Source of the DNA: Christiangramia sediminis
GTDB lineage: Bacteria; Bacteroidota; Bacteroidia; Flavobacteriales; Flavobacteriaceae
Length of the DNA: 64,000 nt
Direction: 5' to 3'
Assembly (NCBI RefSeq): GCF_020552705.1
Contig: NZ_JAJBZG010000002.1
Location: 186,001 to 250,000 of the forward strand
Positions 1 through 64,000 of the stretch are shown here, in pieces. Position 1 is the stretch's first letter; the number at the start of each line of letters is the position of its first letter. The notes below the pieces were generated by a model. That model was not told the DNA's origin, ran no database searches, and saw only the letters and a program-made list of their open reading frames with translations. Both the position numbers and the translations under genes were made by a program.

Positions 1-634
1 TTGGAGGACAGAAGTTTCCGAAAATACAGAACTCTATAAGTTCGGTATTTTCAAGATCGAAGAATACATAACCATATTCATTGACCATACGTCTATCATA
101 ACAAAGAACCTCTACTGGTATATAAGGTTTTGTTCCGTCTCTTACTTCAATTGGTAGTGGTAGTGGATTATCAACATATCCATCAAACTGGCCTACTTCA
201 GAAGAGATAGGCGCAATCCAGATTTCCTCACCCTCAGCATTAAAAACTATAAATTCATTTAAAGTAACCACGGTCATACCACCATTATCAACTGGTATCT
301 TCAAATCTTCAGAATAATCTGTGAAATAAACGGTTCCATCAAAAAGAATGTCAATAGTTATGATATCATCCGGATCACTTTCCTGTCCGGCATAAGAGAT
401 CTTTAACTCAACATAAGCTGGAGTTGTGCTGGAACAATCAGGAATTTGATTAAAATGATTTTTGTTCACAGAGGCGGCTCTGTTCACCAGGTCATTTAAT
501 GCGGCCTCAAAAGAAAGTTCCGCATAGGCTATAGTATCCGGATCTTGAGTTGAGGAAGCTTCATCTTTACTACACCCGGCCAGGAGAAGCGCGAAAATTG
601 CGCAAAATGCCAGATAATGATTAATTTTTTTCAT
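1..634 (-). CDS. Lipoprotein of unknown function (C-terminus beyond window)
   Basis: The reading frame is open from an ATG at 634 to the window edge, so the C-terminus is missing. The product starts with a lysine-containing n-region, a hydrophobic stretch and a lipobox (LLLAGC then SKDE), so it should be lipidated on the cysteine at about residue 21 and exported by the Sec/Lsp route. The mature part is acidic, rich in beta-strand-like segments, and has scattered cysteines (PDCSS, EVLCYD, KFCIFGNFCPP). I do not recognise the family. The gene lies downstream of, and in the same direction as, the LuxR-type regulator at 1030-2043, with a long gap that holds a GGGGA palindrome, so it may be a target of that regulator (inference). 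Confidence 0.75.
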   Translation of the reverse strand, partial: MKKINHYLAFCAIFALLLAGCSKDEASSTQDPDTIAYAELSFEAALNDLVNRAASVNKNHFNQIPDCSSTTPAYVELKISYAGQESDPDDIITIDILFDGTVYFTDYSEDLKIPVDNGGMTVVTLNEFIVFNAEGEEIWIAPISSEVGQFDGYVDNPLPLPIEVRDGTKPYIPVEVLCYDRRMVNEYGYVFFDLENTELIEFCIFGNFCPP

Positions 635-1029
635 AATACAAAGTTTTGGTTAATAAAAATTTAGAATGGATAATAAACTGTCTGTTCCAATCATGGCACA
701 TAAGTCCACAAGGAATAAGTTTCAATAAGAAAATCGGATTGCTACACTGGGCAGCCGTTGGGAGTGACTAAGTTTTCATAATTAGTAGTGTTAGTTAATA
801 TTATTTAGAATGGTTAATAAATTATATATACAGACCTCCCCTAGGGAGAAATTATGTATCAATTCAAAAAACTAAAAAGATTCGGGGGCCATGTGTAGGT
901 TCAATATAGAGAAGGGGGGAATTATTTATATTGAATGAAGTAAATGTATAAAAGACTGTGGCTATTGCTTATAGGGGATTTCCCCTATATTACACAAATA
1001 AACTTCTAATTAACAGTGATTTAATATTT
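635..1029. other. Intergenic region with palindrome and short direct repeat
   Basis: This gap of about 395 bases carries no credible ORF. It holds a palindrome at 971-988 (ATAGGGGA, TT, TCCCCTAT), a smaller CCCTAGGG core near 838-846, and a 16-base near-identical direct repeat (TTAGAATGG then A/T then TAATAAA) at 661-676 and 805-820. These look like the long regulatory leader of the lipoprotein gene that starts at 634. No clear TAnnTTTG box was found for that gene. Confidence 0.4.
971..988. promoter_or_regulatory. Palindromic candidate operator (GGGGA/TCCCC)
   Basis: Eight-base perfect arms ATAGGGGA and TCCCCTAT are separated by TT. The 13-mer TATAGGGGATTTC at 970-982 recurs exactly at 2162-2174, on the other side of the LuxR-type gene. 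Related GGGGA/TCCCC palindromes lie at 59569-59590 and 61036-61055. A regulator site is inferred from the symmetry and recurrence; which protein binds is unknown. Confidence 0.45.
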
Positions 1030-2043
1030 TTACGACATTGGGAAATCAACCAATTTATGATTAATCGCATAAATCACACTTTCTAAAATTGTTTCAGAAT
1101 TAGTTCTTTTTATAATGTTAGACCGGTGTTTTTCAATTGTTTTTGGGGAGATAAATAGCGCCTCAGATATTTCCTTGGTTTTATATCCTTTACATAAAAG
1201 CGCCATGATCTCCTTCTCTCTTTTAGTGAAACTAAAATCGGTTAATTCACTATTATCTTTAAAACATTTTTCTATCTGGTCTGCATGACTACCAATTTTT
1301 TCGTCGATGAAATATTCATCTCCGGAAAAATCAATAAGCATGATAAATTGATCTGATATATTACGACTTAGCTTAGAAAAACTTATTCGGGCATTTCTTA
1401 ATTTATCCTTATTAATTAATAATGAAGTCGTGGTTACAGCTTTCAAATGTTTTCCACGGGCAAAATTTCGGAGGCTGGTTTTAACTTTGGCTTTATTTTC
1501 TATATTAACCAAATCCGTTAATTTTAAACCTTCAGACTTTTCAATTTTAAAAGTCTTTTTGAATGCGTCATTCATCGCAATTATATTATTTTGCTGAAGT
1601 AAAACGATGGGCTGAGCCATTAAGTTAAATAAGCCCATAAAACAGTCATGCCAATAATTAAAATTTTTAGGAGGACTCTTTTTCAAAATCAGGGAAGCAA
1701 TATGTTCCAGGCTTAATCGCTCCGGTAGATATTCATCGATCAATGAATTATATTTCTTCTTCATGATCGTTAAATCTGTACTTCTACCATATACTATCAG
1801 GAAGCTTTTGGTGAGAAAATGGGTGGCTTTAAAATTTTTAAGGTTTCTAAAATCAGAAATTTTAGTATAGGAAGTCTTATCAAAAAAAATAGTATCGGGC
1901 AACAGATTAAGGGCGATATTATAGGCCACATGAATAGATTTTTCAGAAGTAACCTCAAAATTCACACTAACTTTTTCAATAAGTTTATCTATAAAATCCT
2001 GATTTCTGCTAACAATTAAAATCTGTCTTTTTTCCATCTTCAA
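1030..2043 (-). CDS. LuxR-type transcriptional regulator with degenerate receiver and PAS-like middle domain
   Basis: This 337-residue protein ends in a LuxR/FixJ-type helix-turn-helix (about residues 265-325, with TKREKEIMALLCKGYKTKEI and SPKTIEKHR). The first ~120 residues resemble a receiver fold (ILIV then a strand ending FFD), but the acidic pair of a true receiver is replaced by SRN, so normal phosphorylation is doubtful. Residues ~135-245 look PAS-like (QPIVLLQQNNIIAMNDAFKKTF). The start is the ATG at 2043; a second ATG lies two codons inside. A TATATTTG box at 2158-2165 on the minus strand may be its promoter, with a GAAATCCCC motif abutting it. The ligand or signal is unknown. Confidence 0.8.
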   Translation of the reverse strand: MKMEKRQILIVSRNQDFIDKLIEKVSVNFEVTSEKSIHVAYNIALNLLPDTIFFDKTSYTKISDFRNLKNFKATHFLTKSFLIVYGRSTDLTIMKKKYNSLIDEYLPERLSLEHIASLILKKSPPKNFNYWHDCFMGLFNLMAQPIVLLQQNNIIAMNDAFKKTFKIEKSEGLKLTDLVNIENKAKVKTSLRNFARGKHLKAVTTTSLLINKDKLRNARISFSKLSRNISDQFIMLIDFSGDEYFIDEKIGSHADQIEKCFKDNSELTDFSFTKREKEIMALLCKGYKTKEISEALFISPKTIEKHRSNIIKRTNSETILESVIYAINHKLVDFPMS

Positions 2044-2419
2044 TCAACATTAAAAAAATTAATAATTTTCTTTTGAATACAAGGGCTAGTATTCCAAACA
2101 TCAAAAGATGTCATTTTAGATTTAAAAGAAAGATTTGGGAAAGAGTTTTTAACTTATCAAATATAGGGGATTTCACTTATTTTCGATAAAAATTATAGTA
2201 ATATTACACTGACAATCAGTAATTTAATAAGGAGTTTAAAGTCTTATTTTAAGGTATTAAAATCATTCTTTAACTTTTCAATTTGGTATGGATATTCTTT
2301 TTGTATTTATCGGAAAGCAGCTATAACGTCAAAATTTACAGCTATCTTAACATCAGTAGATTGCCAATAGCTTTCTAAATAATAATACAATAAGTAACTT
2401 TGCCACCTTGAAAAAATAT
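2044..2419. other. Intergenic region between divergent luxR-type gene and uvrA
   Basis: About 375 bases without a credible gene. It holds the minus-strand promoter candidate at 2158-2174, a small imperfect hairpin near 2205-2225 (arms ATTAC-CTGA and TCAG-TAAT), and a TAACTTTG -7 box at 2395-2402 for uvrA. The rest is AT-rich with no further structure seen. Confidence 0.4.
2158..2174 (-). promoter_or_regulatory. Putative promoter of the LuxR-type gene with overlapping motif
   Basis: On the minus strand TATATTTG (2165-2158) matches the Bacteroidota -7 consensus TAnnTTTG. It overlaps the end of GAAATCCCCTATA (2174-2162), which recurs on the far side of the gene at 982-970. The -33 element is poor, so an activator binding at the motif, possibly the LuxR protein itself, is plausible. 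The expected leader is about 105 nt. Confidence 0.4.
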
Positions 2420-5251
2420 ATGGCAAAAACTGAAGATAGAATTGAAGTACTCGGAGCCCGGGTTCATAATTTAAAAAACATTGATGTTAATATTCCCAGA
2501 GAAAAGCTTGTGGTTATTACAGGTCTTTCCGGTTCGGGTAAATCATCCCTGGCTTTTGATACTATTTATGCTGAAGGACAACGGCGCTATATTGAAACCT
2601 TTTCAGCATATGCACGTCAGTTTCTGGGAAGCCTGGAAAGACCGGATGTAGATAAAATTGAGGGCCTTTCCCCGGTTATCGCCATAGAACAAAAAACCAC
2701 CTCTAAAAATCCCAGAAGTACTGTAGGTACTATTACAGAGATCTATGATTTTCTCCGGTTACTTTTTGCCAGGGCCGCAGAAGCTTACAGTTATAACACC
2801 GGCGAGAAGATGGTAAGTTATACCGACTCTCAAATTAAGGACCTGATCCTTGAAAAATTTAAAGATAGAAAAGTTAGTATTCTGGCCCCGGTTATCCGAA
2901 GTAGGAAGGGTCATTACCGGGAATTATTTGAACAGATCGCAAAGCAGGGTTTTATAAAAGTCCGGGCAGATGAAGAATTAGTGGATATTGAAAAAGGTAT
3001 GAAGCTGGACCGCTACAAGACTCATGATATCGAGATCGTTATTGACCGTTTAAAGATTGAAGACAAACCAGATTCTGATAAGCGCCTCGAAGAAAGTATT
3101 AAAACAGCCATGTATCATGGAGACGATACTTTAATGATTCTTGATCAGGAAACAGAAAATATAAGGTATTTCAGCAGGAATTTAATGTGTCCTACCACAG
3201 GGATTAGTTATCCCAATCCAGAACCTAATAGTTTTTCTTTTAATTCTCCTAAGGGGGCTTGTCCTAATTGTAATGGCATTGGTACTCTTTATACGGTTAA
3301 CACTGATAAAATTATTCCAGACAGGGGGAAAACTATCAAAAATGGCGGTTTGGCACCTCATGGCCCACAGAAGAAAAACTGGGTATTTTCTCAGTTGGAA
3401 TTGATCTCGGAAAGATTTGATTTCAGCTTAAATGATCCCATCAAAAAGATTCCTGAAGAAGCACTGGAAATGATCCTGCATGGGGGAAAAGAAAAATTCT
3501 CCCGTGAGTCTAAAGCATTGGGTATCACCCGGGATTATAAAATTGATTTTGAAGGGGTTGCCACTTTTATTGAAACCACTTATAGAAATAACGATTCCAC
3601 CTCTTTAAGAAGATGGGCTAAAGAATATATGGACAAAGTTATTTGTCTTGAATGTGAAGGATCAAGATTAAAGAAAGAAGCTCTTTACTTTAGGATTCAT
3701 GATAAAAATATCGCTGAACTTGCCCATCTTGATATTACCGACCTCTATAAATGGTTTGAAGGGATTGAAAAAAAACTTAGCGATAAACAGCTTCAGATAG
3801 CGGAAGAAGTCATTAAAGAAATAAGAACGAGACTCCAGTTTTTACTGGATGTGGGATTAACATATCTTAATCTTAACCGTGGATCAAAATCACTTTCAGG
3901 CGGGGAAGCGCAGCGAATTAGGCTTGCTACTCAAATAGGATCTCAACTGGTTGGAGTACTATACATTCTTGATGAACCTAGTATAGGCCTGCATCAAAGA
4001 GATAACGAAAAACTGATCAATTCCCTGGAATCCCTCCGTGATATTGGTAACACCGTTATTGTGGTGGAACATGATAAAGATATGATTGAGAGAGCCGATC
4101 ATGTTATAGATATAGGTCCCAGAGCAGGTAAGCATGGTGGTGAGATTATTAGTGAAGGTACCCCTGCCGAACTTATGGAACATGATACGCTCACGGCAGA
4201 TTATCTAAGTGGGAAAAAAGAAATTCCGGTTCCCCAAGAGAGAAGAAAAGGAAATGGCAAAAAAATAGAACTTAAAGGAGCCACTGGTAATAACTTAAAA
4301 AATGTAAATATCAGCATCCCCTTGGGTAAGATGATCGCGGTTACCGGAGTTTCAGGTAGTGGAAAATCCACACTTATCAACGAGACCCTCTACCCTATCA
4401 TGAATGCGCACTATTTTAATGGGGTAAAAAAACCTAAACCATATAAAAGTATAAAAGGCCTGGACCATATAGACAAGGTGATAGATATCAACCAGAGTCC
4501 TATTGGTCGTACCCCAAGATCCAATCCTGCTACCTATACCGGGGTGTTTTCAGAAATACGAAGTCTTTTTGCCAAGACGCCTGAGGCGCTGATAAGAGGT
4601 TATAAACCGGGTCGTTTCAGTTTCAATGTAAAAGGAGGAAGATGTGAAACCTGCAGAGGTGGCGGTCTTAGAGTAATTGAAATGAATTTTCTTCCCGACG
4701 TATATGTTGAATGCGAAACCTGCCAGGGAAAACGTTTCAACAGGGAAACACTGGAAATTCGTTACAAAGGAAAGTCTATTTCAGACATACTGGAAATGAC
4801 CATAGATGAGGCTACTCCATTCTTTGAAAATATCCCGAAGATCTATAGAAAACTAAAAACCATACAGGATGTAGGTCTTGGCTATATTAGCCTGGGACAG
4901 CAGTCCACTACCCTATCTGGTGGAGAAGCCCAGCGAATCAAATTAGCCACAGAACTTTCAAAAAGAGATACCGGGAATACTTTCTATATATTAGACGAGC
5001 CAACCACTGGTTTACATTTTGAAGACATCAGAGTGCTAATGGATGTTCTAAATACCCTGACCAACAAAGGAAATACCGTTTTAATTATTGAACATAATAT
5101 GGATGTTATCAAGATGGCAGACTATATTATTGATATTGGGTATGAGGGAGGAAAAGGTGGCGGAGAAGTTGTTGCCACCGGTACTCCTGAAGAGATTGTT
5201 AAAGACAAAAAAAGCTATACAGCAAAATTCCTGAAAAAGGAATTAAACTAA
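2420..5251 (+). CDS. uvrA: Excinuclease ABC subunit A
   Basis: UvrA is the damage-recognition ATPase of nucleotide excision repair; it loads UvrB on lesions. The protein shows two ABC ATPase modules. The first has Walker [10 protein letters not shown] near residue 37 and signature [12 protein letters not shown]; the second has Walker [10 protein letters not shown] and signature [12 protein letters not shown]. Zinc-finger cysteines are visible ([14 protein letters not shown] paired with CETCQG). About 943 residues is normal for the family. The frame is also open from a TTG at 2408, but a TAACTTTG -7 box ends at 2402, so transcription should begin at about 2408-2412 and the ATG at 2420 is preferred. 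Confidence 0.97.
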
Positions 5252-5260
5252 CCAAAAATA

Positions 5261-5953
5261 ATGATGAAGACGCATAGTACAAATAAGGCCTGGAACGAAA
5301 TAAAAACGAATGACTCCTGGGCGATTTTTAAGATAATGGGAGAGTTTGTCAACGGCTATGAAAAGCTAAGTCAAATTGGACCTTGTGTATCTATATTTGG
5401 TTCTGCCAGGACCAAGCCAGATATGAAATACTATAAACTGGCAGAAAGAGTTGCTAAAAAAATTGTTGACCATGGTTACGGAGTGATCACCGGTGGTGGC
5501 CCAGGGATCATGGAAGCAGGTAACAAAGGTGCTCATCTTGCCGGGGGAACTTCTGTAGGCTTGAATATTGATTTACCTTTTGAACAACATGATAACCCAT
5601 ATATAGACAACGACAAAAGTCTCGATTTTGATTATTTCTTTGTACGTAAGGTAATGTTCGTAAAATATTCTCAGGGTTTTGTGGTAATGCCCGGAGGTTT
5701 TGGAACACTGGACGAACTTTTTGAAGCCATCACCCTTATCCAAACCCATAAAATCGATAAATTCCCGATCATACTGGTAGGAAGTGAATTTTGGGGCGGC
5801 CTGGTAGACTGGATCAAAACAACCCTTTTAGATAGCTTCAATAATATTAGTGCAGTAGACATAGATCTGGTCCAGGTGGTAGATACCGAAGATGAAGTGA
5901 TAGAAATCCTTGATCAATTCTATGATGAATATAATCTTAGTCCTAATTTCTAG
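5261..5953 (+). CDS. LOG-family (TIGR00730-type) Rossmann-fold nucleotide-processing protein
   Basis: This 230-residue protein carries the LOG hallmarks: GSAR near the start of the fold, GGGPGIMEAGNKGA, and PGGFGTLDELFEAITLIQ, the PGGxGTxxE motif of cytokinin riboside 5'-monophosphate phosphoribohydrolases. Family members hydrolyse the N-glycosidic bond of (modified) nucleoside monophosphates; the physiological substrate in bacteria is often unclear. It begins 9 bases after uvrA, so the two are probably co-transcribed. Two ATGs in a row (5261, 5264) are possible starts. Confidence 0.85.
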   Translation: MMKTHSTNKAWNEIKTNDSWAIFKIMGEFVNGYEKLSQIGPCVSIFGSARTKPDMKYYKLAERVAKKIVDHGYGVITGGGPGIMEAGNKGAHLAGGTSVGLNIDLPFEQHDNPYIDNDKSLDFDYFFVRKVMFVKYSQGFVVMPGGFGTLDELFEAITLIQTHKIDKFPIILVGSEFWGGLVDWIKTTLLDSFNNISAVDIDLVQVVDTEDEVIEILDQFYDEYNLSPNF

Positions 5954-6030
5954 TTAACAGGCCTGTTGAAGGTATCAAAGTTTGTTTATATTTAGCCCTG
6001 ATTGCTTATCAGCACTAAAACTATTGCTAG

Positions 6031-8844
6031 TTGAAGAACCTTTCGTTATTCCTGATTCTTTTCATTTTTTCAGGGTGGCTTTCTGCTCAGAATGTCATCA
6101 ATGTGAAGGCGCGTCTTATAGACAGCACACATACCCTGCAAATAGATCAGGATATTACGTTTGTTAATACAGAAGAAAGAGAACTGGTAAGTATTTATCT
6201 AAATGACTGGAATAATGCTTTCAGCTCAAAAACCTCTGCTCTGGCAAAACGTTTTGCTGAAGATTATGCAAGACGTTTTCACTTTGCCAAAGATAGAGAG
6301 CGCGGGTATACTACTATAAATACAGTCGAAAAAAAATCTGGATCTAGCCTGGAATGGGACCGACCGGGAAATGTTGTGGACCTTCTTCGAATAAAGCTGG
6401 AAGAACCCTTAGCTCCCGGGGATTCAATAGATTTACATTTAAACTATGAAGTAAAAGTTCCGGATGATAAATTCACCCGTTACGGCCGGGATGGGGAAGG
6501 TAATTATAAATTAAGGTATTGGTACATGGTTCCTGCCCCATTGGATAATGGCTGGAAATTATATAGTCACCAGGACCTGGGATTACAATATTTACGACCT
6601 CATAAAGTAAATATTTCCATAGATGTTCCTACTGAATTTTATGCGGCTTCGAGCCTGGACCTATTAAGAACAATTACAAATCAGGGGTACAAAACCATCA
6701 TTTTTTCTGGAGAAGATAGAGTGGATAGTAAAATATATCTGACGAAATCTTTCATTTTTGAATCTTTAAAAGCGAATTCAACCCAGGTCATTACTAATAT
6801 TGAAGATGAAGATATTCAGCTGGATGTTAAAAATACATTACTCGACAGGACTGTTGGTTTTCTCAATAAGAGGCTGGGTGACTATCCACACAAGAATATT
6901 TTTGTCACTCAGGAAGACTATTTGAATAGCCCGATTTATGGGTTAAATCAACTTCCAAGTTTTATTAGACCCTTCCCTGATGGTTTTCAATATGATTTAA
7001 AACTATTTAAGACTATCACCAATAACTATCTTCAGAATACTATTCTTTTGGATCCAAGAACAGAAAAATGGGTCACCGATGCAATCATGGTTTCTTTAAT
7101 GATGGATTATGTTGATGAGTACTATCCTAAAATGAAATTAATAGGAAACCTGAGCAAGATCATTGGGGTTAGATGGTTTCATGCTGCCGATCTGGAATTT
7201 AACGATCAGTATCAATTCCTGTATATGAATATGGCCAGGATGAATTTAGATCAGCCACTTATTACCAGTCAGGATTCCTTGGTGAAGTTTAATAAGAATA
7301 TCGCCAATGCCTATAAAGCAGGAGTGGGAATTAAATATTTAGAAGAATTTCTGGGTGATGAATCGGTAAAAGAATCAATTTCAGAATTCTATTCAGAATA
7401 TAAACTGAAGCCGGTAACCGATGATGATTTTGTTGGTGTGCTTCAAAAAAATGCCGAAAAAGATATTTCCTGGTTCTATGAAGATTATGTTAGTACCAAT
7501 AAAAAAATAGATTTTAAGATTACAAATATTGAGAGACTCGAAGATTCTTTGGAAGTAACCATTAAAAATCTTAGTGATACAGAAATGCCGGTTAGCTTAT
7601 ATGGCTTAAAAGATGGAGAAGCGGTTTATAAGGAATGGGTTGAGAATGTTCGAAATACTAAAACTGTAAAAATTCCAAATACTGATAATTTTGAGCGCCT
7701 TGCCCTTAATTATGAACAGGAAATCCCTGAATTCAATCAACGAAACAATTACGAGGGAGTTACAAAATTACTTGATAAGCCCTTCCAGTTCAGGTTTTTT
7801 CAGGACGTGGAAGATCCACGCTATAACCAGGTATTCTTTATGCCTGAATTTGAATACAACCTCTATGATGGTGTTGCTATAGGTCCAAAATTATACAATA
7901 AAACCGTTCTAAGTAAGACCTTTAATTTTTCAATTTCTCCAAAATATGGTTTCAACAGTAAGACATTTGTAGGTTCGGCTTCATTCTACAACTCACATCA
8001 ATTTGAGAATAAAGAACTTAATTTGATCTATTATGGAATTGGAGGCTCCCGCTTTTCTTACGGCTACAATCTTTTCTACGAAAAATTTACCCCATTTTTG
8101 GTATTCTCTTTTCGTAACTCCTATTTAAGGAGCAATGAAAGACAACGCCTTTCTATTAGAAATATAAATGTAAGCAGGGACCAAAATCCGTTAGATCCTC
8201 TCCTGGTTCCAGATTACAATGTTTTTAACGTTAATTACAGCTACAGTAATCCCAATTTTCTCAAGCATCTTACTGCCTCTGTAGATTATCAGCTATCAGA
8301 TAAATTCAGTAAAATTTCGGTGACCGGGGAATACCGAAAATTATTTACCAATAACAGGCAAATTAATTTAAGATTTTTCGCGGGTACTTTTCTATATAAT
8401 GATGTGCGATCTAATGATTACTTCAGTTTTGCCCTGGACAGGCCAACAGATTATTTATTCGATTATAATTATTACGGTAGAAGCCAGGGAAGCGGACTTT
8501 TCAGCCAGCAGATCATCGTAGCCGAAGGTGGTTTTAAATCCCAGTTACAACCCGAATATGCCAACGAATGGATTACCACCATGAATGCCAGCACCAATAT
8601 CTGGAAGTGGATCTATGCCTACGGAGATGTGGGTATAGTTAAAAACAGAGGTGATAACGGTGAACTTTTATATGATTCCGGAATAAGACTTAGTCTTGTG
8701 CAGGATTATTTTGAACTTTTCTTTCCTGTATATTCTAGTCTAGGCTGGGAGATCGATGAACCGGATTATGACCAGAGAATTAGATTTATTGTAGCACTAG
8801 ATCTAAATACCTTGATCAGATTGTTTACGAGGCGCTGGTATTAA
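6031..8844 (+). CDS. M1 aminopeptidase-like (gluzincin-fold) exported protein, apparently inactive
   Basis: This 937-residue protein has a clear signal peptide (KNLSLFLILFIFSGWLSAQ) read from a TTG at 6031; no ATG lies near, so TTG is the likely start. The N-terminal half resembles the beta-sandwich plus gluzincin fold of M1 aminopeptidases, but no HEXXH zinc motif is present: the corresponding region reads KTITNNYLQN, followed by KWVTDAIMV where active enzymes have W-NEG. The C-terminal ~350 residues are rich in alternating aromatic strands (Y/F-N, RNSYLR, DYNYYGRS) that suggest an outer-membrane-type barrel, ending in TRRWY. Similar inactive forms are common in Flavobacteriia. Function unknown. 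Confidence 0.75.
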   Translation: MKNLSLFLILFIFSGWLSAQNVINVKARLIDSTHTLQIDQDITFVNTEERELVSIYLNDWNNAFSSKTSALAKRFAEDYARRFHFAKDRERGYTTINTVEKKSGSSLEWDRPGNVVDLLRIKLEEPLAPGDSIDLHLNYEVKVPDDKFTRYGRDGEGNYKLRYWYMVPAPLDNGWKLYSHQDLGLQYLRPHKVNISIDVPTEFYAASSLDLLRTITNQGYKTIIFSGEDRVDSKIYLTKSFIFESLKANSTQVITNIEDEDIQLDVKNTLLDRTVGFLNKRLGDYPHKNIFVTQEDYLNSPIYGLNQLPSFIRPFPDGFQYDLKLFKTITNNYLQNTILLDPRTEKWVTDAIMVSLMMDYVDEYYPKMKLIGNLSKIIGVRWFHAADLEFNDQYQFLYMNMARMNLDQPLITSQDSLVKFNKNIANAYKAGVGIKYLEEFLGDESVKESISEFYSEYKLKPVTDDDFVGVLQKNAEKDISWFYEDYVSTNKKIDFKITNIERLEDSLEVTIKNLSDTEMPVSLYGLKDGEAVYKEWVENVRNTKTVKIPNTDNFERLALNYEQEIPEFNQRNNYEGVTKLLDKPFQFRFFQDVEDPRYNQVFFMPEFEYNLYDGVAIGPKLYNKTVLSKTFNFSISPKYGFNSKTFVGSASFYNSHQFENKELNLIYYGIGGSRFSYGYNLFYEKFTPFLVFSFRNSYLRSNERQRLSIRNINVSRDQNPLDPLLVPDYNVFNVNYSYSNPNFLKHLTASVDYQLSDKFSKISVTGEYRKLFTNNRQINLRFFAGTFLYNDVRSNDYFSFALDRPTDYLFDYNYYGRSQGSGLFSQQIIVAEGGFKSQLQPEYANEWITTMNASTNIWKWIYAYGDVGIVKNRGDNGELLYDSGIRLSLVQDYFELFFPVYSSLGWEIDEPDYDQRIRFIVALDLNTLIRLFTRRWY

Positions 8845-8986
8845 ACTATAAATCAATTATTAAAACATCCTTAGCTTAATTTCGGTATTGTCAACGAATT
8901 CTTAATAAGTAGATGTTTAATTCTAAAATAAATAATAATTAAAGGTTAAAATTGCATTATTATCATTTTTAGGTCGAAAATTTGAA

Positions 8987-9017
8987 TTGTATTTAATCAT
9001 ACTTTTCGCTACATTTG
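8987..9017 (+). promoter_or_regulatory. Bacteroidota housekeeping promoter for the E1 gene
   Basis: TTG at 8987-8989 is followed after 20 bases by TACATTTG at 9010-9017, matching TTG-N19-21-TAnnTTTG. Transcription should start near 9023, which rules out the TTG codon at 9015 as the start of the following gene. Confidence 0.7.
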
Positions 9018-9038
9018 TTACCATTCAAAATAATGTTC

Positions 9039-11438
9039 ATGCAAAGCGAGACACAAACTGAAAATTCTATTTCATTTGATGAATTCAAATCTCAGGTTCT
9101 TGAAGACTATAAAATTGCTGTTACCAGTAGAGAATGCAGTCTTTTAGGAAGAAGAGAAGTACTTACCGGGAAGGCGAAGTTCGGAATATTTGGAGACGGA
9201 AAGGAAGTACCACAGCTAGCTATGGCTAAAGCTTTTAAAAACGGAGATTTTAGATCTGGTTATTACCGTGATCAAACCTTCATGATGGCTATCAATGAAC
9301 TTACTCCTGAACAATTCTTTGCCGGACTTTACGCTGATACCAATATTGAAAATGAACCTATGTCTGGAGGGCGCCAAATGGGTGGTCATTTTATGACACA
9401 TAGTCTGGACAAAAATGGAGATTGGAAATATCTTATGGAACAGAAGAATTCCAGTTCAGATATTTCTCCTACTGCTGGACAAATGCCACGTCTGCTGGGA
9501 CTTGCACAGGCTTCAAAAATATATAGAAATGTTGATGGAATTCAGGCTGAAAAATTTTCTGACAAGGGAAATGAAGTGGCCTGGGGTACTATTGGAAATG
9601 CAAGTACTAGTGAAGGTCACTTCTGGGAAACCATTAATGCGGCCGGGGTATTGCAGGTTCCTATGGTAATGAATGTATGGGATGATGAATATGGAATCTC
9701 TGTTCATGCAAAACACCAAACCACCAAAGAAAATATCTCCGAGATCCTGAAAGGATTTCAAAGAGACGAAAATAATAAGGGATATGAGATCTTTGTTGTA
9801 GAAGGTTGGAATTATCCCGCTCTCGTTGATACTTATGAAAAAGCATCACAGATCGCTAGAAAGGAACATTGTCCCGTGCTTATTCACGTGATAGAATTAA
9901 CACAGCCTCAGGGTCATTCAACTTCTGGGTCTCATGAGAGATATAAGTCTGAAGAAAGACTTAAATGGGAGAAAGAACATGATTGCAATCTGAAGTTCAG
10001 AGAATGGATGATCGAGAATGATTTTGCTACTTCAGAGCAATTAGATGAACTGGAGAAGGAAATTAAAAAAGAGATCAGAGGTGCCAAGCACAAAGCCTGG
10101 ACAGCCTATTTAAATCCTACTCTTACCAAGCAAAAAGAATTGCTTAAACTTCTTGAGAATGCCGCAGGGTCAAGTTCAAATTCGAATTTCATTAGATCTA
10201 TAAAGAAAGAGATCGCAGGACTTAAGGAACCATTTAAAAAAGACCTTGTATCTGCTGCAAGAAAAACGCTTAGATACCTAATTGGCGAAAATACTTCTGA
10301 AAAAACCGCTATTATTGACTGGTTGAATGAATTTTCAGAACTGGCCTATAATGATTATGCCTCTCACCTTTATAAAGAAGAGGATACGAAAATTGAAATA
10401 CTTCCCACATTTGATGATGATTCAGAAGAAGTTGATGCCCGGATTATTTTAAGGGATAATTTTGATGCTATTTTCAGTAAATATCCTGAAACTCTGATCT
10501 TTGGGGAAGATTCAGGAGAAATTGGAGATGTAAATCAGGGACTTGAAGGACTTCAGAAGAAATACGGAGAATTTAGAGTTTCTGATACCGGTATTAGAGA
10601 AGCTACCATCTTAGGACAGGGAATTGGAATGTCTATGAGAGGTTTAAGACCAATTGCTGAAATTCAATACCTTGATTATGTGATGTACTGTCTTCAGGGG
10701 ATGAGTGATGATCTCGCCACCGTACATTATCGTACCAAAGGAAAGCAAAAAGCGCCTCTTATCGTAAGAAGCAGAGGTCACCGGCTGGAAGGTATATGGC
10801 ATAGTGGCTCTCAAATGGGCGGCATGCTGAATTTACTTCGAGGTATGTATGTACTGGTTCCGAGAAATATGACCAAAGCTGCCGGGTTCTACAATACTTT
10901 ATTAGGGCTTGATACTCCGGCTATGGTCATTGAATGTTTGAACGGATATAGATTAAAAGAAAAACTTCCAACGAACTTAGGAGAGCTTAAAACTCCTATT
11001 GGTGTAACCGAGACCGTTCGTGAGGGAAGTGATATCACTTTGGTCTCTTATGGATCAACCCTGAGAATTGTGGAAGAAGTGGCCAGAGAATTGAACGAAG
11101 TTGATATTGATGCAGAGGTTATAGATGTTCAGTCATTACTTCCATTCGATATTAATCATGATATTGTAAAAAGCGTCGAGAAAACAAACCGACTTTTAGT
11201 AATAGATGAAGATGTTCCGGGAGGAGCTTCGGCTTATATTCTACAAAAGATCCTGGATGAGCAAAATGCGTACAGATTTTTAGATAGTAAACCTCAAACC
11301 CTAACGGCCAAAGAACACAGACCGGCTTATGGGACGGATGGAGACTATTTTTCAAAACCATCTTCTGAAGATATCTTTGAAAAGATCTATTCTATTATGC
11401 ATGAATCAAATCCTCAGAAATATCCAAAATTGAGATAA
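9039..11438 (+). CDS. 2-oxoacid dehydrogenase E1 component, alpha-beta fusion (thiamine-diphosphate dependent)
   Basis: This protein of about 799 residues joins an E1-alpha-like half (GRREVLTGKAKFGIFGDGKE, GGRQMGGHFMTH, a TPP-type stretch around GNASTSEGHFWETINAAG) to an E1-beta-like half (LIFGEDSGEIGDVNQG, DTGIREATILGQGIGMSMRG, PIAEIQYLDYV, VIDEDVPGGASAYI). Such fused E1 proteins decarboxylate 2-oxoacids for an E2/E3 complex; branched-chain 2-oxoacids are the usual assignment in Flavobacteriia, but the substrate is not shown by the sequence. No E2 or E3 gene is adjacent. The promoter position makes the ATG at 9039 (or 9033) the start rather than the TTG at 9015. A strong terminator follows. 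Confidence 0.88.
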   Translation: MQSETQTENSISFDEFKSQVLEDYKIAVTSRECSLLGRREVLTGKAKFGIFGDGKEVPQLAMAKAFKNGDFRSGYYRDQTFMMAINELTPEQFFAGLYADTNIENEPMSGGRQMGGHFMTHSLDKNGDWKYLMEQKNSSSDISPTAGQMPRLLGLAQASKIYRNVDGIQAEKFSDKGNEVAWGTIGNASTSEGHFWETINAAGVLQVPMVMNVWDDEYGISVHAKHQTTKENISEILKGFQRDENNKGYEIFVVEGWNYPALVDTYEKASQIARKEHCPVLIHVIELTQPQGHSTSGSHERYKSEERLKWEKEHDCNLKFREWMIENDFATSEQLDELEKEIKKEIRGAKHKAWTAYLNPTLTKQKELLKLLENAAGSSSNSNFIRSIKKEIAGLKEPFKKDLVSAARKTLRYLIGENTSEKTAIIDWLNEFSELAYNDYASHLYKEEDTKIEILPTFDDDSEEVDARIILRDNFDAIFSKYPETLIFGEDSGEIGDVNQGLEGLQKKYGEFRVSDTGIREATILGQGIGMSMRGLRPIAEIQYLDYVMYCLQGMSDDLATVHYRTKGKQKAPLIVRSRGHRLEGIWHSGSQMGGMLNLLRGMYVLVPRNMTKAAGFYNTLLGLDTPAMVIECLNGYRLKEKLPTNLGELKTPIGVTETVREGSDITLVSYGSTLRIVEEVARELNEVDIDAEVIDVQSLLPFDINHDIVKSVEKTNRLLVIDEDVPGGASAYILQKILDEQNAYRFLDSKPQTLTAKEHRPAYGTDGDYFSKPSSEDIFEKIYSIMHESNPQKYPKLR

Positions 11439-11460
11439 ATCAAACACTTATATAAAGAGG

Positions 11461-11489
11461 AAGCCGCGGAATAATTCGCGGCTTTTTTT
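11461..11489 (+). terminator. Intrinsic terminator after the E1 gene
   Basis: An AAGCCGCG / CGCGGCTT stem with an 8-base loop is followed by seven T residues, 22 bases after the stop codon at 11438. Confidence 0.92.
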
Positions 11490-11578
11490 ATTTCTTTTAA
11501 CCTTACCTTATAAATTACTTTTCAATAAAGGAAGACTAAAACCGTACTTTTAATATAATCTGAAAATAGTAAGGTATT

Positions 11579-12451
11579 ATGAGTCAGGAAGTAGGAAGGC
11601 TTATTAGAGAGCATGAGCGATCAGGAAAATATTTAGAAATAAATGGAATAAGAACCTTTGTTTTGGATAGAGGAAGCGGTGAAGCCGTATTTTGTGTACA
11701 TGGAGTTCCCACTTCATCATTTTTATACCGAAAGCTTATAGATTCCCTTGCAGAAAAAGGATATCGCGGAATTTCGGTGGATCTCCCCGGTCTTGGGCTT
11801 TCAGACCGACCTGAAGATTTTATATATGATTTTAATAATTTCGCCGATTTTCTTGCGGAAGCAATAAAAGAGCTTAAAATCGACAAATTTCATCTTGTAG
11901 TTCATGATATCGGCGGACCTATAGGTTTTGCTTTAGCTGCAAAAAATCTCGAAAAGGTGCGCTCTCTTACGATTCTTAATACCATGATAGATATTAAGTA
12001 TTTTAAGAAACCATTGGTGATGCGTCCTTTTGAAAAGAAACTATTGGGTGAGGCCGAATTAAAAACTATTACCCACCTCACCTGGCCTGTTATGTTCTCA
12101 CAGATGGGGGTAAATGATACTTCCAATATTCCCTCCGCTGAAATTAAGGCTTATGTAGATCTTTTAAAAAGAAACGATGACGGTAAAGCATTTCTTAAGA
12201 TCATGAGAAATTTCAATCAATCTGATAAATTTCAGGCTTTAGTTCTGAAGGCCTTAAAGAACGTTGATTATCCCATCCAGGCAGTCTGGGGAAAAGATGA
12301 TCCTGCGCTTACCTACAAACATTTCAGTAAAGAATTGGAAAAATATACCGATACTCAGGAAACACATTTACTTTCCTCCCGTCATTTATTACAGGAAGAA
12401 GTTTATGAAGAAATCGCTGAAAAAATACATGAATTCGCTAAGGAAGCTTAA
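11579..12451 (+). CDS. Alpha/beta hydrolase, haloalkane dehalogenase/epoxide hydrolase-like
   Basis: This 290-residue single-domain hydrolase shows the oxyanion-hole motif HGVPTSSF (about residue 40), the strand DLPGLGLSDRP, and a nucleophile elbow VVHDIGGPIGFALA, where the nucleophile is Asp, as in dehalogenases and epoxide hydrolases, rather than Ser. A late Asp (GKDDPALT) and a His (SSRHLLQEE) complete a plausible triad. No signal peptide, so cytoplasmic. It is flanked by a terminator upstream and a convergent menB downstream, so it is monocistronic. The substrate cannot be read from the sequence. Confidence 0.85.
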   Translation: MSQEVGRLIREHERSGKYLEINGIRTFVLDRGSGEAVFCVHGVPTSSFLYRKLIDSLAEKGYRGISVDLPGLGLSDRPEDFIYDFNNFADFLAEAIKELKIDKFHLVVHDIGGPIGFALAAKNLEKVRSLTILNTMIDIKYFKKPLVMRPFEKKLLGEAELKTITHLTWPVMFSQMGVNDTSNIPSAEIKAYVDLLKRNDDGKAFLKIMRNFNQSDKFQALVLKALKNVDYPIQAVWGKDDPALTYKHFSKELEKYTDTQETHLLSSRHLLQEEVYEEIAEKIHEFAKEA

Positions 12452-12514
12452 CCAAGTTCCTGCAGTTAGTTCAAGTAATTCTGATTACTGTATACTGGAA
12501 ACTAGATACTGAAA

Positions 12515-13354
12515 TTAAGGGATCCACTTTTTTTCAAAATTCGGTTTCCTTTTCTCAAGAAATGCATCTCTACCCTCTTTGGCCTCGTCTGTCATATAAG
12601 CCAGTCGGGTTACTTCTCCAGCAAAAACCTGCTGACCAACCATTCCATCATCTGTCATATTCATTGCGAATTTTAACATTTTGATGGAAGTAGGTGACTT
12701 TTCCATGATCTCCTGTGCCCATTCATAAGCCGTATCTTCGAGTTCATCATGAGGAATTACAGCATTCACCATCCCCATTTCGTATGCTTCCTGGGCCGAA
12801 TAATTCCTACCTAAAAAGAAGATCTCACGTGCTTTTTTCTGTCCAACCATTTTCGCAAGATATGCTGAACCGTAACCAGCATCAAAACTGGTAACATCAG
12901 CATCGGTTTGTTTAAAAATAGCGTGTTCCTTGCTTGCCAGGGTAAGGTCACAAACCACATGTAAGCTATGCCCTCCTCCTACGGCCCAGCCCGGCACTAC
13001 ACAAATAACTGCTTTTGGCATAAAACGAATTAATCTCTGAACTTCCAGAATGTTTAATCTATGATAACCATCCTCACCCACATAGCCCTGCTTACCTCTT
13101 GCTTTTTGATCCCCGCCACTACAAAAGGCCCACTTTCCGTCTTTGGAAGAAGGTCCTTCTGCCGATAATAAAACTACTCCCACCGAGGTATCTTCGTGAG
13201 CGTTATGGAAGGCATCAAGAAGCTCTGAAGTGGTCTTAGGCCGGAATGCATTCCTAACATCAGGTCGATTAAATGCGATCCTGGCTACTCCGTTAGACTT
13301 TTTATAGGTGATATCTTCGTATTCTTTTACTGTTTCCCAGTGAATTTTAGACAT
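12515..13354 (-). CDS. menB: 1,4-dihydroxy-2-naphthoyl-CoA synthase
   Basis: MenB is the crotonase-family enzyme that cyclises o-succinylbenzoyl-CoA in menaquinone synthesis. The 279-residue protein has MenB-type signatures: FNRPDVRNAFRPKT near the start, SSKDGKWAFCSGGDQKARG, VVPGWAVGGGHSLHVVCDLTLAS for the oxyanion hole, and the active-site region TDADVTSFDAGYGSAY. It ends with FEKKWIP, a typical MenB C-terminus. Other menaquinone genes lie upstream on the same strand (15.8-19.2 kb), separated by small unrelated genes. Confidence 0.95.
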   Translation of the reverse strand: MSKIHWETVKEYEDITYKKSNGVARIAFNRPDVRNAFRPKTTSELLDAFHNAHEDTSVGVVLLSAEGPSSKDGKWAFCSGGDQKARGKQGYVGEDGYHRLNILEVQRLIRFMPKAVICVVPGWAVGGGHSLHVVCDLTLASKEHAIFKQTDADVTSFDAGYGSAYLAKMVGQKKAREIFFLGRNYSAQEAYEMGMVNAVIPHDELEDTAYEWAQEIMEKSPTSIKMLKFAMNMTDDGMVGQQVFAGEVTRLAYMTDEAKEGRDAFLEKRKPNFEKKWIP

Positions 13355-13407
13355 GGTAATTATTTTAATGTAAAAATAGAACTTTCCATTCGTTTCAGAA
13401 AGCTGAA

Positions 13408-13439
13408 TAAAAAAAGCCTGCTGTGATCCAGCAGGCTTT
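13408..13439 (-). terminator. Intrinsic terminator of the DUF2059-like gene
   Basis: Perfect 11-bp arms AAAGCCTGCTG / CAGCAGGCTTT with a 5-base loop. Read on the minus strand it ends in a T-run, 17 bases after the stop codon at 13457. Confidence 0.9.
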
Positions 13440-13456
13440 GATAAAAGTAATTATGA

Positions 13457-13861
13457 TTACTTCATATATTTAGCCATTAATGGCTGGAGTTCCATTCCCC
13501 AGGCCTGGCCTATTTCCATTCCCTTTTTAGTAAGTTCAGGAGTTACCGCTACCATTTTCTCACCTACGGGTGTGGCGTAGAAAGCTAAAATCTTATCAAT
13601 TTCCTCTTCAGTAAAACTTTCAGTATAAACTGCTGCCATTTTTGTATAAAGACCCTGGGTACTTTCCGCAAGTTCTTTTTTGAAAGCTTCGCGATTTTCT
13701 TCAGGAACCATTTTAATGATAGGTTCGGTCATAATATCAAATTGCTGACCTGCGGTTAACTTAATAAGCTTTACAGCTTTTGCCTCAAAACTTGAAGCCT
13801 CCTGTGCAAAAGATGTTAAACTGATTGCCAGAAAACTTAAAGTGAAAATAATTTTTTTCAT
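13457..13861 (-). CDS. DUF2059-type exported protein
   Basis: This 134-residue protein has a signal peptide (KKIIFTLSFLAISLTSFA then QEASSF), followed by a helical domain with the YTESFTEEEIDKILAFYATPVGEKM segment typical of DUF2059 proteins. The family is periplasmic or surface-associated and of unknown function. It is expressed alone: a strong terminator separates it from menB. Confidence 0.8.
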   Translation of the reverse strand: MKKIIFTLSFLAISLTSFAQEASSFEAKAVKLIKLTAGQQFDIMTEPIIKMVPEENREAFKKELAESTQGLYTKMAAVYTESFTEEEIDKILAFYATPVGEKMVAVTPELTKKGMEIGQAWGMELQPLMAKYMK

Positions 13862-14014
13862 AATAAAATATAGATTGAATAATTCCAGGACGAAAATAAA
13901 AGATTATTGCATTTCTTGGATGATACTAAAGTATTTTTTCAGGAATATTTTACTTTCAGAAGATAAAACTTATAAGTTTGCATTGTTTTTGATATAATTT
14001 CAAAAAAGAATTAG

Positions 14015-14464
14015 ATGAAATTTCGGTTGCTTATTTTATTAATGTTATTGGGATCTTCCTTACAAGCTCAGGAATACTGGGATCGTGAGGATTTTGAAAT
14101 CAGTAACAGAAGTATTGATAACACCTGGAGGGATTTCAGTTTCAACTGGCAGACCCAATCAAACTTCAGTCTACCCGATGGTTCATTTTTACATTTGAAA
14201 AATGATATACAGGATGACCAGATAGATATGCTTGCAGTGATAGATAAGATGAACAGAAATCGTGTTCAACAGGAAGTTGATCTTGGCTCTCCGCTACCAC
14301 GGCGAAAAAAAGAAAAGAAAATTTTTGAAATTTCAGGAGACTTGCGAACCAGAGATCAGGATGATATTTTCATGAACCCCTATTATCCTACTTTTTTAAA
14401 TAGCTATAATCAACGTGGCTTCGGCACCCGTAGATATACCTCTCCTTATAATTACAATTATTAG
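14015..14464 (+). CDS. Small exported hypothetical protein
   Basis: The 149-residue product begins with a signal peptide (KFRLLILLMLLGSSLQA then QEYWD). The mature part is hydrophilic and rich in Asn, Asp and Arg, and ends in a Tyr/Asn-rich tail (SYNQRGFGTRRY, NYNY). I do not recognise a family. A TAAGTTTG box at 13973-13980 fits a promoter with a leader of about 30 nt. Its stop overlaps the convergent gene's stop by 4 bases. Confidence 0.65.
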   Translation: MKFRLLILLMLLGSSLQAQEYWDREDFEISNRSIDNTWRDFSFNWQTQSNFSLPDGSFLHLKNDIQDDQIDMLAVIDKMNRNRVQQEVDLGSPLPRRKKEKKIFEISGDLRTRDQDDIFMNPYYPTFLNSYNQRGFGTRRYTSPYNYNY

Positions 14465-15300
14465 TCTGATTCTTTTAGCAGGAGTCCGTCTTCCTTGATT
14501 TCTATCAGACGTTGTTTATAAAGTGTTCCCACCGCCTTTTTAAAGCTTTTTTTACTCATTTGAAGCCGGTTCTTAATATCATCTGGAGCAGATTTATCGG
14601 TTAGATCTATAAATCCACCAGCGGTTTTCAATTTATCCAGGATCTTCTGGGCATTGGGTTCTATACTTCTGTATCCAGGTCTTTGCAGACTAATATCAAT
14701 TTTATTGTCTTCACGTATTTTCTTAATAAAACCTTTGATCTCATCTCCGATATGCAATGGCTTAAAAACCTCATCCTGATAAATAAGTCCAAGATGAAGC
14801 TGATTGATGATGACATTAAAACCGAGATCTGTTTGATTGCTAACCAGTAGATCTACCTCTTCAAATGGCTTTACCGTTAAAACCGAATTATCCAGGAAAG
14901 AATGAACTTTAGAGGAAGCGGCAAGCCTTTCAGTCTCAAGATCCAGATAACAAAAAACAAGATATCTTTCGCCTTTTTGCATCGGGATCACCTGCTCTTT
15001 AAATGGAACAAAAAGATGTTTCTCCAATCCCCAATCAAGAAAAGCTCCAAATTTACTCACCTCCACACAAGTAAGATTTGCAAACTGGTCTCGCTTAATT
15101 TTTGGTTTTAGTGTTGTTGCAACGGGTCTCTCATCATGATCCAGGTATACAAATACCTTGATCTTATCATGAACCATCCAGGTTTCAGGCACATATTTGT
15201 TAGGCAATAACACCTCATCACCCTCCTCATTTTCAAGATAGATACCATGATCGGTTTCCCTAATAATTATCAAATCGTGAAATTCCCCTAACTGGATCAT
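14461..15300 (-). CDS. S1-domain RNA-binding protein, CvfB/YitL family
   Basis: The protein of about 279 residues matches the CvfB layout: repeated S1-like OB domains (LTCVEVSKFGAFLDWGLEKHLFVPFKEQ; KPLHIGDEIKGFIKKIREDNKIDISLQ) and a C-terminal winged-helix (LQMSKKSFKKAVGTLYKQRLIEI). Family members bind RNA and affect virulence or stress genes in Firmicutes; the role in Bacteroidota is unknown. The frame is open from an ATG at 15321, but the family start MIQLGEF falls at 15300, so that start was chosen. Confidence 0.85.
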   Translation of the reverse strand: MIQLGEFHDLIIIRETDHGIYLENEEGDEVLLPNKYVPETWMVHDKIKVFVYLDHDERPVATTLKPKIKRDQFANLTCVEVSKFGAFLDWGLEKHLFVPFKEQVIPMQKGERYLVFCYLDLETERLAASSKVHSFLDNSVLTVKPFEEVDLLVSNQTDLGFNVIINQLHLGLIYQDEVFKPLHIGDEIKGFIKKIREDNKIDISLQRPGYRSIEPNAQKILDKLKTAGGFIDLTDKSAPDDIKNRLQMSKKSFKKAVGTLYKQRLIEIKEDGLLLKESD

Positions 15301-15340
15301 AAAATAAATTTTAGCGTACAAAGATACTGTTAATCGTATA

Positions 15341-15378
15341 TAAAAAAATCCGTTTTAAGGATTATCCCCAAAACGGAT
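15341..15378 (-). terminator. Intrinsic terminator of the DUF2853 gene
   Basis: Nine-base arms ATCCGTTTT and AAAACGGAT; on the minus strand the hairpin is followed by seven T residues. It sits 20 bases past the stop at 15399. Confidence 0.85.
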
Positions 15379-15398
15379 CTATTTTCTTATTCTTATTT

Positions 15399-15743
15399 CT
15401 AATTGAATATACTCTCTTTTCCAAAATGTTTGGTAAGAAGATAGTACACCACTACCCTGTATTTATTTCTATTGGACTTTCCGTATTTCTCGAGCACCTG
15501 GTTAACCGCTTCGTTTACCTTTCCTTCATCTGTAATTCCAAGCTTCTTCATCACGAAGTTCTTTTTTACCGTTTCCACTTCAGATTCGCTGGAAGCAGAA
15601 ACAGTTTCAGCATCAGCATTATAAATGCTTGGCCCCATAGATGCTGCAATTTTCCTGATAAGATCAACATCAGGATTGTCTTCTCCTACTTTTGATCTTA
15701 CATCATCTATATACTGTCCTACCTTTTCGTCAAGTTTACTCAT
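15399..15743 (-). CDS. DUF2853 family protein
   Basis: A soluble 114-residue helical protein (KLDEKVGQYIDDVRSK at the start; KYRVVVYYLLTKHFGKESIF at the end) that fits DUF2853, a small family common in Bacteroidota with no assigned function. It lies between menD and the CvfB-like gene and ends at its own terminator. Confidence 0.8.
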   Translation of the reverse strand: MSKLDEKVGQYIDDVRSKVGEDNPDVDLIRKIAASMGPSIYNADAETVSASSESEVETVKKNFVMKKLGITDEGKVNEAVNQVLEKYGKSNRNKYRVVVYYLLTKHFGKESIFN

Positions 15744-15810
15744 AATAATATTTTTGGTTAAACTTCCAGTAATATAAGAATTTTGAATCTTAAGAAGTGT
15801 TATATGAAGT

Positions 15811-17544
15811 TTAAGATTTCATAAAATTGAAATACTCCAAAAGAACTTGGTCATTAAGCTTTCTTGGTGTAAATATTTCAAGAAGCTTGGGCTTTCCAGA
15901 TTCTGAAAAGAAATCCCGCATAGCATCCTGAATATCTTCTTCTGAATTTGCCTTTTGATATTCTAAATTATATAGATCACATATAGGTTTAGCTTTGAGA
16001 TCATGGATAGTCTCAAAATATTTTTCGAAATTCTCTGAATCCTTATTTCCCGGTAATATTCTAAAAATTCCTCCTCCATTATTATTCAGAATAATAATCC
16101 GGAAATTCGATGGAATATAATTATTCCAAAGGGCGTTACTGTCGTAAAAGAAGCTCAGGTCACCAGTTATAAGGGTAACAGGGTCTTTTGAACTAACAGA
16201 GGCTCCTACTGCAGTAGAAACACTTCCGTCAATCCCACTGGTTCCTCGGTTACAATACATTTTCAAACTTTTATGCCACTGAAAAAGCTGTGCATACCGT
16301 ATGGTAGAACTATTTCCAAAATGTAAAACCGAATTTTCCGGGATGAGTTTATAGATTTCCTGCATAGCTTTAAGGTCGGAATATGGTATTTCTGCCATAT
16401 ATTCCTCATGACGTTTCTGTCTTCTCTTTTTAATTTCTTTCCAGAAAGAGCCATAGTCACTTTCAGTTCTTTCAGTAAGCAGGAAGAATTCTGAAAAAAA
16501 CGAATTCACATCTGTCTCAAAATGCTTATTAAGACAGAAGAACGTATTGTAAGCCTTTTTTGAATCTATATGCCAGTGGTGTTTAGGACTATAATTTCGG
16601 AGAAAAGATTTGATCTTTTTAGACACGATCATTCCGCCAAAAGTTAGAAGAATATCTGGCTGTAACTTATTAAATAGATCCTTTTTATTTTCATCTTTTT
16701 CAATAGGACCAATCAAGGTGTCAATTCTGGTGAAAAACTCTTTCTGATGTAAATTTGAAGTAGTCTCGGTCAGGACGATGACGCTTGGATCTTCTGCAAG
16801 ATCATCTAAAAATTTTTGGTTAACAGCATTTGGCTGTGCTACTCCGACGATTACCATTTTTCGTTTTGCAGCATTCCATACCTCGGCATAATTCTGAAGT
16901 TGATTTCTAGAATAATGTCTTTCCTTGATCTCCGGAAATATTTGAAGCGGATTCACTTCTATATTCTCCACGGTATCGTAAAGTGGTTCATAAAATGGAA
17001 CATTGATATGCACCGGCCCCTTTTCCTCTATAGCTTTATTAAGGGCAAGATTCACTTCCCGCTCATTATGCTTTTGAGCCTCAAATTGCTTTTGCTGAAG
17101 TTTGAGGTCCTGAGTTTCATTTTCCAGCACCAGTTCTGAATAAAGATTGGCCGAATAAACAATATGATTTTCAAAGACGTTCTTTTGCCTGATCGTTTGA
17201 CCATCACCAATATCTATTCGCTCCACCGGCCGATCTGATGAAATGATCACCAGGGGAATATCGCTGTAATAAGCCTCGGCAATCGCAGGATAATAGTTAA
17301 GTAATGCCGATCCTGAAGTACATACCAGGGCAACAGGCTTCTTTAATTCCTGAGCCATTCCCAGGGCAAAGAAAGCCGCACAGCGTTCATCTACGATACT
17401 GTATGGAGTTATTTCGTCATGATGGGTAAAACCTATGGTGAGTGGTGCATTTCTGGAACCTGGAGAAATTACCACATGTTTGATATCTTTTGCCACACAT
17501 AGTGCAACCACTGAGCGGGCAACGGGAATTTTCGAATATTTCAT
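15811..17544 (-). CDS. menD: 2-succinyl-5-enolpyruvyl-6-hydroxy-3-cyclohexene-1-carboxylate synthase
   Basis: MenD is the thiamine-diphosphate enzyme that adds succinic semialdehyde from 2-oxoglutarate to isochorismate, the first committed menaquinone step. The 577-residue protein has the N-terminal pyrimidine-binding region (VISPGSRNAPLTIGF, VDERCAAFFALGMA, VCTSGSALLNYYPAIAEAYY, ISSDRPVE) and the C-terminal diphosphate-binding region (GTSGIDGSVSTAVGAS, LITGDLSFFYDSNALWN, ILNNNGGGIF). It lies 50 bases downstream of the isochorismate synthase gene, so the two are likely one operon. Confidence 0.96.
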   Translation of the reverse strand: MKYSKIPVARSVVALCVAKDIKHVVISPGSRNAPLTIGFTHHDEITPYSIVDERCAAFFALGMAQELKKPVALVCTSGSALLNYYPAIAEAYYSDIPLVIISSDRPVERIDIGDGQTIRQKNVFENHIVYSANLYSELVLENETQDLKLQQKQFEAQKHNEREVNLALNKAIEEKGPVHINVPFYEPLYDTVENIEVNPLQIFPEIKERHYSRNQLQNYAEVWNAAKRKMVIVGVAQPNAVNQKFLDDLAEDPSVIVLTETTSNLHQKEFFTRIDTLIGPIEKDENKKDLFNKLQPDILLTFGGMIVSKKIKSFLRNYSPKHHWHIDSKKAYNTFFCLNKHFETDVNSFFSEFFLLTERTESDYGSFWKEIKKRRQKRHEEYMAEIPYSDLKAMQEIYKLIPENSVLHFGNSSTIRYAQLFQWHKSLKMYCNRGTSGIDGSVSTAVGASVSSKDPVTLITGDLSFFYDSNALWNNYIPSNFRIIILNNNGGGIFRILPGNKDSENFEKYFETIHDLKAKPICDLYNLEYQKANSEEDIQDAMRDFFSESGKPKLLEIFTPRKLNDQVLLEYFNFMKS

Positions 17545-17594
17545 AGAAGCTCAAAATTACAATTTACAGGCAATTTTGCAGGCAGTTTTTGAGC

Positions 17595-18746
17595 TTATTT
17601 AACAAGTACAGATTTCATGGTCTGCGATTTATTGACAGTTTCCATCCATTCATCGGCCGCATTTGAATCTTTTGTAATTCCGCCACCTACAAAGATCCGG
17701 GCATTTCCATCTTTTAATTTCATGCAGCGTAAATTCACAAAAAGATCTGTTTTTTTTGAAATAGCTGTAAATTGCTGATTTTCCTGATTCCTTCTATTAG
17801 AATTTCTTTTATGCTCAGATTTCATATTTAACTCTCCCAGATATCCGGAATAGAACTCCCTTGAATGCTCTTCATTTTCCAGAATAAAACTCAAAGCTTT
17901 TTGTTTAGGTAGACCGCAAACCGCGGGAGTTGGATGTAAAGTTTTTACAAGTGCTCCCAGGTCTTCCTGGCTATTCAAACTTCCGGAAATATCAGTACAA
18001 ATATGAAGCAGATTTCCTGCTTTTGCCGAATAAGGCTTGCTGTAGCTTACATTCTCTACTCCTTTAAGTTTTTCAAGAGACTCAAGAATGTAATCCTTTA
18101 CAAACTCCTGTTCCTCTACCTCTTTTCGTCCCCACGCTACATCAATTTTACCTTTGTAGAGCTGAGTCCCTGCAAGCGCCATCGTTTTAAAACGAGTTCT
18201 TTCAACATTTAAGAGGCTCTCCGGAGTTGCTCCCAGCCAGTAATCAGTATCAGGATGAAACCATAGATAAACAAAAGCCTGGGGATATTTTTTAAGAAGC
18301 TTCCTGAAGATACGTGTGGGATCTGGATCATACACCTGTACCTTTTCAGATCTTGCCAGCACTACTTTCTGAAATTCTCCCTTTTTAATAGTGTCGATCC
18401 CCTTTTGAACCAGTTGCTCATGGTTTTTTTGATCTACCTCCATAAACTCAAAATCTACCCCGGAAGATAAATCATCCTCAGAGCTGTCATCTAAGGAAGT
18501 TTCAGCAGGAAAATTAAATTCGAAAAAATCAGATTCCTCAACTGGAATTAAATAAGGAGTAGCTTCAACATTGAAAGGAGCAAAAGCAAAGCCGCTTTCA
18601 GAAAAATCATTAAGCCTATGCGAAATTGAATCTTTTTGCAACAAGGCTTTAACAGAGCTTGAACCCGGTTTTCTATAAACTACAAAGGCTCTTTTATCTC
18701 TTAAGAAATCATTTAAATTTTGAAAAAAATCAATCGACTCAGTCAT
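17595..18746 (-). CDS. menF: Isochorismate synthase (MenF/EntC family)
   Basis: The 383-residue protein belongs to the chorismate-binding family that converts chorismate to isochorismate. Visible motifs: FQKVVLARSEKVQV, WLGATPESLL, MALAGTQ, HPTPAVCGLPKQKAL, REFYSGYLGEL, and a C-terminal NARIFVGGGITKDSNAADEWMET. It sits between the thioesterase and menD on the same strand, which makes menaquinone rather than siderophore synthesis its role. It is shorter than E. coli MenF (about 430 residues) and close to EntC in length. Confidence 0.92.
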   Translation of the reverse strand: MTESIDFFQNLNDFLRDKRAFVVYRKPGSSSVKALLQKDSISHRLNDFSESGFAFAPFNVEATPYLIPVEESDFFEFNFPAETSLDDSSEDDLSSGVDFEFMEVDQKNHEQLVQKGIDTIKKGEFQKVVLARSEKVQVYDPDPTRIFRKLLKKYPQAFVYLWFHPDTDYWLGATPESLLNVERTRFKTMALAGTQLYKGKIDVAWGRKEVEEQEFVKDYILESLEKLKGVENVSYSKPYSAKAGNLLHICTDISGSLNSQEDLGALVKTLHPTPAVCGLPKQKALSFILENEEHSREFYSGYLGELNMKSEHKRNSNRRNQENQQFTAISKKTDLFVNLRCMKLKDGNARIFVGGGITKDSNAADEWMETVNKSQTMKSVLVK

Positions 18747-18748
18747 TT

Positions 18749-19168
18749 TTATTTCTTTGGTAGCGCTATAGTTGTAAGTTTTACGATTGAAATAAGGTTT
18801 GCCGCCTCATCTGTAATCCTGATCTCAAAAAGCTGCGTAGTTCGACCTTTATGAATAAAAGTTGCTTTGGCAAATATCCAGCCTTCTTTAATACTTTTTA
18901 AATGATTTGCTGAAATTTCAATTCCCCTCACAAAAAATTCATCGGTATTTAAAAAAACATAACTGGCCATACTTCCCACACTTTCTGCAAGGGCAACACT
19001 GGCACCACCGTGCAGAACGCCATCGGGTTGGTGTACCCTTGAATTAACCGGCATTTTTGCTATAAGAAAATCATCGCCAATTTCAGTAAATTCAATTTCC
19101 AGAGTTTCCATCAACGTATTTTTACATACTTTTTTTGAAAGCTCAAGCAGTTCTTCCTTCGTCATCAT
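18749..19168 (-). CDS. Hotdog-fold thioesterase, PaaI/MenI type
   Basis: The 139-residue protein has the hotdog signature HQPDGVLHGGASVALAESVGSMA, with the conserved Gly and Glu of the PaaI/YbgC-like acyl-CoA thioesterases. It is the first gene of the run thioesterase, isochorismate synthase, menD, with only 2 bases before the next gene. Context suggests it hydrolyses 1,4-dihydroxy-2-naphthoyl-CoA (the MenI step), but this is inference. Confidence 0.82.
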   Translation of the reverse strand: MMTKEELLELSKKVCKNTLMETLEIEFTEIGDDFLIAKMPVNSRVHQPDGVLHGGASVALAESVGSMASYVFLNTDEFFVRGIEISANHLKSIKEGWIFAKATFIHKGRTTQLFEIRITDEAANLISIVKLTTIALPKK

Positions 19169-19213
19169 TTAAAAGATTGGTTACTTTGTAAAAGTACAAA
19201 ACCGCAAAGAACC

Positions 19214-19849
19214 ATGAGCAAAGAGAAAAGTCTTTCTTACACTATATCCAACACCTATTCTACTCTAAATGCAAGAACCGACAAGACCAAAACAGTCTGG
19301 CTGGTATTTCATGGTATCGGCTACCTGAGTAAATATTTTCTGAAATACTTCAAACATTTAGACCCGGAAGAAAATTATATCATCGCACCGCAGGCACAGT
19401 CTAAATATTATTTGAATGGTGAATACAGGCATGTTGGAGCATCATGGCTTACCCGTGAAAATCTGGAAGAAGGAATTGAAAATACGCTGAATTACCTGGA
19501 CAAAGTATTTGAAGCTGAAAATTTATCTGAGGTCAAAAACCTGAATATTTTAGGTTACTCCCAGGGAGTTTCTGTGGCGACTAGATTTGTAGGCAGAAGG
19601 AAGATTCAGTGTAAAAATCTTATCATGCTTTCCGGAAAAGTTCCGCAGGAATTAAAAACGGATGATTTTAGTTTTCTCAAGGAAACAAAATTTAGTTTTA
19701 TTTATGGACTAGAAGACGAATATCTAAAATCTGGAATAGTAAAAGTAGAAAAAGACCGACTGCATGAGATCTTTCCAAAAAATCTGGAGATACATACATT
19801 TAAAGGTGGCCACGAAGTAAATACTGAATTGATCTCGAAATTTGCTTAA
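19214..19849 (+). CDS. Alpha/beta hydrolase (carboxylesterase/phospholipase type)
   Basis: A 211-residue hydrolase with FHGIGYLSKYF as the oxyanion region, nucleophile elbow LGYSQGVSVATR (Ser), a late acidic residue (YGLEDEYL) and a His (FKGGHEVN). It is divergent from the menaquinone thioesterase with a 45-base gap. No signal peptide, so cytoplasmic. The substrate is unknown. Confidence 0.8.
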   Translation: MSKEKSLSYTISNTYSTLNARTDKTKTVWLVFHGIGYLSKYFLKYFKHLDPEENYIIAPQAQSKYYLNGEYRHVGASWLTRENLEEGIENTLNYLDKVFEAENLSEVKNLNILGYSQGVSVATRFVGRRKIQCKNLIMLSGKVPQELKTDDFSFLKETKFSFIYGLEDEYLKSGIVKVEKDRLHEIFPKNLEIHTFKGGHEVNTELISKFA

Positions 19850-19905
19850 TTTGATCGACTTCTTGATCTGACCATTATTTCAGGATATCTCCAATTAATG
19901 ATTTT

Positions 19906-19938
19906 TGTCATTTCGAACAAAGTGAGAAATCTCAATCC
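19906..19938. repeat. Partial interspersed palindromic repeat (family A)
   Basis: TTTGTCATTTCGAACAAAGTGAGAAATCT-like sequence, half of the imperfect palindrome seen complete at 39729-39801, 41724-41785 and 42755-42816. The frame of the following gene stays open through it, giving a spurious peptide VISNKVRNL, so the repeat argues for the downstream start at 19949. Confidence 0.7.
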
Positions 19939-19948
19939 TATTGAATCA

Positions 19949-21211
19949 ATGAAAAAAAAATTATCTGCTAAAACATCTATTTTCAAAACCCTGGGTCCCG
20001 GATTTCTTCTAGCCGGAGCCGCCATTGGAGTTTCACATTTGGTTCAGGCTACCCGGGCGGGAGCAGATTATGGTTTTTTATTATTGTGGGTGTTAATACT
20101 TGCCTGTATTACCAAATATCCCTTTCTGGAATTCGGTCCGCGCTATGCTGCAGGCACAGGAAACCATTTAATAACCGGATATAAAAAACTGGGAAAATTC
20201 CCTTACTGGACCTTTATAATAATTACCGTAGGCAGTATGTTCATTATACAGGCTGCAGTAACCATTGTTACCGCTGGTCTGGCAGAAAAATTATTCGGAA
20301 TGGGCTGGCCTTCTTTTACCTGGAGTTTTGTAATTATAGGAGTTTGTATCGCCCTGCTGCTTATAGGAAAATACCCGGCACTGGATAAAACTATGAAAGC
20401 TATTGTAAGCCTTTTAGGCCTGGCCACTTTAACCGCGGTAATACTAGCCTTTGGAGACGGAAGACTTGAAAATGCCATAGCGGTGGAAACACCAGATGTA
20501 TGGAATAAATTAGGCATTGCTTTTATAATTTCTTTTATGGGCTGGATGCCAATTCCGCTGGATGCTTCGGTGTGGCATTCTATCTGGACCAAGGAGAAAG
20601 CCTTGGGAAATAACAGGCGAACTTCTTTAAAAGAGGCTTTTACAGATTTTAATGTGGGTTATTTAGCTGCAGCGATCATAGGGCTATTATTCTTTTTAAT
20701 GGGAGTTTTGATTATGTTTAGCAGCGGTGTTAGTTTTTCCGGCAATGGAGTTGAATTTTCAGGTCAGCTGATAGATCTCTACGGAAAAACTCTTGGTGAC
20801 TGGAGCAAACCTTTAATTGGTGTAGCTGCATTTATCGCCATGCTTTCCACTACCCTTGCCGTAACTGATGCTTTTCCCAGAGTGATCTCTGAAATTTTTG
20901 CCGAAGAAAGACCGAAATGGAAAAAAGAGCAAAAATGGAAAAGCTATAAACTAAATGTTTTTATTATCCCCATTCTTTCATTGCTTATCCTCTATTTCTT
21001 TACCGCTTCATTTACGGTACTGATAGATTTTGCCACCGCTCTCTCCTTCCTGTCTGCTCCTTTCCTCGCCTGGTTTAATTATAAACTTGTCACTGGAGAT
21101 CAAATGGCTGCAGAAGACAGACCAAATAGAAATTATCGAATTTTCAGCCTGATATGTTTCGTCTTATTGGTCATTTTTAATTGTATTTATATCTACACGT
21201 TGTTCCAATAA
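19949..21211 (+). CDS. Nramp-superfamily membrane transporter lacking canonical metal-binding residues
   Basis: A hydrophobic protein of about 420 residues with roughly 11 membrane segments and Nramp-like spacing. Classical Nramp proteins bind divalent metal with DPGN in helix 1 and MPH in helix 6. Here helix 1 reads GPGFLLAGAAIGVSHLV (IGVSH at residues 26-30 where IDPGN is expected), and helix 6 has GWMPIPLD. It is therefore an outlier clade and its substrate may not be Mn2+ or Fe2+. The ATG at 19949 (KKKLSAKTSIFKTLGPG) is chosen; an upstream in-frame ATG at 19898 would translate a repeat. Confidence 0.8.
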   Translation: MKKKLSAKTSIFKTLGPGFLLAGAAIGVSHLVQATRAGADYGFLLLWVLILACITKYPFLEFGPRYAAGTGNHLITGYKKLGKFPYWTFIIITVGSMFIIQAAVTIVTAGLAEKLFGMGWPSFTWSFVIIGVCIALLLIGKYPALDKTMKAIVSLLGLATLTAVILAFGDGRLENAIAVETPDVWNKLGIAFIISFMGWMPIPLDASVWHSIWTKEKALGNNRRTSLKEAFTDFNVGYLAAAIIGLLFFLMGVLIMFSSGVSFSGNGVEFSGQLIDLYGKTLGDWSKPLIGVAAFIAMLSTTLAVTDAFPRVISEIFAEERPKWKKEQKWKSYKLNVFIIPILSLLILYFFTASFTVLIDFATALSFLSAPFLAWFNYKLVTGDQMAAEDRPNRNYRIFSLICFVLLVIFNCIYIYTLFQ

Positions 21212-21239
21212 AAAAGCCCCGCATTGCTGCGAGGCTTTT
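21211..21239 (-). terminator. Bidirectional terminator between the Nramp-like gene and dnaK
   Basis: An AAAGCC-CGCA / TGCG-GGCTTT stem with a 4-base loop. The minus strand gives a strong T-run (six Ts, for dnaK); the plus strand gives a weaker one directly after the stop at 21211. Confidence 0.8.
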
Positions 21240-21254
21240 CATTTATATTATGTG

Positions 21255-21320
21255 ATTTCGTAAAGATCCCTCGCTTTGCTCGGGATAAGCGATTCACAAG
21301 ATTTTGCAAGGCAAAATCTG
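21255..21320. repeat. Two short hairpins downstream of dnaK
   Basis: ATCCC/GGGAT around TCGCTTTGCTC (about 21266-21286) and AGATTTTGC/GCAAAATCT with a 3-base spacer (about 21299-21319). Both look like members of intergenic palindromic repeat families. Confidence 0.5.
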
Positions 21321-21328
21321 TTCTCTGC

Positions 21329-23254
21329 TTACTTTACCTCCTCAAAATCTACATCTTCTACATCATCTCCACTCTTAGTGTCTCCGCCTTCAGCACCGGT
21401 TGCACCTTGTTGTGGTCCACCTGGCTGTCCGTTTGCGCCACCTTGAGCATCTGCCTGAGCTTTGTACATCTCTTCTGAAGCTGTTTTCCATGCTTCATTG
21501 ATCTTTTCTAAAGCTGGAGTGATCGTTTCAACTTCTTTAGTTTCGTAAGCTTTCTTAAGCTCTTCCAAGGCATCTTCAATTGGTTTCTTCTTATCATCAG
21601 ATAATTTATCACCAAACTCTTTCAACTGCTTTTCAGTCTGGAAGATCATTGCATCAGCTTCATTCAGCTTATCAACTTTCTCTTTTGCCTGCTTATCAGC
21701 ATCAGCATTTGCTTCAGCCTCTTTTTTCATTTTATCGATCTCTTCTTCTGTTAATCCTGAAGAAGCTTCGATACGAATATCCTGAGACTTACCAGTTGCT
21801 TTATCTGTAGCACTTACTTTAATGATACCGTTAGCATCAATATCGAAAGTCACTTCAATTTGAGGAGTTCCTCTTGGCGCTGGTGGAATTCCGTCTAAGT
21901 GGAATCTACCAATTGTCTTGTTATCTGTCGCCATTGGACGCTCTCCCTGTAACACGTGAATTTCAACCGATGGCTGGTTATCTGCCGCCGTAGAGAAAGT
22001 CTGTGACTTTTTGGTTGGGATCGTGGTATTGGATTCGATCAATTTTGTGTTCACTCCTCCCATAGTTTCAATACCTAGAGAAAGTGGAGTAACATCAAGA
22101 AGTAATACATCTTTAACGTCCCCTGTAAGTACACCACCCTGAATCGCAGCACCAATTGCCACAACCTCATCTGGGTTCACACCTTTAGAAGGTTTCTTTC
22201 CAAAAAATGCTTCAACTTCTTCCTGGATCTTAGGAATACGGGTTGATCCACCAACAAGAATTACCTCATCAATATCACTTTTAGAAAGACCTGCATCACT
22301 AAGCGCCTTTTTCACAGGCTCCATAGATCTTGTTACCAATTCAGCAGCTAACTGCTCAAATTTAGAACGAGAGATTGTTTCCACAAGGTGTTTTGGGCCA
22401 CTAGAAGTAGCAGTAACATAAGGAAGATTGATCTCTGTTTGAGAAGAAGAAGATAACTCGATCTTCGCTTTCTCGGCAGCTTCTTTCAAACGTTGAAGTG
22501 CCATAGGATCTTTTCTAAGATCTATATCTTCAGCTTTCTGAAAGTTGTCTGCAAGATAATCGATCAATACTTCATCAAAGTCATCCCCACCAAGGTGCGT
22601 ATCACCATTAGTAGACAGTACTTCAAATACCCCGTCACCTAGTTCAAGAATAGAAATATCGAATGTACCACCACCAAGGTCATACACAGCGATCTTTTGA
22701 TCCTGAGATTTTTTATCCAATCCGTAAGCAAGTGCTGCTGCGGTTGGCTCGTTTATAATTCTTCTTACTTTAAGACCTGCGATCTCACCAGCTTCCTTTG
22801 TTGCGTGACGCTGAGAGTCATTAAAATATGCCGGTACGGTAATCACCGCTTCGGTCACATCCTGTCCAAGATAATCCTCAGCAGTTTTCTTCATCTTTTG
22901 AAGTATCATTGCTGAAAGTTCTTGCGGAGTATAAAGACGACCATCTATTTCTACACGAGGAGTATCATTATCACCTTTCTTTACAGTATAAGGTACTCTA
23001 CCTGCTTCTTTAGAAGATTCAGAATACTTATTACCCATAAATCTTTTAATAGAAGAAATAGTTTTTGTTGGGTTAGTTACTGCCTGACGTTTTGCAGGAT
23101 CACCAACTTTTATTTCACCACCTTCTACGAATGCGATCACAGACGGTGTAGTTCTCTTTCCTTCGGCATTGGGTATTACCGTTGGCTCACTACCTTCCAT
23201 TACGGCAACGCAGGAGTTTGTGGTACCCAAGTCAATTCCAATTATTTTACTCAT
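21329..23254 (-). CDS. dnaK: Chaperone DnaK (Hsp70)
   Basis: The 641-residue protein is a full-length Hsp70. The N-terminus [17 protein letters not shown] and the segments [16 protein letters not shown] and [30 protein letters not shown] mark the ATPase domain. The substrate-binding domain has [18 protein letters not shown]. The tail EDVDFEEVK is the usual DnaK C-terminus. It assists folding and heat-shock recovery with DnaJ and GrpE, neither of which is adjacent. A candidate sigma-54-like promoter with an upstream TGACA/TGTCA palindrome precedes it. Confidence 0.98.
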
Positions 23255-23307
23255 AACTATATAACTTGTTTTTTACGTTAGTTTTATCAATTTTACAGTC
23301 ACAAGAA

Positions 23308-23348
23308 GTCAATCATTATGCCAGCGCAAAACATCTGACAGGTTGTCA
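23308..23348 (-). promoter_or_regulatory. Candidate sigma-54-like promoter and upstream palindrome of dnaK
   Basis: On the minus strand, CTGGCATAATGATTGAC (23324-23308) keeps TGGCA and TTG at the spacing of sigma-54 -24/-12 elements, but has GA where the consensus has GC. About a dozen bases upstream is a perfect inverted repeat TGACA-ACC-TGTCA (23348-23336), a plausible activator or repressor site. The leader would be about 45 nt. No CIRCE element was seen. Confidence 0.45.
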
Positions 23349-23359
23349 TAAGTTTTTTC

Positions 23360-24655
23360 TCAAAAGGCTTTTCCGGTATTCTGTGGGCTGCAAATTTTGA
23401 GTAATTCCTGCCATTGAGTAGTGTATCGGGGGCTGCGTTGCTTTTTTATCAGCTCCCATTCTTCTTTTCGGCTGCCGGTAGTTGCCGATGCCAGGGTGGA
23501 TTTGCCATATTTATTATTGATGCTATCAAAGATCTTCATAAGCGCAGGATTTGAAATTTTTGGGGGTTCTTCAAATAAATTTCCCTGAATATATTCCTGT
23601 GGAATAATTCCGCTTAAATTAACCCCTACTTTTTTATAGCGGAATCCTTCTTTATAAATTTTATACAAGGCTTTTTTTGCCTCTGTAACAAGTAAAAAAG
23701 TGTTATTAGTAGGTATCGTTAAGGTAACCGTACAACTTTGAGAGTATTGCCTGTCAAATTTACTGTGATAATTAGTATGTACAAAAACCTGGATATAGGA
23801 GGCACAGGACTTTTGAGCACGTAAGACTTCACTAACTTCACTTACATAATAGGCACAGGCCTCCTCGATCATATTTAAATCTTCCAGACGTTTTCCAAAA
23901 GATTTTGCTGTCCCTATTCCCTTTTTTGGTTCGGGGACTGTAGTAAATTCTATACAGGATTCTCCTCTTAGTTCCCGCCATAATCTTTCACCTACTACCG
24001 TCATTTCTTTACGTACCCAGGATACAGGAGTTTTTTCAGCGAAATCGTAGGCGGTGAAAATTTTATTTTCCTGTAATAATTTTGCGTGCTGTCTCCCAAT
24101 TCCCCAAACATCTCCAATTTTGGCACTTTTTAAAGCTTTTATCCTGGTTTCATCGGTTTCAATCACACAAACATGATCGTATTTATGCAATTTTTTAGCC
24201 ATCCTATTTGCTAACTTCGCCAAGACTTTAGTGGGAGCTATGCCCACCCCTACAGGAAGTCCCGTATATCGAAAAATTTTATCCTTGATCTCTTTTCCGT
24301 AGGTCTTTAAATTGATATGTTCCAACCCACTCAACTCTACAAAAGATTCATCTATACTGTATACTTCCACTAAAGGAGAAAAAGTACTTAAAATATTCAT
24401 TACCCGTTGAGACATTTCTCCATACAAGGTGTAATTTGATGAAAAAAGAGTCACCTTATTCTTTATAAGTGTTTCCTTAATTTTAAAAACAGGCTCAAAC
24501 ATTGGGATATGAGCCAGGGATTTAGCCTCTTTATTGGCAGCAATGATACAACCATCATTATTACTTAAAACCACTACGGGTTTTCCCCAAAGGTCTGGCC
24601 GGAATACCTGCTCGCAAGAAGCATAGAAGCTATTACAATCTACCATTGCAATCAT
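23360..24655 (-). CDS. umuC: Translesion DNA polymerase V subunit (UmuC-like, Y family)
   Basis: The 431-residue Y-family polymerase begins MIAMVDCNSFYASCEQVF with the catalytic Asp, has the second acidic motif YSIDESFVEL, and the helix-hairpin-helix region KIGDVWGIGRQHAKLL. The C-terminal UmuC domain ends in ...NTGKAF. It copies damaged DNA with low fidelity when activated by UmuD' and RecA. Its start overlaps the end of umuD by 4 bases (ATGA type), so translation is coupled. Confidence 0.93.
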   Translation of the reverse strand: MIAMVDCNSFYASCEQVFRPDLWGKPVVVLSNNDGCIIAANKEAKSLAHIPMFEPVFKIKETLIKNKVTLFSSNYTLYGEMSQRVMNILSTFSPLVEVYSIDESFVELSGLEHINLKTYGKEIKDKIFRYTGLPVGVGIAPTKVLAKLANRMAKKLHKYDHVCVIETDETRIKALKSAKIGDVWGIGRQHAKLLQENKIFTAYDFAEKTPVSWVRKEMTVVGERLWRELRGESCIEFTTVPEPKKGIGTAKSFGKRLEDLNMIEEACAYYVSEVSEVLRAQKSCASYIQVFVHTNYHSKFDRQYSQSCTVTLTIPTNNTFLLVTEAKKALYKIYKEGFRYKKVGVNLSGIIPQEYIQGNLFEEPPKISNPALMKIFDSINNKYGKSTLASATTGSRKEEWELIKKQRSPRYTTQWQELLKICSPQNTGKAF

Positions 24656-25020
24656 AATACATCCTTAATTATATAGCTAACCACACCCCATAATAAAAAT
24701 TCAGATTTTGCCTGGTTTTCTGAAAATCTTATAACATCAAATTCACCCTCCTGCACCACCAACGCCAGTCTATTTTGCTTAAGTTTTAGAGCGCGATCTA
24801 TAATTAATACATCATTATGCCGAATATTAAATTTACTCCAGGAATTTCCTTCTACCCTGATAAAAAAAGTTGCATCCTGATTGTATACCAGTTCGTTATG
24901 CAAGTCTATGGAGGCTTCGTGATAATGGGTAGCCGCGCTGGGAAAGCCGGTCTGTAACGAGACTTCAGGAGCATGCCTGTCTTTACTTCTCTTAATTTTT
25001 CCTGAAACTAATTTTTCCAT
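24652..25020 (-). CDS. umuD: UmuD-like S24 family protein, possibly unable to self-cleave
   Basis: The 122-residue protein aligns by eye with UmuD: cleavage-site region TGFPSAATHYHEASIDL (CGFPSPA in E. coli) and Ser region RVEGNSWSKFNI (GDSM in E. coli). In the C-terminal strand E. coli has GEFTVKKL with the catalytic Lys97; here it reads GEFDVIRF, so the lysine is replaced by Ile. The segment after it is also shorter than in E. coli UmuD (139 residues). Autocleavage is therefore doubtful, and it may act as a structural partner of UmuC. Two candidate operators lie just upstream (25029-25068). Confidence 0.85.
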   Translation of the reverse strand: MEKLVSGKIKRSKDRHAPEVSLQTGFPSAATHYHEASIDLHNELVYNQDATFFIRVEGNSWSKFNIRHNDVLIIDRALKLKQNRLALVVQEGEFDVIRFSENQAKSEFLLWGVVSYIIKDVL

Positions 25021-25028
25021 TTTTCAAA

Positions 25029-25068
25029 ATTAGGAAATATTCCTAATTATTATGGAATATTTCCTAAT
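25029..25068. promoter_or_regulatory. Tandem palindromic operators upstream of umuDC
   Basis: Site 1 (25029-25047) is ATTAGGAA-ATA-TTCCTAAT with perfect 8-bp arms. Site 2 is centred on GGAA-TAT-TTCC (25054-25064) with a matching right flank TAAT. The centres are 21 bp apart, two helical turns, so dimers would sit on the same DNA face. UmuD itself has no DNA-binding domain, so an unlinked LexA/S24-type repressor is the likely binder. The divergent sdaA starts at 25128. Confidence 0.7.
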
Positions 25069-25099
25069 TCTTTTAAGCTATTTATCTCAAAGAAAAACT

Positions 25100-25107
25100 T
25101 AATTTTG
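25100..25107 (+). promoter_or_regulatory. Putative -7 box of sdaA
   Basis: TAATTTTG matches TAnnTTTG and lies 20 bases before the ATG at 25128. No good TTG is seen at -33. Confidence 0.45.
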
Positions 25108-25127
25108 CCAACAAATCTTACAATTGA

Positions 25128-26561
25128 ATGCGGAAAATAGAATGCATTAGCGTTTTTGATATGTTGAAGGTAGGTGTGGGTCCTTCTAGTTCACATACTT
25201 TAGGTCCCTGGAGAGCTGCTCAGCGTTGGATAGGAGAACTGAAGAAAAAAGGCTGCTTTAAAGAAGTTGAAAAAATTCATATAGATCTTTATGGGTCTTT
25301 AAGTCTTACGGGGAAAGGTCATGCTACAGATATTGCCACACTGCTTGGTTTATTGGGTCATGATCCTGTGACTATGGATATTTCTATTATTGAAGCTGAA
25401 ATTGAAAGGATCAAAGAAACAGGCAAATTATTGCTGAATGGAGAAAGAGATATAAATTTCAGTTTTGCTGAAGACATTAAATTCAATAGAAAGTTCCTTG
25501 AATTTCATCCCAACGGAATGACCTTTAGGGCGTGTCTTTATAATGGCAAAAAATCTTCCTCTTCTTTTTATTCTATCGGCGGTGGTTTCGTGGTAAAGAA
25601 AGAAAGAAAGAACGCTAGTAAGAAAATGAAGAATTTTCAGGAATTTCCCTTTCCTGTAGAAAAAGCGACCGAATTACTTCAATATTGTAAAGCTGAAAAC
25701 AAACCTATTTCAGAAATTGTTCTTGAAAATGAACGCTCTTTGAGAACCGAAGAAGAAATTGATGCCGGATTTAAGCAGATTTGGCAAGTGATGTTGGAGT
25801 CCATGTATATTGGCTGTCATACAGAAGGCACGCTTCCCGGCGGTCTTAATGTGAAGCGACGAGCCTTTGAGATGCATCAGCGATTAATTGGCGAGACCGG
25901 CTATACAAATGTAGAAGACTGGATCCCGGCAATTAGACAAACTGAAGTGAAATTCAGGCAAATCCTTAAATGGGTTACCTGTTTTGCTTTGAGTGTAAAC
26001 GAGGTAAATGCCTCACTTGGCCGGGTAGTTACTGCTCCTACCAATGGTAGCGCGGGTACTGTTCCCGCAGTTTTAATGTATTACCTGTGTATCGAAAACC
26101 ATGATGCCAAATACGAAGACATTAAAAAATTCATGCTTGTAGCCGGTGAAATAGGAAGTCTATTTAAAAAAGGTGCTACTATTTCTGCAGCGATGGGAGG
26201 TTGCCAGGCAGAAATAGGTGTATCATCAGCCATGGCTGCTGGAGGATTAACCGAACTTATGGGAGGAACTCCTGAGCAGGTTCTTATGGCCAGCGAAATC
26301 GCCATGGAACATCATCTTGGGTTAACCTGTGATCCTATTGGAGGGCTGGTTCAGGTACCCTGTATCGAGAGAAATGCTATGGGAGCTATCAAGGCTATCA
26401 ACGCGGCAGAGATCGCGATGGAAAGTGATGCCAGCCGCGCCAAAGTGCCTCTGGATAAAGTGATTGAAACCATGTGGGATACCGCCAAGGACATGAATAA
26501 AAAATACAAAGAAACTTCTGAAGGTGGCCTTGCTGTAAGAGTTAGTTTAAGTGACTGTTAA
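25128..26561 (+). CDS. sdaA: L-serine ammonia-lyase (single-chain, iron-sulfur type)
   Basis: The 477-residue protein contains both the beta domain (SVFDMLKVGVGPSSSHTLGPWRAA near residue 10) and the alpha domain (ASLGRVVTAPTNGSAGTVPAVLMYY, AAMGGCQAEIGVSSAMAAGG, LTCDPIGGLVQVPCIERNAMG) of single-chain serine dehydratases. It converts L-serine to pyruvate and ammonia, using a [4Fe-4S] cluster held by conserved cysteines such as those in MGGCQAE, LTCDP and VPCIER. The gene is divergent from umuDC and followed 14 bases later by a CPBP protease gene. Confidence 0.95.
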   Translation: MRKIECISVFDMLKVGVGPSSSHTLGPWRAAQRWIGELKKKGCFKEVEKIHIDLYGSLSLTGKGHATDIATLLGLLGHDPVTMDISIIEAEIERIKETGKLLLNGERDINFSFAEDIKFNRKFLEFHPNGMTFRACLYNGKKSSSSFYSIGGGFVVKKERKNASKKMKNFQEFPFPVEKATELLQYCKAENKPISEIVLENERSLRTEEEIDAGFKQIWQVMLESMYIGCHTEGTLPGGLNVKRRAFEMHQRLIGETGYTNVEDWIPAIRQTEVKFRQILKWVTCFALSVNEVNASLGRVVTAPTNGSAGTVPAVLMYYLCIENHDAKYEDIKKFMLVAGEIGSLFKKGATISAAMGGCQAEIGVSSAMAAGGLTELMGGTPEQVLMASEIAMEHHLGLTCDPIGGLVQVPCIERNAMGAIKAINAAEIAMESDASRAKVPLDKVIETMWDTAKDMNKKYKETSEGGLAVRVSLSDC

Positions 26562-26575
26562 AACAGAATTGAAAT

Positions 26576-27280
26576 TTGAATGTATTAAGAGATAACAATC
26601 TTGAAACTAAAGTGAAGAACCTAATCAGGAACTTTTCTTTAATGATCTTGTGCTATTTTCTATTTTTCATCGTACTCCAGTTTCTCAGTGTATTTATTTT
26701 TGAGCTGGACCTTCAAAAATATGAGCAGATTGAAATTCTGGAAAGCCTGAAAGAAAATCCTTTAAAATTTATATTCCTCGCGGCCATTGCTGCTCCTGTA
26801 ATAGAGGAGAGTATTTTCAGAAGCATTCTTAAACCTAGCGCTACAAGTCTGAAGATCTTTATATGTGCGATTCTATATCTGTTTGGTCTTATCTTAATTC
26901 CTGAAAATGCTCACTGGGCTTTGAAATATATATTATTACTGGGAGTTCTCGCTTTGATATATTATGCCATGGGAGAGCTAATTCCTGAAAGATATTATAG
27001 ACGCGCCTGCTATTGGCTGCATAGGTATTACCTTATCATCTGGATTCTGGGAGCGATCATATTCGGTTTCGTACATATTTATAATTATGTAGACACTTTT
27101 CAATTAGATCTGGTGCTATTTCTTATGATCTTCCCTCGCATTATCGCCGGCTATTTCTTCGGAAAAATTAAGCTGGAAAATAAAGGAATGATCTGGCCCA
27201 TTTTAATGCATAGTATGAATAACTCCCTGGTATTGATTTTTGTTCTTCCCTTTACTCTTTCCCATTTTACATGGTCCTGA
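26576..27280 (+). CDS. CPBP family intramembrane glutamic protease
   Basis: A membrane protein of 234 residues with the CPBP (Abi) motifs: APVIEESIFRSIL (Glu77, Glu78, Arg82), FGFVHIYN with a His, and LMHSMNNSLVLIF with His and Asn near the end. It has about six hydrophobic segments. Relatives process CAAX-like or bacteriocin substrates; the target here is unknown. The best start is a TTG at 26576, because the first in-frame ATG falls inside the first membrane segment. It is probably co-transcribed with sdaA and ends at a strong terminator. Confidence 0.82.
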   Translation: MNVLRDNNLETKVKNLIRNFSLMILCYFLFFIVLQFLSVFIFELDLQKYEQIEILESLKENPLKFIFLAAIAAPVIEESIFRSILKPSATSLKIFICAILYLFGLILIPENAHWALKYILLLGVLALIYYAMGELIPERYYRRACYWLHRYYLIIWILGAIIFGFVHIYNYVDTFQLDLVLFLMIFPRIIAGYFFGKIKLENKGMIWPILMHSMNNSLVLIFVLPFTLSHFTWS

Positions 27281-27374
27281 AGCATTCTTGTATGATAATT
27301 TGAAAAAATGATGAATAATAAGGCAAGGTTTAGAGTGTTGCTTAAACCATAGCTCCATTAATACTAAGCTTAAG

Positions 27375-27412
27375 AAACCGGGAAATCAAAATTTTGATTT
27401 CCCGGTTTTTTT
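27375..27412 (+). terminator. Strong intrinsic terminator
   Basis: A near-perfect 17-bp hairpin (AAACCGGGAAATCAAAA / TTTTGATTTCCCGGTTT) runs into a T-tract. It lies 95 bases past the CPBP gene and 34 bases before the next ATG, so it insulates the FGE-like gene. Confidence 0.9.
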
Positions 27413-27445
27413 ATATTTATATTTGAAGCCAATTTATCGATCAAA

Positions 27446-28480
27446 ATGTCATCATCTATAAAATCTTACTTACTAGTTCTCTCTGCTTTTTGTTTCATGC
27501 TTTCCTGCAATGAAAATAAAAAATCGAAGCCTATACAGGTAATTGAACAAGAACCCGAAGTAAATACTGTAGACTATCACGAAAACTATTTAAGAGAGAT
27601 CTCCTTTATAAAAACCCGTGAAGATTCTGCTTCTACAAAAAATATGATAAAGCTGGAAGGCGGTAGCTATATGATGGGTGGAAATAGCAATCAGGCGAGA
27701 CAGGACGAATTTCCACGCCATAAAGAGAATATTGATCCTATCTGGGTTGATCAAACTGAAGTCACCAATGCCCAATTTAGAGAATTTGTAGAAGCAACAG
27801 GCTATGTGACCACAGCTGAACGTTCTTTCGAAATAAAAGGAAAAAAATATGAGCCGGGTGCATTGGTCTTTGATCCCTACAATCCTGAATGGTGGTGGAA
27901 ATTTGAAAAAAAAGCTAACTGGAAACATCCTACCGGCCCCGACAGTGATATTGAGGGCAAGGATAATTTTCCCGTAGTCCAGGTTTCCTGGTACGATGCC
28001 ATGGCTTATGCAAAATGGGCTGGAAAAAGATTACCTACAGAAGCAGAATATGAATATTTTAATCGCGCAGGCAACGACACTTTGATCTATCATTGGGGAA
28101 ATGATTTTGAAAAGGCTACTGATATGGTCAATTTTCACCAGGGAAATTTTCCCAGACAAAACACGGTAGCCGATGATTTTGAAAAAAAAGCACCCGCTAA
28201 AAGTTTCCCTCCCAATGCCTATAGATTATATGAAACTTCAGGTAATATTTGGGAATGGTGCCTCGATACCTACTATCCCGATGCCTATTCAAAAATTGAA
28301 AAAAGAGAAGACGGTTATTTTAAAGATTTTATCAATATGGAACAGCAAAAGGTGATCCGTGGTGGCTCCTTTCTTTGCAGCGAAAGTTATTGCACGGGTT
28401 ACAGAAATTCAGCCAGGATGAGCTCTGCTCCCGATACCGGACTTGAACATACAGGATTTAGGTGCGTCAGGGATATTTAA
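27446..28480 (+). CDS. Formylglycine-generating enzyme-like lipoprotein (SUMF1/PvdO family)
   Basis: The 344-residue protein is a predicted lipoprotein (lipobox FMLSC at residues ~16-20). The C-terminal ~280 residues are an FGE-sulfatase domain: GGSYMMGGN, WVDQTEVTNAQFREFVEATGY, VQVSWYDAMAYAKWAGKRLPTEAEYEY, GNIWEWC, and IRGGSFLCSESYCTGYRNSAR ending in TGFRC. The Cys-x4-Cys pair matches the redox-active cysteines of true FGE, so oxidase activity is possible. No sulfatase gene is in the window. Flavobacterial members are also linked to gliding (GldJ/GldK-like), but length and context do not settle that. Confidence 0.85.
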   Translation: MSSSIKSYLLVLSAFCFMLSCNENKKSKPIQVIEQEPEVNTVDYHENYLREISFIKTREDSASTKNMIKLEGGSYMMGGNSNQARQDEFPRHKENIDPIWVDQTEVTNAQFREFVEATGYVTTAERSFEIKGKKYEPGALVFDPYNPEWWWKFEKKANWKHPTGPDSDIEGKDNFPVVQVSWYDAMAYAKWAGKRLPTEAEYEYFNRAGNDTLIYHWGNDFEKATDMVNFHQGNFPRQNTVADDFEKKAPAKSFPPNAYRLYETSGNIWEWCLDTYYPDAYSKIEKREDGYFKDFINMEQQKVIRGGSFLCSESYCTGYRNSARMSSAPDTGLEHTGFRCVRDI

Positions 28481-28935
28481 TCACAATCTTTTTTAGTTCG
28501 GGTATCAATCAGATAAACTATTTTCCATTCTCCCTGGAAGTTTACCAGTTGAAAACTATTAACCCCGCAGTGTGAAAGATTTCCGTTAAAATAAAATGAA
28601 TATGGAGTAGTGACGGTGGCCAGTAAACCATTTCTCTCAACCCTGAACTCATGTAATTTTTCTTCAAAAGTTGCTTCCGAAGGGATTGAAGCGATACTTT
28701 TTATGAATTTAGAATAATCATCTGAAGTTAGTTTTGTATTCCCTTCCGCATCTATAGATACAGATTCCAGTTTCACTCCCTCTACAGAAAAGCTTTTAAG
28801 TTTTACGGTGTCCTGTGCATGAAAAGCCTCAAAGAAATCTTTCACCAATCTCTCAGGTGTTTCTGAAGGTTCATTCGTTTGGGCAAAAACCGCAATATTG
28901 GTGATCAACAGAAGTACAATAATTATTTTTTTCAT
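28477..28935 (-). CDS. Small exported NTF2-like protein
   Basis: The 152-residue product starts with a signal peptide (KKIIIVLLLITNIAVFA then QTNEPSE). The mature part (ERLVKDFFEAFHAQDTVKLKSF ... SFQLVNFQGEWKIVYLIDTR) has the strand-helix pattern of NTF2/SnoaL-like or DUF4440-like domains. The frame is open further upstream, but the ATG at 28935 places the signal peptide at the start. It ends convergent with the FGE-like gene (4-base overlap). Confidence 0.7.
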   Translation of the reverse strand: MKKIIIVLLLITNIAVFAQTNEPSETPERLVKDFFEAFHAQDTVKLKSFSVEGVKLESVSIDAEGNTKLTSDDYSKFIKSIASIPSEATFEEKLHEFRVERNGLLATVTTPYSFYFNGNLSHCGVNSFQLVNFQGEWKIVYLIDTRTKKDCD

Positions 28936-28999
28936 GCCTAAGTAGTTTTGAATGTGGTTAACGAATTTACTACTTTTACTCAAATTTAAAATCAAGTAC

Positions 29000-29818
29000 A
29001 TGTCTGTTGCAAAAAAGGAATACAAACGTATCACCACCAAGTCTCTTGTAGATATGAAATCTAATGGTGAAAAGATAAGTATGCTTACGGCATACGATTT
29101 CACTATGGCTCAAATTGTGGATGGTGCGGGAATAGATGTGATCCTTGTGGGCGACTCTGCCAGTAATGTAATGGCGGGACATGAGACTACACTTCCAATC
29201 ACTTTAGACCAGATGATCTATCATGCTACCAGTGTGGTTAGAGCTATAAATCGTGCATTAGTGGTCGTAGATCTTCCCTTCGGAAGTTACCAGAGTGATC
29301 CAAAAGAAGCTTTAAGATCTGCCATTAGGATCATGAAAGAAAGCGGCGGCCATGCGGTTAAACTTGAAGGCGGAAAAGAAGTAAAGGAAAGTATCAAAAG
29401 GATCATGCATGCCGGGATTCCGGTGATGGGACATTTAGGTCTTACTCCACAGTCAATCTATAAGTTCGGGACCTATACGGTTAGAGCGAAGGAGGAGCAG
29501 GAAGCTGAGAAACTTAAAGCTGACGCAAAAATGCTGGAAAAAATAGGTTGTTTTGCTATTGTGCTTGAAAAAGTACCTGCCAAGCTAGCTAAAGAAGTGG
29601 CAGAAAGCATTACCATTCCTGTTATCGGGATTGGAGCCGGTAACGGTGTGGATGGTCAGGTGTTGGTGGTCCACGATATGCTGGGAATGACGCATGAATT
29701 TAACCCAAGATTTCTAAGACGCTACGCCGATCTTCATGGCGAGATGACCAAAGCTTTTCAGAATTATAAAGATGATGTAAAAAGCAGCTCTTTCCCGTCT
29801 GACGACGAGCAGTACTAA
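29000..29818 (+). CDS. panB: 3-methyl-2-oxobutanoate hydroxymethyltransferase
   Basis: PanB makes ketopantoate from 2-oxoisovalerate, the first step of pantothenate synthesis. The 272-residue protein shows [51 protein letters not shown], split here by motif: the TAYD and VGDSASNV magnesium-binding region, then [17 protein letters not shown] and IGIGAG. The start at 29000 ([14 protein letters not shown]) fits the family; an in-frame upstream ATG at 28952 would overlap the divergent gene's promoter. Its substrate is also the valine precursor made by the ilv operon at 48-55 kb. Confidence 0.95.
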
Positions 29819-29877
29819 GGTAAAAAAGAAAATTTTTCTAATTAAATTTCTGGAATTTTTCGAAAAAGTAATCCATA

Positions 29878-30582
29878 TTGAGTTCAGAAAAAATACTTTC
29901 AAACAAGGACAATCTTCAGGTTTTACACGAAGATAATCACATTATTATTGTCAATAAGAGAGCGGGAGATATTGTGCAGGGGGACAAGACCGGCGACAAA
30001 CCCCTGAGCGAAGTTGTAAAGTCTTATTTGAAGGAAAAATATAATAAACCCGGAGAAGCCTATCTAGGCGTTGTTCATCGCCTGGACCGACCCACCAGCG
30101 GAATTGTAGTTTTTTCAAAAACTTCTAAAGCCCTGCCCAGGCTTAATAAATTATTTCAGGATAAAGAGGCTAAAAAGACCTATTGGGCGGTGGTTAAAAA
30201 TCCACCGCCACATGAATCAGGCGAGCTTGTGCATTTTATGAAAAGAAATTCCAAGCAAAATAAATCCTACGCTCATAAAAATGAAGTACCAGATTCTAAA
30301 AAGGCGATCTTAGATTACCGATTAAAAAAGAAACTGGATAACTATTACTTGCTAGAAATAGATCTTCATACCGGAAGACATCACCAAATTCGTAGTCAGT
30401 TATCGGCCATTGGCTCTCCCATAAAAGGAGACCTGAAATATGGTTTTGACCGAAGTAATAAAGATGCGAGTATTCATTTACATTCAAGGGAATTGAAATT
30501 TATCCATCCCGTAAAAAAGGAACCCATACATATTATTGCTCCTCCCCCGTCAGATCCTATTTGGGACGCAATTGTGAAATAA
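29878..30582 (+). CDS. RluA-family pseudouridine synthase
   Basis: The 234-residue protein has the catalytic-Asp motif VVHRLDRPTSGIVVFSKT, LEIDLHTGRHHQIRSQLSAIG and HLHSRELKFIHPV, characteristic of RluA/RluC/RluD-type synthases that convert uridine to pseudouridine in rRNA or tRNA. No S4 domain is present. It begins with a TTG (29878); no ATG fits the family start. It follows panB after 59 bases. Confidence 0.88.
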   Translation: MSSEKILSNKDNLQVLHEDNHIIIVNKRAGDIVQGDKTGDKPLSEVVKSYLKEKYNKPGEAYLGVVHRLDRPTSGIVVFSKTSKALPRLNKLFQDKEAKKTYWAVVKNPPPHESGELVHFMKRNSKQNKSYAHKNEVPDSKKAILDYRLKKKLDNYYLLEIDLHTGRHHQIRSQLSAIGSPIKGDLKYGFDRSNKDASIHLHSRELKFIHPVKKEPIHIIAPPPSDPIWDAIVK

Positions 30583-30632
30583 TTAATTTTTCGCATTTCT
30601 TAAATTAGTATTTTTAATTAAAACTTTAAGAG

Positions 30633-31478
30633 ATGAAATGGCGTGGCAGAAGACAAAGCGATAACGTGGAAGACCGCAGAGGTTCTTCATCAAAAGGAAA
30701 ACTTATCGCAGGAGGCGGAATCATAGGGGTGATCTTTGTGATCGCCCAGTTTATTTTAAGTGATGGTGATGTTTCGGTACTTCAACAACTCGAAGGCACC
30801 GGAGAAACTCAAACAGAATCAAGAGAACTTACTGCTGAAGAAAAGGAAATGGGAGATTTTACTGCCACTGTCCTTGCAGATACCGAAGATATCTGGTCTG
30901 AAATATTTTCTGAAAACAATAGGCAATATCGCGAACCGGGATTAGTACTTTTTACTGATGCCGTTCAAACTGCTTGTGGAGGAGCTTCTGCAGCCAGTGG
31001 GCCTTTCTACTGTCCCGGTGATCAAAAGATATATATGGATCTTCGCTTCTTTGAACAGCTTCGAAGCAGGTTTGGAGCGGAAGGTGGAGATTTTGCCATT
31101 GCTTACGTAATGGCTCATGAGGTTGGGCATCACGTACAGAATTTGTTAGGAACAGCCTCAAAAGTAAGACAGCTACAGCAGCAGGGAAATCAAACTGAAG
31201 CCAATGAATTATCTGTAGCTCTGGAATTACAAGCAGATTTTTATGCCGGTGTCTGGACAAAATATAACCAGCAGTATCTAAGCGAAGGTGATATTGACGA
31301 AGCTTTGAGCGCTGCAAATGCTGTAGGCGACGATGCTATTCAAAAAAGGACCAGCGGCAGGGTTAATCCCGACTCTTTTACACACGGTACTTCTGAACAA
31401 CGAAAAGAATGGTTTATGAAAGGTTATAGAACTGGCGATATTAGTCAGGGTGATACCTTCAGTGAAGTTCTAAATTAG
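30633..31478 (+). CDS. Neutral zinc metallopeptidase, YpfJ family
   Basis: The 281-residue protein begins MKWRGRRQSDNVEDRRG, has one membrane segment (LIAGGGIIGVIFVIAQFIL), and a C-terminal peptidase domain with the zinc motif AYVMAHEVGHHVQNLLG and a second acidic stretch LELQADFYAGVWTKY. CPGDQKIYMDL and the tail GYRTGDISQGDTF also match the family. It is probably a membrane-anchored periplasmic protease of unknown substrate. Confidence 0.88.
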   Translation: MKWRGRRQSDNVEDRRGSSSKGKLIAGGGIIGVIFVIAQFILSDGDVSVLQQLEGTGETQTESRELTAEEKEMGDFTATVLADTEDIWSEIFSENNRQYREPGLVLFTDAVQTACGGASAASGPFYCPGDQKIYMDLRFFEQLRSRFGAEGGDFAIAYVMAHEVGHHVQNLLGTASKVRQLQQQGNQTEANELSVALELQADFYAGVWTKYNQQYLSEGDIDEALSAANAVGDDAIQKRTSGRVNPDSFTHGTSEQRKEWFMKGYRTGDISQGDTFSEVLN

Positions 31479-31488
31479 AAAAGTTTAA

Positions 31489-32358
31489 TTATGTTCTTCT
31501 GAATGAAATTAAGCTTTCAATAACTACCGCACTTATAATCAAGGTTCCGCCAATTAAAGTTTTTAACGAAGGAATTTCGCTCAGGAAAAATATACCTAAT
31601 AAAATTCCATATACCGGTTGAATACTGCTCATAATACTCGCTGCAGTAATACTGAAGTTTTTAAAGCTCTTCAAAAATAAGGTATGACCGATACAGGTGG
31701 TGAGCACAGCAAGGATAAAAAGCGGTTTCCATTGAGCTAATACCGAATCAAATTCACTGAAAAATAGCGACGGGATCAAGAATATAGAAATCACCAGGAT
31801 CTGGTAAAACATCAATGCCGAACCGTTATAGCGCTCCACTTCCCGTTTCATTAAAAGATTTCGGAAAGCATAAAATATTGCCGAGGCTACTCCGAAAATA
31901 ATCGCGATGAAATAATCATTTTCCAGGTCAAATTCCGGACTTAGAAAATAGATCCCTGCCAGTACCAAAAGACCCAGCGCAATATGTATTTTATTGAAGC
32001 TGGTCTTAAAAAGTATAGGCTCCAAAAATGCTGTGATCACCGGGTAAGTGAAGAGTGATAATAATGCGATTGCCACGCTGGAATATTGCAGGGAAAAGAA
32101 ATAAGTGATCCAATGGGCACCCATCAAAATACCACCAAGAATCAATTTAAGCAGATCCCTTTTATTTTCAATTTTAAGATCTATTTTCTTCCAGCGGCAA
32201 TAGAGATAGAAAACCACCACAGCGATCATACATCTGTAAAAAATAGTGGTAACGGGATGCAAATCTATATATCTGCCCAGAACACCCGAGGTACTTATAA
32301 GTAATACCGCAAGATTTAATTGGAGAATATTGGTTAAATACTGACGCCTTTCTGACAA
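31489..32358 (-). CDS. DMT family transporter with EamA repeats
   Basis: A 289-residue protein with ten hydrophobic segments in two EamA repeats (AVLLISTSGVLGRYID; FAVLTTCIGHTL-like segment LFILAVLTTCIGHTLFL, then SIQPVYGILLGIFFLSEIPSL). The drug/metabolite transporter family exports metabolites such as amino acids; the substrate is not predictable. It lies 10 bases downstream of the unknown 514-residue gene on the same strand. Confidence 0.85.
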   Translation of the reverse strand: MSERRQYLTNILQLNLAVLLISTSGVLGRYIDLHPVTTIFYRCMIAVVVFYLYCRWKKIDLKIENKRDLLKLILGGILMGAHWITYFFSLQYSSVAIALLSLFTYPVITAFLEPILFKTSFNKIHIALGLLVLAGIYFLSPEFDLENDYFIAIIFGVASAIFYAFRNLLMKREVERYNGSALMFYQILVISIFLIPSLFFSEFDSVLAQWKPLFILAVLTTCIGHTLFLKSFKNFSITAASIMSSIQPVYGILLGIFFLSEIPSLKTLIGGTLIISAVVIESLISFRRT

Positions 32359-32368
32359 ATCCTGAGTT

Positions 32369-33913
32369 TTATCTTGAGTATTCCTGACTCTTTTCCATAA
32401 TAATCTCTTTTACCGGCCTGTTTTCAATATTGCTTTCCAGCCAGGAGATAATATCCAGATAAAGAAAGGCTCTGCGTTCATATGGATGGTCTTCAAATTT
32501 TTTCAAAGTAGCATGCAATTTTTTAAATTCAGTTTTGATCTCCAGGGGCGACACATCGGGTAGATTTCTGATAAATTTTATCATTTCTTTCTGAACTCCA
32601 TGCATGTCATCCATCTTGATCAAAAACTTATAAGTGGATTTCACCAGGCTGTCCAAATGATAATCCATTCCCGCTTCATAATGTGCTACTAAATTAAGAA
32701 TGCGGGCAAAACACATAAGATCCTGTCGCATTTCAAGCGATTTATTATTAATGATCTTTTTAAGGAATTCAATACACTTTTTATTGTTCCCATCCCCAAA
32801 ATACAAACAGGCGATCTTGTAATAAAAAACCATGATATGGTGCTCGTCTAACCTACCTCTGAACTTTATGATCTTTTCGTTGATCTTATCAATCAATTCT
32901 TCAGAATTACTAAACTCCCCTTTCATAAATCTAAGGTTAAGTTTATTTGAATACACGTAAAGAAATGATAGCGCAGAGATATTGTCGTTATGAGGAATTT
33001 TAGGATCCCTCAAAGAGTCTTCCAGTTGTTTTAAGGTTGCTTCAAAAAGACCGGTATGATTCAGATAAAAAAGAGATTCTAATAAATAATGACTTCCTTT
33101 TAAATAGGAAACAGGATGTATGGGAATCAAATGTTTATATTCAATAAAAAGATCTTTCCATTTCATGGAATATCGATAACATCCTAAAAAATCCTGAATC
33201 AAAAAGCTGTACCAGAGATGTACCTTGTACAACCACAGCCGTTCTCTAAAACCTAATTCCTGGTAATTATATTCCGGCAGCTTTTCCTTGAAATAGGACT
33301 TGATCTCATCTGCTTCCTCCTGACTTTTGCAATATCCTTTTTTCAGAAAAATAGAATATAATTCCAAAGACAAATTTGATAGTTTTCCCCAAATCGTGTT
33401 CAGCTTACTTATTTCTTCGGTTTCCTTTATTAATATATCTGCCCGATTGCTCATACTCCGCGTGATATACTGGGATTCGATGATCTTTTCCAGCTCCAGT
33501 ATTTCGTAAGTGAGATTTTTTTCCTCGTAATTAATTGCCAGGCTTTTAACTCTATCTAACAATTTCAAACTTTGCTGGTAAAGCCCTTTATGATAAAGTA
33601 TATATGCAAAATCTACCTGTTCTCTTATCTGCACCGGGATACTTTGATGCGCGGGATTAAGCCTAAGTGAAATAAGCAGTTGCTTATAAAGGTGTGATTT
33701 TACATTAGAAAGCTGAAGTTTTGTGATCCTGGTACTCTTAAGAATTTCAGACTCATCATACTTTTTTTGACGAGACATGACCTTGTATAAATTCAAAAAT
33801 TTTGAATCAGAATTCACTCCTACCCTTCCAACATATAGAGAGAATTGCCTTTTTTCAGAAGCCGATAAAGACTTTATTAAAGAAAATAGGTTTTCGGTTA
33901 AGTCATTGGTCAT
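32369..33913 (-). CDS. Hypothetical helical-repeat protein divergent from leu operon
   Basis: The 514-residue soluble protein starts MTNDLTENLFSLIKSLSASEKRQF and is almost entirely predicted helix. It has TPR-like spacing in places (YHKGLYQQSLKLLDRVKSLAINYE; ACLYFGDGNNKKCIEFLKKII). The N-terminal ~70 residues (ESEILKSTRITKLQLSNVKSHLYKQLLISL) could form a small helical recognition domain. I do not recognise the family. It is divergent from the leu leader mini-ORF with only 34 bases between start codons, so the promoters must overlap. A regulatory role over leu genes is possible but unproven. Confidence 0.7.
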   Translation of the reverse strand: MTNDLTENLFSLIKSLSASEKRQFSLYVGRVGVNSDSKFLNLYKVMSRQKKYDESEILKSTRITKLQLSNVKSHLYKQLLISLRLNPAHQSIPVQIREQVDFAYILYHKGLYQQSLKLLDRVKSLAINYEEKNLTYEILELEKIIESQYITRSMSNRADILIKETEEISKLNTIWGKLSNLSLELYSIFLKKGYCKSQEEADEIKSYFKEKLPEYNYQELGFRERLWLYKVHLWYSFLIQDFLGCYRYSMKWKDLFIEYKHLIPIHPVSYLKGSHYLLESLFYLNHTGLFEATLKQLEDSLRDPKIPHNDNISALSFLYVYSNKLNLRFMKGEFSNSEELIDKINEKIIKFRGRLDEHHIMVFYYKIACLYFGDGNNKKCIEFLKKIINNKSLEMRQDLMCFARILNLVAHYEAGMDYHLDSLVKSTYKFLIKMDDMHGVQKEMIKFIRNLPDVSPLEIKTEFKKLHATLKKFEDHPYERRAFLYLDIISWLESNIENRPVKEIIMEKSQEYSR

Positions 33914-33947
33914 TGTAAATCAAAAATTTCCAAACCACTATAAAACA

Positions 33948-33986
33948 ATGATTTACGAGTTTATATATCTACTTCAAGTATCGTAA
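33948..33986 (+). CDS. leuL: Leucine operon leader peptide (12 residues)
   Basis: The mini-ORF encodes MIYEFIYLLQVS: two Ile, two Leu and one Val in twelve residues. It lies 75 bases before leuA on the same strand. Its start ATGATTTAC and the pattern MIYxF match the ilv leader at 55009-55050. The last codons (33976-33983, AAGTATCG) are the 5' arm of a perfect 8-bp pairing with CGATACTT at 34024-34031. The composition suits sensing of branched-chain aminoacyl-tRNA by ribosome stalling (inference). Confidence 0.65.
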   Translation: MIYEFIYLLQVS

Positions 33987-34031
33987 CACTTTCAACTAAT
34001 CAAATGTAAAAGCATAATCATTCCGATACTT
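33976..34031 (+). promoter_or_regulatory. Leader pairing between leu leader peptide and leuA
   Basis: AAGTATCG (33976-33983) inside the leader peptide pairs perfectly with CGATACTT (34024-34031), about 30 bases before the leuA start. The loop is 40 bases. No T-tract follows, so control of leuA translation or factor-dependent termination is more likely than intrinsic termination. Confidence 0.45.
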
Positions 34032-34061
34032 TAGATAAAGATAAAGTAAAATAAATCTCAT

Positions 34062-35234
34062 ATGCGTACTGAAAAGGTAGAAATTTTTGACACTACGTTG
34101 AGGGACGGAGAACAAGTCCCCGGCTGTAAACTGAATACACAACAAAAATTAAAAATTGCTGCGCGACTGGATGAACTGGGTGTAGATGTGATCGAAGCAG
34201 GTTTTCCTGTTTCTAGTCCCGGTGATTTCCAATCGGTAAATGAGATTTCAAAACTCGTTAAAAATGCTACTGTTTGCGGTTTGACCCGTGCTGTGAAAAA
34301 TGATATTAAAGTCGCTGGGGAAGCACTTAAGTATGCCAAAAAACCAAGAATACATACCGGGATTGGAACATCAGATTCTCATATAAAATATAAATTCAAA
34401 TCCAGCAGACCTGAAATTATTGAAAGAGCCGGTGAAGCTGTCGCTTACGCCAAAAGCTTTGTTGATGATGTGGAATTCTATGCCGAAGATGCCGGAAGAA
34501 CTGAAAATGAATTCCTGGCCAAGGTTTGTACCGAAGCAGTAAAAAATGGTGCTACGGTACTTAATATTCCTGATACTACGGGCTATTGTCTTCCGGAGGA
34601 ATATGGAAAAAAGATCAAATATCTTAAAGAAAATGTCGTGGGAATAGAAAACGTGATCATTTCCTGTCATTGTCATAATGACCTTGGATTAGCTACAGCG
34701 AATGCTATTGCTGGAATTACTAATGGCGCCAGACAAATAGAATGCACCATTAATGGAATTGGTGAACGTGCCGGAAATACTGCTTTGGAAGAGGTCGTCA
34801 TGATCTTGAGACAACATCCATACTTGCAATTGAATACAGATATAAATCCGCAATTGTTGTACGACACCAGTAAAATGGTCTCCAGGGAAATGGGCATGTA
34901 CGTCCAGCCTAATAAGGCGATCGTCGGTGCGAACGCATTTGCCCATAGCTCGGGTATCCACCAGGATGGCGTCATTAAGAATAGAGAAACATACGAAATT
35001 ATAAATCCAGCCGATGTCGGGGTAACCGAGTCAGCTATTATTTTGACTGCTCGTAGCGGTAGAGCGGCATTGGCCCATAAAGCGAAGAAAATGGGTTATA
35101 ATTTAACTAAACTGGAATTAGACATTGTCTATTCCGAGTTTCTGAATTTCGCTGATGCCAGGAAAGAAGTAGCAGATCATGATATTCATACTATTATGGA
35201 TATCTATAGAAAAAGTTCAAGAGCAATTGCTTAA
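34062..35234 (+). CDS. leuA: 2-isopropylmalate synthase (short form without LeuA dimer domain)
   Basis: LeuA condenses acetyl-CoA with 2-oxoisovalerate, the first step of leucine synthesis. The 390-residue protein has the catalytic start [14 protein letters not shown], the metal-binding [16 protein letters not shown] with [16 protein letters not shown], and [12 protein letters not shown]. It ends at about the point where the catalytic and linker region stops, so the C-terminal leucine-binding regulatory domain of ~500-residue LeuA is absent. The homocitrate-synthase family is similar in length, but the leuACDB context argues for isopropylmalate synthase. Confidence 0.9.
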
Positions 35235-35239
35235 TTGAT

Positions 35240-36622
35240 ATGAAGAAAACTTTATTTGACAAAATATGGGATTCCCATGTTGTGGAAAGCATTCCTAACG
35301 GGCCGGACATTTTATATATCGATAAACATTTGATACATGAAGTGACCAGCCCACAGGCTTTTAATGAACTGAAGGAAAGAAATATTCCCGTGTTTCGACC
35401 AGAGCAGATTGTTGCCACGGCAGATCATAATACGCCGACTAAAGATCAACACCTTCCGGTTAAGGACTTATTGTCCAGAAAACAACTGAAGGAATTAAGT
35501 CAGAATTGCGAAGAGAATAATATTACGCTTTATGGTTTAGGTCATCCTTATAATGGCATCGTACACGTCATGGCTCCGGAACTTGGTATTACTCAACCAG
35601 GAATGACCATAGTTTGTGGAGATAGTCACACTTCTACTCATGGTGCCTTCGGAACCATTGCTTTCGGAATTGGCACCAGCCAGGTCACTCAGGTTTTTGC
35701 CAGCCAGTGTTTGCTGGTGGAAAAACCGAAAAGACTTCGGGTAAATGTGAATGGAAAACTGAAGAATGGAGTACTGCCAAAAGATGTGATCCTATATATT
35801 ATTAGCAAACTGGGAACAAATTCCGGAACCGGATATTTTTGCGAATACGCCGGAAATGTTTTTGAAGACATGTCTATGGAAGGCCGAATGACGGTTTGTA
35901 ATATGAGTATCGAAATGGGTGCCCGCGGCGGATTGATCGCTCCCGACCAGACTACCATAGATTATGTGGAAAGCAGAGAATTCGCTCCAAAAGATGCGGA
36001 ATTTGAAAAAATGAAAGCGCACTGGAAAACATTGAAATCTGATGAAGGCGCTGAATTCGACCAGGAATATTCTTTTGAAGCTGAAGATATAGAACCTATG
36101 ATCACCTACGGAACCAATCCGGGGATGGGTATCAAGCTTACCGGTTCTATCCCTGTTGAAGGGAATAAAAGTGATGCCAAGGCACTGGCTTATATGAACT
36201 TTAAAGCTGGTGAGACCTTACTGGAAAAGCCCATCAATTATATTTTTATAGGTAGCTGCACAAATTCCAGGATTGAAGATTTCAGGGTTGCCGCGTCTTT
36301 TATTAAAGGAAAAAAGAAAGCTAAAAATGTAAATGCGCTTATCGTTCCGGGAAGCCGACAGGTTTCAGAACAGATCAAATTAGAAGGTTTGGACAAGGTA
36401 TTCGAGGAAGCAGGATTTACACTGAGACAGCCGGGTTGCTCTGCATGCCTGGCCATGAACGATGATAAGATTCCTGAAGGAGAATATTGTGTCTCTACCA
36501 GTAACCGGAATTTTGAAGGAAGACAGGGACCCGGTTCCAGGACGATTCTGGCCAGTCCCCTTACAGCTGCCGCAACAGCGATTTCAGGAAAAATTTCAAA
36601 TTACACCCAAACACTGAATTGA
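35240..36622 (+). CDS. leuC: 3-isopropylmalate dehydratase large subunit
   Basis: LeuC is the aconitase-like [4Fe-4S] subunit that isomerises isopropylmalate. The 460-residue protein shows the start [53 protein letters not shown] with a cluster Cys, and [11 protein letters not shown] with the two remaining cluster cysteines, followed by [16 protein letters not shown]. It starts 5 bases after leuA and its stop overlaps the leuD start. Confidence 0.97.
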
Positions 36623-37245
36623 TGGAAAAGTTTATAAAACTAACAGATACGGCAGTGCCTTTAGATGCTGAAAATGTGGATACAGACCAGATCATCCCGG
36701 CCCGTTTTTTAAAAGCCACAGATAAAGAAGGATTTGGAGATAATCTTTTCCGTGACTGGCGCTTTGATAAAAATGGAGAACCCAATAAAGATTTTGTTTT
36801 AAATCAGGATAAATATTCAGGGTCCATATTGGTGGCCGGCAATAATTTTGGCTGTGGTTCCAGCCGTGAACATGCGGCATGGGCAATCAAATCTTATGGA
36901 TTCAAGGCGGTGGTGTCCAGTTATTTTGCAGATATCTTTAAAGGAAATGCCTTAAATAATGGTTTATTACCAGTACAGGTGAGTCCCGATTTTCTGCATA
37001 AATTATTCGCTGCAGTAGAAAAAGATGCGCAGGAAAAGATCATAATCGATCTCGAAGAACAAAAAATAGGTATCCAATCTTCTGGCGAATCAGAAAATTT
37101 CGATATAGATCCCTATAAAAAAACCTGCCTTATCAATGGCTATGACGATATAGATTTTTTAACCAGCAAACTGGAAGCCATTAAAAAATTTGAACAAATA
37201 AGAAACGGAAACCAGGCAGTTCCGCAAGAAACCCTACAAACTTAA
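36622..37245 (+). CDS. leuD: 3-isopropylmalate dehydratase small subunit
   Basis: LeuD is the swivelling subunit that pairs with LeuC. The 207-residue protein has the motifs [30 protein letters not shown] and [13 protein letters not shown]. The ATG at 36622 overlaps the leuC stop codon by one base, giving translational coupling; a TTG one codon upstream is less likely. Confidence 0.96.
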
Positions 37246-37250
37246 AACAT

Positions 37251-38366
37251 ATGAAATTTAATATAGCTGTACTTCCCGGAGACGGGATTGGTCCTGAAAT
37301 AACGCAGCAGTCAGTGAAAGTGCTGAGAGCTGTTGCCGATAGATTTGATCATGAGTTCAATTTTGAAGAAGCTGTCGTGGGTGCAGCTGCAATAGATTTA
37401 TTGGGGGATCCATTGCCTGAAACCACGCTCGAACTATGTAAAAAATCTGACGCTGTGCTATTCGGGGCAATTGGTGATCCAAAATATGATAATGATCCTT
37501 CGGCTAAAGTAAGACCGGAACAGGGACTTCTAAAACTTAGAAAAGAGCTCGGACTTTTCGCCAATATCAGGCCTGTTAGGGCTTACGAAAGTTTACTTCA
37601 TAAATCTCCCCTGAAACCTGAAAATATTGAAGGTGCAGATATGGTGATCTACCGGGAATTGACCGGCGGAATATATTTTGGAGAAAAGAGTACTGCAGAA
37701 GATGGAAAAAGCGCTTCAGATCTTTGTACCTATTCCGTAGAAGAAATTGAACGTATTGCCCACCTGGCTTTTAAAGCTGCACAAGAAAGAAGAAAAAAAT
37801 TAACCCTGATCGATAAAGCAAATGTTCTGGAAACCTCCCGTTTATGGAGAAAAACGGTTGCAGAAATTTCAAAAGAATATCCCGGGGTAAAGGTCGAATA
37901 TTTATTCGTGGATAATGCTGCCATGCAAATGATCTTAGACCCAAAACAGTTTGACGTGATCCTAACCGAAAATATGTTTGGAGATATCATTTCTGATGAA
38001 GCCAGCGTAATTGGTGGAAGTATCGGACTCCTAGAGTCGGCCTCGGTAGGAACTAAAAATGCGCTTTTTGAACCTATACATGGTTCCTATCCCCAGGCAA
38101 CAGGTCAGGGAATTGCCAATCCTATAGCTTCAGTACTTTCCGCAGCTATGATGTTGAATCATCTTGGTCTTAAGGAAGAAGCGGAAACGGTGAGACTGGC
38201 AGTAGATCTGAGTATAAAACTGAACGTTTGCACCATAGATATTAATAAAGATAATCATTACTCTACCGAAAGAGTTGGAGATTTCCTTGAAAGTGTGATC
38301 AGCGATACCGAGGGTCATATTGTAAACAATGAAAACCTCAACCTGGGGCAGATGACCATAATATAA
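37251..38366 (+). CDS. leuB: 3-isopropylmalate dehydrogenase
   Basis: LeuB oxidises and decarboxylates 3-isopropylmalate to 2-oxoisocaproate with NAD+. The 371-residue protein carries LPGDGIGPEI, FGAIGDPKYD, ANIRPVRAY, RELTGGIYFGEK, the substrate/Mg2+ signature NMFGDIISDEASVIGGSIGLLESAS and the NAD-binding EPIHGSYPQATGQGIANP. It is the last gene of leuACDB, 6 bases after leuD, and is followed by a terminator. Confidence 0.97.
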   Translation: MKFNIAVLPGDGIGPEITQQSVKVLRAVADRFDHEFNFEEAVVGAAAIDLLGDPLPETTLELCKKSDAVLFGAIGDPKYDNDPSAKVRPEQGLLKLRKELGLFANIRPVRAYESLLHKSPLKPENIEGADMVIYRELTGGIYFGEKSTAEDGKSASDLCTYSVEEIERIAHLAFKAAQERRKKLTLIDKANVLETSRLWRKTVAEISKEYPGVKVEYLFVDNAAMQMILDPKQFDVILTENMFGDIISDEASVIGGSIGLLESASVGTKNALFEPIHGSYPQATGQGIANPIASVLSAAMMLNHLGLKEEAETVRLAVDLSIKLNVCTIDINKDNHYSTERVGDFLESVISDTEGHIVNNENLNLGQMTII

Positions 38367-38386
38367 AGATTAGTTCATGCTTGTTT

Positions 38387-38433
38387 AGACAGCTGCCTCC
38401 TGCAAGATTGATCTTCAGGAGGCATGTCTTTTT
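38387..38433 (+). terminator. Terminator of the leu operon
   Basis: An AGACA-TGCCTCCTG / CAGGAGGCA-TGTCT stem with a 13-base loop and five Ts, 21 bases after the leuB stop. The T-tract touches the stop codon of the convergent argH. Confidence 0.9.
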
Positions 38434-39709
38434 AAAGCTGTTGAAGTTTATTCTTTATCATATTCAGCGAAAGATTGTCTTTACTTCCAGAATGTGAATG
38501 TTGCATTCCTTCGGTAGCTTCATATTTGCCATTTTGAATCTGCTCCCCTATTATTTTATAGGCATCCCTGAATGACTTCCCCTGTAATACCAACTCATTA
38601 ATACTATCTACGGTAAACAAGTATTTATATTTTTCATCCTTTAGGTCTACTTCCTTCACTTTTATCTGGGCGATGGAATGGGTAAAAACATCCAGTATCT
38701 CCTTTATATTCTCTACCGCGTAAATACTATTCTCTTTTATAAGCTGAAAATCCCTATGGTAACCACTAGGAAGATTATTAGTGATCAAAATCATTTCATT
38801 CGCGATCGCCTGAAGCTTATTACATTTCCCTCTGATCAGTTCAAAAACGTCAGGATTCTTTTTATGCGGCATAATGCTGGAACCGGTGGTTAACTCATCG
38901 GGGAAGGTAATAAAATCAAAATTCTGACTCATATACAGGCAGATATCCATAGCAAATCTTGAAAGAGTATTGGCTAAAGAAGCGATATTTGAAGTTACCG
39001 TCCGTTCACATTTCCCCCTGCTCATTTGCGCAGCCACCACATTAAATTTCTGAGTTGAAAAGCCCAGTTCCTGAGTAGTAAACTCTCTATCTATTGGAAA
39101 AGATGAACCATATCCCGCTGCCGACCCTAAAGGATTCTGGTCAACGATCTTTAAGCCTGCATCAAGTAAGTATAGGTCATCGATTAGCAATTCGGCATAA
39201 GCTGAAAACCATAGTCCGAAAGAGGATGGCATGGCTACCTGCAGATGAGTATAGCCCGGAAGTAACTTTTCTTTATGCTCATCAGCCAGACCTAAAAGCA
39301 CATCGATAAGTGCCTTTGTTTTTCCGGAGATCTGCTGGAGGTTATTCTTGAAATACAATTGCTGGGCCACTAAAACCTGGTCGTTTCTTGAGCGGGCCGT
39401 ATGTATCTTCTTTCCAGTATCGCCAAGTTTTTTAGTGAGTTCAAATTCTATTTTAGAATGAACATCTTCAAAATCTTCCTCAATATGAAATTCTCCTTTT
39501 TCAAGCTGACCTTTCAATTTATCCAATTCAGAAAGTAAAGCTTCCACTTCCGCATTATTCAATATTCCGATTTTCCCGAGCATTTTTGCATGCGCTTTGG
39601 AAGCCTGAATATCATATTCGGCCAGGTGCATATCCAGTTCGCGGTCATTGCCTACAGTGAACTTTTCTATCTGTTTATCTATTGAAATACCTTTATCCCA
39701 GAGTTTCAT
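38432..39709 (-). CDS. argH: Argininosuccinate lyase
   Basis: ArgH splits argininosuccinate to arginine and fumarate, the final step. The 425-residue protein has the superfamily signature TTGSSIMPHKKNPDVFELIRGK and an active-site region TARSRNDQVLVAQQLYF with GYTHLQVAMPSSFG. It is the last gene of the arginine run. A 147-base gap to argE contains a family-A repeat. Confidence 0.96.
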   Translation of the reverse strand: MKLWDKGISIDKQIEKFTVGNDRELDMHLAEYDIQASKAHAKMLGKIGILNNAEVEALLSELDKLKGQLEKGEFHIEEDFEDVHSKIEFELTKKLGDTGKKIHTARSRNDQVLVAQQLYFKNNLQQISGKTKALIDVLLGLADEHKEKLLPGYTHLQVAMPSSFGLWFSAYAELLIDDLYLLDAGLKIVDQNPLGSAAGYGSSFPIDREFTTQELGFSTQKFNVVAAQMSRGKCERTVTSNIASLANTLSRFAMDICLYMSQNFDFITFPDELTTGSSIMPHKKNPDVFELIRGKCNKLQAIANEMILITNNLPSGYHRDFQLIKENSIYAVENIKEILDVFTHSIAQIKVKEVDLKDEKYKYLFTVDSINELVLQGKSFRDAYKIIGEQIQNGKYEATEGMQHSHSGSKDNLSLNMIKNKLQQL

Positions 39710-39728
39710 ATTTTCTTGTTTTTGTTGG

Positions 39729-39801
39729 TGTCATTCCGAAAGAGTTTACGACTGAGGAATCTTAGATTTCTCACTTCGCTGTGCTACGTTTCGAAATGAC
39801 A
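39729..39801. repeat. Interspersed imperfect palindromic repeat (family A)
   Basis: Ends TGTCATTCCGAA and TTCGAAATGACA form terminal inverted repeats around a core GACTGAGGAATCTTAGATTTC. Close copies are at 41724-41785 and 42755-42816, partial ones at 19906-19938 and 55181-55238. A different unit (CGCACTTCGACAGGCTCAGTGCG) follows at about 39812-39842. Confidence 0.85.
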
Positions 39802-39856
39802 TTTTTCATACTTTTCTGTCGCACTTCGACAGGCTCAGTGCGGCATCCTTAGTTTG

Positions 39857-40927
39857 CTATTTCTTAAGCGCTTTCTCCAGCAGTTTTATATATTTTTCTA
39901 TTCCTTCCTCGATCTCATTTATATAAATAAATTCATCTGCCGAATGCGACCTGGTAGAATCACCTGGGCCTAATTTCAAGGACGGACAACTTAACATCGC
40001 CTGATCTGAAAGTGTTGGTGAACCATACGTTTTCATACCAATATCAATTCCCGCTTTCACCAGTTCGTGATCGATTGGAATTGAAGATGAATTCAATCGT
40101 AAACTCCTGGCAGTGATCTCATCAACCGGAGCTTTTTCATTTAGAATTTTCTCAATTTCCGCGTTAGTATATTTATCATTCACCCGAACATCGATCACCA
40201 GGTGCGTTTTTGCCGGTACTACATTATGCTGACTGCCCGCATTAATCTGGGTCACGGTTACTTTTACCTCTCCCAGATTTTCTGAAACCTTTTCCAATTT
40301 AAAATTTTCGAACCATTCCAGAACTTTAGCAGTTTTATAGATCGAATTATCAGTATTCGGATGGGCGGCATGCGAAGGAGTTCCTTTTACAACGGCATCG
40401 AAGACAATCAGGCCCTTTTCAGCAATTGCAAGATTCATCAACGTGGGTTCTCCTATGATAGCCACATCTATTTTGGGAATTTCCGGTAGTAAGGCGGCAA
40501 TGCCATTTTTTCCATTAATCTCCTCTTCCGCAGTTCCCGAAAAGAGAATATTATGAGTTAAATTTTCTTCTGAATATAAATAAGTGAATACAGCCAAAAG
40601 GGAAATAAGACATCCGCCGGCATCGTTACTACCTAAGCCGTATAATTTACCAGTTTCGATCTCTGCCTTAAATGGATCCCTGGTATAGGCTGAATTTGGT
40701 TTAACGGTATCGTGATGCGAATTCAACAAAAGCGTAGGCTTAGATTCATCAAAATTCTTATTGACCGCCCAAACGTTATTTAAAAACCTCTTATGCGGAA
40801 TTTTATGTTCCCTGAACCATTTTTCCAGAAGGTCGGCAGTTTTATTCTCTTCACCGGAAAATGACTGAGTCTGGATCAGGTTTTTCAGTAATTCAATGGC
40901 TTGTTGCTGAAGTTCTTTTAACCGCAT
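39857..40927 (-). CDS. argE: N-acyl-ornithine/citrulline deacylase, M20 family (ArgE-like)
   Basis: The 356-residue M20 metallohydrolase has LLNSHHDTVKP (metal His and Asp), GLGSNDAGGCLISL, SGTAEEEINGKNG (catalytic Glu pair) and a C-terminal HSADEFIYINE with a metal His. In an arginine operon without ornithine acyltransferase (argJ) and with an acylornithine carbamoyltransferase, its substrate is probably N-acyl-citrulline rather than N-acetylornithine (inference). It overlaps argB by one base. Confidence 0.88.
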   Translation of the reverse strand: MRLKELQQQAIELLKNLIQTQSFSGEENKTADLLEKWFREHKIPHKRFLNNVWAVNKNFDESKPTLLLNSHHDTVKPNSAYTRDPFKAEIETGKLYGLGSNDAGGCLISLLAVFTYLYSEENLTHNILFSGTAEEEINGKNGIAALLPEIPKIDVAIIGEPTLMNLAIAEKGLIVFDAVVKGTPSHAAHPNTDNSIYKTAKVLEWFENFKLEKVSENLGEVKVTVTQINAGSQHNVVPAKTHLVIDVRVNDKYTNAEIEKILNEKAPVDEITARSLRLNSSSIPIDHELVKAGIDIGMKTYGSPTLSDQAMLSCPSLKLGPGDSTRSHSADEFIYINEIEEGIEKYIKLLEKALKK

Positions 40928-41703
40928 TACTTTAAAATTTTAGTATGTATTGAATCTTCTTTCAACAAAGAAGCATCTCCCAGAATCACCTTAGAAACTC
41001 CACGCTTGATGGCTTCAAAACAATTATGAAGTTTCGGAAGCATTCCATCGGTGATCACTTTTGAAGCTACCAGATTATTATAATTTTCAGAATTCAATTC
41101 AGAAATCAACGAGGTTTCATCTGAGATATCGGTTAAAACTCCTTTCTTTTCTAAACAGAAATAGAGCTGAGTTTCATAAAACTTGCTCATAGCAATCGCG
41201 ATCTCTGAAGCTACAGAATCTCCATTGGTATTCAGCAAAATCCCATCTTCAGTACATGATATTGCCGAAAATACCGGAACAATTTGCTGCATCAGAAGTG
41301 AATCTATAAATTCTGTATTTACATGATCTATATCGCCAACAAATCCGTAATCTATATCTTTAACTTCTCTGAGTTTTGAGATCAGGACGTTTCCATCTGC
41401 TCCGCAAAGTCCAATGGCATTTTGCTTTTTCGATTGAAGCTTTGCCACGATACTTTTGTTTAAAAGTCCACCATAAACCATCGTGATCACTTCCATAGAA
41501 TTCTTATCTGTGATTCTTCTTCCATCGATCATTTTGGTTTCAAAACCGAGTTTCCCGGCTACCTCGGTAGCTTTATTACCTCCACCATGCACGAGGATCT
41601 TCGGACCTTTCATTTGAACGAAATCTTCCAGAAAGGAATTCAGGAAAGCTTCATTTTCGATAAGCTTACCTCCTATTTTTATTATTTTCAGGGTTTGTTT
41701 CAT
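40927..41703 (-). CDS. argB: N-acylglutamate kinase
   Basis: The 258-residue amino-acid kinase has KIIKIGGKLIENEAFL, ILVHGGGNKATEVAGKLG, LCGADGN, LNTNGDSVASEIAIAM and a C-terminal TDGMLPKLHNCFEAIKRGVSKV. It phosphorylates N-acetyl- or N-succinyl-glutamate. The frame extends upstream to an ATG at 41790, but that extension translates a family-A repeat (VISNAVRNL), so the ATG at 41703 is used. Confidence 0.93.
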   Translation of the reverse strand: MKQTLKIIKIGGKLIENEAFLNSFLEDFVQMKGPKILVHGGGNKATEVAGKLGFETKMIDGRRITDKNSMEVITMVYGGLLNKSIVAKLQSKKQNAIGLCGADGNVLISKLREVKDIDYGFVGDIDHVNTEFIDSLLMQQIVPVFSAISCTEDGILLNTNGDSVASEIAIAMSKFYETQLYFCLEKKGVLTDISDETSLISELNSENYNNLVASKVITDGMLPKLHNCFEAIKRGVSKVILGDASLLKEDSIHTKILK

Positions 41704-41723
41704 TTTCAACTTTTCATTCCAGA

Positions 41724-41785
41724 TGTGATTCCGAAGGAGTTCACGACTGAGGAATCTCAGATTTCTCACTGCGTTCGAAATGACA
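41724..41785. repeat. Interspersed imperfect palindromic repeat (family A)
   Basis: Same core as the 39729-39801 copy (ATTCCGAAGGAGTTCACGAC, then GAGGAATCTCAGATTTC, then TTCGAAATGACA), filling the gap between argB and the carbamoyltransferase gene. Confidence 0.85.
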
Positions 41786-41790
41786 TTCAA

Positions 41791-42741
41791 TTATTCCTTT
41801 CTACACTCCAGTATTCTCTTCAAAACCGCCTGTGCAGCATAGGTCCTGTTATTCGCCTGCTGAATCACAATTGAATTTTCGCTATCCAGGACATTATCTG
41901 CAATTACCACATTTCGTCTTACCGGAAGGCAATGCATCACTTTCGCATTATTGGTATTTTTCAATTTAGCCTGGTTAACGGTCCAGTTTTCTTTAATATC
42001 CAGAATCTGACCGTAATTCTCATAACTACTCCAGTTCTTAACATACACGAAATCTGCATCTTTAAATGCTTTTTCCTGGTCATGTTCCACCTTTACATCC
42101 TTCCTGATATCAGGATCCAGATCATATCCTTCAGGATTGGTGATCACAAAATCAACATCCAGGCGCTGCATCATTTCTGTAAAAGAATTCGCAACAGATT
42201 GTGGTAAAGCTTTTGGATGCGGCGCCCAGCTCAAAACAACTTTAGCCTTTTCAGCTTTATTGAATTCCTGAATTGTCATAGCATCGGTTAAAGCCTGCAA
42301 CGGATGACCGGTTGCACTTTCCAGATTTACCACCGGAACTGAAGCATATTTTTTAAAACTATTAAGTACATATTCAGATTCGTCCTTTTCTTTATCCTTT
42401 AAACCCGGAAACGCCCTAACCGCAATGATATCGCAATACTGAGAAAGCACTGCCGCCGCTTCTTTTATATGTTCGGCTTTATCAGAATTCATTATTGCCC
42501 CATCCTCAAATTCCAAAGCCCAGCCATCTTTATCGGCATTCATCACCATCACCTCCATACCCAATAACTTCGCAGCTTTTTCAGTGCTTAACCTGGTGCG
42601 TAAACTGGGATTAAAAAAGAGCATCCCCAAGGTTTTTCCTTTTCCCGTATTGGATGCGGTGTTTTTAGATTTTAAACTTCTGGCTTCTCCAATCAGACCA
42701 TCGAGATCATGGATGTCTGCTAATGTGGTATAATTTTTCAT
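41791..42741 (-). CDS. argF': N-acylornithine carbamoyltransferase (SOTCase/AOTCase type)
   Basis: The 316-residue protein is a transcarbamylase (FFNPSLRTRLSTEKAA for carbamoyl phosphate; MHCLPVRRNVVIADNVLDS). It resembles the N-succinylornithine enzyme of Bacteroides (SWAPHPKALPQSVANSF, NPEGYDLDP, YGQILDIKENWTV) more than ornithine carbamoyltransferase. The residue separating acetyl (Glu, Xanthomonas) from succinyl (Pro, Bacteroides) specificity is Ala89 here (NSDKAEHIKE), so the acyl group is uncertain. It makes N-acyl-citrulline. Confidence 0.9.
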   Translation of the reverse strand: MKNYTTLADIHDLDGLIGEARSLKSKNTASNTGKGKTLGMLFFNPSLRTRLSTEKAAKLLGMEVMVMNADKDGWALEFEDGAIMNSDKAEHIKEAAAVLSQYCDIIAVRAFPGLKDKEKDESEYVLNSFKKYASVPVVNLESATGHPLQALTDAMTIQEFNKAEKAKVVLSWAPHPKALPQSVANSFTEMMQRLDVDFVITNPEGYDLDPDIRKDVKVEHDQEKAFKDADFVYVKNWSSYENYGQILDIKENWTVNQAKLKNTNNAKVMHCLPVRRNVVIADNVLDSENSIVIQQANNRTYAAQAVLKRILECRKE

Positions 42742-42754
42742 TTATTTCCTTTTT

Positions 42755-42816
42755 TGTCATTCCGAAGAAGTTTGCGACTGAGGAATCTTAGATTTCTCAC
42801 TTCGTTCGAAATGACA
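42755..42816. repeat. Interspersed imperfect palindromic repeat (family A)
   Basis: The cleanest copy: TGTCATTCCGAA ... GACTGAGGAATCTTAGATTT ... TTCGAAATGACA. It is directly followed by a family-B repeat. Confidence 0.88.
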
Positions 42817-42834
42817 TTCCCTTTCTTTTATTTT

Positions 42835-42892
42835 TCGTCAAGCTGAACTCGTTTCAGCTTCTCTAGAGATCCTGAAACAAGTTCAGGATGAC
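42835..42892. repeat. Interspersed imperfect palindromic repeat (family B)
   Basis: TCGTCAAGCTGAACTCGTTT, then AGCTTCTCTAGAGATCCTGA, then GTTCAGGATGAC. Ends are inverted (GTCAAGCTGAACT / AGTTCAGGATGAC). Copies at 44850-44900 (decayed) and 47113-47171. Confidence 0.8.
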
Positions 42893-44031
42893 CTCGTAAC
42901 TTGATTTTTTAATACTTTTTTCAACGTCTCAAAGAAAATTTCAAAATGTTCCTTTTTAATATTCAATGGTGGCAGAATTCTAAGCAGTTTCTTATTTGAG
43001 GATGCTCCGGTAAAGATTTGGTGTTCAAATAGCAATTCCTTTCTTAGGGCAGCGATTTCAAAATCGAATTCCAAACCAATCATCAAGCCTCTTCCTTTGA
43101 TCTTTTTAATTTCTGAAATTTTCGAAGCTTCTGCCATTACAAATTCTGAAACAATCGCGGCATTTTCCATCAAATTCTCCTCCTTAATAATATTTAGGAC
43201 AGAAATTCCCGCAGCACAGGCAAGGTGATTTCCACCGAAAGTAGTACCCAGCATGCCATATTTCGGCGGAATATGGTTATCGATCAGAATTCCTCCAGTA
43301 GGGAATCCGTTACCCATTCCTTTGGCCATGGTTATAATATCCGGACGAATTCCATGTTTCTGAAAGGCAAAGAAATCACCGGTTCTTCCGTAACCCGACT
43401 GTACCTCATCAGTGATTAACATCACTTTATTTTCTTTACATAATTCGGCTGCCCGCTTATAAAAATCAGCTTCAGCTTCATCCAGTCCACCAACGCCCTG
43501 TATCACTTCAAAAATAACCGCGGCTACATTCCCTTTTTCGATCTCCATTTTCAAAGATTCAGTATCATTAAAAGCTAATTTCGTTACTTTATGAAAATTA
43601 TTAAAAGGAGCTTTTATAGACTCATTATCGGTGATCGCCACTACGCCGGAAGTTCTTCCGTGGAAAGCATTCTCAAAATAAATGACCCTGTCCTTTCCGG
43701 TTTGAAAAGAGGCCACTTTTAAGGCATTTTCATTCGCTTCAGCCCCCGAACTGCATAAAAACAGGCTGTAATCTTTGATACCTGAGATTTTCTCCAGTTT
43801 ATCGGCCAGTTCCTGCTGTAAAGGATTTTTTATAGAATTTGAATAAAAACCAAGTTTCGCCACCTGATCCTGAATCGCTTTCACATATTCCGGATGCGCA
43901 TGACCAACAGAAATCACCGCATGACCCCCATAGAGATCCAGGTATTTTTTTCCGTTTTCATCAAAAACATAGCAACCATCTCCTTTCACCGGAGTAATAT
44001 CATAAAGCGGATAAACGTCGAATAACTCCAT
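42883..44031 (-). CDS. argD: Acylornithine aminotransferase
   Basis: The 382-residue class-III PLP aminotransferase has YLDLYGGHAVISVGHAHPEY, FLCSSGAEANENALKVA, FENAFHGRTSG, LITDEVQSGYGRTGDFFAF, and the PLP-lysine region PDIITMAKGMGNGFPTGGIL. It transaminates N-acyl-glutamate semialdehyde to N-acyl-ornithine. It lies 2 bases after proC; its last codons run into the family-B repeat. Confidence 0.95.
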   Translation of the reverse strand: MELFDVYPLYDITPVKGDGCYVFDENGKKYLDLYGGHAVISVGHAHPEYVKAIQDQVAKLGFYSNSIKNPLQQELADKLEKISGIKDYSLFLCSSGAEANENALKVASFQTGKDRVIYFENAFHGRTSGVVAITDNESIKAPFNNFHKVTKLAFNDTESLKMEIEKGNVAAVIFEVIQGVGGLDEAEADFYKRAAELCKENKVMLITDEVQSGYGRTGDFFAFQKHGIRPDIITMAKGMGNGFPTGGILIDNHIPPKYGMLGTTFGGNHLACAAGISVLNIIKEENLMENAAIVSEFVMAEASKISEIKKIKGRGLMIGLEFDFEIAALRKELLFEHQIFTGASSNKKLLRILPPLNIKKEHFEIFFETLKKVLKNQVTRSS

Positions 44032-44033
44032 AA

Positions 44034-44828
44034 TTACTGTTCTGAAATGTTATTGATTTTTTTGAAGGATGCCTGAATCCCTTTAATAAGTGAAGAACTG
44101 AGTCCATTATGTTCCATTTCGTTAAGTCCTTCGATAGTGCAACCACGTGGCGTAGTTACCTTGTCGATCTCTTCTTCGGGATGTTTGCCCGACTCAATTA
44201 ATAAACTCGCGGCACCCAGGCAGGTTTGCATAGAGAGTTCCTGAGCGTCTTTCGCGTCAAAACCGAGTTGTACCGCCCCCTGGGTGGTTGCTCGTATCAA
44301 ACGCATCCAGAAAGCCACTCCACTGGCGCAGATCACGGTAGCCGCCTGCATCTTATTTTCAGGAATGATGATACTGGTGCCTAATCGGTTGAAAATAGCT
44401 TCTGCGATAGCGATCCTTTTTTTTCCTATTTCATTATTGCAAAGACAGGTCATAGATTTACCCACGGCGATCGCAGTATTCGGCATAGATCTGATGATGA
44501 AATGATGCTCACCTACGATACTTTCCATTCGTGGGATTTTGAATCCGGTGACCGTAGAGATCAACACATGCTTATCGGTGAGTTCATTTTTGATCTCCTC
44601 CAGGATCCGTTCAAATTGTGTGGGTTGCACTGCGAAGATTAGAATATCAGAATTTTTTACCGCATCCGGGTTATTGGAAGTGATCGTCACTTTATTATAT
44701 TCCGAAAACTCCTGAATGTCTTCGGTTTTCCTTTTGGTAAGATACAACGTGGTAAAAGCATTGCTAAAGATCAATCCCTTCGCAATGGAAACTCCCAGAT
44801 TTCCCGCGCCGATAATTGCTATTTTCAT
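44034..44828 (-). CDS. proC: Pyrroline-5-carboxylate reductase
   Basis: The 264-residue protein has an N-terminal NAD(P)-binding loop IIGAGNLGVSIAKGLI, the strand VKNSDILIFAVQP, MPNTAIAVGKSMT, and the C-terminal signature TTPRGCTIEGLNEMEHNGL. It makes proline from pyrroline-5-carboxylate. Its position inside the arginine run, between argC and argD, links proline and arginine supply from glutamate/ornithine. Confidence 0.93.
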   Translation of the reverse strand: MKIAIIGAGNLGVSIAKGLIFSNAFTTLYLTKRKTEDIQEFSEYNKVTITSNNPDAVKNSDILIFAVQPTQFERILEEIKNELTDKHVLISTVTGFKIPRMESIVGEHHFIIRSMPNTAIAVGKSMTCLCNNEIGKKRIAIAEAIFNRLGTSIIIPENKMQAATVICASGVAFWMRLIRATTQGAVQLGFDAKDAQELSMQTCLGAASLLIESGKHPEEEIDKVTTPRGCTIEGLNEMEHNGLSSSLIKGIQASFKKINNISEQ

Positions 44829-44849
44829 TTTCCTATAATTTTATTTAAT

Positions 44850-44941
44850 CCGTCAAGCTAAATTTATTTCAGCTTCTCTGAGATCCTGAAATTCGTGTAG
44901 TTTCAAATAAGACCTCACAGGTTTTGAAATCCTGTAAGGTT
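44850..44941. repeat. Decayed family-B repeat followed by a separate hairpin repeat
   Basis: CGTCAAGCTAAATTTATTTC...GAGATCCTGAAATT (44850-44900) is a decayed family-B copy. Next to it, ACCTCACAGG and CCTGTAAGGT (about 44912-44940) form a stem around TTTTGAAAT, a second repeat type, sitting just before the proC start and after argC's stop at 44945. Confidence 0.6.
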
Positions 44942-44944
44942 TCC

Positions 44945-45910
44945 TTAAAAATAACTGGCTTTTAAATTCAGTCCCATTTTTTCTTCCAGGCCAAACATTA
45001 AATTCATATTCTGAACTGCCTGTCCCGAAGCTCCTTTTAATAAATTATCCATCACACTGGTGATTAATAAGTTATCCCCAAATTTTTGTAATCTCATCAA
45101 ACATTTGTTTGTATTCACCACCTGCTTTAAATGCAATTCTTCCTCAGTTACAAACGTGAAAGCCGCGTCATTATAAAATTCCTGGTAGAGCTTTCTCGCT
45201 TCTCCTAGGTCTGCGGAAAACTTAGTATAAGCAGTCGCATGTATTCCTCTGGAAAAGTTCCCGCGATTCGGAATAAAATTGATAGCCGCTTCATGATCTG
45301 CCTGCAACTGTTTTAAACTCTGGCCAATTTCGTGCAGGTGCTGATGTTCAAATGATTTATAGGCTGAAAAATTATTATCTCTCCAGGAAAAATGTGTGGT
45401 TTCAGATAGCGAAGTTCCAGCCCCTGTTGCTCCTGTTACAGCATTTACATGAACTTCGTCTTTCAAAATGCTATTTTTGGCCAACGGGAGAATTGCCAGA
45501 GTGATCGCCGTGGCAAAACAACCCGGGTTTCCGATGAAATTAGCCTTTTTGATGTGATCTTTATTTAGTTCAGGCAAACCATACACGAAATCATGATCTT
45601 CAGATTTTTGTCTGAAATCGGTGCTTAGATCTACAATTTTCGTCTTTTCTGAAAATTGATTTTCTGCGAGGAACTTTTTAGAGTTTCCGTGGCCGAGACA
45701 AAGGAAGATAACATCAGCTTCGCTATTAATCTTATCGGTAAACTTAATCTCAGTTTCTCCAATCAAATCCTGATGAATACTACTTAATGGTTTTCCAGGT
45801 TGTGAAGTGCTGAAAACGAAATTCAGATGCACTTCCGGATGATTTAGTAAAATTCTGATCAATTCCCCGGCAGTATAACCTGCTCCGCCAATGATTCCTG
45901 CTTCGATCAT
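44945..45910 (-). CDS. argC: N-acyl-gamma-glutamyl-phosphate reductase
   Basis: The 321-residue protein has GIIGGAGYTAGELIRIL, FLCLGHGNSKKFL, and the active-site NPGCFATAITLAILPL with the catalytic Cys, plus NAVTGATGAGTS. It reduces acylglutamyl phosphate to the semialdehyde. It is shorter than the long-type E. coli ArgC. Its start overlaps the argG stop by 4 bases. Confidence 0.95.
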   Translation of the reverse strand: MIEAGIIGGAGYTAGELIRILLNHPEVHLNFVFSTSQPGKPLSSIHQDLIGETEIKFTDKINSEADVIFLCLGHGNSKKFLAENQFSEKTKIVDLSTDFRQKSEDHDFVYGLPELNKDHIKKANFIGNPGCFATAITLAILPLAKNSILKDEVHVNAVTGATGAGTSLSETTHFSWRDNNFSAYKSFEHQHLHEIGQSLKQLQADHEAAINFIPNRGNFSRGIHATAYTKFSADLGEARKLYQEFYNDAAFTFVTEEELHLKQVVNTNKCLMRLQKFGDNLLITSVMDNLLKGASGQAVQNMNLMFGLEEKMGLNLKASYF

Positions 45911-47094
45911 GATTCCTGATTTACATGTTGATAGATCTTTCCAGAATTTGAAAGGATCTTAATAAATCCTTTAACCTCATCTGCCGTCCAGGCTTTATTT
46001 TCCTCACCGTAATTTCCGAAACTACTATTCATAAGATCATTTGGAGATTTGATTCCGTCTAAAGTAAATCTGTATGGATGCAGCGTAACAAAAACATCGC
46101 CAGTAACCTTGTTCTGGGAACTTTGGAGTTGCGCTTCGAAATCCCGCATCACCGGATCCAGATACAAACCTTCATGCAGGTGCATACCATACCAATTTGA
46201 TGTATAATCTTTATGCTGAAGCTGCCATTTGCTAAGCGTATGCTTTTCAAGTAAATGGTGCGCTTTTATGGTTATTAGCGCCGCTGCAGCTTCAAAACCA
46301 ACCCGTCCTTTAATCCCGATAATGGTATCTCCCACGTGAATATCCCGGCCAATGGCGTATTTTGAGGCTATTCTTTCCAAAATTTCGATATTTTTCTCAG
46401 GTGAATTCTGCTCATCATCGATAGCCGTAAATTCTCCTTTGGTAAAACCCAATTTAACCTGTTTTGACTCGATTTCATTTAACTGTGAAGGATATGCAGA
46501 TTCTGGTAAAGGTTTATCTGAAGTCAGCGTTTCTGCTCCTCCCACACTGGTTCCCCAAAGTCCTTTATTTATTGAATATTTGGCTTTTTCCCAGTTCATT
46601 TCGACACCTTTACTTGTGAGGTATTCGATCTCTTCCTGCCTGCTTAATTGCTTATCTCTAATTGGGGTGATGATCTTAATTTCAGGAGCAATTATCTGGA
46701 AGATCATATCGAATCTTACCTGGTCGTTTCCTGCACCGGTACTGCCGTGAGCGATATATCCAGCGCCAACCTTTTTAGCATAATTTACAATTTCAATGGC
46801 CTGAATGATCCTTTCGGCACTAACGGATAAAGGGTAGGTATCGTTCTTCAAAACATTTCCGAAGATGAGATATTTCACCACCTTTTGATAAAAGGAAGAA
46901 ATGGCATCGATATTATTATAACTGCTTGCTCCTATCTTTTTGGCATTATCGCCAATCTTCTGAATCTCGTCCTTTGAAAATCCACCGGTATTTACACTCA
47001 CGGCATGAACTTCAAAACCTTCTTCTTCCGATAAATATTTCGCGCAGTAAGAGGTGTCCAGACCTCCGCTATATGCTATAACTACTTTTTTCAT
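45907..47094 (-). CDS. argG: Argininosuccinate synthase
   Basis: ArgG joins citrulline and aspartate using ATP. The 395-residue protein has the PP-loop start VIAYSGGLDTSYCAKYLSEE, YIAHGSTGAGNDQVRFD and INKGLWGTSVGG, which are family signatures. It follows the GNAT gene after a 177-base gap that contains repeats, and precedes argC with overlap. Confidence 0.96.
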   Translation of the reverse strand: MKKVVIAYSGGLDTSYCAKYLSEEEGFEVHAVSVNTGGFSKDEIQKIGDNAKKIGASSYNNIDAISSFYQKVVKYLIFGNVLKNDTYPLSVSAERIIQAIEIVNYAKKVGAGYIAHGSTGAGNDQVRFDMIFQIIAPEIKIITPIRDKQLSRQEEIEYLTSKGVEMNWEKAKYSINKGLWGTSVGGAETLTSDKPLPESAYPSQLNEIESKQVKLGFTKGEFTAIDDEQNSPEKNIEILERIASKYAIGRDIHVGDTIIGIKGRVGFEAAAALITIKAHHLLEKHTLSKWQLQHKDYTSNWYGMHLHEGLYLDPVMRDFEAQLQSSQNKVTGDVFVTLHPYRFTLDGIKSPNDLMNSSFGNYGEENKAWTADEVKGFIKILSNSGKIYQHVNQES

Positions 47095-47112
47095 TTGTAT
47101 ATTCTATTCATT

Positions 47113-47171
47113 TCGTCAAGCTGAACTTGTTTCAGCTTCTCAAGAGATCCTGAATCGAGTTCAGAATGACG
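47113..47171. repeat. Interspersed imperfect palindromic repeat (family B)
   Basis: TTCGTCAAGCTGAACTTGTT, then AGCTTCTCAAGAGATCCTGA, then GAGTTCAGAATGACG. Same structure as 42835-42892. Confidence 0.85.
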
Positions 47172-47212
47172 CTCTATTTATATTTCTTTTTTGCCACGAA
47201 TGCACTAATTTT

Positions 47213-47262
47213 TATGCTCCCATCCTTCAAAAAGGAGGGGTGTCCGGTACTGTCGGGCGGGG
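47213..47262. repeat. Short GC-rich hairpin repeat in the argG/GNAT gap
   Basis: CCATCCTTC-AAA-AAGGAGGGG followed by a G/C-rich stretch (GTCCGGTACTGTCGGGCGGG). It resembles the CTCTCC/GGAGAG unit at 61234-61250 and is far richer in G+C than the surrounding gap. Confidence 0.5.
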
Positions 47263-47271
47263 TGCTCAGTT

Positions 47272-47910
47272 TTATTTTTCAGCCTTTTCCTTTTTATAAA
47301 AAAGCGTTTGTTTAATATGTTTTAATCTCTGGAATGCCTTTTCGTTGAATTTACTTTTAGGCTTTTCAACTTTTTTGGTTTCTCTCTTTTTCGCAGGATC
47401 ATATAACATCCCTGTACACAAACACATTTTGTGATCTGTCCTGGTAAGCACATCGTAATTCTTACAGGTCTGGCAGCCTTTCCAGAAAGATTCATCATCG
47501 GTAAGTTCAGAGAAAGTGACCGGTTGATATCCAAGATCATAATTGATCTTCATCACCGCCAAACCGGTAGTGATCCCAAAGATCTTTGCCTCGGGATATT
47601 TAGTTCTGGAATGCTCAAAAATGACATTTTTGATCTCCTTGGCCAGTCCCTGATTTCTGAAATCGGGATGCACGATGAGCCCGGAATTAGCCACATACTT
47701 ATCATGGCTCCAGGTTTCTATGTAACAGAAACCGGCAAATTTTTCACCATCCAGAGCGATCACGGCATTTCCCTTCTCCATCTTATTGATAATATATTCA
47801 GGAGTTCTGCGCGCGATCCCAGTACCACGGACCTTTGCCGACTCTTCTATAGTATTACAAATGATCTCAGCGCAAGAAGCATGAGATTTATTAGCAATGA
47901 GAATTTTCAT
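47272..47910 (-). CDS. GNAT acyltransferase heading the arginine operon (probable N-acylglutamate synthase)
   Basis: The 212-residue protein has a GNAT core (AVIALDGEKFAGFCYIETW; SGLIVHPDFRNQGLAKEIK with the acetyl-CoA loop; IFGITTGLAVMKINYDLGYQPV) and a C-terminal Cys-rich segment (GCQTCKNYDV, HKMCLCTGML) that could bind zinc, plus a Lys-rich tail. As first gene of an arginine operon without argA or argJ it is the natural candidate for glutamate N-acylation, the entry step. That role is inferred from position only. Confidence 0.8.
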   Translation of the reverse strand: MKILIANKSHASCAEIICNTIEESAKVRGTGIARRTPEYIINKMEKGNAVIALDGEKFAGFCYIETWSHDKYVANSGLIVHPDFRNQGLAKEIKNVIFEHSRTKYPEAKIFGITTGLAVMKINYDLGYQPVTFSELTDDESFWKGCQTCKNYDVLTRTDHKMCLCTGMLYDPAKKRETKKVEKPKSKFNEKAFQRLKHIKQTLFYKKEKAEK

Positions 47911-47961
47911 CTGCTAAAAAATTTATGTTGAAAAATATGTTTTGATTTGGGTTTTCGAGGG

Positions 47962-48080
47962 CGGAACCGGACTCACCTAAGTTCCATAGATATATTGACG
48001 CACTTACGTGCGACGGGGGAAACTGCGGCGCATAGGAGAAATATCAGAAAATGTCCTGATATTAAGTTTGTATTCTATGC
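47962..48080 (-). ncRNA. Structured 5' leader segment of the arginine operon
   Basis: Downstream of the attenuator, the leader folds into several perfect stems: GCATAG/CTATGC (48075-48080 with 48030-48035) enclosing AATATCAG/CTGATATT (48056-48063 with 48040-48047); CGCAC-GTAA-GTGCG with a GNRA-type loop on the minus strand (47999-48012); and GGAAC/GTTCC (47981-47985 with 47963-47967). It is much richer in G+C than nearby gaps. Whether it belongs to the arg mRNA or is a separate RNA is unclear. Confidence 0.4.
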
Positions 48081-48101
48081 TGTTTAAGTAATTCAAAGTG
48101 G

Positions 48102-48191
48102 AAAAAAATCAAATAATATTAATAGAAAATCGTTTCAGGGCCAACCGACTAGAAGCGGCGGGGCCTAAAATTGAAACGGGGTAATATTATT
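48102..48191 (-). terminator. Attenuator hairpin of the arginine operon
   Basis: On the minus strand the outer arms AATAATATTA (48191-48182) and TAATATTATT (48121-48112) are a perfect 10 bp; inner arms CGTTTCA (48178-48172) and TGAAACG (48137-48131) a perfect 7 bp; a small GGCC/GGCC and CCG/CGG core follows. The stem is followed by TTTGATTTTTTT (48102-48108 is the 7-T run). The 5' arms lie inside the Arg-rich leader peptide, so a ribosome stalled on Arg codons would block folding. It would also stop read-through from ilvA. Confidence 0.65.
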
Positions 48192-48208
48192 TGTCTGATA
48201 GAAATCAT
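48149..48208 (-). CDS. argL: Arginine operon leader peptide (19 residues)
   Basis: The mini-ORF encodes MISIRQIILPRFNFRPRRF: five Arg in nineteen residues (positions 5, 11, 15, 17, 18), by codons AGA, CGT, AGG, CGC, CGC. It starts ATGATTT like the leu and ilv leaders. A TACATTTG -7 box ends only 4 bases before the ATG, so the mRNA should be leaderless or nearly so. Its codons 6-12 form the 5' arms of the attenuator. The GNAT-argG operon starts about 240 bases downstream. Confidence 0.72.
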   Translation of the reverse strand: MISIRQIILPRFNFRPRRF

Positions 48209-48212
48209 GTTA

Positions 48213-48240
48213 CAAATGTATACAAATTTTTAATTCACAG
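48213..48240 (-). promoter_or_regulatory. Promoter of the arginine operon
   Basis: TACATTTG (48220-48213) fits the -7 consensus; CTG at 48240-48238 is a weak -33 with 17-base spacing. It lies directly after the ilvA stop codon (48248), so the arg operon has its own promoter. The start point should fall at about 48209-48206, at the leader-peptide ATG. Confidence 0.55.
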
Positions 48241-48247
48241 GTATTTA

Positions 48248-49522
48248 CTAGATCAAAAATTGAAATAAATTTGGATTATTGTTTAAATATTCCCCGTAGA
48301 AATTTCTCTTTTTCATCCTGTCTACCAATGGTTCGAAGTCATTGGGATCTTTTAATTCGATACCCACAACCGCAGGACCGTTAGACCTGTTGTGCTTTTT
48401 AGAGTATTCGAAATGGGTAATATCATCATTAGGCCCAAGAACTTTTGCTACAAATTCCTTTAAGGCACCTGCTCTCTGCGGAAAAACCACCACGAAATAA
48501 TGCTTCAAACCTGAATAAAGCAAAGCTCTCTCCTTGATCTCTGCCATTCTGATTATGTCATTATTGCTGCCACTAACAATGCAAACCACATTCTTCCCTT
48601 TTATCTTTTCAGCATAAAAATCTAAAGCAGAAATCGCCATAGCTCCTGCGGGCTCTACGACCATAGCATCCTGATTATAAAGATCCAGAATGGTCTGGCA
48701 GATCTTACCTTCAGGAACCGTGATCATTTCGTCAAGATTCTCTTTACAAATGGAAAAATTTCTTGTTCCTACCTTCTGCACCGAAGCACCGTCAACAAAC
48801 CTTTCGATATTATCCAGCTCTACCACTCTACCCTCTTTTAAGGAAGTTTTCATGGAAGGTGCACCCTGAGGTTCTATACCTATAATTTTCGTGTTCGGCG
48901 ACAACTCCTTAAACATAGAAGAAATACCTGCCAAAAGTCCACCACCGCCCAGGGGAGCGAAAATATAATCTATAGGCTCATCTGCCTGCTCCAGGATCTC
49001 CAAGGCAATAGTCGCCTGGCCCTCGATCACTTTTTCATCATCGAAGGGATGAATAAAAACAAGACCCTGTTCATGCATGCGTTTCATGGCACTTTTAAAG
49101 GAATCATCATAGGTGTCACCCTTTAAAACCACTTCAACCCATTCCCCGCCAAACATTTGAGTTTGCTCTACTTTTTGCTGCGGTGTTGTACCAGGCATAT
49201 AAATCACTCCTTTCACCCTCAGTTTATTACAGGCGAAAGCCACGCCCTGTGCATGATTCCCGGCACTGGCGCAAATAACTCCTTTTTCAAGCTGTTCCTT
49301 CGGAAGGCTGGAAATCTTATTATACGCCCCCCGAATTTTGTACGATCTCACCTGTTGCAGATCTTCCCGCTTCAGCATGACATTGGCCTCAAAGCGTTTG
49401 CTATAAGTGAAAGATTCGGCTAAAGGAGTTCTTAAAACTACTTTAGAAATTCGTTCTGAAGCCTGTTTAACGGCTTCGAGACTCGGTTTGTATATTTTTT
49501 CTTTTTCCAGCAAAGTATCCAT
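48248..49522 (-). CDS. ilvA: Threonine ammonia-lyase
   Basis: IlvA deaminates threonine to 2-oxobutanoate for isoleucine. The 424-residue PLP enzyme has REDLQQVRSYKIRGAYNKI with the PLP lysine, ASAGNHAQGVAFAC, PLGGGGLLAGIS and CIVSGSNNDI. One C-terminal ACT-like segment (KHYFVVVFPQRAGALKEFVAKVLGPNDDITHFEYSKK) is present, the short-form regulatory domain. It shares one base with ilvC and is last in the ilv operon. Confidence 0.95.
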   Translation of the reverse strand: MDTLLEKEKIYKPSLEAVKQASERISKVVLRTPLAESFTYSKRFEANVMLKREDLQQVRSYKIRGAYNKISSLPKEQLEKGVICASAGNHAQGVAFACNKLRVKGVIYMPGTTPQQKVEQTQMFGGEWVEVVLKGDTYDDSFKSAMKRMHEQGLVFIHPFDDEKVIEGQATIALEILEQADEPIDYIFAPLGGGGLLAGISSMFKELSPNTKIIGIEPQGAPSMKTSLKEGRVVELDNIERFVDGASVQKVGTRNFSICKENLDEMITVPEGKICQTILDLYNQDAMVVEPAGAMAISALDFYAEKIKGKNVVCIVSGSNNDIIRMAEIKERALLYSGLKHYFVVVFPQRAGALKEFVAKVLGPNDDITHFEYSKKHNRSNGPAVVGIELKDPNDFEPLVDRMKKRNFYGEYLNNNPNLFQFLI

Positions 49523-50991
49523 TAGGCGTATATTTTCTTCATTGCGGTCATGGCAGATCTCAATTTCGCTCCGACCTTTTCAACAGGATGATTTCTTACT
49601 TCAGCATTTACTTTCTCCAGTTTCTGATTCTCTGGTTCTTTTCCTTCGAATGTTTTTCCTGCAACCTCTGGCTCAAGGGAATTCACATAATCCTTGATCA
49701 AAGGTTTGGCAGCATGATCGAACAGGTAACAACCATATTCAGCTGTATCTGAAATGACTCGATTCATCTCATACAATTTCTTCCTAGCGATGGTATTAGC
49801 GATCAGCGGAGTTTCATGTAGCGACTCATAATAAGCCGATTCTTCGATGATCCCGGCATCAACCATAGTTTCAAAGGCCAGCTCAACTCCCGACTTTACA
49901 AAGGCGACCAGCAAAACTCCCTTATCAAAATATTCCTGTTCAGAGATATTTTCAGAAGTTGCTTCGGTTTTTTCAAAAGCAGTATTCTCGGTTTCGGCTC
50001 GCCAGGTATGCAACTCGGTATCATCATTAACCCAGTCTTTCATCATTCGACTACTGAACTCACCTGAAATAATATCATCCATATGCTTTTGAAAAAGCGG
50101 ACGCATCGTTTTCTTAAGGTCTTCAGATATTTCATAGGCTCTTAATTTGGCCGGATCTGAAAGCCTGTTCATCATCTGGGTAATTCCACCATGTTTTAAA
50201 GCTTCAGTAATTGTTTCCCAACCACACTGAATAAGTTTTGCAGCGTAATTCTTATCTACACCTTCAGCAACCATCTTATCGAAAGTGAGGATCGAACCGG
50301 TTTGCAGCACCCCGCAAAGAATGGTCTGCTCTCCCATAAGATCTGATTTCACTTCAGCTACAAAAGAAGATTCAAGCACTCCGGCTCTATGACCACCTGT
50401 AGCATAGGCATATGCTTTTGCCCATTCCAGACCAATTCCTTTCGGATCGTTTTCAGGATGCACGGCAATTAGGGTTGGTACACCAAATCCACGTTTGTAT
50501 TCTTCGCGAACTTCAGATCCCGGGCATTTTGGTGCTACCATGATCACGGTGATATCTTCACGGATCTTCATACCTTCTTCCACGATATTAAAACCATGGG
50601 AATAGGAAAGAACTGCCCCTTTTTTAAGGTGTGGCTGAATGGCTTTAATGACGGAAGTATGTTGCTTATCTGGCGTAAGATTGATCACCAGATCTGCTTT
50701 CGGAATTAACTCATCGTAGGTGCCTACTCTAAAATCATTTTCCGTGGCATTTTTCCAGGATTGTCTTTTCTCCCTGATTGCTCCTTCTCTTAAAGCATAT
50801 GAAATATCGAGACCGCTGTCACGCATATTAAGGCCCTGATTAAGACCCTGAGCACCGCAGCCTACAATGACTATTTTTTTATCTTTCAATGCATCTGCTT
50901 CGTTACTGAATTCATCCAGCTCCATAAATCTGCAGGTACCTAATTGATTAAGTTTTTCCGCTGTAGAAAGGCTGTTAAAATAATTGGTCAT
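49522..50991 (-). CDS. ilvC: Ketol-acid reductoisomerase (class II)
   Basis: IlvC isomerises and reduces acetolactate/acetohydroxybutyrate. The 489-residue length marks the class II (long, E. coli-type) enzyme. The Rossmann motif [32 protein letters not shown] and [14 protein letters not shown] (acidic metal ligands nearby) are visible. It overlaps ilvN by 4 bases. Confidence 0.96.
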
Positions 50992-51527
50992 GATAATGAG
51001 TTTGTGGTATTAAATTTTTCTAGTATTCCTGATATGGGCATTTCGTTCTTGGTAACCGCAATGGTTCCCGATCTTACAAATTGCATCAATCCGTAAGGTT
51101 TTAATTTTTCGTAAAGAGCATCCACCTCGCTGCGTTTCCCTGTTTTTTCTATCACAAAGAATTTTTTGGTAACGGTAACAATGCGGGCATTGGTCTCTTT
51201 TATAAAATCCTGGATATTATGATCATCCAGGAATTCTTCAGATTTTATCTTGTACAAGGCTGTTTCCTGATAGATTGTCTCATCATCGGTATGATAAAAA
51301 GCCTTGATCACCTCGATCTGTTTTTCTATCTGGCCCACGATCTTTTTGATCTGTTCTTCGGTAACACTTACAATAATGATGAAACGCATTACTTCGTTCA
51401 CTTCACTTGGCGAAGCGGTGATACTTTCAATATTGATATGTCTTTTCAAAAATATAGCGGCAATCCTGGATAAGAGACCAAGATTATTTTCGGTATAAAT
51501 TGAAACGGTATAATTTTTCTTTTCCAT
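50988..51527 (-). CDS. ilvN: Acetolactate synthase small (regulatory) subunit
   Basis: The 179-residue protein starts with an ACT domain ([37 protein letters not shown]), which binds valine for feedback control, followed by a second ALS-regulatory domain ([46 protein letters not shown]). It shares one base with ilvB. Confidence 0.93.
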
Positions 51528-53260
51528 TACTCTAATAATATATCTGAAACTGCCGCTCCCGTCGGGATCATCGGGAACACATTTTCTTCCTGTTCAACTT
51601 TCACTTCAAGGAAATAAGCATCCTCGCTTTCCATCATTTCCTTCACGGCCTCTTTTAACTGACTTCTTTCGGTAACCTGTTTTGCCTCAATATGATATCC
51701 TTTAGCGATGGTAATAAAATCCGGATTTATCATTGTGGTAGAGGCATAGCGCCTATCAAAAAACATTTGCTGCCATTGTCTTACCATCCCCAGGAATCCG
51801 TTATTTAAAAGCACAATTTTCACCGGAACCTTTGTTTGAAAAATGGTACCAAGTTCCTGGATAGTCATCTGGTATCCACCGTCTCCAATAATTGCCACTA
51901 CATCTCTATCTGGTTTTGCCATTTTAGCTCCGATAGCTGCGGGAAGGGCAAAGCCCATGGTTCCCAATCCTCCGGATGTGACATTACTTCTTGTTCCGTT
52001 GAATTTAGCATAACGGCAGGCCGCCATCTGGTGCTGACCAACATCTGAAACGATGATCGCATCTCCCTTAGATTGTGTATTGATCTGCTGAATAACCTCT
52101 GCCATCCCCAGATCTTTTTTATTAATATCAAGATTTCCTTTGATGACCTTTTCGTATTCAGTTTTGTACATATCTTTGAACTTCTGATGCCATTCCTTAT
52201 GGGAATTAGGCTCTAAAAGTTCCAGCAGGGCTTTCAGGCTTTCCTTTACATCGCCCAGAACTGGATAATCTGCTTTTACATTCTTATTTATTTCGGCAGG
52301 ATCTATTTCAAAATGGATCACTTTTGCCTGTTTCGCATATTTTTCAAGATTTCCGGTCACCCGGTCATCAAAGCGCATCCCGATGGCGATCAAAACATCA
52401 CATTCGTTGGTAAGCATATTCGGCGCGTAATTTCCATGCATGCCTACCATGCCAACATTCAGTGGGTGATCTGTAGCAAGTGCGGAAAGGCCTAATATGG
52501 TCCAGGCAGCCGGGATTCCTGATTTTTCAACTACTTTTTTGAAAAGTTCTTCCGCCCCGCCAAGAATCACTCCCTGGCCCCAGACGATCATTGGTTTTTT
52601 AGCATTATTAATCACATCAGCGGCACGTTCAACTTCCAAAAGATTTAATTCCGGATAGGGCTTGTAACTTCTAATGCCGGAACATTTTTTATAACTGAAT
52701 TCCAATGAAGCGAATTGAGCATCTTTAGTGATATCAATAAGTACAGGTCCCGGTCTTCCAGATTTAGCAATATAGAAAGCTTTGGCAATCACTTCCGGAA
52801 TCTCTTCTGCTTTCGTAATCTGGTAATTCCATTTAGTGATAGGCGTTGAAATACCTACAATATCGGTTTCCTGAAATGCATCACTACCCAGCAAATGAGA
52901 ACCCACCTGCCCGGTGATACAAACCAGGGGCGTAGAATCTATCTGGGCATCAGCAATTCCTGTGACCAGATTGGTAGCTCCCGGACCGGAAGTTGCTACG
53001 GCAACCCCTACTTTTCCTGAAACCCTGGCGTAACCCTGAGCGGCGTGCGTGGCACCCTGTTCATGCCTGGTGAGGACATGGTGAATTTCCTTTTGATATT
53101 TGTACAACTCATCATAGACGGGCATGATCGCCCCTCCAGGATAACCGTAAATAGTTTCCACACCTTCTTCTAGCAAACATTTAATCACCGCTTCAGCTCC
53201 TGAAACGGTCAAAGTGTTCTTAGTGTTTACCTTTTCGAAACTTGCTGTCTTTACCTGCAT
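51527..53260 (-). CDS. ilvB: Acetolactate synthase large subunit
   Basis: The catalytic TPP/FAD subunit of acetohydroxyacid synthase. The 577-residue protein has GVETIYGYPGGAIMPVYDEL, LTRHEQGATHAAQGYARVSG with the catalytic Glu, SGPGATNLVTGIADA, ALPAAIGAKMAKPDRDVVAIIGDGGYQMTIQELGTI with the diphosphate site, and VKIVLLNNGFLGMVRQWQQMF. It follows ilvD after 11 bases. Confidence 0.96.
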   Translation of the reverse strand: MQVKTASFEKVNTKNTLTVSGAEAVIKCLLEEGVETIYGYPGGAIMPVYDELYKYQKEIHHVLTRHEQGATHAAQGYARVSGKVGVAVATSGPGATNLVTGIADAQIDSTPLVCITGQVGSHLLGSDAFQETDIVGISTPITKWNYQITKAEEIPEVIAKAFYIAKSGRPGPVLIDITKDAQFASLEFSYKKCSGIRSYKPYPELNLLEVERAADVINNAKKPMIVWGQGVILGGAEELFKKVVEKSGIPAAWTILGLSALATDHPLNVGMVGMHGNYAPNMLTNECDVLIAIGMRFDDRVTGNLEKYAKQAKVIHFEIDPAEINKNVKADYPVLGDVKESLKALLELLEPNSHKEWHQKFKDMYKTEYEKVIKGNLDINKKDLGMAEVIQQINTQSKGDAIIVSDVGQHQMAACRYAKFNGTRSNVTSGGLGTMGFALPAAIGAKMAKPDRDVVAIIGDGGYQMTIQELGTIFQTKVPVKIVLLNNGFLGMVRQWQQMFFDRRYASTTMINPDFITIAKGYHIEAKQVTERSQLKEAVKEMMESEDAYFLEVKVEQEENVFPMIPTGAAVSDILLE

Positions 53261-53271
53261 AATTCACCATA

Positions 53272-54945
53272 TTAAAATTCATCTGTAACACAGCCTTCTG
53301 AAGCTGATGCTACCATTTTTGCATATTTATAGAGTACTCCTCCCTTTACCTTAAAAGCCGGTGCTTTCCAGGCTTTTCTTCTCTTTTCGATTTCCTCATC
53401 ACTAAGATGGGCTTCAATTCTGTTAGTTTCAGCATTGATACTTATCTCGTCCCCATCTTTCAGGAGTCCGATTAAACCACCTTCCTGGGCTTCCGGAGTG
53501 ATATGTCCCACTACGAAACCGTGAGTTCCTCCTGAAAATCTTCCGTCGGTGATAAGGGCCACGCTTTTACCAAGTCCTGCTCCCATGATGGCGGAAGTTG
53601 GTTTCAGCATTTCCGGCATTCCTGGTCCGCCTTTGGGGCCCTCATAGCGAATGACGACGACATCTCCTTTTTGAACCTTTCCGGAGGAAATCCCTTCATT
53701 AGCTTCAAATTCACCGTTAAAAACTCTTGCCTTCCCTTTAAATTCCAAACCTTCCTTTCCCGTAATTTTCGCTACGGAACCTTCCGAAGCCAGATTTCCG
53801 TATAAAATTCTGATATGTCCGGTGGCTTTGATAGGTTTTTCCACAGGGTGAATTACATCCTGATCGAATGGTAAAGGCTCAACATCTTCGAGATTTTCGG
53901 CGATAGTTTTTCCGGTAACGGTCATACATTCGCCATGAAGTAATCCTTTTTCCAACATATATTTCATCACCGCCGGGATTCCCCCGATTCTGTGAATATC
54001 TTCCATCAAATATTTTCCGCTTGGCTTAAGATCTGCCAGGAAAGGAGTTTCCTCGCAAATCCTTTCAAAATCCTTTAAGCCGAAACTTATCTCTGCAGCC
54101 TTGGCGATCGCTAAAAAGTGAAGCACGGCATTGGTTGAGCCACCCAGAACTGTTAGCAACCTGATCGCATTTTCCAGTGATTTGGCGGTGACGATATCTT
54201 TTGGTTTAAGATCCTTTTCCAGTAAATAGTGCATTGCCTCTCCAGCTTTTACACTTTCCTGAACTTTTTCAGGACCGGTTGCGGGATTTGAACTATTAAA
54301 GGGCAGGCTCATTCCTAAAGCTTCGATTGCTGAAGCCATGGTATTGGCGGTGTACATCCCCCCGCAAGCGCCTGCGCCGGGACAGGCTTTTTCTATCACC
54401 TGCTGATATTCTTCTTCCTGCATTTCACCGGAGACTTTCGAACCCCAGGCTTCAAATGCGGAAACCACATCCAGTTTTTTACCATTATGACAACCTGAAG
54501 CGATCGTTCCGCCATACACTAAAACAGAAGGTCTGTTCAGTCTTAACATGGCCATTAGTGCGCCGGGCATATTTTTATCACAACCAACCACAGTAACCAA
54601 CCCGTCATAAGACATACCTCCAACTACGGTTTCCATGGAATCTGCAATAAGATCACGAGAAGGCAGCGAGTAACGCATCCCGGGAGTACCCATAGAGATA
54701 CCATCACTTACGCCGATGGTATTAAAAATGAGTCCGTTAATTCCCGTCTTTTGAGTTCCTTTTTTTACCTCTTTAGCAAGATCATTTAGATGCATATTAC
54801 AGGGATTACCTTCATAACCGGTACTTCCTATTCCTACAAAAGGTTTTTTAAGATCTTCCTTACTTAATCCTATGGCGTGAAGCATCGCCTGCGAGGCAGG
54901 TTGAGAATCACTTTGGGTTATAGTGCTGCTATATTTGGTATTCAT
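53272..54945 (-). CDS. ilvD: Dihydroxy-acid dehydratase
   Basis: IlvD is an Fe-S enzyme that makes the 2-oxoacid precursors of valine and isoleucine. The 557-residue protein has [62 protein letters not shown] with cluster cysteines, [16 protein letters not shown]. First gene of ilvDBNCA. A leader peptide lies 63 bases upstream. Confidence 0.97.
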
Positions 54946-54996
54946 TTAATTCGTTTCGGTTTCAATAAGATTTAAAAATACTTGGTTAACTATAGT

Positions 54997-55034
54997 GTTT
55001 GGGGAAGTTTATAATTGCTGAATTAATCCCAAAC
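54997..55034 (-). promoter_or_regulatory. Leader hairpin of the ilv operon
   Basis: On the minus strand GTTTGGG (55034-55028, inside the leader peptide) pairs with CCCAAAC (55003-54997) after the peptide stop, loop 24 bases. As in leu, no T-tract follows directly, so the output may be translational or factor-dependent. Confidence 0.4.
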
Positions 55035-55050
55035 TGAATTTGTAAATCAT
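55009..55050 (-). CDS. ilvL: ilv operon leader peptide (13 residues)
   Basis: The mini-ORF encodes MIYKFSLGLIQQL: two Ile and three Leu in thirteen residues. The start MIYKF matches MIYEF of the leu leader over the first codons (ATGATTTAC then A/G, A, A/G). It lies 63 bases before ilvD. Part of its coding sequence is the 5' arm of a hairpin. A sensor of branched-chain aminoacyl-tRNA is inferred. Confidence 0.62.
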   Translation of the reverse strand: MIYKFSLGLIQQL

Positions 55051-55114
55051 AAACACTTGTTTTTCAATACTTTAAATCATTTTGTTTTACGATAGCTAAT
55101 AAATCCTAATTGGT

Positions 55115-55122
55115 CAAAATTA
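55115..55122 (-). promoter_or_regulatory. Putative -7 box of the ilv operon
   Basis: TAATTTTG on the minus strand matches TAnnTTTG, giving a leader of about 160 nt that contains the leader peptide. No clear -33 TTG is seen. Confidence 0.4.
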
Positions 55123-55133
55123 AGTTCAGGGTA

Positions 55134-55164
55134 TAAAAAAAAAGCCATCAGAAAAGATGGCTTT
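55134..55164 (-). terminator. Terminator of the GNAT-nitrilase gene
   Basis: AAAGCCATC / GATGGCTTT arms with a 6-base loop; on the minus strand followed by a run of ten Ts. It lies about 85 bases past the stop at 55248, and separates that gene from the ilv promoter. Confidence 0.85.
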
Positions 55165-55180
55165 GATTTATAATAATTAG

Positions 55181-55238
55181 ATCCCGCAGTGAGGAATCTC
55201 ATTTTAAAAGAGATTTCTTCTTTCAGTCGAAATGACAA
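55181..55238. repeat. Decayed family-A palindromic repeat
   Basis: GCAGTGAGGAATCTCATTTT ... GAGATTTCTTC ... AGTCGAAATGACA. It keeps the GAGGAATCT core and the GAAATGACA end of family A. Confidence 0.65.
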
Positions 55239-55247
55239 TCTTATTTA

Positions 55248-56771
55248 TTACTTCTTCTTTTTAAGTGAGTAAAGATCTTTTCTTCTATCCTTCATATTAC
55301 GAACACTTCCAAAGTTATGCAGCTCCTTTAAAAGATCAAGGTCCACATCTACCAGCAAGGTACTTTCAGTATTTGGCGTAGCTTCGGCTTTTATCCCGTT
55401 CACCGGGAAGGCAAAGTCTGATGGTGTTAAGACCGCGCTTTGAGAATACTGGATATCCATATTATCAACCTTTGGTAGGTTTCCTACAGATCCCGCCATG
55501 GCCACGTAGCATTCATTCTCTACTGCCCTGGCCTGCGCACAGATCTTAACCCGGGAATATCCGTTCTGGGTATCGGTCATAAACGGCACAAATAGTATAT
55601 TCATACCTTCTTCTGCCAGTAATCTTGAAACTTCAGGGAATTCAATATCGTAACAAATAAGCACTCCTATTTTCCCACAATCGGTATCAAAGGTTTCCAG
55701 TTTGTTGCCGCCTTTCATTCCCCAGGCCGTTTCTTCAGCCGGGGTGATATGCAGCTTTTCATATCGCTCGTAGCTACCATCTCTTCGGCATAGATAACCT
55801 ACGTTATACATATGTTCTCCTTCCGGTAGAGGCATACTTCCGGTAATAATATTTATATTATAGTTGATCGCGAATTCTCTGAAAGTCTCCAGCAATCTTT
55901 CCGTATAATCTGAAAGTCCGCGAATCGCTTCGGGTTCAGACAGATGATTGAATTGTGCCATCAAAGGAGCATTGAAAAGTTCGGGAAAAAGGATAAAATC
56001 ACTCTGATAATTACTTACCGCATCCACAAAAAATTCGATCTGAGAAACCAGCGCATCATAATCTTTGAAAAGACGCATCTGCCATTGCACCAATCCGAGT
56101 CTTACCACTGTTTTGGTGGTATTCACCAGTTTCTGAGGTTTGGTGTAATAAATATTATTCCACTCCATTAAGGTGGCGAACTCCTTGCTCTCATGATCTC
56201 CCGGCAGGTATCCCTTGATCACTTTCTTTACGTGAAAATCATTTTTCAGCTGAAAGGATAATACGGGATCATGAATCTCCTGAAGTTTTACCTTGTCTAT
56301 ATATTTTTTCGGAGTCAGTTCATCGGCATATTTGGAATAATTGGGGATACGCCCGCCAAAAATGATCGCCTTTAGATTTAAATGCTCACAAAGTTCTTTC
56401 CTGGCTTCATATAGCCTACGACCCAAGCGCATTCCACGGAATTCTGGATGGATAAAAACATCTATTCCGTAAAGTACATTTCCATTTTTGGTATGCGTGG
56501 AGAAATTTTCACCGCCAATGATCTCTTCATAATTATGAGTATCATCAAATTTATCATAATCTACGATGATCGATAAGGCACAACCGGCGATACGATTGTC
56601 GATAACAATACAAAGCTGACCTTCAGGGAACTTATTTACCAGGGTCTTGATCTCTCCCTTGCTCCAATATTCATCGGGCATCGCCTGGTAACTTTTTACC
56701 ATGGAGATCTTTAGTTCCTCATAGTCTTTAACCTTTAAATTTCTAAGTTCAATTTTTGCTGAATCTATCAC
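55248..56771 (-). CDS. GNAT domain fused to carbon-nitrogen hydrolase (nitrilase superfamily)
   Basis: The 507-residue protein has an N-terminal GNAT domain (residues ~5-200: CIVIDNRIAGCALSI; IDVFIHPEFRGMRLGRRLYEARKELCEHL) and a C-terminal nitrilase domain (residues ~225-500). The nitrilase triad is present: Glu in LFPELFNAP, Lys in YEKLHITP, and Cys in IGVLICYDIEFPE. This two-domain architecture is known across bacteria, but its physiological amide substrate is not. It is monocistronic with its own terminator. Confidence 0.88.
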   Translation of the reverse strand: MIDSAKIELRNLKVKDYEELKISMVKSYQAMPDEYWSKGEIKTLVNKFPEGQLCIVIDNRIAGCALSIIVDYDKFDDTHNYEEIIGGENFSTHTKNGNVLYGIDVFIHPEFRGMRLGRRLYEARKELCEHLNLKAIIFGGRIPNYSKYADELTPKKYIDKVKLQEIHDPVLSFQLKNDFHVKKVIKGYLPGDHESKEFATLMEWNNIYYTKPQKLVNTTKTVVRLGLVQWQMRLFKDYDALVSQIEFFVDAVSNYQSDFILFPELFNAPLMAQFNHLSEPEAIRGLSDYTERLLETFREFAINYNINIITGSMPLPEGEHMYNVGYLCRRDGSYERYEKLHITPAEETAWGMKGGNKLETFDTDCGKIGVLICYDIEFPEVSRLLAEEGMNILFVPFMTDTQNGYSRVKICAQARAVENECYVAMAGSVGNLPKVDNMDIQYSQSAVLTPSDFAFPVNGIKAEATPNTESTLLVDVDLDLLKELHNFGSVRNMKDRRKDLYSLKKKK

Positions 56772-56858
56772 GGCAATCTAATTTTTTAATAAACGAAGAT
56801 ACTGCAGAAATAGCAGTTTTAGAATTAGAACAAACAGAAAGAATCGAAGAATGAATTT

Positions 56859-57491
56859 TTAAACTTCGCAAATACCTTCCTTAATCGCGAAGATGACCAG
56901 ACCCACCCTACTTTTTACGTGAAGCTTATTAAACAGACTCTCACGATAATTTTCAACGGTCTTAGGACTAAGGTTCATTTCAGCCGCGATCGCTTTATAG
57001 GTAAGTTCGCTACAAGCATGGTTTAAAAACTCCATTTCTCTTTCCGTAAGCTCTTCATATTTAAGCTTTCTTTCCTCTTTATTTAAAGCTTCTGAGATTG
57101 TTTTATTTGAATAATACCCGGTGCGATCTATAGCATTTAGTGCCTGTTCAAACTCTTCAGGGTCTATATCTTTTAAAAGATAACCTCTGCAACCCAGTCT
57201 CAACATTTTAATAATGGTCTCGTCTTCCTGATCTACCGTCAGGGTAAGTACTTTCTGGTTTGGATGATTTTCTTTTAACCATTTCATGGTTTGCATACCA
57301 TCCATCACTGGCATTCGCATATCCAGCAAAATAAGATCTGGCCTAGGATTTCCTGCCTGAAGGTAATTTACAAGCTCTTCCCCATTTTTACAAACTTCAA
57401 TCACTTCAAAACCGTCAAAAGAATTGACCAGAATTTGTAGGGATTGCGCAAAAAGTTTATGATCGTCAACGATTATTATCGTTTTGTTCAT
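56859..57491 (-). CDS. Response regulator, NarL/FixJ type
   Basis: The 210-residue protein has a complete receiver domain: acidic pair Asp9-Asp10 (IIIVDDHKLF), phospho-acceptor Asp57 (LILLDMRMP) and Lys in GYLLKDIDP. The C-terminus has a LuxR-type helix-turn-helix (LTEREMEFLNHACSELTYKAIAAEMNLSPKTVENYRESLFNKLHV). Its start overlaps the histidine kinase gene by 26 bases. It is the natural candidate to bind the GGGGA/TCCCC palindromes at 59.6 and 61.0 kb (inference). Confidence 0.92.
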   Translation of the reverse strand: MNKTIIIVDDHKLFAQSLQILVNSFDGFEVIEVCKNGEELVNYLQAGNPRPDLILLDMRMPVMDGMQTMKWLKENHPNQKVLTLTVDQEDETIIKMLRLGCRGYLLKDIDPEEFEQALNAIDRTGYYSNKTISEALNKEERKLKYEELTEREMEFLNHACSELTYKAIAAEMNLSPKTVENYRESLFNKLHVKSRVGLVIFAIKEGICEV

Positions 57492-58272
57492 TTGATTTAA
57501 TCTTGGTTGGATATTGTAAAGATAGCCAAGTTCCTTCTCCTATAGAAGAATTCAGGGAGAAATTGGTATTTATCAATTCTGCACGACTGCGCATATTCAA
57601 CAATCCCGAACCTGTTTCCTGGTGCTCCATTTCAAAACCTCTTCCGTCATCAAATGCATAGATCTGAAGATTCTCAGAATTATAGGTGAATTTCACTTCA
57701 AGTTTTGAAGCACTGGCATATTTAATGACATTAGAAAAGAACTCCTGTAATATCCTAAAAAGTATAATACTGTCTTCCTGCGGAATGCTATAACTCTCAC
57801 CTTCTACTTCCAGCTTAGCATTGATAACTTCTAATCTATTAAAACGATCTATTTCATTTTTTACGGAAGCTTCCAGACCTACATAATCTATAACTTCATT
57901 ATTCAATGATCTTGAAAGCGCTCTAACTTCAGCAAGGGAATCGGCTACCAGATCTTTAACTTCCTTCAATCCATTTTGATTTTCCTTAGAAACTTTCTTG
58001 TTCAATATATTCAACTGAATGCTGGCTACGGCTAATAATTGACCAATATTATCATGCAATTCCCAGCTAACATTTTTTAAGGTAGCTTCCTGTATCTCCA
58101 AACGGACGTTGGTCAATTCTGTTTTAAAATTCTGTTCAGCCTGGAATTTCTCCTGAAGGATCTTATTCTTTCGCCTTTGATAGGTTATAAAAAATAAAAT
58201 GGTAAAACCTGCCAGAAAAAGAATGACCAGGATAAAATAAACAATTAGTAAGATCTCTTCTTTACGAAGCAT
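57466..58272 (-). CDS. Sensor histidine kinase (HisKA_3 type)
   Basis: The 268-residue kinase has one N-terminal membrane helix (IVYFILVILFLAGFTILFFITY), a coiled linker, the dimerisation/phospho-acceptor region NVSWELHDNIGQLLAVASIQL with the His, and an ATPase domain (ILQEFFSNVIKYASASKLEV, FDDGRGFEM, GSGLLNMRSRAELI). No periplasmic sensor domain is present, so the signal may come from a partner, possibly the adjacent 7TM proteins (inference). It pairs with the downstream NarL-type regulator. Confidence 0.92.
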   Translation of the reverse strand: MLRKEEILLIVYFILVILFLAGFTILFFITYQRRKNKILQEKFQAEQNFKTELTNVRLEIQEATLKNVSWELHDNIGQLLAVASIQLNILNKKVSKENQNGLKEVKDLVADSLAEVRALSRSLNNEVIDYVGLEASVKNEIDRFNRLEVINAKLEVEGESYSIPQEDSIILFRILQEFFSNVIKYASASKLEVKFTYNSENLQIYAFDDGRGFEMEHQETGSGLLNMRSRAELINTNFSLNSSIGEGTWLSLQYPTKIKSNEQNDNNR

Positions 58273-58336
58273 TTTAGTAGCTGATTAGACTAACAAGTAT
58301 ACATAAAATAAGTAAAATGAAGGAAAACCGGGGTTT

Positions 58337-59083
58337 CTAGTTTTGGATCAGATCTTCTGCTTTTCTGTTAAATCTATAATCCATATAGAAACCCAAAAGA
58401 AACATAGAATACAAAAAAATGTTGGCATAGAGTAAAACAGTAGCGTACAACTTAATAAATTCAGGATTTGAATAATTAAAATATGAAGTATAGATTTTTA
58501 TAGGAACTATGCATAATTGCCATATAAAAATAGCGATTCCAATATAGAAAAGAGCATCAACGTTCACATTCAAAATTCTATTGGATAGTAATACTTCAAA
58601 GAAGAATGCGATCAGGCAAAAAAATACGATAAACGTTCCTATTAGTATCACCGAGATATCTTCGGCGTATAAAAAATTTCCAAATGTACTGAAGCAAATG
58701 ATAGAGTAAACCCCAAAAAATAATAGAACCCAGTGCAATATTTTTTTCAGATGATATTTTTTAAGGATTTCAATTTGGGCCACAAAGAGATTACCTATTA
58801 CCAGATAGTTTACCACCCTGACTATATTATACAACCAGAAATTTCTATGGAAAGGTGAGTCTTTAAGAAAGGGCAGGGTCTCAAAATTATCATAAAAAGC
58901 CCAAATAGGGTACAGACCAAAAGTATCTGCAAAAAAGATAAAGCAGAGATAAAAGATAAAATACTTCATTTCCCTTTTTAAGCTGTCTTTAAACTTAAAA
59001 TAATAAGCTAAAGATGTGCACATCACCAAAAATTCAAATATGGGGATGACGTAAAGCTTATTTTCAATAATAAATTCTACCAC
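58337..59083 (-). CDS. Seven-helix membrane protein, copy B
   Basis: The 248-residue protein has about seven hydrophobic segments (starting with KLYVIPIFEFLVMCTSLAYYF and ending with YANIFLYSMFLLGFYMDY) and short loops. It is a paralogue of 59838-60569: both share SPFHRNFWLYNI / GSNFQRNYWLYNL and the final LYANIFLYSMFLLGF / ATMNIFFYSLFIFGF. No known transporter or receptor motif was seen. It lies 16 bases after the small-protein gene and 64 bases before the histidine kinase, so it may be an accessory sensor for it. Function unknown. Confidence 0.75.
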   Translation of the reverse strand: MVEFIIENKLYVIPIFEFLVMCTSLAYYFKFKDSLKREMKYFIFYLCFIFFADTFGLYPIWAFYDNFETLPFLKDSPFHRNFWLYNIVRVVNYLVIGNLFVAQIEILKKYHLKKILHWVLLFFGVYSIICFSTFGNFLYAEDISVILIGTFIVFFCLIAFFFEVLLSNRILNVNVDALFYIGIAIFIWQLCIVPIKIYTSYFNYSNPEFIKLYATVLLYANIFLYSMFLLGFYMDYRFNRKAEDLIQN

Positions 59084-59099
59084 TTAGTATTTTCTATAA

Positions 59100-59489
59100 T
59101 TAGTAAGCAAAGGGTGGCCAAAGTCCGCCATTTTCATTTAATGGTTCAATCTCGGTGTTTTCTTCATAATCTCTTCCTGAACCATCATCTTCAGTAGTAT
59201 TTTTCTTTTTGGTTGCTGACAAGAAGATAGTACTCAAATTGGGTCTGTTTTCTTTAGCCTTATAAGCACCTAACCAAATATTGATGCCTGGATTGGAAAT
59301 ATTAGCTTCTTCAGATTTCTCCCTTACATAATCAAGATATTCTTGTAATTCGTCTAAAGTGAAATGAAACTCACAGGTATCTTCATGCTTACTCCCATTA
59401 GTTGTTACATCAAGTCTTGTTTTCCACCATTCTTGTTGAATTTCGCGAGCCTCTTGAATTGTAATACACTTGTTTGGTTTTTCCATCAT
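59100..59489 (-). CDS. Small soluble protein of unknown function, copy B
   Basis: The 129-residue protein has a central acidic segment (FHFTLDELQEYLDYVREKSEE), a strand region (GINIWLGAYKAK, LSTIFLSATKK) and an acidic/Pro-rich tail ending GGLWPPFAY. No signal peptide. It is a paralogue of the frameshifted gene at 60576-60961. I do not know a family name, although the pair small protein + 7TM is duplicated here as a unit. The RNA at 59623-59732 is divergent from it. Confidence 0.72.
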   Translation of the reverse strand: MMEKPNKCITIQEAREIQQEWWKTRLDVTTNGSKHEDTCEFHFTLDELQEYLDYVREKSEEANISNPGINIWLGAYKAKENRPNLSTIFLSATKKKNTTEDDGSGRDYEENTEIEPLNENGGLWPPFAY

Positions 59490-59568
59490 TGAAAAGTTTG
59501 GTTAGCATTTGTTTTTGAATGAGGTTAAAAATAGAATTATTCAGAAGGAAATCTATATAACAACTACA

Positions 59569-59590
59569 AAAAGGGGATTTTTCCCCTTTT
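59569..59590. promoter_or_regulatory. Palindromic candidate operator, copy 1
   Basis: AAAAGGGGA-TTTT-TCCCCTTTT, perfect 9-bp arms. The right arm coincides with the expected -33 region of the plus-strand RNA promoter, so a bound protein would act directly on it, and on the divergent small-protein gene. Confidence 0.65.
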
Positions 59591-59609
59591 CACCAACGAA
59601 GTTCTGGTC

Positions 59610-59617
59610 TATATTTG
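59610..59617 (+). promoter_or_regulatory. -7 box of predicted RNA, copy 1
   Basis: TATATTTG fits TAnnTTTG. TTTT at 59587-59590 is 19 bases upstream, in place of the -33 TTG. Identical in copy 2. Confidence 0.6.
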
Positions 59618-59622
59618 TTTCA

Positions 59623-59732
59623 GTCATTTTAGTAAAGCTAAAGTGTTTTGGGGCAAAAAAGTGTCGGCAAAGATTTGTTATAGTTTTGAGTAGGGTCTTT
59701 ACTATAGCGCTAAATCGAGTAGGCACTTTTTT
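59623..59732 (+). ncRNA. Predicted structured small RNA, copy 1
   Basis: About 110 nt from the expected start to a T-run. The outer stem AAAAAAGTG (59655-59663) pairs with CACTTTTTT (59724-59732); the inner stem GATTT-GTTATAG (59672-59683) pairs with CTATAGC-(GCT)-AAATC (59702-59716). The loop GAGTAGGGTCTT is kept in both copies. Differences from copy 2 preserve pairing (A-U versus G-C in the inner stem; U-G versus C-G in the outer). The T-run gives a natural 3' end. No ORF of note. Confidence 0.6.
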
Positions 59733-59837
59733 ATATTAAAGCTATTTTCTACTTTTTTTGGTCTCTCCAGATTCTTGGCCTTGTTTTAAATATACACCAC
59801 AAGTTTAAATAAATTCTAGCGAAAGCCTATTACAAAC

Positions 59838-60569
59838 TCAGGTGGGAGCTTCATTTTTAATTTGTGATCTTTTTTTAATACCGCAGTTTAAGAACCCAAA
59901 AATAAACAGGCTATAAAAAAAAATATTCATTGTAGCTAATACCATCCTTTGCAACTCTACAAATTCCATATTAGTAGCTTCATAATATTTACTGTAAATA
60001 AAAAAAGGAGTAATAGATAAATACCATAATAAAACTCCTACGGAAACATAGAAGGCTAAGGACCTGTAGAAATTTAATATTATATCGCTTTGCAACATTT
60101 CATAGAAATACCTAAGAATTAAAATTAGGTACATAAGAGCATTAACAAGGATAGTAAACTGGGAATACGATTGAAAGTAGACATCCGAAATGATTAAGTT
60201 TAAAATCATTGCGGGCACCAATAAAAAAGCGAAAGTTTGTAGGAGCTTTTTAAAATTAGACTCTTTAAGCTGACTTAAAAAGAAAAGTATATAGATAATA
60301 TATTCAATTATATTACGAAGATTATATAGCCAGTAATTGCGCTGAAAATTACTTCCCTTTATAAAACCAAAATATTCGTAGTTAGAATAATAAGCTATTA
60401 TTGTATATAAAGCTGCAATTTCCACAAAGAAACTGAACCATAGAAACCCAACCAATAGCTTGTATTCATAGGTGGGACTTATAGCTTTCTTCAAATAATA
60501 AATCCCAGCTAGGGCAGCTAATAATTCTAACAAGAATACCGGCAGGGAGTTAAGTAAATGATCTAACAA
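59838..60569 (-). CDS. Seven-helix membrane protein, copy A
   Basis: A 243-residue paralogue of 58337-59083 with about seven hydrophobic segments (LLNSLPVFLLELLAALAGIYYL first; MNIFFYSLFIFGFLNCGI last) and the shared GSNFQRNYWLYNLRN motif. It starts 6 bases after the small-protein copy A. The two copies have diverged substantially in sequence while keeping length and order. Function unknown. Confidence 0.75.
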   Translation of the reverse strand: MLDHLLNSLPVFLLELLAALAGIYYLKKAISPTYEYKLLVGFLWFSFFVEIAALYTIIAYYSNYEYFGFIKGSNFQRNYWLYNLRNIIEYIIYILFFLSQLKESNFKKLLQTFAFLLVPAMILNLIISDVYFQSYSQFTILVNALMYLILILRYFYEMLQSDIILNFYRSLAFYVSVGVLLWYLSITPFFIYSKYYEATNMEFVELQRMVLATMNIFFYSLFIFGFLNCGIKKRSQIKNEAPT

Positions 60570-60575
60570 AAGAAT

Positions 60576-60961
60576 CTAATAATTGATTGGTGGTTCACCA
60601 CCCTGAGATGTATTGAAAGGATCAATTTCATAGTTGTTTTCCTGATTAATAGCAGCCCCCAGATCTCCTTCTGCAGAAACTTCTTTAGTGGGAGCTAAAA
60701 AAATGGTAGCATAGCTTTTCTTTTCATTTGATTTCGGGTACAAACCAAAGTAAATACGAACTCCGGCTTTTTTTACTCCTTGCTTATTAGATTCTTCTTT
60801 TACATAATCCAAATATTCCTGTAATTCCTCTAAGCTATACCAGAATTCGCGGGTATCTTCATAGCCCTGAACATTGTCTATTTCTTTGGCTCGGGTATTT
60901 TTCCAGTCTCCCTGGAGCTCTCTAGCCCTTTCTTTACTGATACATTTTTGGGTTTTTGCAT
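60576..60961 (-). pseudogene. Small soluble protein, copy A, with apparent 1-nt frameshift near its start
   Basis: From the ATG at 60961 the frame (MQKPKN, then stop after 28 codons) is lost, but one base out of frame it continues as KCISKERARELQGDWKNTRA, then EDTREFWYSLEELQEYLDYVKEESNKQG, matching copy B. The break falls in CCCAAAAATGT, where copy B has CCAAACAAGTGT, one base longer. Upstream in the long frame no ATG exists before a TAA at 60965. Only an internal ATG at 60812 gives a 78-residue product. It may be a true pseudogene, slippage-controlled, or a sequencing error in an A-run. Confidence 0.65.
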
Positions 60962-61035
60962 TTTAGGTGTATTTGTTGATATATTGGATAGTAAAAATGA
61001 AATAATTCTGTATTATTTCAAAGCCGTTTAAAAAC

Positions 61036-61055
61036 AAAGGGGAATTTTCCCCTTT
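61036..61055. promoter_or_regulatory. Palindromic candidate operator, copy 2
   Basis: AAAGGGGAA-TT-TTCCCCTTT, perfect 9-bp arms; same place relative to the small-protein start and RNA promoter as copy 1. Confidence 0.65.
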
Positions 61056-61075
61056 TCACCAACGAAGTTCTGGTC

Positions 61076-61083
61076 TATATTTG
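61076..61083 (+). promoter_or_regulatory. -7 box of predicted RNA, copy 2
   Basis: TATATTTG with the same 19-base spacing to TTTT (61053-61056) as copy 1. Confidence 0.6.
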
Positions 61084-61088
61084 TTTCA

Positions 61089-61198
61089 GTCATTTTAGTA
61101 AAGCTAAAGTGTTTTGGGGCAAAAAAGTGCTATCCAAGGTTTGTTATAGTTCTGAGTAGGGTCTTTTCTATAACGCTAAACCGCGGTGGCACTTTTTT
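61089..61198 (+). ncRNA. Predicted structured small RNA, copy 2
   Basis: Same architecture as 59623-59732. AAAAAAGTGC (61121-61130) pairs with GCACTTTTTT (61189-61198); GGTTT-GTTATAG (61138-61149) pairs with CTATAAC-(GCT)-AAACC (61168-61182). About 75 bases covering promoter and 5' half are identical to copy 1, while the stems differ in a compensatory way. A T-run closes it, 52 bases before the pxpC stop codon. Confidence 0.6.
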
Positions 61199-61202
61199 AT
61201 TT

Positions 61203-61250
61203 GGCCTCACCCGGAACTGAAATTCAGTTCCGACCTCTCCAAAGGAGAGG
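61203..61250. repeat. Double hairpin repeat at the end of pxpC
   Basis: GGAACTGAA/TTCAGTTCC with a single-base loop (61213-61231), then CCTCTCC-AAA-GGAGAGG (61234-61250), directly next to the pxpC stop (61251). A likely interspersed repeat type; it may also act as a 3' stabiliser of the pxp mRNA. Confidence 0.65.
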
Positions 61251-62120
61251 TTATAATTCAGGATATTTAACTTCTTTAAAATTTATTTCCTCTCCAGGAA
61301 ATTTTTGTGAAAGCACCTGGATCCCTTTTTCCGAAAGTTGCAAAATCCTGGGATAACCACCCGTAGTCTGGCAATCTCTCATTAAAACAATTATTTTTCC
61401 TGAAGGAGTTAACTGCACAGTTCCCGGCATTACCGGAGAGGTAATAATTGGCTGAAGTTCATTTATAAGGTCTTCCTTAAACTGAACCGCCATCCTATTA
61501 CTGCTATCATCAGTTTTGAACTGGGAATTGAAGATTTGATCTTGCTGTGTAGCACTAAGCTGATCAAATTCCGGTCCCGGGTACACCTCAACCTCATTCC
61601 TATTCAAGTAATTTATATCTAACTTTAAATTTGAATGTGTCTCAGTTATTGCTAATCGTTGTGACTTATAGCTTAGTTTTATTCCTTTCCTCAATCTGAA
61701 ATTTTCGGTAAGACCTTCATACCAGCTAAAACTTTCCATTATAAATTCTGTCTGAAAACCGCCAAGAATGCCCAGATAGCTGCGGAAACCAGATTTACGC
61801 GTTCCGAATTTAAGGATGTCCCCTTGCTGAATCTCAATAAATGTATTATTCTCGATAGGTTCCCCATTTAATTCAGGAGAAAGATCAGCTCCGCTTATAC
61901 AAATTGATGTTGGAGCATTAAATTTTAATTGCGGTCCCTGCATAGTAATTTCTAAAACTGAAGCTTCTTCAGGATTACCCAGAATCAGATTACAAATGCG
62001 CATGGCATATCTATCCATAACTCCACTGTGAGGGACACCAAATTTTTGAAATCCAAATCTTCCGAGATCCTGAATTGTTGAAAATAATCCGGGTTGTAAA
62101 ACTTCAATTTCAGCCTTCAT
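61251..62120 (-). CDS. pxpC: 5-oxoprolinase subunit C (biotin-dependent carboxyltransferase-like)
   Basis: The 289-residue protein has QPGLFSTIQDLGRFGFQKFGVPHSGVMDRYAMRICNLILGN and SGADLSPELNG, with SPVMPGTVQLTPSGKIIVLMRDCQTTGGYPRI, the PxpC signatures. With PxpA and PxpB it hydrolyses 5-oxoproline to glutamate using ATP. It overlaps pxpB by 11 bases and ends the operon. Confidence 0.93.
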   Translation of the reverse strand: MKAEIEVLQPGLFSTIQDLGRFGFQKFGVPHSGVMDRYAMRICNLILGNPEEASVLEITMQGPQLKFNAPTSICISGADLSPELNGEPIENNTFIEIQQGDILKFGTRKSGFRSYLGILGGFQTEFIMESFSWYEGLTENFRLRKGIKLSYKSQRLAITETHSNLKLDINYLNRNEVEVYPGPEFDQLSATQQDQIFNSQFKTDDSSNRMAVQFKEDLINELQPIITSPVMPGTVQLTPSGKIIVLMRDCQTTGGYPRILQLSEKGIQVLSQKFPGEEINFKEVKYPEL

Positions 62121-62841
62121 GATTTTCTGTTTTCAGCTTATAATTTCCCTTTTCAATTTGCTTTTCGATCTCATAATATTCCTCTTTGGAAGTCGCTATA
62201 AATTTTATTTTATCACCTGCGGAAAAAGGACTTGGCTGAACATTATTTTTATCAAATAAATTAACGGGAGATCTCCCTATAACCTGCCATCCTCCAGGGC
62301 TGTTTTTTGGATAGATTCCAGTCTGGTTTTCACCTATCCCAACGGAGCCTTTTTCAACTGATCTTCTGGGTGTTTTTTTTCGGGATATTTTGAGCTTTTC
62401 GTCAAGTCCTCCCAGATATAAAAAACCAGGTAAAAAACCGATAAAATAAACCTGATAAATCGGTGCAGTATGCAGTTGAATAATTTCGCTCTTGGTTAGA
62501 TTATTTACCCTGGAAATATAATCGAGATCAAGGCCAAATTTCTTATCATAACATACAGGAAGATGAAAAATTCTATAGTTCCTTTTTTTTGATATATTAG
62601 CCTCCTCAATAAGTGATTTTAATCTTGAAAACTCACTATAGATATCTTCTATAGTGAACATATAAATAATTAATAATGAATTGTATGTGTTAGTTACTTC
62701 AATCTTTTGTTTAAACTTCGATTTTTCTATTTTCGACTTGTAAAACAACACTTTTTTAAGAGTCTCAGGACTGATCTCATCCCCGAAACTGATCAAAATT
62801 CCCCGGTCTCCCAGGGGTGCTATTTTTGGAAATTCTGCCAT
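62110..62841 (-). CDS. pxpB: 5-oxoprolinase subunit B
   Basis: The 243-residue protein (allophanate hydrolase subunit 1-like) shows PLGDRGILISFGDEIS, the central YFIGFLPGFLYLGGL, RVEKGSVGIGENQTGIYPKNSPGGWQVIGRSPVNLFD and FSAGDKIKF. It shares one base with pxpA. Confidence 0.93.
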   Translation of the reverse strand: MAEFPKIAPLGDRGILISFGDEISPETLKKVLFYKSKIEKSKFKQKIEVTNTYNSLLIIYMFTIEDIYSEFSRLKSLIEEANISKKRNYRIFHLPVCYDKKFGLDLDYISRVNNLTKSEIIQLHTAPIYQVYFIGFLPGFLYLGGLDEKLKISRKKTPRRSVEKGSVGIGENQTGIYPKNSPGGWQVIGRSPVNLFDKNNVQPSPFSAGDKIKFIATSKEEYYEIEKQIEKGNYKLKTENHEG

Positions 62842-63581
62842 TAAGTGTTCGTTACTCCTATTCCTTTTTCAGCAAATTTTTTATGAAGAAAATCGATAAT
62901 TTCAACTGAGGAAGGGGTGTCACTATGCACACAAAAAGTATCTGCTTTAGCTTCTATTTTCACCCCGGAAAGTGCCCTTATTTTCTTATCATTATACATA
63001 GAAAAAACATGCTCAAAAACCTTTTCTTTTTGAGTGATCAATGCATCTTTTTCCGACCTTGAAACCAGGTCGTAATTTTCCTTATAATTACGGTCTGCAA
63101 AGCCTTCAAAAAAGAGATTGAATTTACCCATAGCCAGCTCTGAAATTTTAGAATTTACAGGCACATAAAGTCTGAAATCTTCTTCCAGTTCTTCCAGACA
63201 TTCTACGATTATCCTGGCGATATTTTCATCTTTTGCAGCATCATTATAGAGTGCTCCGTGAAGTTTAATATGTGTTAGTTTTCCACCTTCAGATTCAGCG
63301 ATCTGTTTTAAACTTAAGATCTGTCCTTCGATAGAAAGTTTGAGATCTTCTGCAGACATTTCCATATGATCCCTTCCAAAATTCTGTTTATCGGGATAAG
63401 ATGGATGTGCACCCATTTCAACATTATGCTCCATGGCCAGCCTCACCGTTCTATGCATTGTTTCCAAATTCCCGGCATGGCCACCACAGGCAATATTACA
63501 GGCTGAAATAAGAGGCATTAGCGCTTCATCAAATTTGCCGCCTTCCCCAAGGTCGCAGTTAATATGTATCATTTTTTCCAT
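62841..63581 (-). CDS. pxpA: 5-oxoprolinase subunit A (LamB/YcsF family)
   Basis: The 246-residue protein has HINCDLGEGG, SACNIACGGHAGN, MGAHPSYPDKQNFGR, HIKLHGALYNDAA and FCVHSDTP, the metal-site and substrate motifs of LamB/YcsF proteins. Its start is adjacent to the stop of the transporter gene (63582), so all four genes form one operon. Confidence 0.94.
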   Translation of the reverse strand: MEKMIHINCDLGEGGKFDEALMPLISACNIACGGHAGNLETMHRTVRLAMEHNVEMGAHPSYPDKQNFGRDHMEMSAEDLKLSIEGQILSLKQIAESEGGKLTHIKLHGALYNDAAKDENIARIIVECLEELEEDFRLYVPVNSKISELAMGKFNLFFEGFADRNYKENYDLVSRSEKDALITQKEKVFEHVFSMYNDKKIRALSGVKIEAKADTFCVHSDTPSSVEIIDFLHKKFAEKGIGVTNT

Positions 63582-64000
63582 CTAAAAATTCTGTATAACA
63601 TTAAAAATAGATTTTGCTCCAAGGAATACGGCAAGCGCTATAACCGCTATACCAGTGATATTTTGAAATAGACTGTTCTTATGCTCACCCAATACCGATC
63701 TCTGGTTCACTATCCAAAATAAGAAAATTGCGATGATTGGGAGCACCAGACCATTGGCAATTTGTGCAAACTGAATAATTTCTACTGGTTTTATCCCCAA
63801 AGAAGAGAACATTACCCCGAGAACAATTATGCTCATCCAGACCATTTTAAATTTCCTGGACTTCATTCCGCCTTTCCATCCCAGACATCCCTGCACCACA
63901 TATGCGGCGGCTAGCGGTGCTGTAATCGAAGAGGTGATTCCTGCGGCCAGCAAACCTATGGCAAGAAATATCGTCGCTGAATTCCCAAATAAAGGTTCCA
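63582..64000 (-). CDS. Nramp-family transporter, C-terminal part only (gene continues beyond window)
   Basis: The frame is open from the window edge: EPLFGNSATIFLAIGLLAAGITSSI, then TAPLAAAYVVQGC, followed by three more hydrophobic segments. This matches the last helices of Nramp-type proteins. An apparent TTG start at 63953 is internal. Linked with pxpABC, it may supply 5-oxoproline or a cation; such pairing is common in Bacteroidota (family knowledge), but the metal-binding helices 1 and 6 are outside the window. Confidence 0.8.
   Translation of the reverse strand, partial: EPLFGNSATIFLAIGLLAAGITSSITAPLAAAYVVQGCLGWKGGMKSRKFKMVWMSIIVLGVMFSSLGIKPVEIIQFAQIANGLVLPIIAIFLFWIVNQRSVLGEHKNSLFQNITGIAVIALAVFLGAKSIFNVIQNF

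What the first reader, a model, noticed from the sequence alone, without database searches (positions are those of the whole stretch)
48102..48240. Arginine-rich leader peptide whose own codons form the attenuator hairpin of the arg operon
Seen: a 19-residue mini-ORF (48149-48208, minus) with five Arg codons, a TACATTTG promoter ending 4 bases before its ATG, and a hairpin (10-bp outer, 7-bp inner stem) ending in a 7-T run, with the 5' arms inside codons 6-12. Inference: a ribosome slowed on Arg codons hides the 5' arm and allows read-through; with ample Arg-tRNA the ribosome leaves and the terminator forms. This is a compact one-hairpin, apparently leaderless attenuator, unlike the multi-hairpin leaders of Proteobacteria. 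Arginine leader attenuation is rarely described.
Basis: partly seen in the sequence, partly recalled or inferred. Interest (0 to 1): 0.9.

Follow-up and report, generated by a model that had tools for sequence, protein, structure and literature searches.

The report
Tandem arginine leader of flavobacterial arg operon
Just before the arginine-making genes of a marine flavobacterium lie two short arginine-rich coding sequences and a conserved RNA hairpin element, seen in one copy in most of the related genomes examined, which look like an undescribed switch that reads the cell's arginine supply.

Summary
In detail: a 19-codon, five-Arg mini-ORF (ORF1) whose promoter box puts the predicted transcript start on its AUG, and a hairpin whose 5' arm lies in its codons. 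ORF1 recurs in 78 of 157 aligned loci and its main stem (P1) covaries. But it is half of the system. A second Arg leader, ORF2 (48004-48096), follows and ends in two conserved hairpins: H1, whose loop holds the stop codon, and H2, core AGGUGWGUCC. A model of H1+H2 hits 180 of 299 genomes of the family, one place each, and nothing credible outside it; no Rfam match. Over 153 loci the ORF2 frame is open in 148 (26 and 40 in the other frames), the stop is in H1's loop in 134, and 125 peptides end RRP*. Leaders mostly use CGY Arg codons, the window's genes mostly AGR. P1 lies next to ORF2's start codon in 68 of 74 loci, and a trailing U-tract is not generally conserved: P1 may gate ORF2 translation rather than, or besides, terminating transcription. 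How H1/H2 act is unknown. Nothing has been tested experimentally.

The parts
48213..48220 (-). predicted sigma-A -7 box TACATTTG
   Evidence: box position -12..-5 from PMC9723704; TTT-to-start gap of 5-6 nt in 53 of 78 ORF1 loci
48149..48208 (-). ORF1, predicted leaderless 19-codon leader peptide MISIRQIILPRFNFRPRRF* (5 Arg)
   Evidence: counterparts in 78 of 157 aligned loci, own included
48182..48193 (-). P1 5' arm (CAAATAATATTA) inside codons 6-9 of ORF1
48110..48121 (-). P1 3' arm (TAATATTATTTG), 13 nt before ORF2's start codon
   Evidence: 94.3% of cells paired in 22 sequences (own and 21 relatives), covariation score reached by 0 of 500 shuffles
48102..48108 (-). seven-T run after P1 (possible terminator tail in this species)
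   Evidence: not generally conserved as a tail in relatives
48004..48096 (-). ORF2, second Arg leader, TTG start, MNYLNSIEYKLNIRTFSDISPMRRSFPRRT*
   Evidence: frame test on 153 loci; start next to P1 in other loci
48041..48062 (-). H0, hairpin inside ORF2 upstream of its terminal Arg codons
   Evidence: region mean z -1.25 over 153 loci, z below -1 in 56%
47999..48012 (-). H1 hairpin CGCAC-GUAA-GUGCG; ORF2 stop codon (48004-48006) in its loop
47963..47985 (-). H2 hairpin GGAACUUAGGUGAGUCCGGUUCC, near-invariant core, covarying stem
47272..47910 (-). GNAT acetyltransferase gene, first gene of the arg operon
38432..47094 (-). rest of the operon: argG, argC, proC, argD, acetylornithine carbamoyltransferase, argB, ArgE/DapE-type deacylase, argH (best NCBIfam matches; argG, argD and the deacylase below their curated cut-offs)

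Best explanation
This is an arginine-responsive leader built of two leader peptides in series. Shown by comparison of sequences: ORF1 and ORF2 are Arg-rich coding sequences; ORF1's early codons pair with the stretch just upstream of ORF2's start codon (P1); ORF2's last Arg codon forms part of the 5' arm of H1 and its stop codon sits in H1's loop; H2 follows at a near-fixed distance; the arrangement goes with the arg operon. Inferred: when tRNA-Arg that reads CGU/CGC is poorly charged, a ribosome stalls in ORF1, covers the 5' arm of P1 and keeps P1 from forming. In the window this may spare transcription from ending at the seven-T run; in the family as a whole it more probably opens ORF2's start region. 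A ribosome that stalls on ORF2's terminal CGY codons then keeps H1 open, and the arg operon is expressed. With ample arginine the ribosomes finish, P1 and H1 form, and H1 with H2 keep the operon low. In loci with one leader, ORF2 itself starts a few bases from the predicted transcript start and the H1/H2 step acts alone. The last step, how H1/H2 lower expression (Rho, a pause, a bound protein, RNA decay), is not known.
For: Element in 180 of 299 family genomes, one place each. H1/H2: 97% of cells paired, 7 and 10 of 13 pairs with changes on both sides, covariation 0.281 vs 0.130 and 0.286 vs 0.117 in shuffles, 0 of 500 each. ORF2 frame open in 148 of 153 vs 26 and 40; stop in H1 loop 134 of 153; stop to H2 core 26-28 nt in 118 of those 134. 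A start codon in ORF2's frame near the 3' end of P1 in 68 of 74 loci, vs 4 and 1 in the other frames; ORF2 then 30-31 codons long in 61 of 68. P1 covaries in 22 sequences, and own-locus pairing beats the cross-locus mean in 66 of 77. CGY makes up 288/353 (ORF1) and 601/720 (ORF2) of Arg codons vs 30/159 in 15 window genes; the codon just outside H1 is CGN in 143 of 153, never AGR. Two genomes keep the element although the first gene is unlike the GNAT query; argG- and argC-like ORFs follow.
Against: No expression, TSS or ribosome data. No alternative pairing partner for H1 or H2 stood out, so the classical antiterminator switch is not seen. No structure after H2 (mean z +0.35). In the window, the ORF2-to-gene stretch as a whole does not fold unusually well (z -1.52, 15 of 200 shuffles as stable). 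The outermost H1 pair is not formed in 23 of 97 and 12 of 56, the innermost P1 pair not in 8 of 21. P1 without a U-tail in some near relatives (L216; weak in L209 and several Salegentibacter). H2 is constant while stalling would touch H1 only, so H2 needs a partner that this model does not name. The stop codon is not in H1's loop in 19 of 153. The stem was found by best duplex, which favours U-rich stretches.
Confidence: 0.5

Rival explanations
1. Classical transcription attenuation at ORF1: P1 with its inner stem is an intrinsic terminator; stalling on Arg codons gives read-through. ORF2/H1/H2 is a separate, later layer.
For: Seven T directly after P1 in the window and stable fold, z -4.69; a 6-of-8 T window after the ORF1 stop in 76 of 78 loci vs 58 expected from composition, longest T-run 6.2 vs 4.5. 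The same genome's hisG leader (HHHH peptide, then a compact GC-rich hairpin with T6) looks like standard leader attenuation.
Against: T content after the best stem equals the region's; P1 is A-U rich and closes a loop of 60 nt, unlike the his terminator of the same genome; the terminator scan does not list it; the U-tail is lost in L216 and weak in L209 although P1 keeps compensatory changes there.
Confidence: 0.3
2. Nascent-peptide arrest: ORF2's RRP* end senses free arginine on the ribosome (as TnaC senses tryptophan; recalled), and stalling at the stop codon inside H1 is the repressing state.
For: RRP* in 125 of 153 and stop codon in H1 in 134 of 153; ORF2 30-31 codons in 61 of 68 two-leader loci.
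Against: Part of the window's clade ends RRT* or runs past H1; the stop is elsewhere in 19 of 153; CGN-only choice at the codon just outside H1 speaks for tRNA rather than peptide sensing.
Confidence: 0.15
3. The hairpin plus T-run is merely the 3' terminator of the ilv operon upstream (ilvA stop codon at 48248).
For: An ORF with the ilvA-like end lies directly upstream in the same direction in 7 of 17 two-leader loci looked at.
Against: It overlaps an ORF behind its own promoter box; ORF1 persists where the neighbouring upstream ORF is on the other strand (L006, L021) or is another gene (L012, L019, L020, L029 and others).
Confidence: 0.05

Closest known systems
trp/his-type leader-peptide transcription attenuation (recalled; a his example in this genome)
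   Same: short ORF rich in the codon of the operon's product, upstream of the cognate operon, hairpins overlapping the codons
   Different: two leaders in series, predicted leaderless start, no antiterminator found, no terminator seen after the second leader, an additional conserved hairpin H2
erm-type translation attenuation with tandem leader peptides (recalled)
   Same: stalling in a first ORF would free the start region of the next
   Different: amino-acid codons rather than a drug; the gated unit is a second leader, not the resistance gene
Structured 5' regions and leader-peptide clues in Flavobacterium psychrophilum (PMC9723704, passages seen)
   Same: family; leader peptides upstream of amino-acid operons noted in general
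   Different: the passages name pheA, hisG, ftsY, acsA, alaS, rimP as structured elements shared by other genera, not arg; its supplements could not be opened here
TnaC / SpeFL / fungal arginine attenuator arrest peptides (recalled)
   Same: short leader ending at a stop codon where a ribosome could be held
   Different: terminal Pro and stop not kept in part of the window's clade; Arg codon choice suggests tRNA sensing
Codon-specific serine sensing in sinR of B. subtilis (PMC3862929, start of the abstract seen)
   Same: synonymous codon choice as the sensor of an amino acid
   Different: in a repressor gene, not in a leader peptide

Membership tests
leader-peptide transcription attenuator (trp/his type) | translated short ORF rich in regulatory codons upstream of the cognate operon | tested here: met
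   coding inferred from the ORF2 frame test, 148/153; 3.04 Arg in the nine codons before the pattern-fixed CGC; Arg fraction 0.22 (ORF1, found partly by its Arg) and 0.16 (ORF2) vs 0.029 in genes. Translation itself not observed.
leader-peptide transcription attenuator (trp/his type) | intrinsic terminator between leader ORF and first gene | tested here: inconclusive
   window: hairpin plus T7, not listed by the scan; relatives: tail not enriched; none seen after H2
leader-peptide transcription attenuator (trp/his type) | mutually exclusive antiterminator pairing | tested here: inconclusive
   no alternative partner among the top covarying pairs; variable ORF regions could not be aligned by position
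leader-peptide transcription attenuator (trp/his type) | read-through depends on charged tRNA | not testable with these tools
   needs expression data
tandem translation attenuation (erm type) | a stem made with ORF1 codons lies next to the start codon of the next ORF | tested here: met
   anatomy only: start codon in ORF2's frame within -5..+24 nt of the P1 3' end in 68 of 74 loci vs 4 and 1 in the other frames; 13 nt in the window. That it blocks initiation is not tested.
tandem translation attenuation (erm type) | inducer stalls the ribosome in the first leader | not testable with these tools
   needs toeprint or ribosome profiling
known Rfam RNA family (4227 models) | score above gathering | tested here: not met
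   0 in the window at gathering; up to E 5 only an opposite-strand IR_84 match, 17 bits vs 51
arrest peptide (TnaC/SpeFL/AAP type) | conserved terminal residues before a fixed stop codon | tested here: inconclusive
   RRP* 125/153, stop in H1 134/153, but RRT*/RRTFVRV* in part of the window's clade

The most novel reading that the evidence does not exclude
H1-H2 is an arginine-operon-specific RNA receptor (for free arginine, charged tRNA-Arg or a dedicated protein) read out together with translation of ORF2. With ORF1 it would form a two-stage peptide-plus-RNA arginine sensor of a kind not described.
Probability: 0.15. Interest if true: 0.9.

Novelty: new variant of a known kind. Interest (0 to 1): 0.74.

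Why it matters
Judged by titles and abstract starts, none of the papers listed by eight searches (open-licence PMC only, narrow term sets, four of them empty) describes an arginine leader in this phylum. The element is found once per genome, across one family, beside one pathway, and has no Rfam match, so it makes arg regulation in a large marine family testable. It also offers a natural test of codon-specific sensing (CGY in leaders, AGR in genes) and of leader peptides in series, where a stem of the first lies next to the start codon of the second.

Tried and rejected
Rfam: no match. A second H2 elsewhere in the own genome: 8 core sites vs 6 for the reversed control; besides the arg site two fold a stem around the core, L181 and L184, and both lie in long reading frames: L181 in one with a Walker A-like GPPGTGKT, L184 in one that reads MFGTVNFPVYHQLDQMDCGPTCLK (both judged by eye). 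A nut-like boxA/boxB reading of linker plus H2: the stretches before 16S rRNA in three relatives share no motif with the linker by eye (the own genome's 16S lies at a contig edge). Alternative pairings by mutual information: H1 and H2 pairs and local ones stand out (columns inside my search patterns are conditioned). A terminator after H2: none seen. The ilv-terminator reading. H2 as autoregulation by the GNAT protein: the element is kept where the first gene is unlike the GNAT query.

Dropped before counts: of 157 aligned elements 4 were left out of the frame test (L007, L161, L162, L164: H1 or H2 not found by pattern). 82 permissive ORF1 calls were cut to 78 by removing L109, L131, L167, L172 as likely false, by eye; these 78 still include L122, which also looks false. 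One search used 74, dropping L122 and three loci without an H1/H2 position. Some loci counted as without ORF1 do have an Arg-containing ORF there (L005 and its Zunongwangia relatives), so 78 may be low. A stricter finder gave 71, the basis of the ORF1 codon count. The first own-vs-cross pairing test favoured own pairs by its choice of window; one search repeats it with the same freedom for both. The ORF2 codon count uses the frame richest in Arg, wrong in a few loci (L027, L052, L136).

Full report
Observation. The mini-ORF, promoter box, hairpin and T-run are in the sequence as described. ORF1 is MISIRQIILPRFNFRPRRF*, with Arg codons AGA, CGT, AGG, CGC, CGC. The outer stem P1 has 12 pairs and its 5' arm is codons 6-9. 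The hairpin region folds at z -4.69 with 0 of 200 shuffles as stable; the simple terminator scan, limited to short loops, does not list it. Downstream lie a GNAT acetyltransferase (Pfam Acetyltransf_1 above cut-off), argG, argC, proC, argD, acetylornithine carbamoyltransferase, argB, an ArgE/DapE-type deacylase and argH (best matches). Upstream is ilvA.

Where it comes from. Titled contigs with the closest GNAT proteins are Christiangramia/Gramella (up to 96% identity), then Salegentibacter, Gillisia, Zunongwangia.

It is a second Arg-rich ORF (ORF2; in the window a TTG start at 48096, MNYLNSIEYKLNIRTFSDISPMRRSFPRRT*), a hairpin H1 with the stop codon in its loop, and, 13 nt further in the window, H2: a 6-bp stem, a bulge, two G-C pairs and a UGNGU loop (UGAGU 113, UGUGU 30, UGCGU 10 of 153). 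All 30 loci have H2, two of them in a variant form.

Distribution. A covariance model of H1+H2 from 13 sequences finds 180 of 299 family genomes, one place each. Comparing this list by hand with the GNAT search (197 of 299), 178 genomes have both, 2 the element only and 19 the GNAT only. In the 2 (G084, G152) the element is followed by an ORF unlike the GNAT query and then by argG- and argC-like ORFs, so the element goes with the operon rather than with that gene. Of 296 genomes of the order, 22 hit at E 0.001 or better, all in the family. Of 395 of the phylum, 21 hit at 0.01 or better: 16 in the family, and 5 outside at E 0.004-0.009, which is chance for that many searches. The listings do not say how many of these samples lie outside the family, and filters for large searches lose weak matches. 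Not every family member has it: 119 of 299 have no hit, and every genome shown for genus g128 lacks it. Some GNAT loci without a model hit carry other Arg-rich leader ORFs (L189, L190, L202) or, by eye, diverged H1/H2-like hairpins (L191, L194, L199).

RNA structure. On 100 and 57 aligned elements, 97.4% and 97.1% of cells pair; 7 and 10 of 13 pairs have changes on both sides; covariation is 0.281 vs 0.130 and 0.286 vs 0.117 in shuffles, 0 of 500 each; sliding the partner collapses it. The outermost H1 pair fails in 23 of 97 and 12 of 56. These alignments were fitted to the model, which leans towards the structure. The unfitted alignment shows the same changes by eye, although RNAalifold on it recovers only 6 pairs because the H2 stem is not aligned there. 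In six of 153 loci, all in the window's clade, H1 is CGCAC instead of CGCCC with a matching 3' arm. By energy alone the window's stretch from ORF2 to the gene is not unusual (z -1.52, 15 of 200).

Coding. With the frame fixed by H1 and not by openness, 25 codons are open in 148 of 153 loci, vs 26 and 40 in the other frames. The last ten codons hold 4.04 Arg vs 0.37 and 0.15; one of the ten is fixed by the search pattern, the other nine hold 3.04. The stop is in H1's loop in 134 of 153, and the peptide ends RRP in 125. The codon just before the H1 stem is Arg in 143 of 153, always CGN, third base free. In 15 window genes AGA+AGG make up 108 of 159 Arg codons and CGY 30; in ORF1 leaders (71 loci) CGY makes up 288 of 353 and in ORF2 601 of 720. 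CGC inside H1 is fixed by pairing, but codons outside it (430 CGY of 487 Arg codons in the 12 codons before) and those of ORF1 outside its stems are not. I infer that the sensor is the tRNA that reads CGU/CGC; the tRNA set was not examined.

ORF1 in relatives. ORF1 counterparts are found in 78 of 157 loci (at least L122 among them is doubtful), typically 19-24 codons, with -7 boxes 5-6 nt (TTT to start) before the start in 53 of 78. Since the box lies at -12 to -5 (PMC9723704, passage), the window's AUG would be the transcript start. In 22 aligned sequences (own and 21 relatives) P1 pairs in 94.3% of cells, 4 of 12 pairs have changes on both sides, covariation 0.123 vs 0.056, 0 of 500; the innermost pair fails in 8 of 21. 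Across 77 loci ORF1's early codons pair better with their own downstream stretch than with those of unlike loci (-10.15 vs -7.51 kcal/mol; better in 66 of 77). ORF1 is kept where the neighbouring upstream ORF is on the other strand (L006, L021).

Terminator or gate. For a terminator: T-runs are longer than composition predicts (6.2 vs 4.5) and a 6-of-8 T window occurs in 76 of 78 vs 58 expected; the window itself has T7. Against: the 8 nt after the best stem hold 3.58 T vs 3.40 for the region, p 0.58, and 5 or more T in only 22 of 78, since in many relatives the U-rich stretch is itself the 3' arm; in L216 P1 keeps compensatory changes while the tail is gone, and in L209 the tail is weak. For a gate: a start codon in ORF2's frame lies within -5 to +24 nt of P1's 3' end in 68 of 74 loci vs 4 and 1 in the other frames, 4-5 nt away in 32 of 68; ORF2 is then 30-31 codons long in 61 of 68; the starts are mostly weak (35 TTG, 21 GTG, 12 ATG). 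In the window the distance is 13 nt. I therefore think the shared function of P1 is to control access to ORF2, with termination possible in the window's species; sequence cannot decide.

Loci without a detected ORF1. Of 78 such loci, 64 have an in-frame ATG 18-37 codons before H1; ORF2 is then 26-27 codons long in 35 of 64, and the -7 box lies 7-9 nt (TTT to ATG) before it in 37 of 64. There H1/H2 must act without P1. A hairpin inside ORF2 (H0) is favoured (mean z -1.25 over 153 loci) while nothing folds after H2 (mean z +0.35). The distance from H2's core to the gene is 59-114 nt in the 28 exact-motif loci and more than 200 nt in G152, which argues against simple masking of the gene's start.

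Control. The hisG leader of the same genome is ordinary: MKKYTVHHHHFSTHAQARCM*, then a GC-rich hairpin with T6. Leader-peptide control thus fits this organism, and the arg leader differs from it in form.

Literature. Eight searches with combinations of leader peptide, attenuation, arginine and Bacteroidetes/Flavobacteria/Gramella (four returned nothing) listed no paper that, by title and abstract start, describes an arg leader in this phylum. Only two were opened, by passages. PMC9723704 reports clues for leader-peptide attenuation upstream of amino-acid operons in F. psychrophilum without naming arg in the passages seen. PMC7366714 mentions sORFs in B. thetaiotaomicron 5' UTRs reminiscent of leader peptides. 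Subscription papers were not searchable.

Verdict. A real, conserved arginine leader for which I found no description: a new variant of leader-peptide control, with an output stage (H1/H2) that remains unexplained. All functional steps are inferred from sequence.

Noticed in passing
L286 (own genome C2, upstream of hisG): Ordinary His leader MKKYTVHHHHFSTHAQARCM* with compact terminator-like hairpin and T6.
   Followed up: partly
L287, L288: First gene of the arg operon is an ORF of 194-197 aa unlike the GNAT query while H1/H2 is kept.
   Followed up: partly
L189, L190, L202: Arg-rich leader ORFs (ending RRRRCRE, RRRIRE, RRRLLA) before GNAT without a match to the H1/H2 model: other Arg leaders in the family.
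   Followed up: no
L194, L197, L199: H1-like hairpin kept, H2 diverged to a GGAUAUUCC- or CGGAUUCCG-like core, by eye: possible second class of H2.
   Followed up: no
window 44034-44828: proC lies inside the arg operon between argC and argD.
   Followed up: no
L290-L295: Stretches before 16S rRNA in three relatives share a TTCATTGA(C/T)ATATTG-like motif.
   Followed up: no
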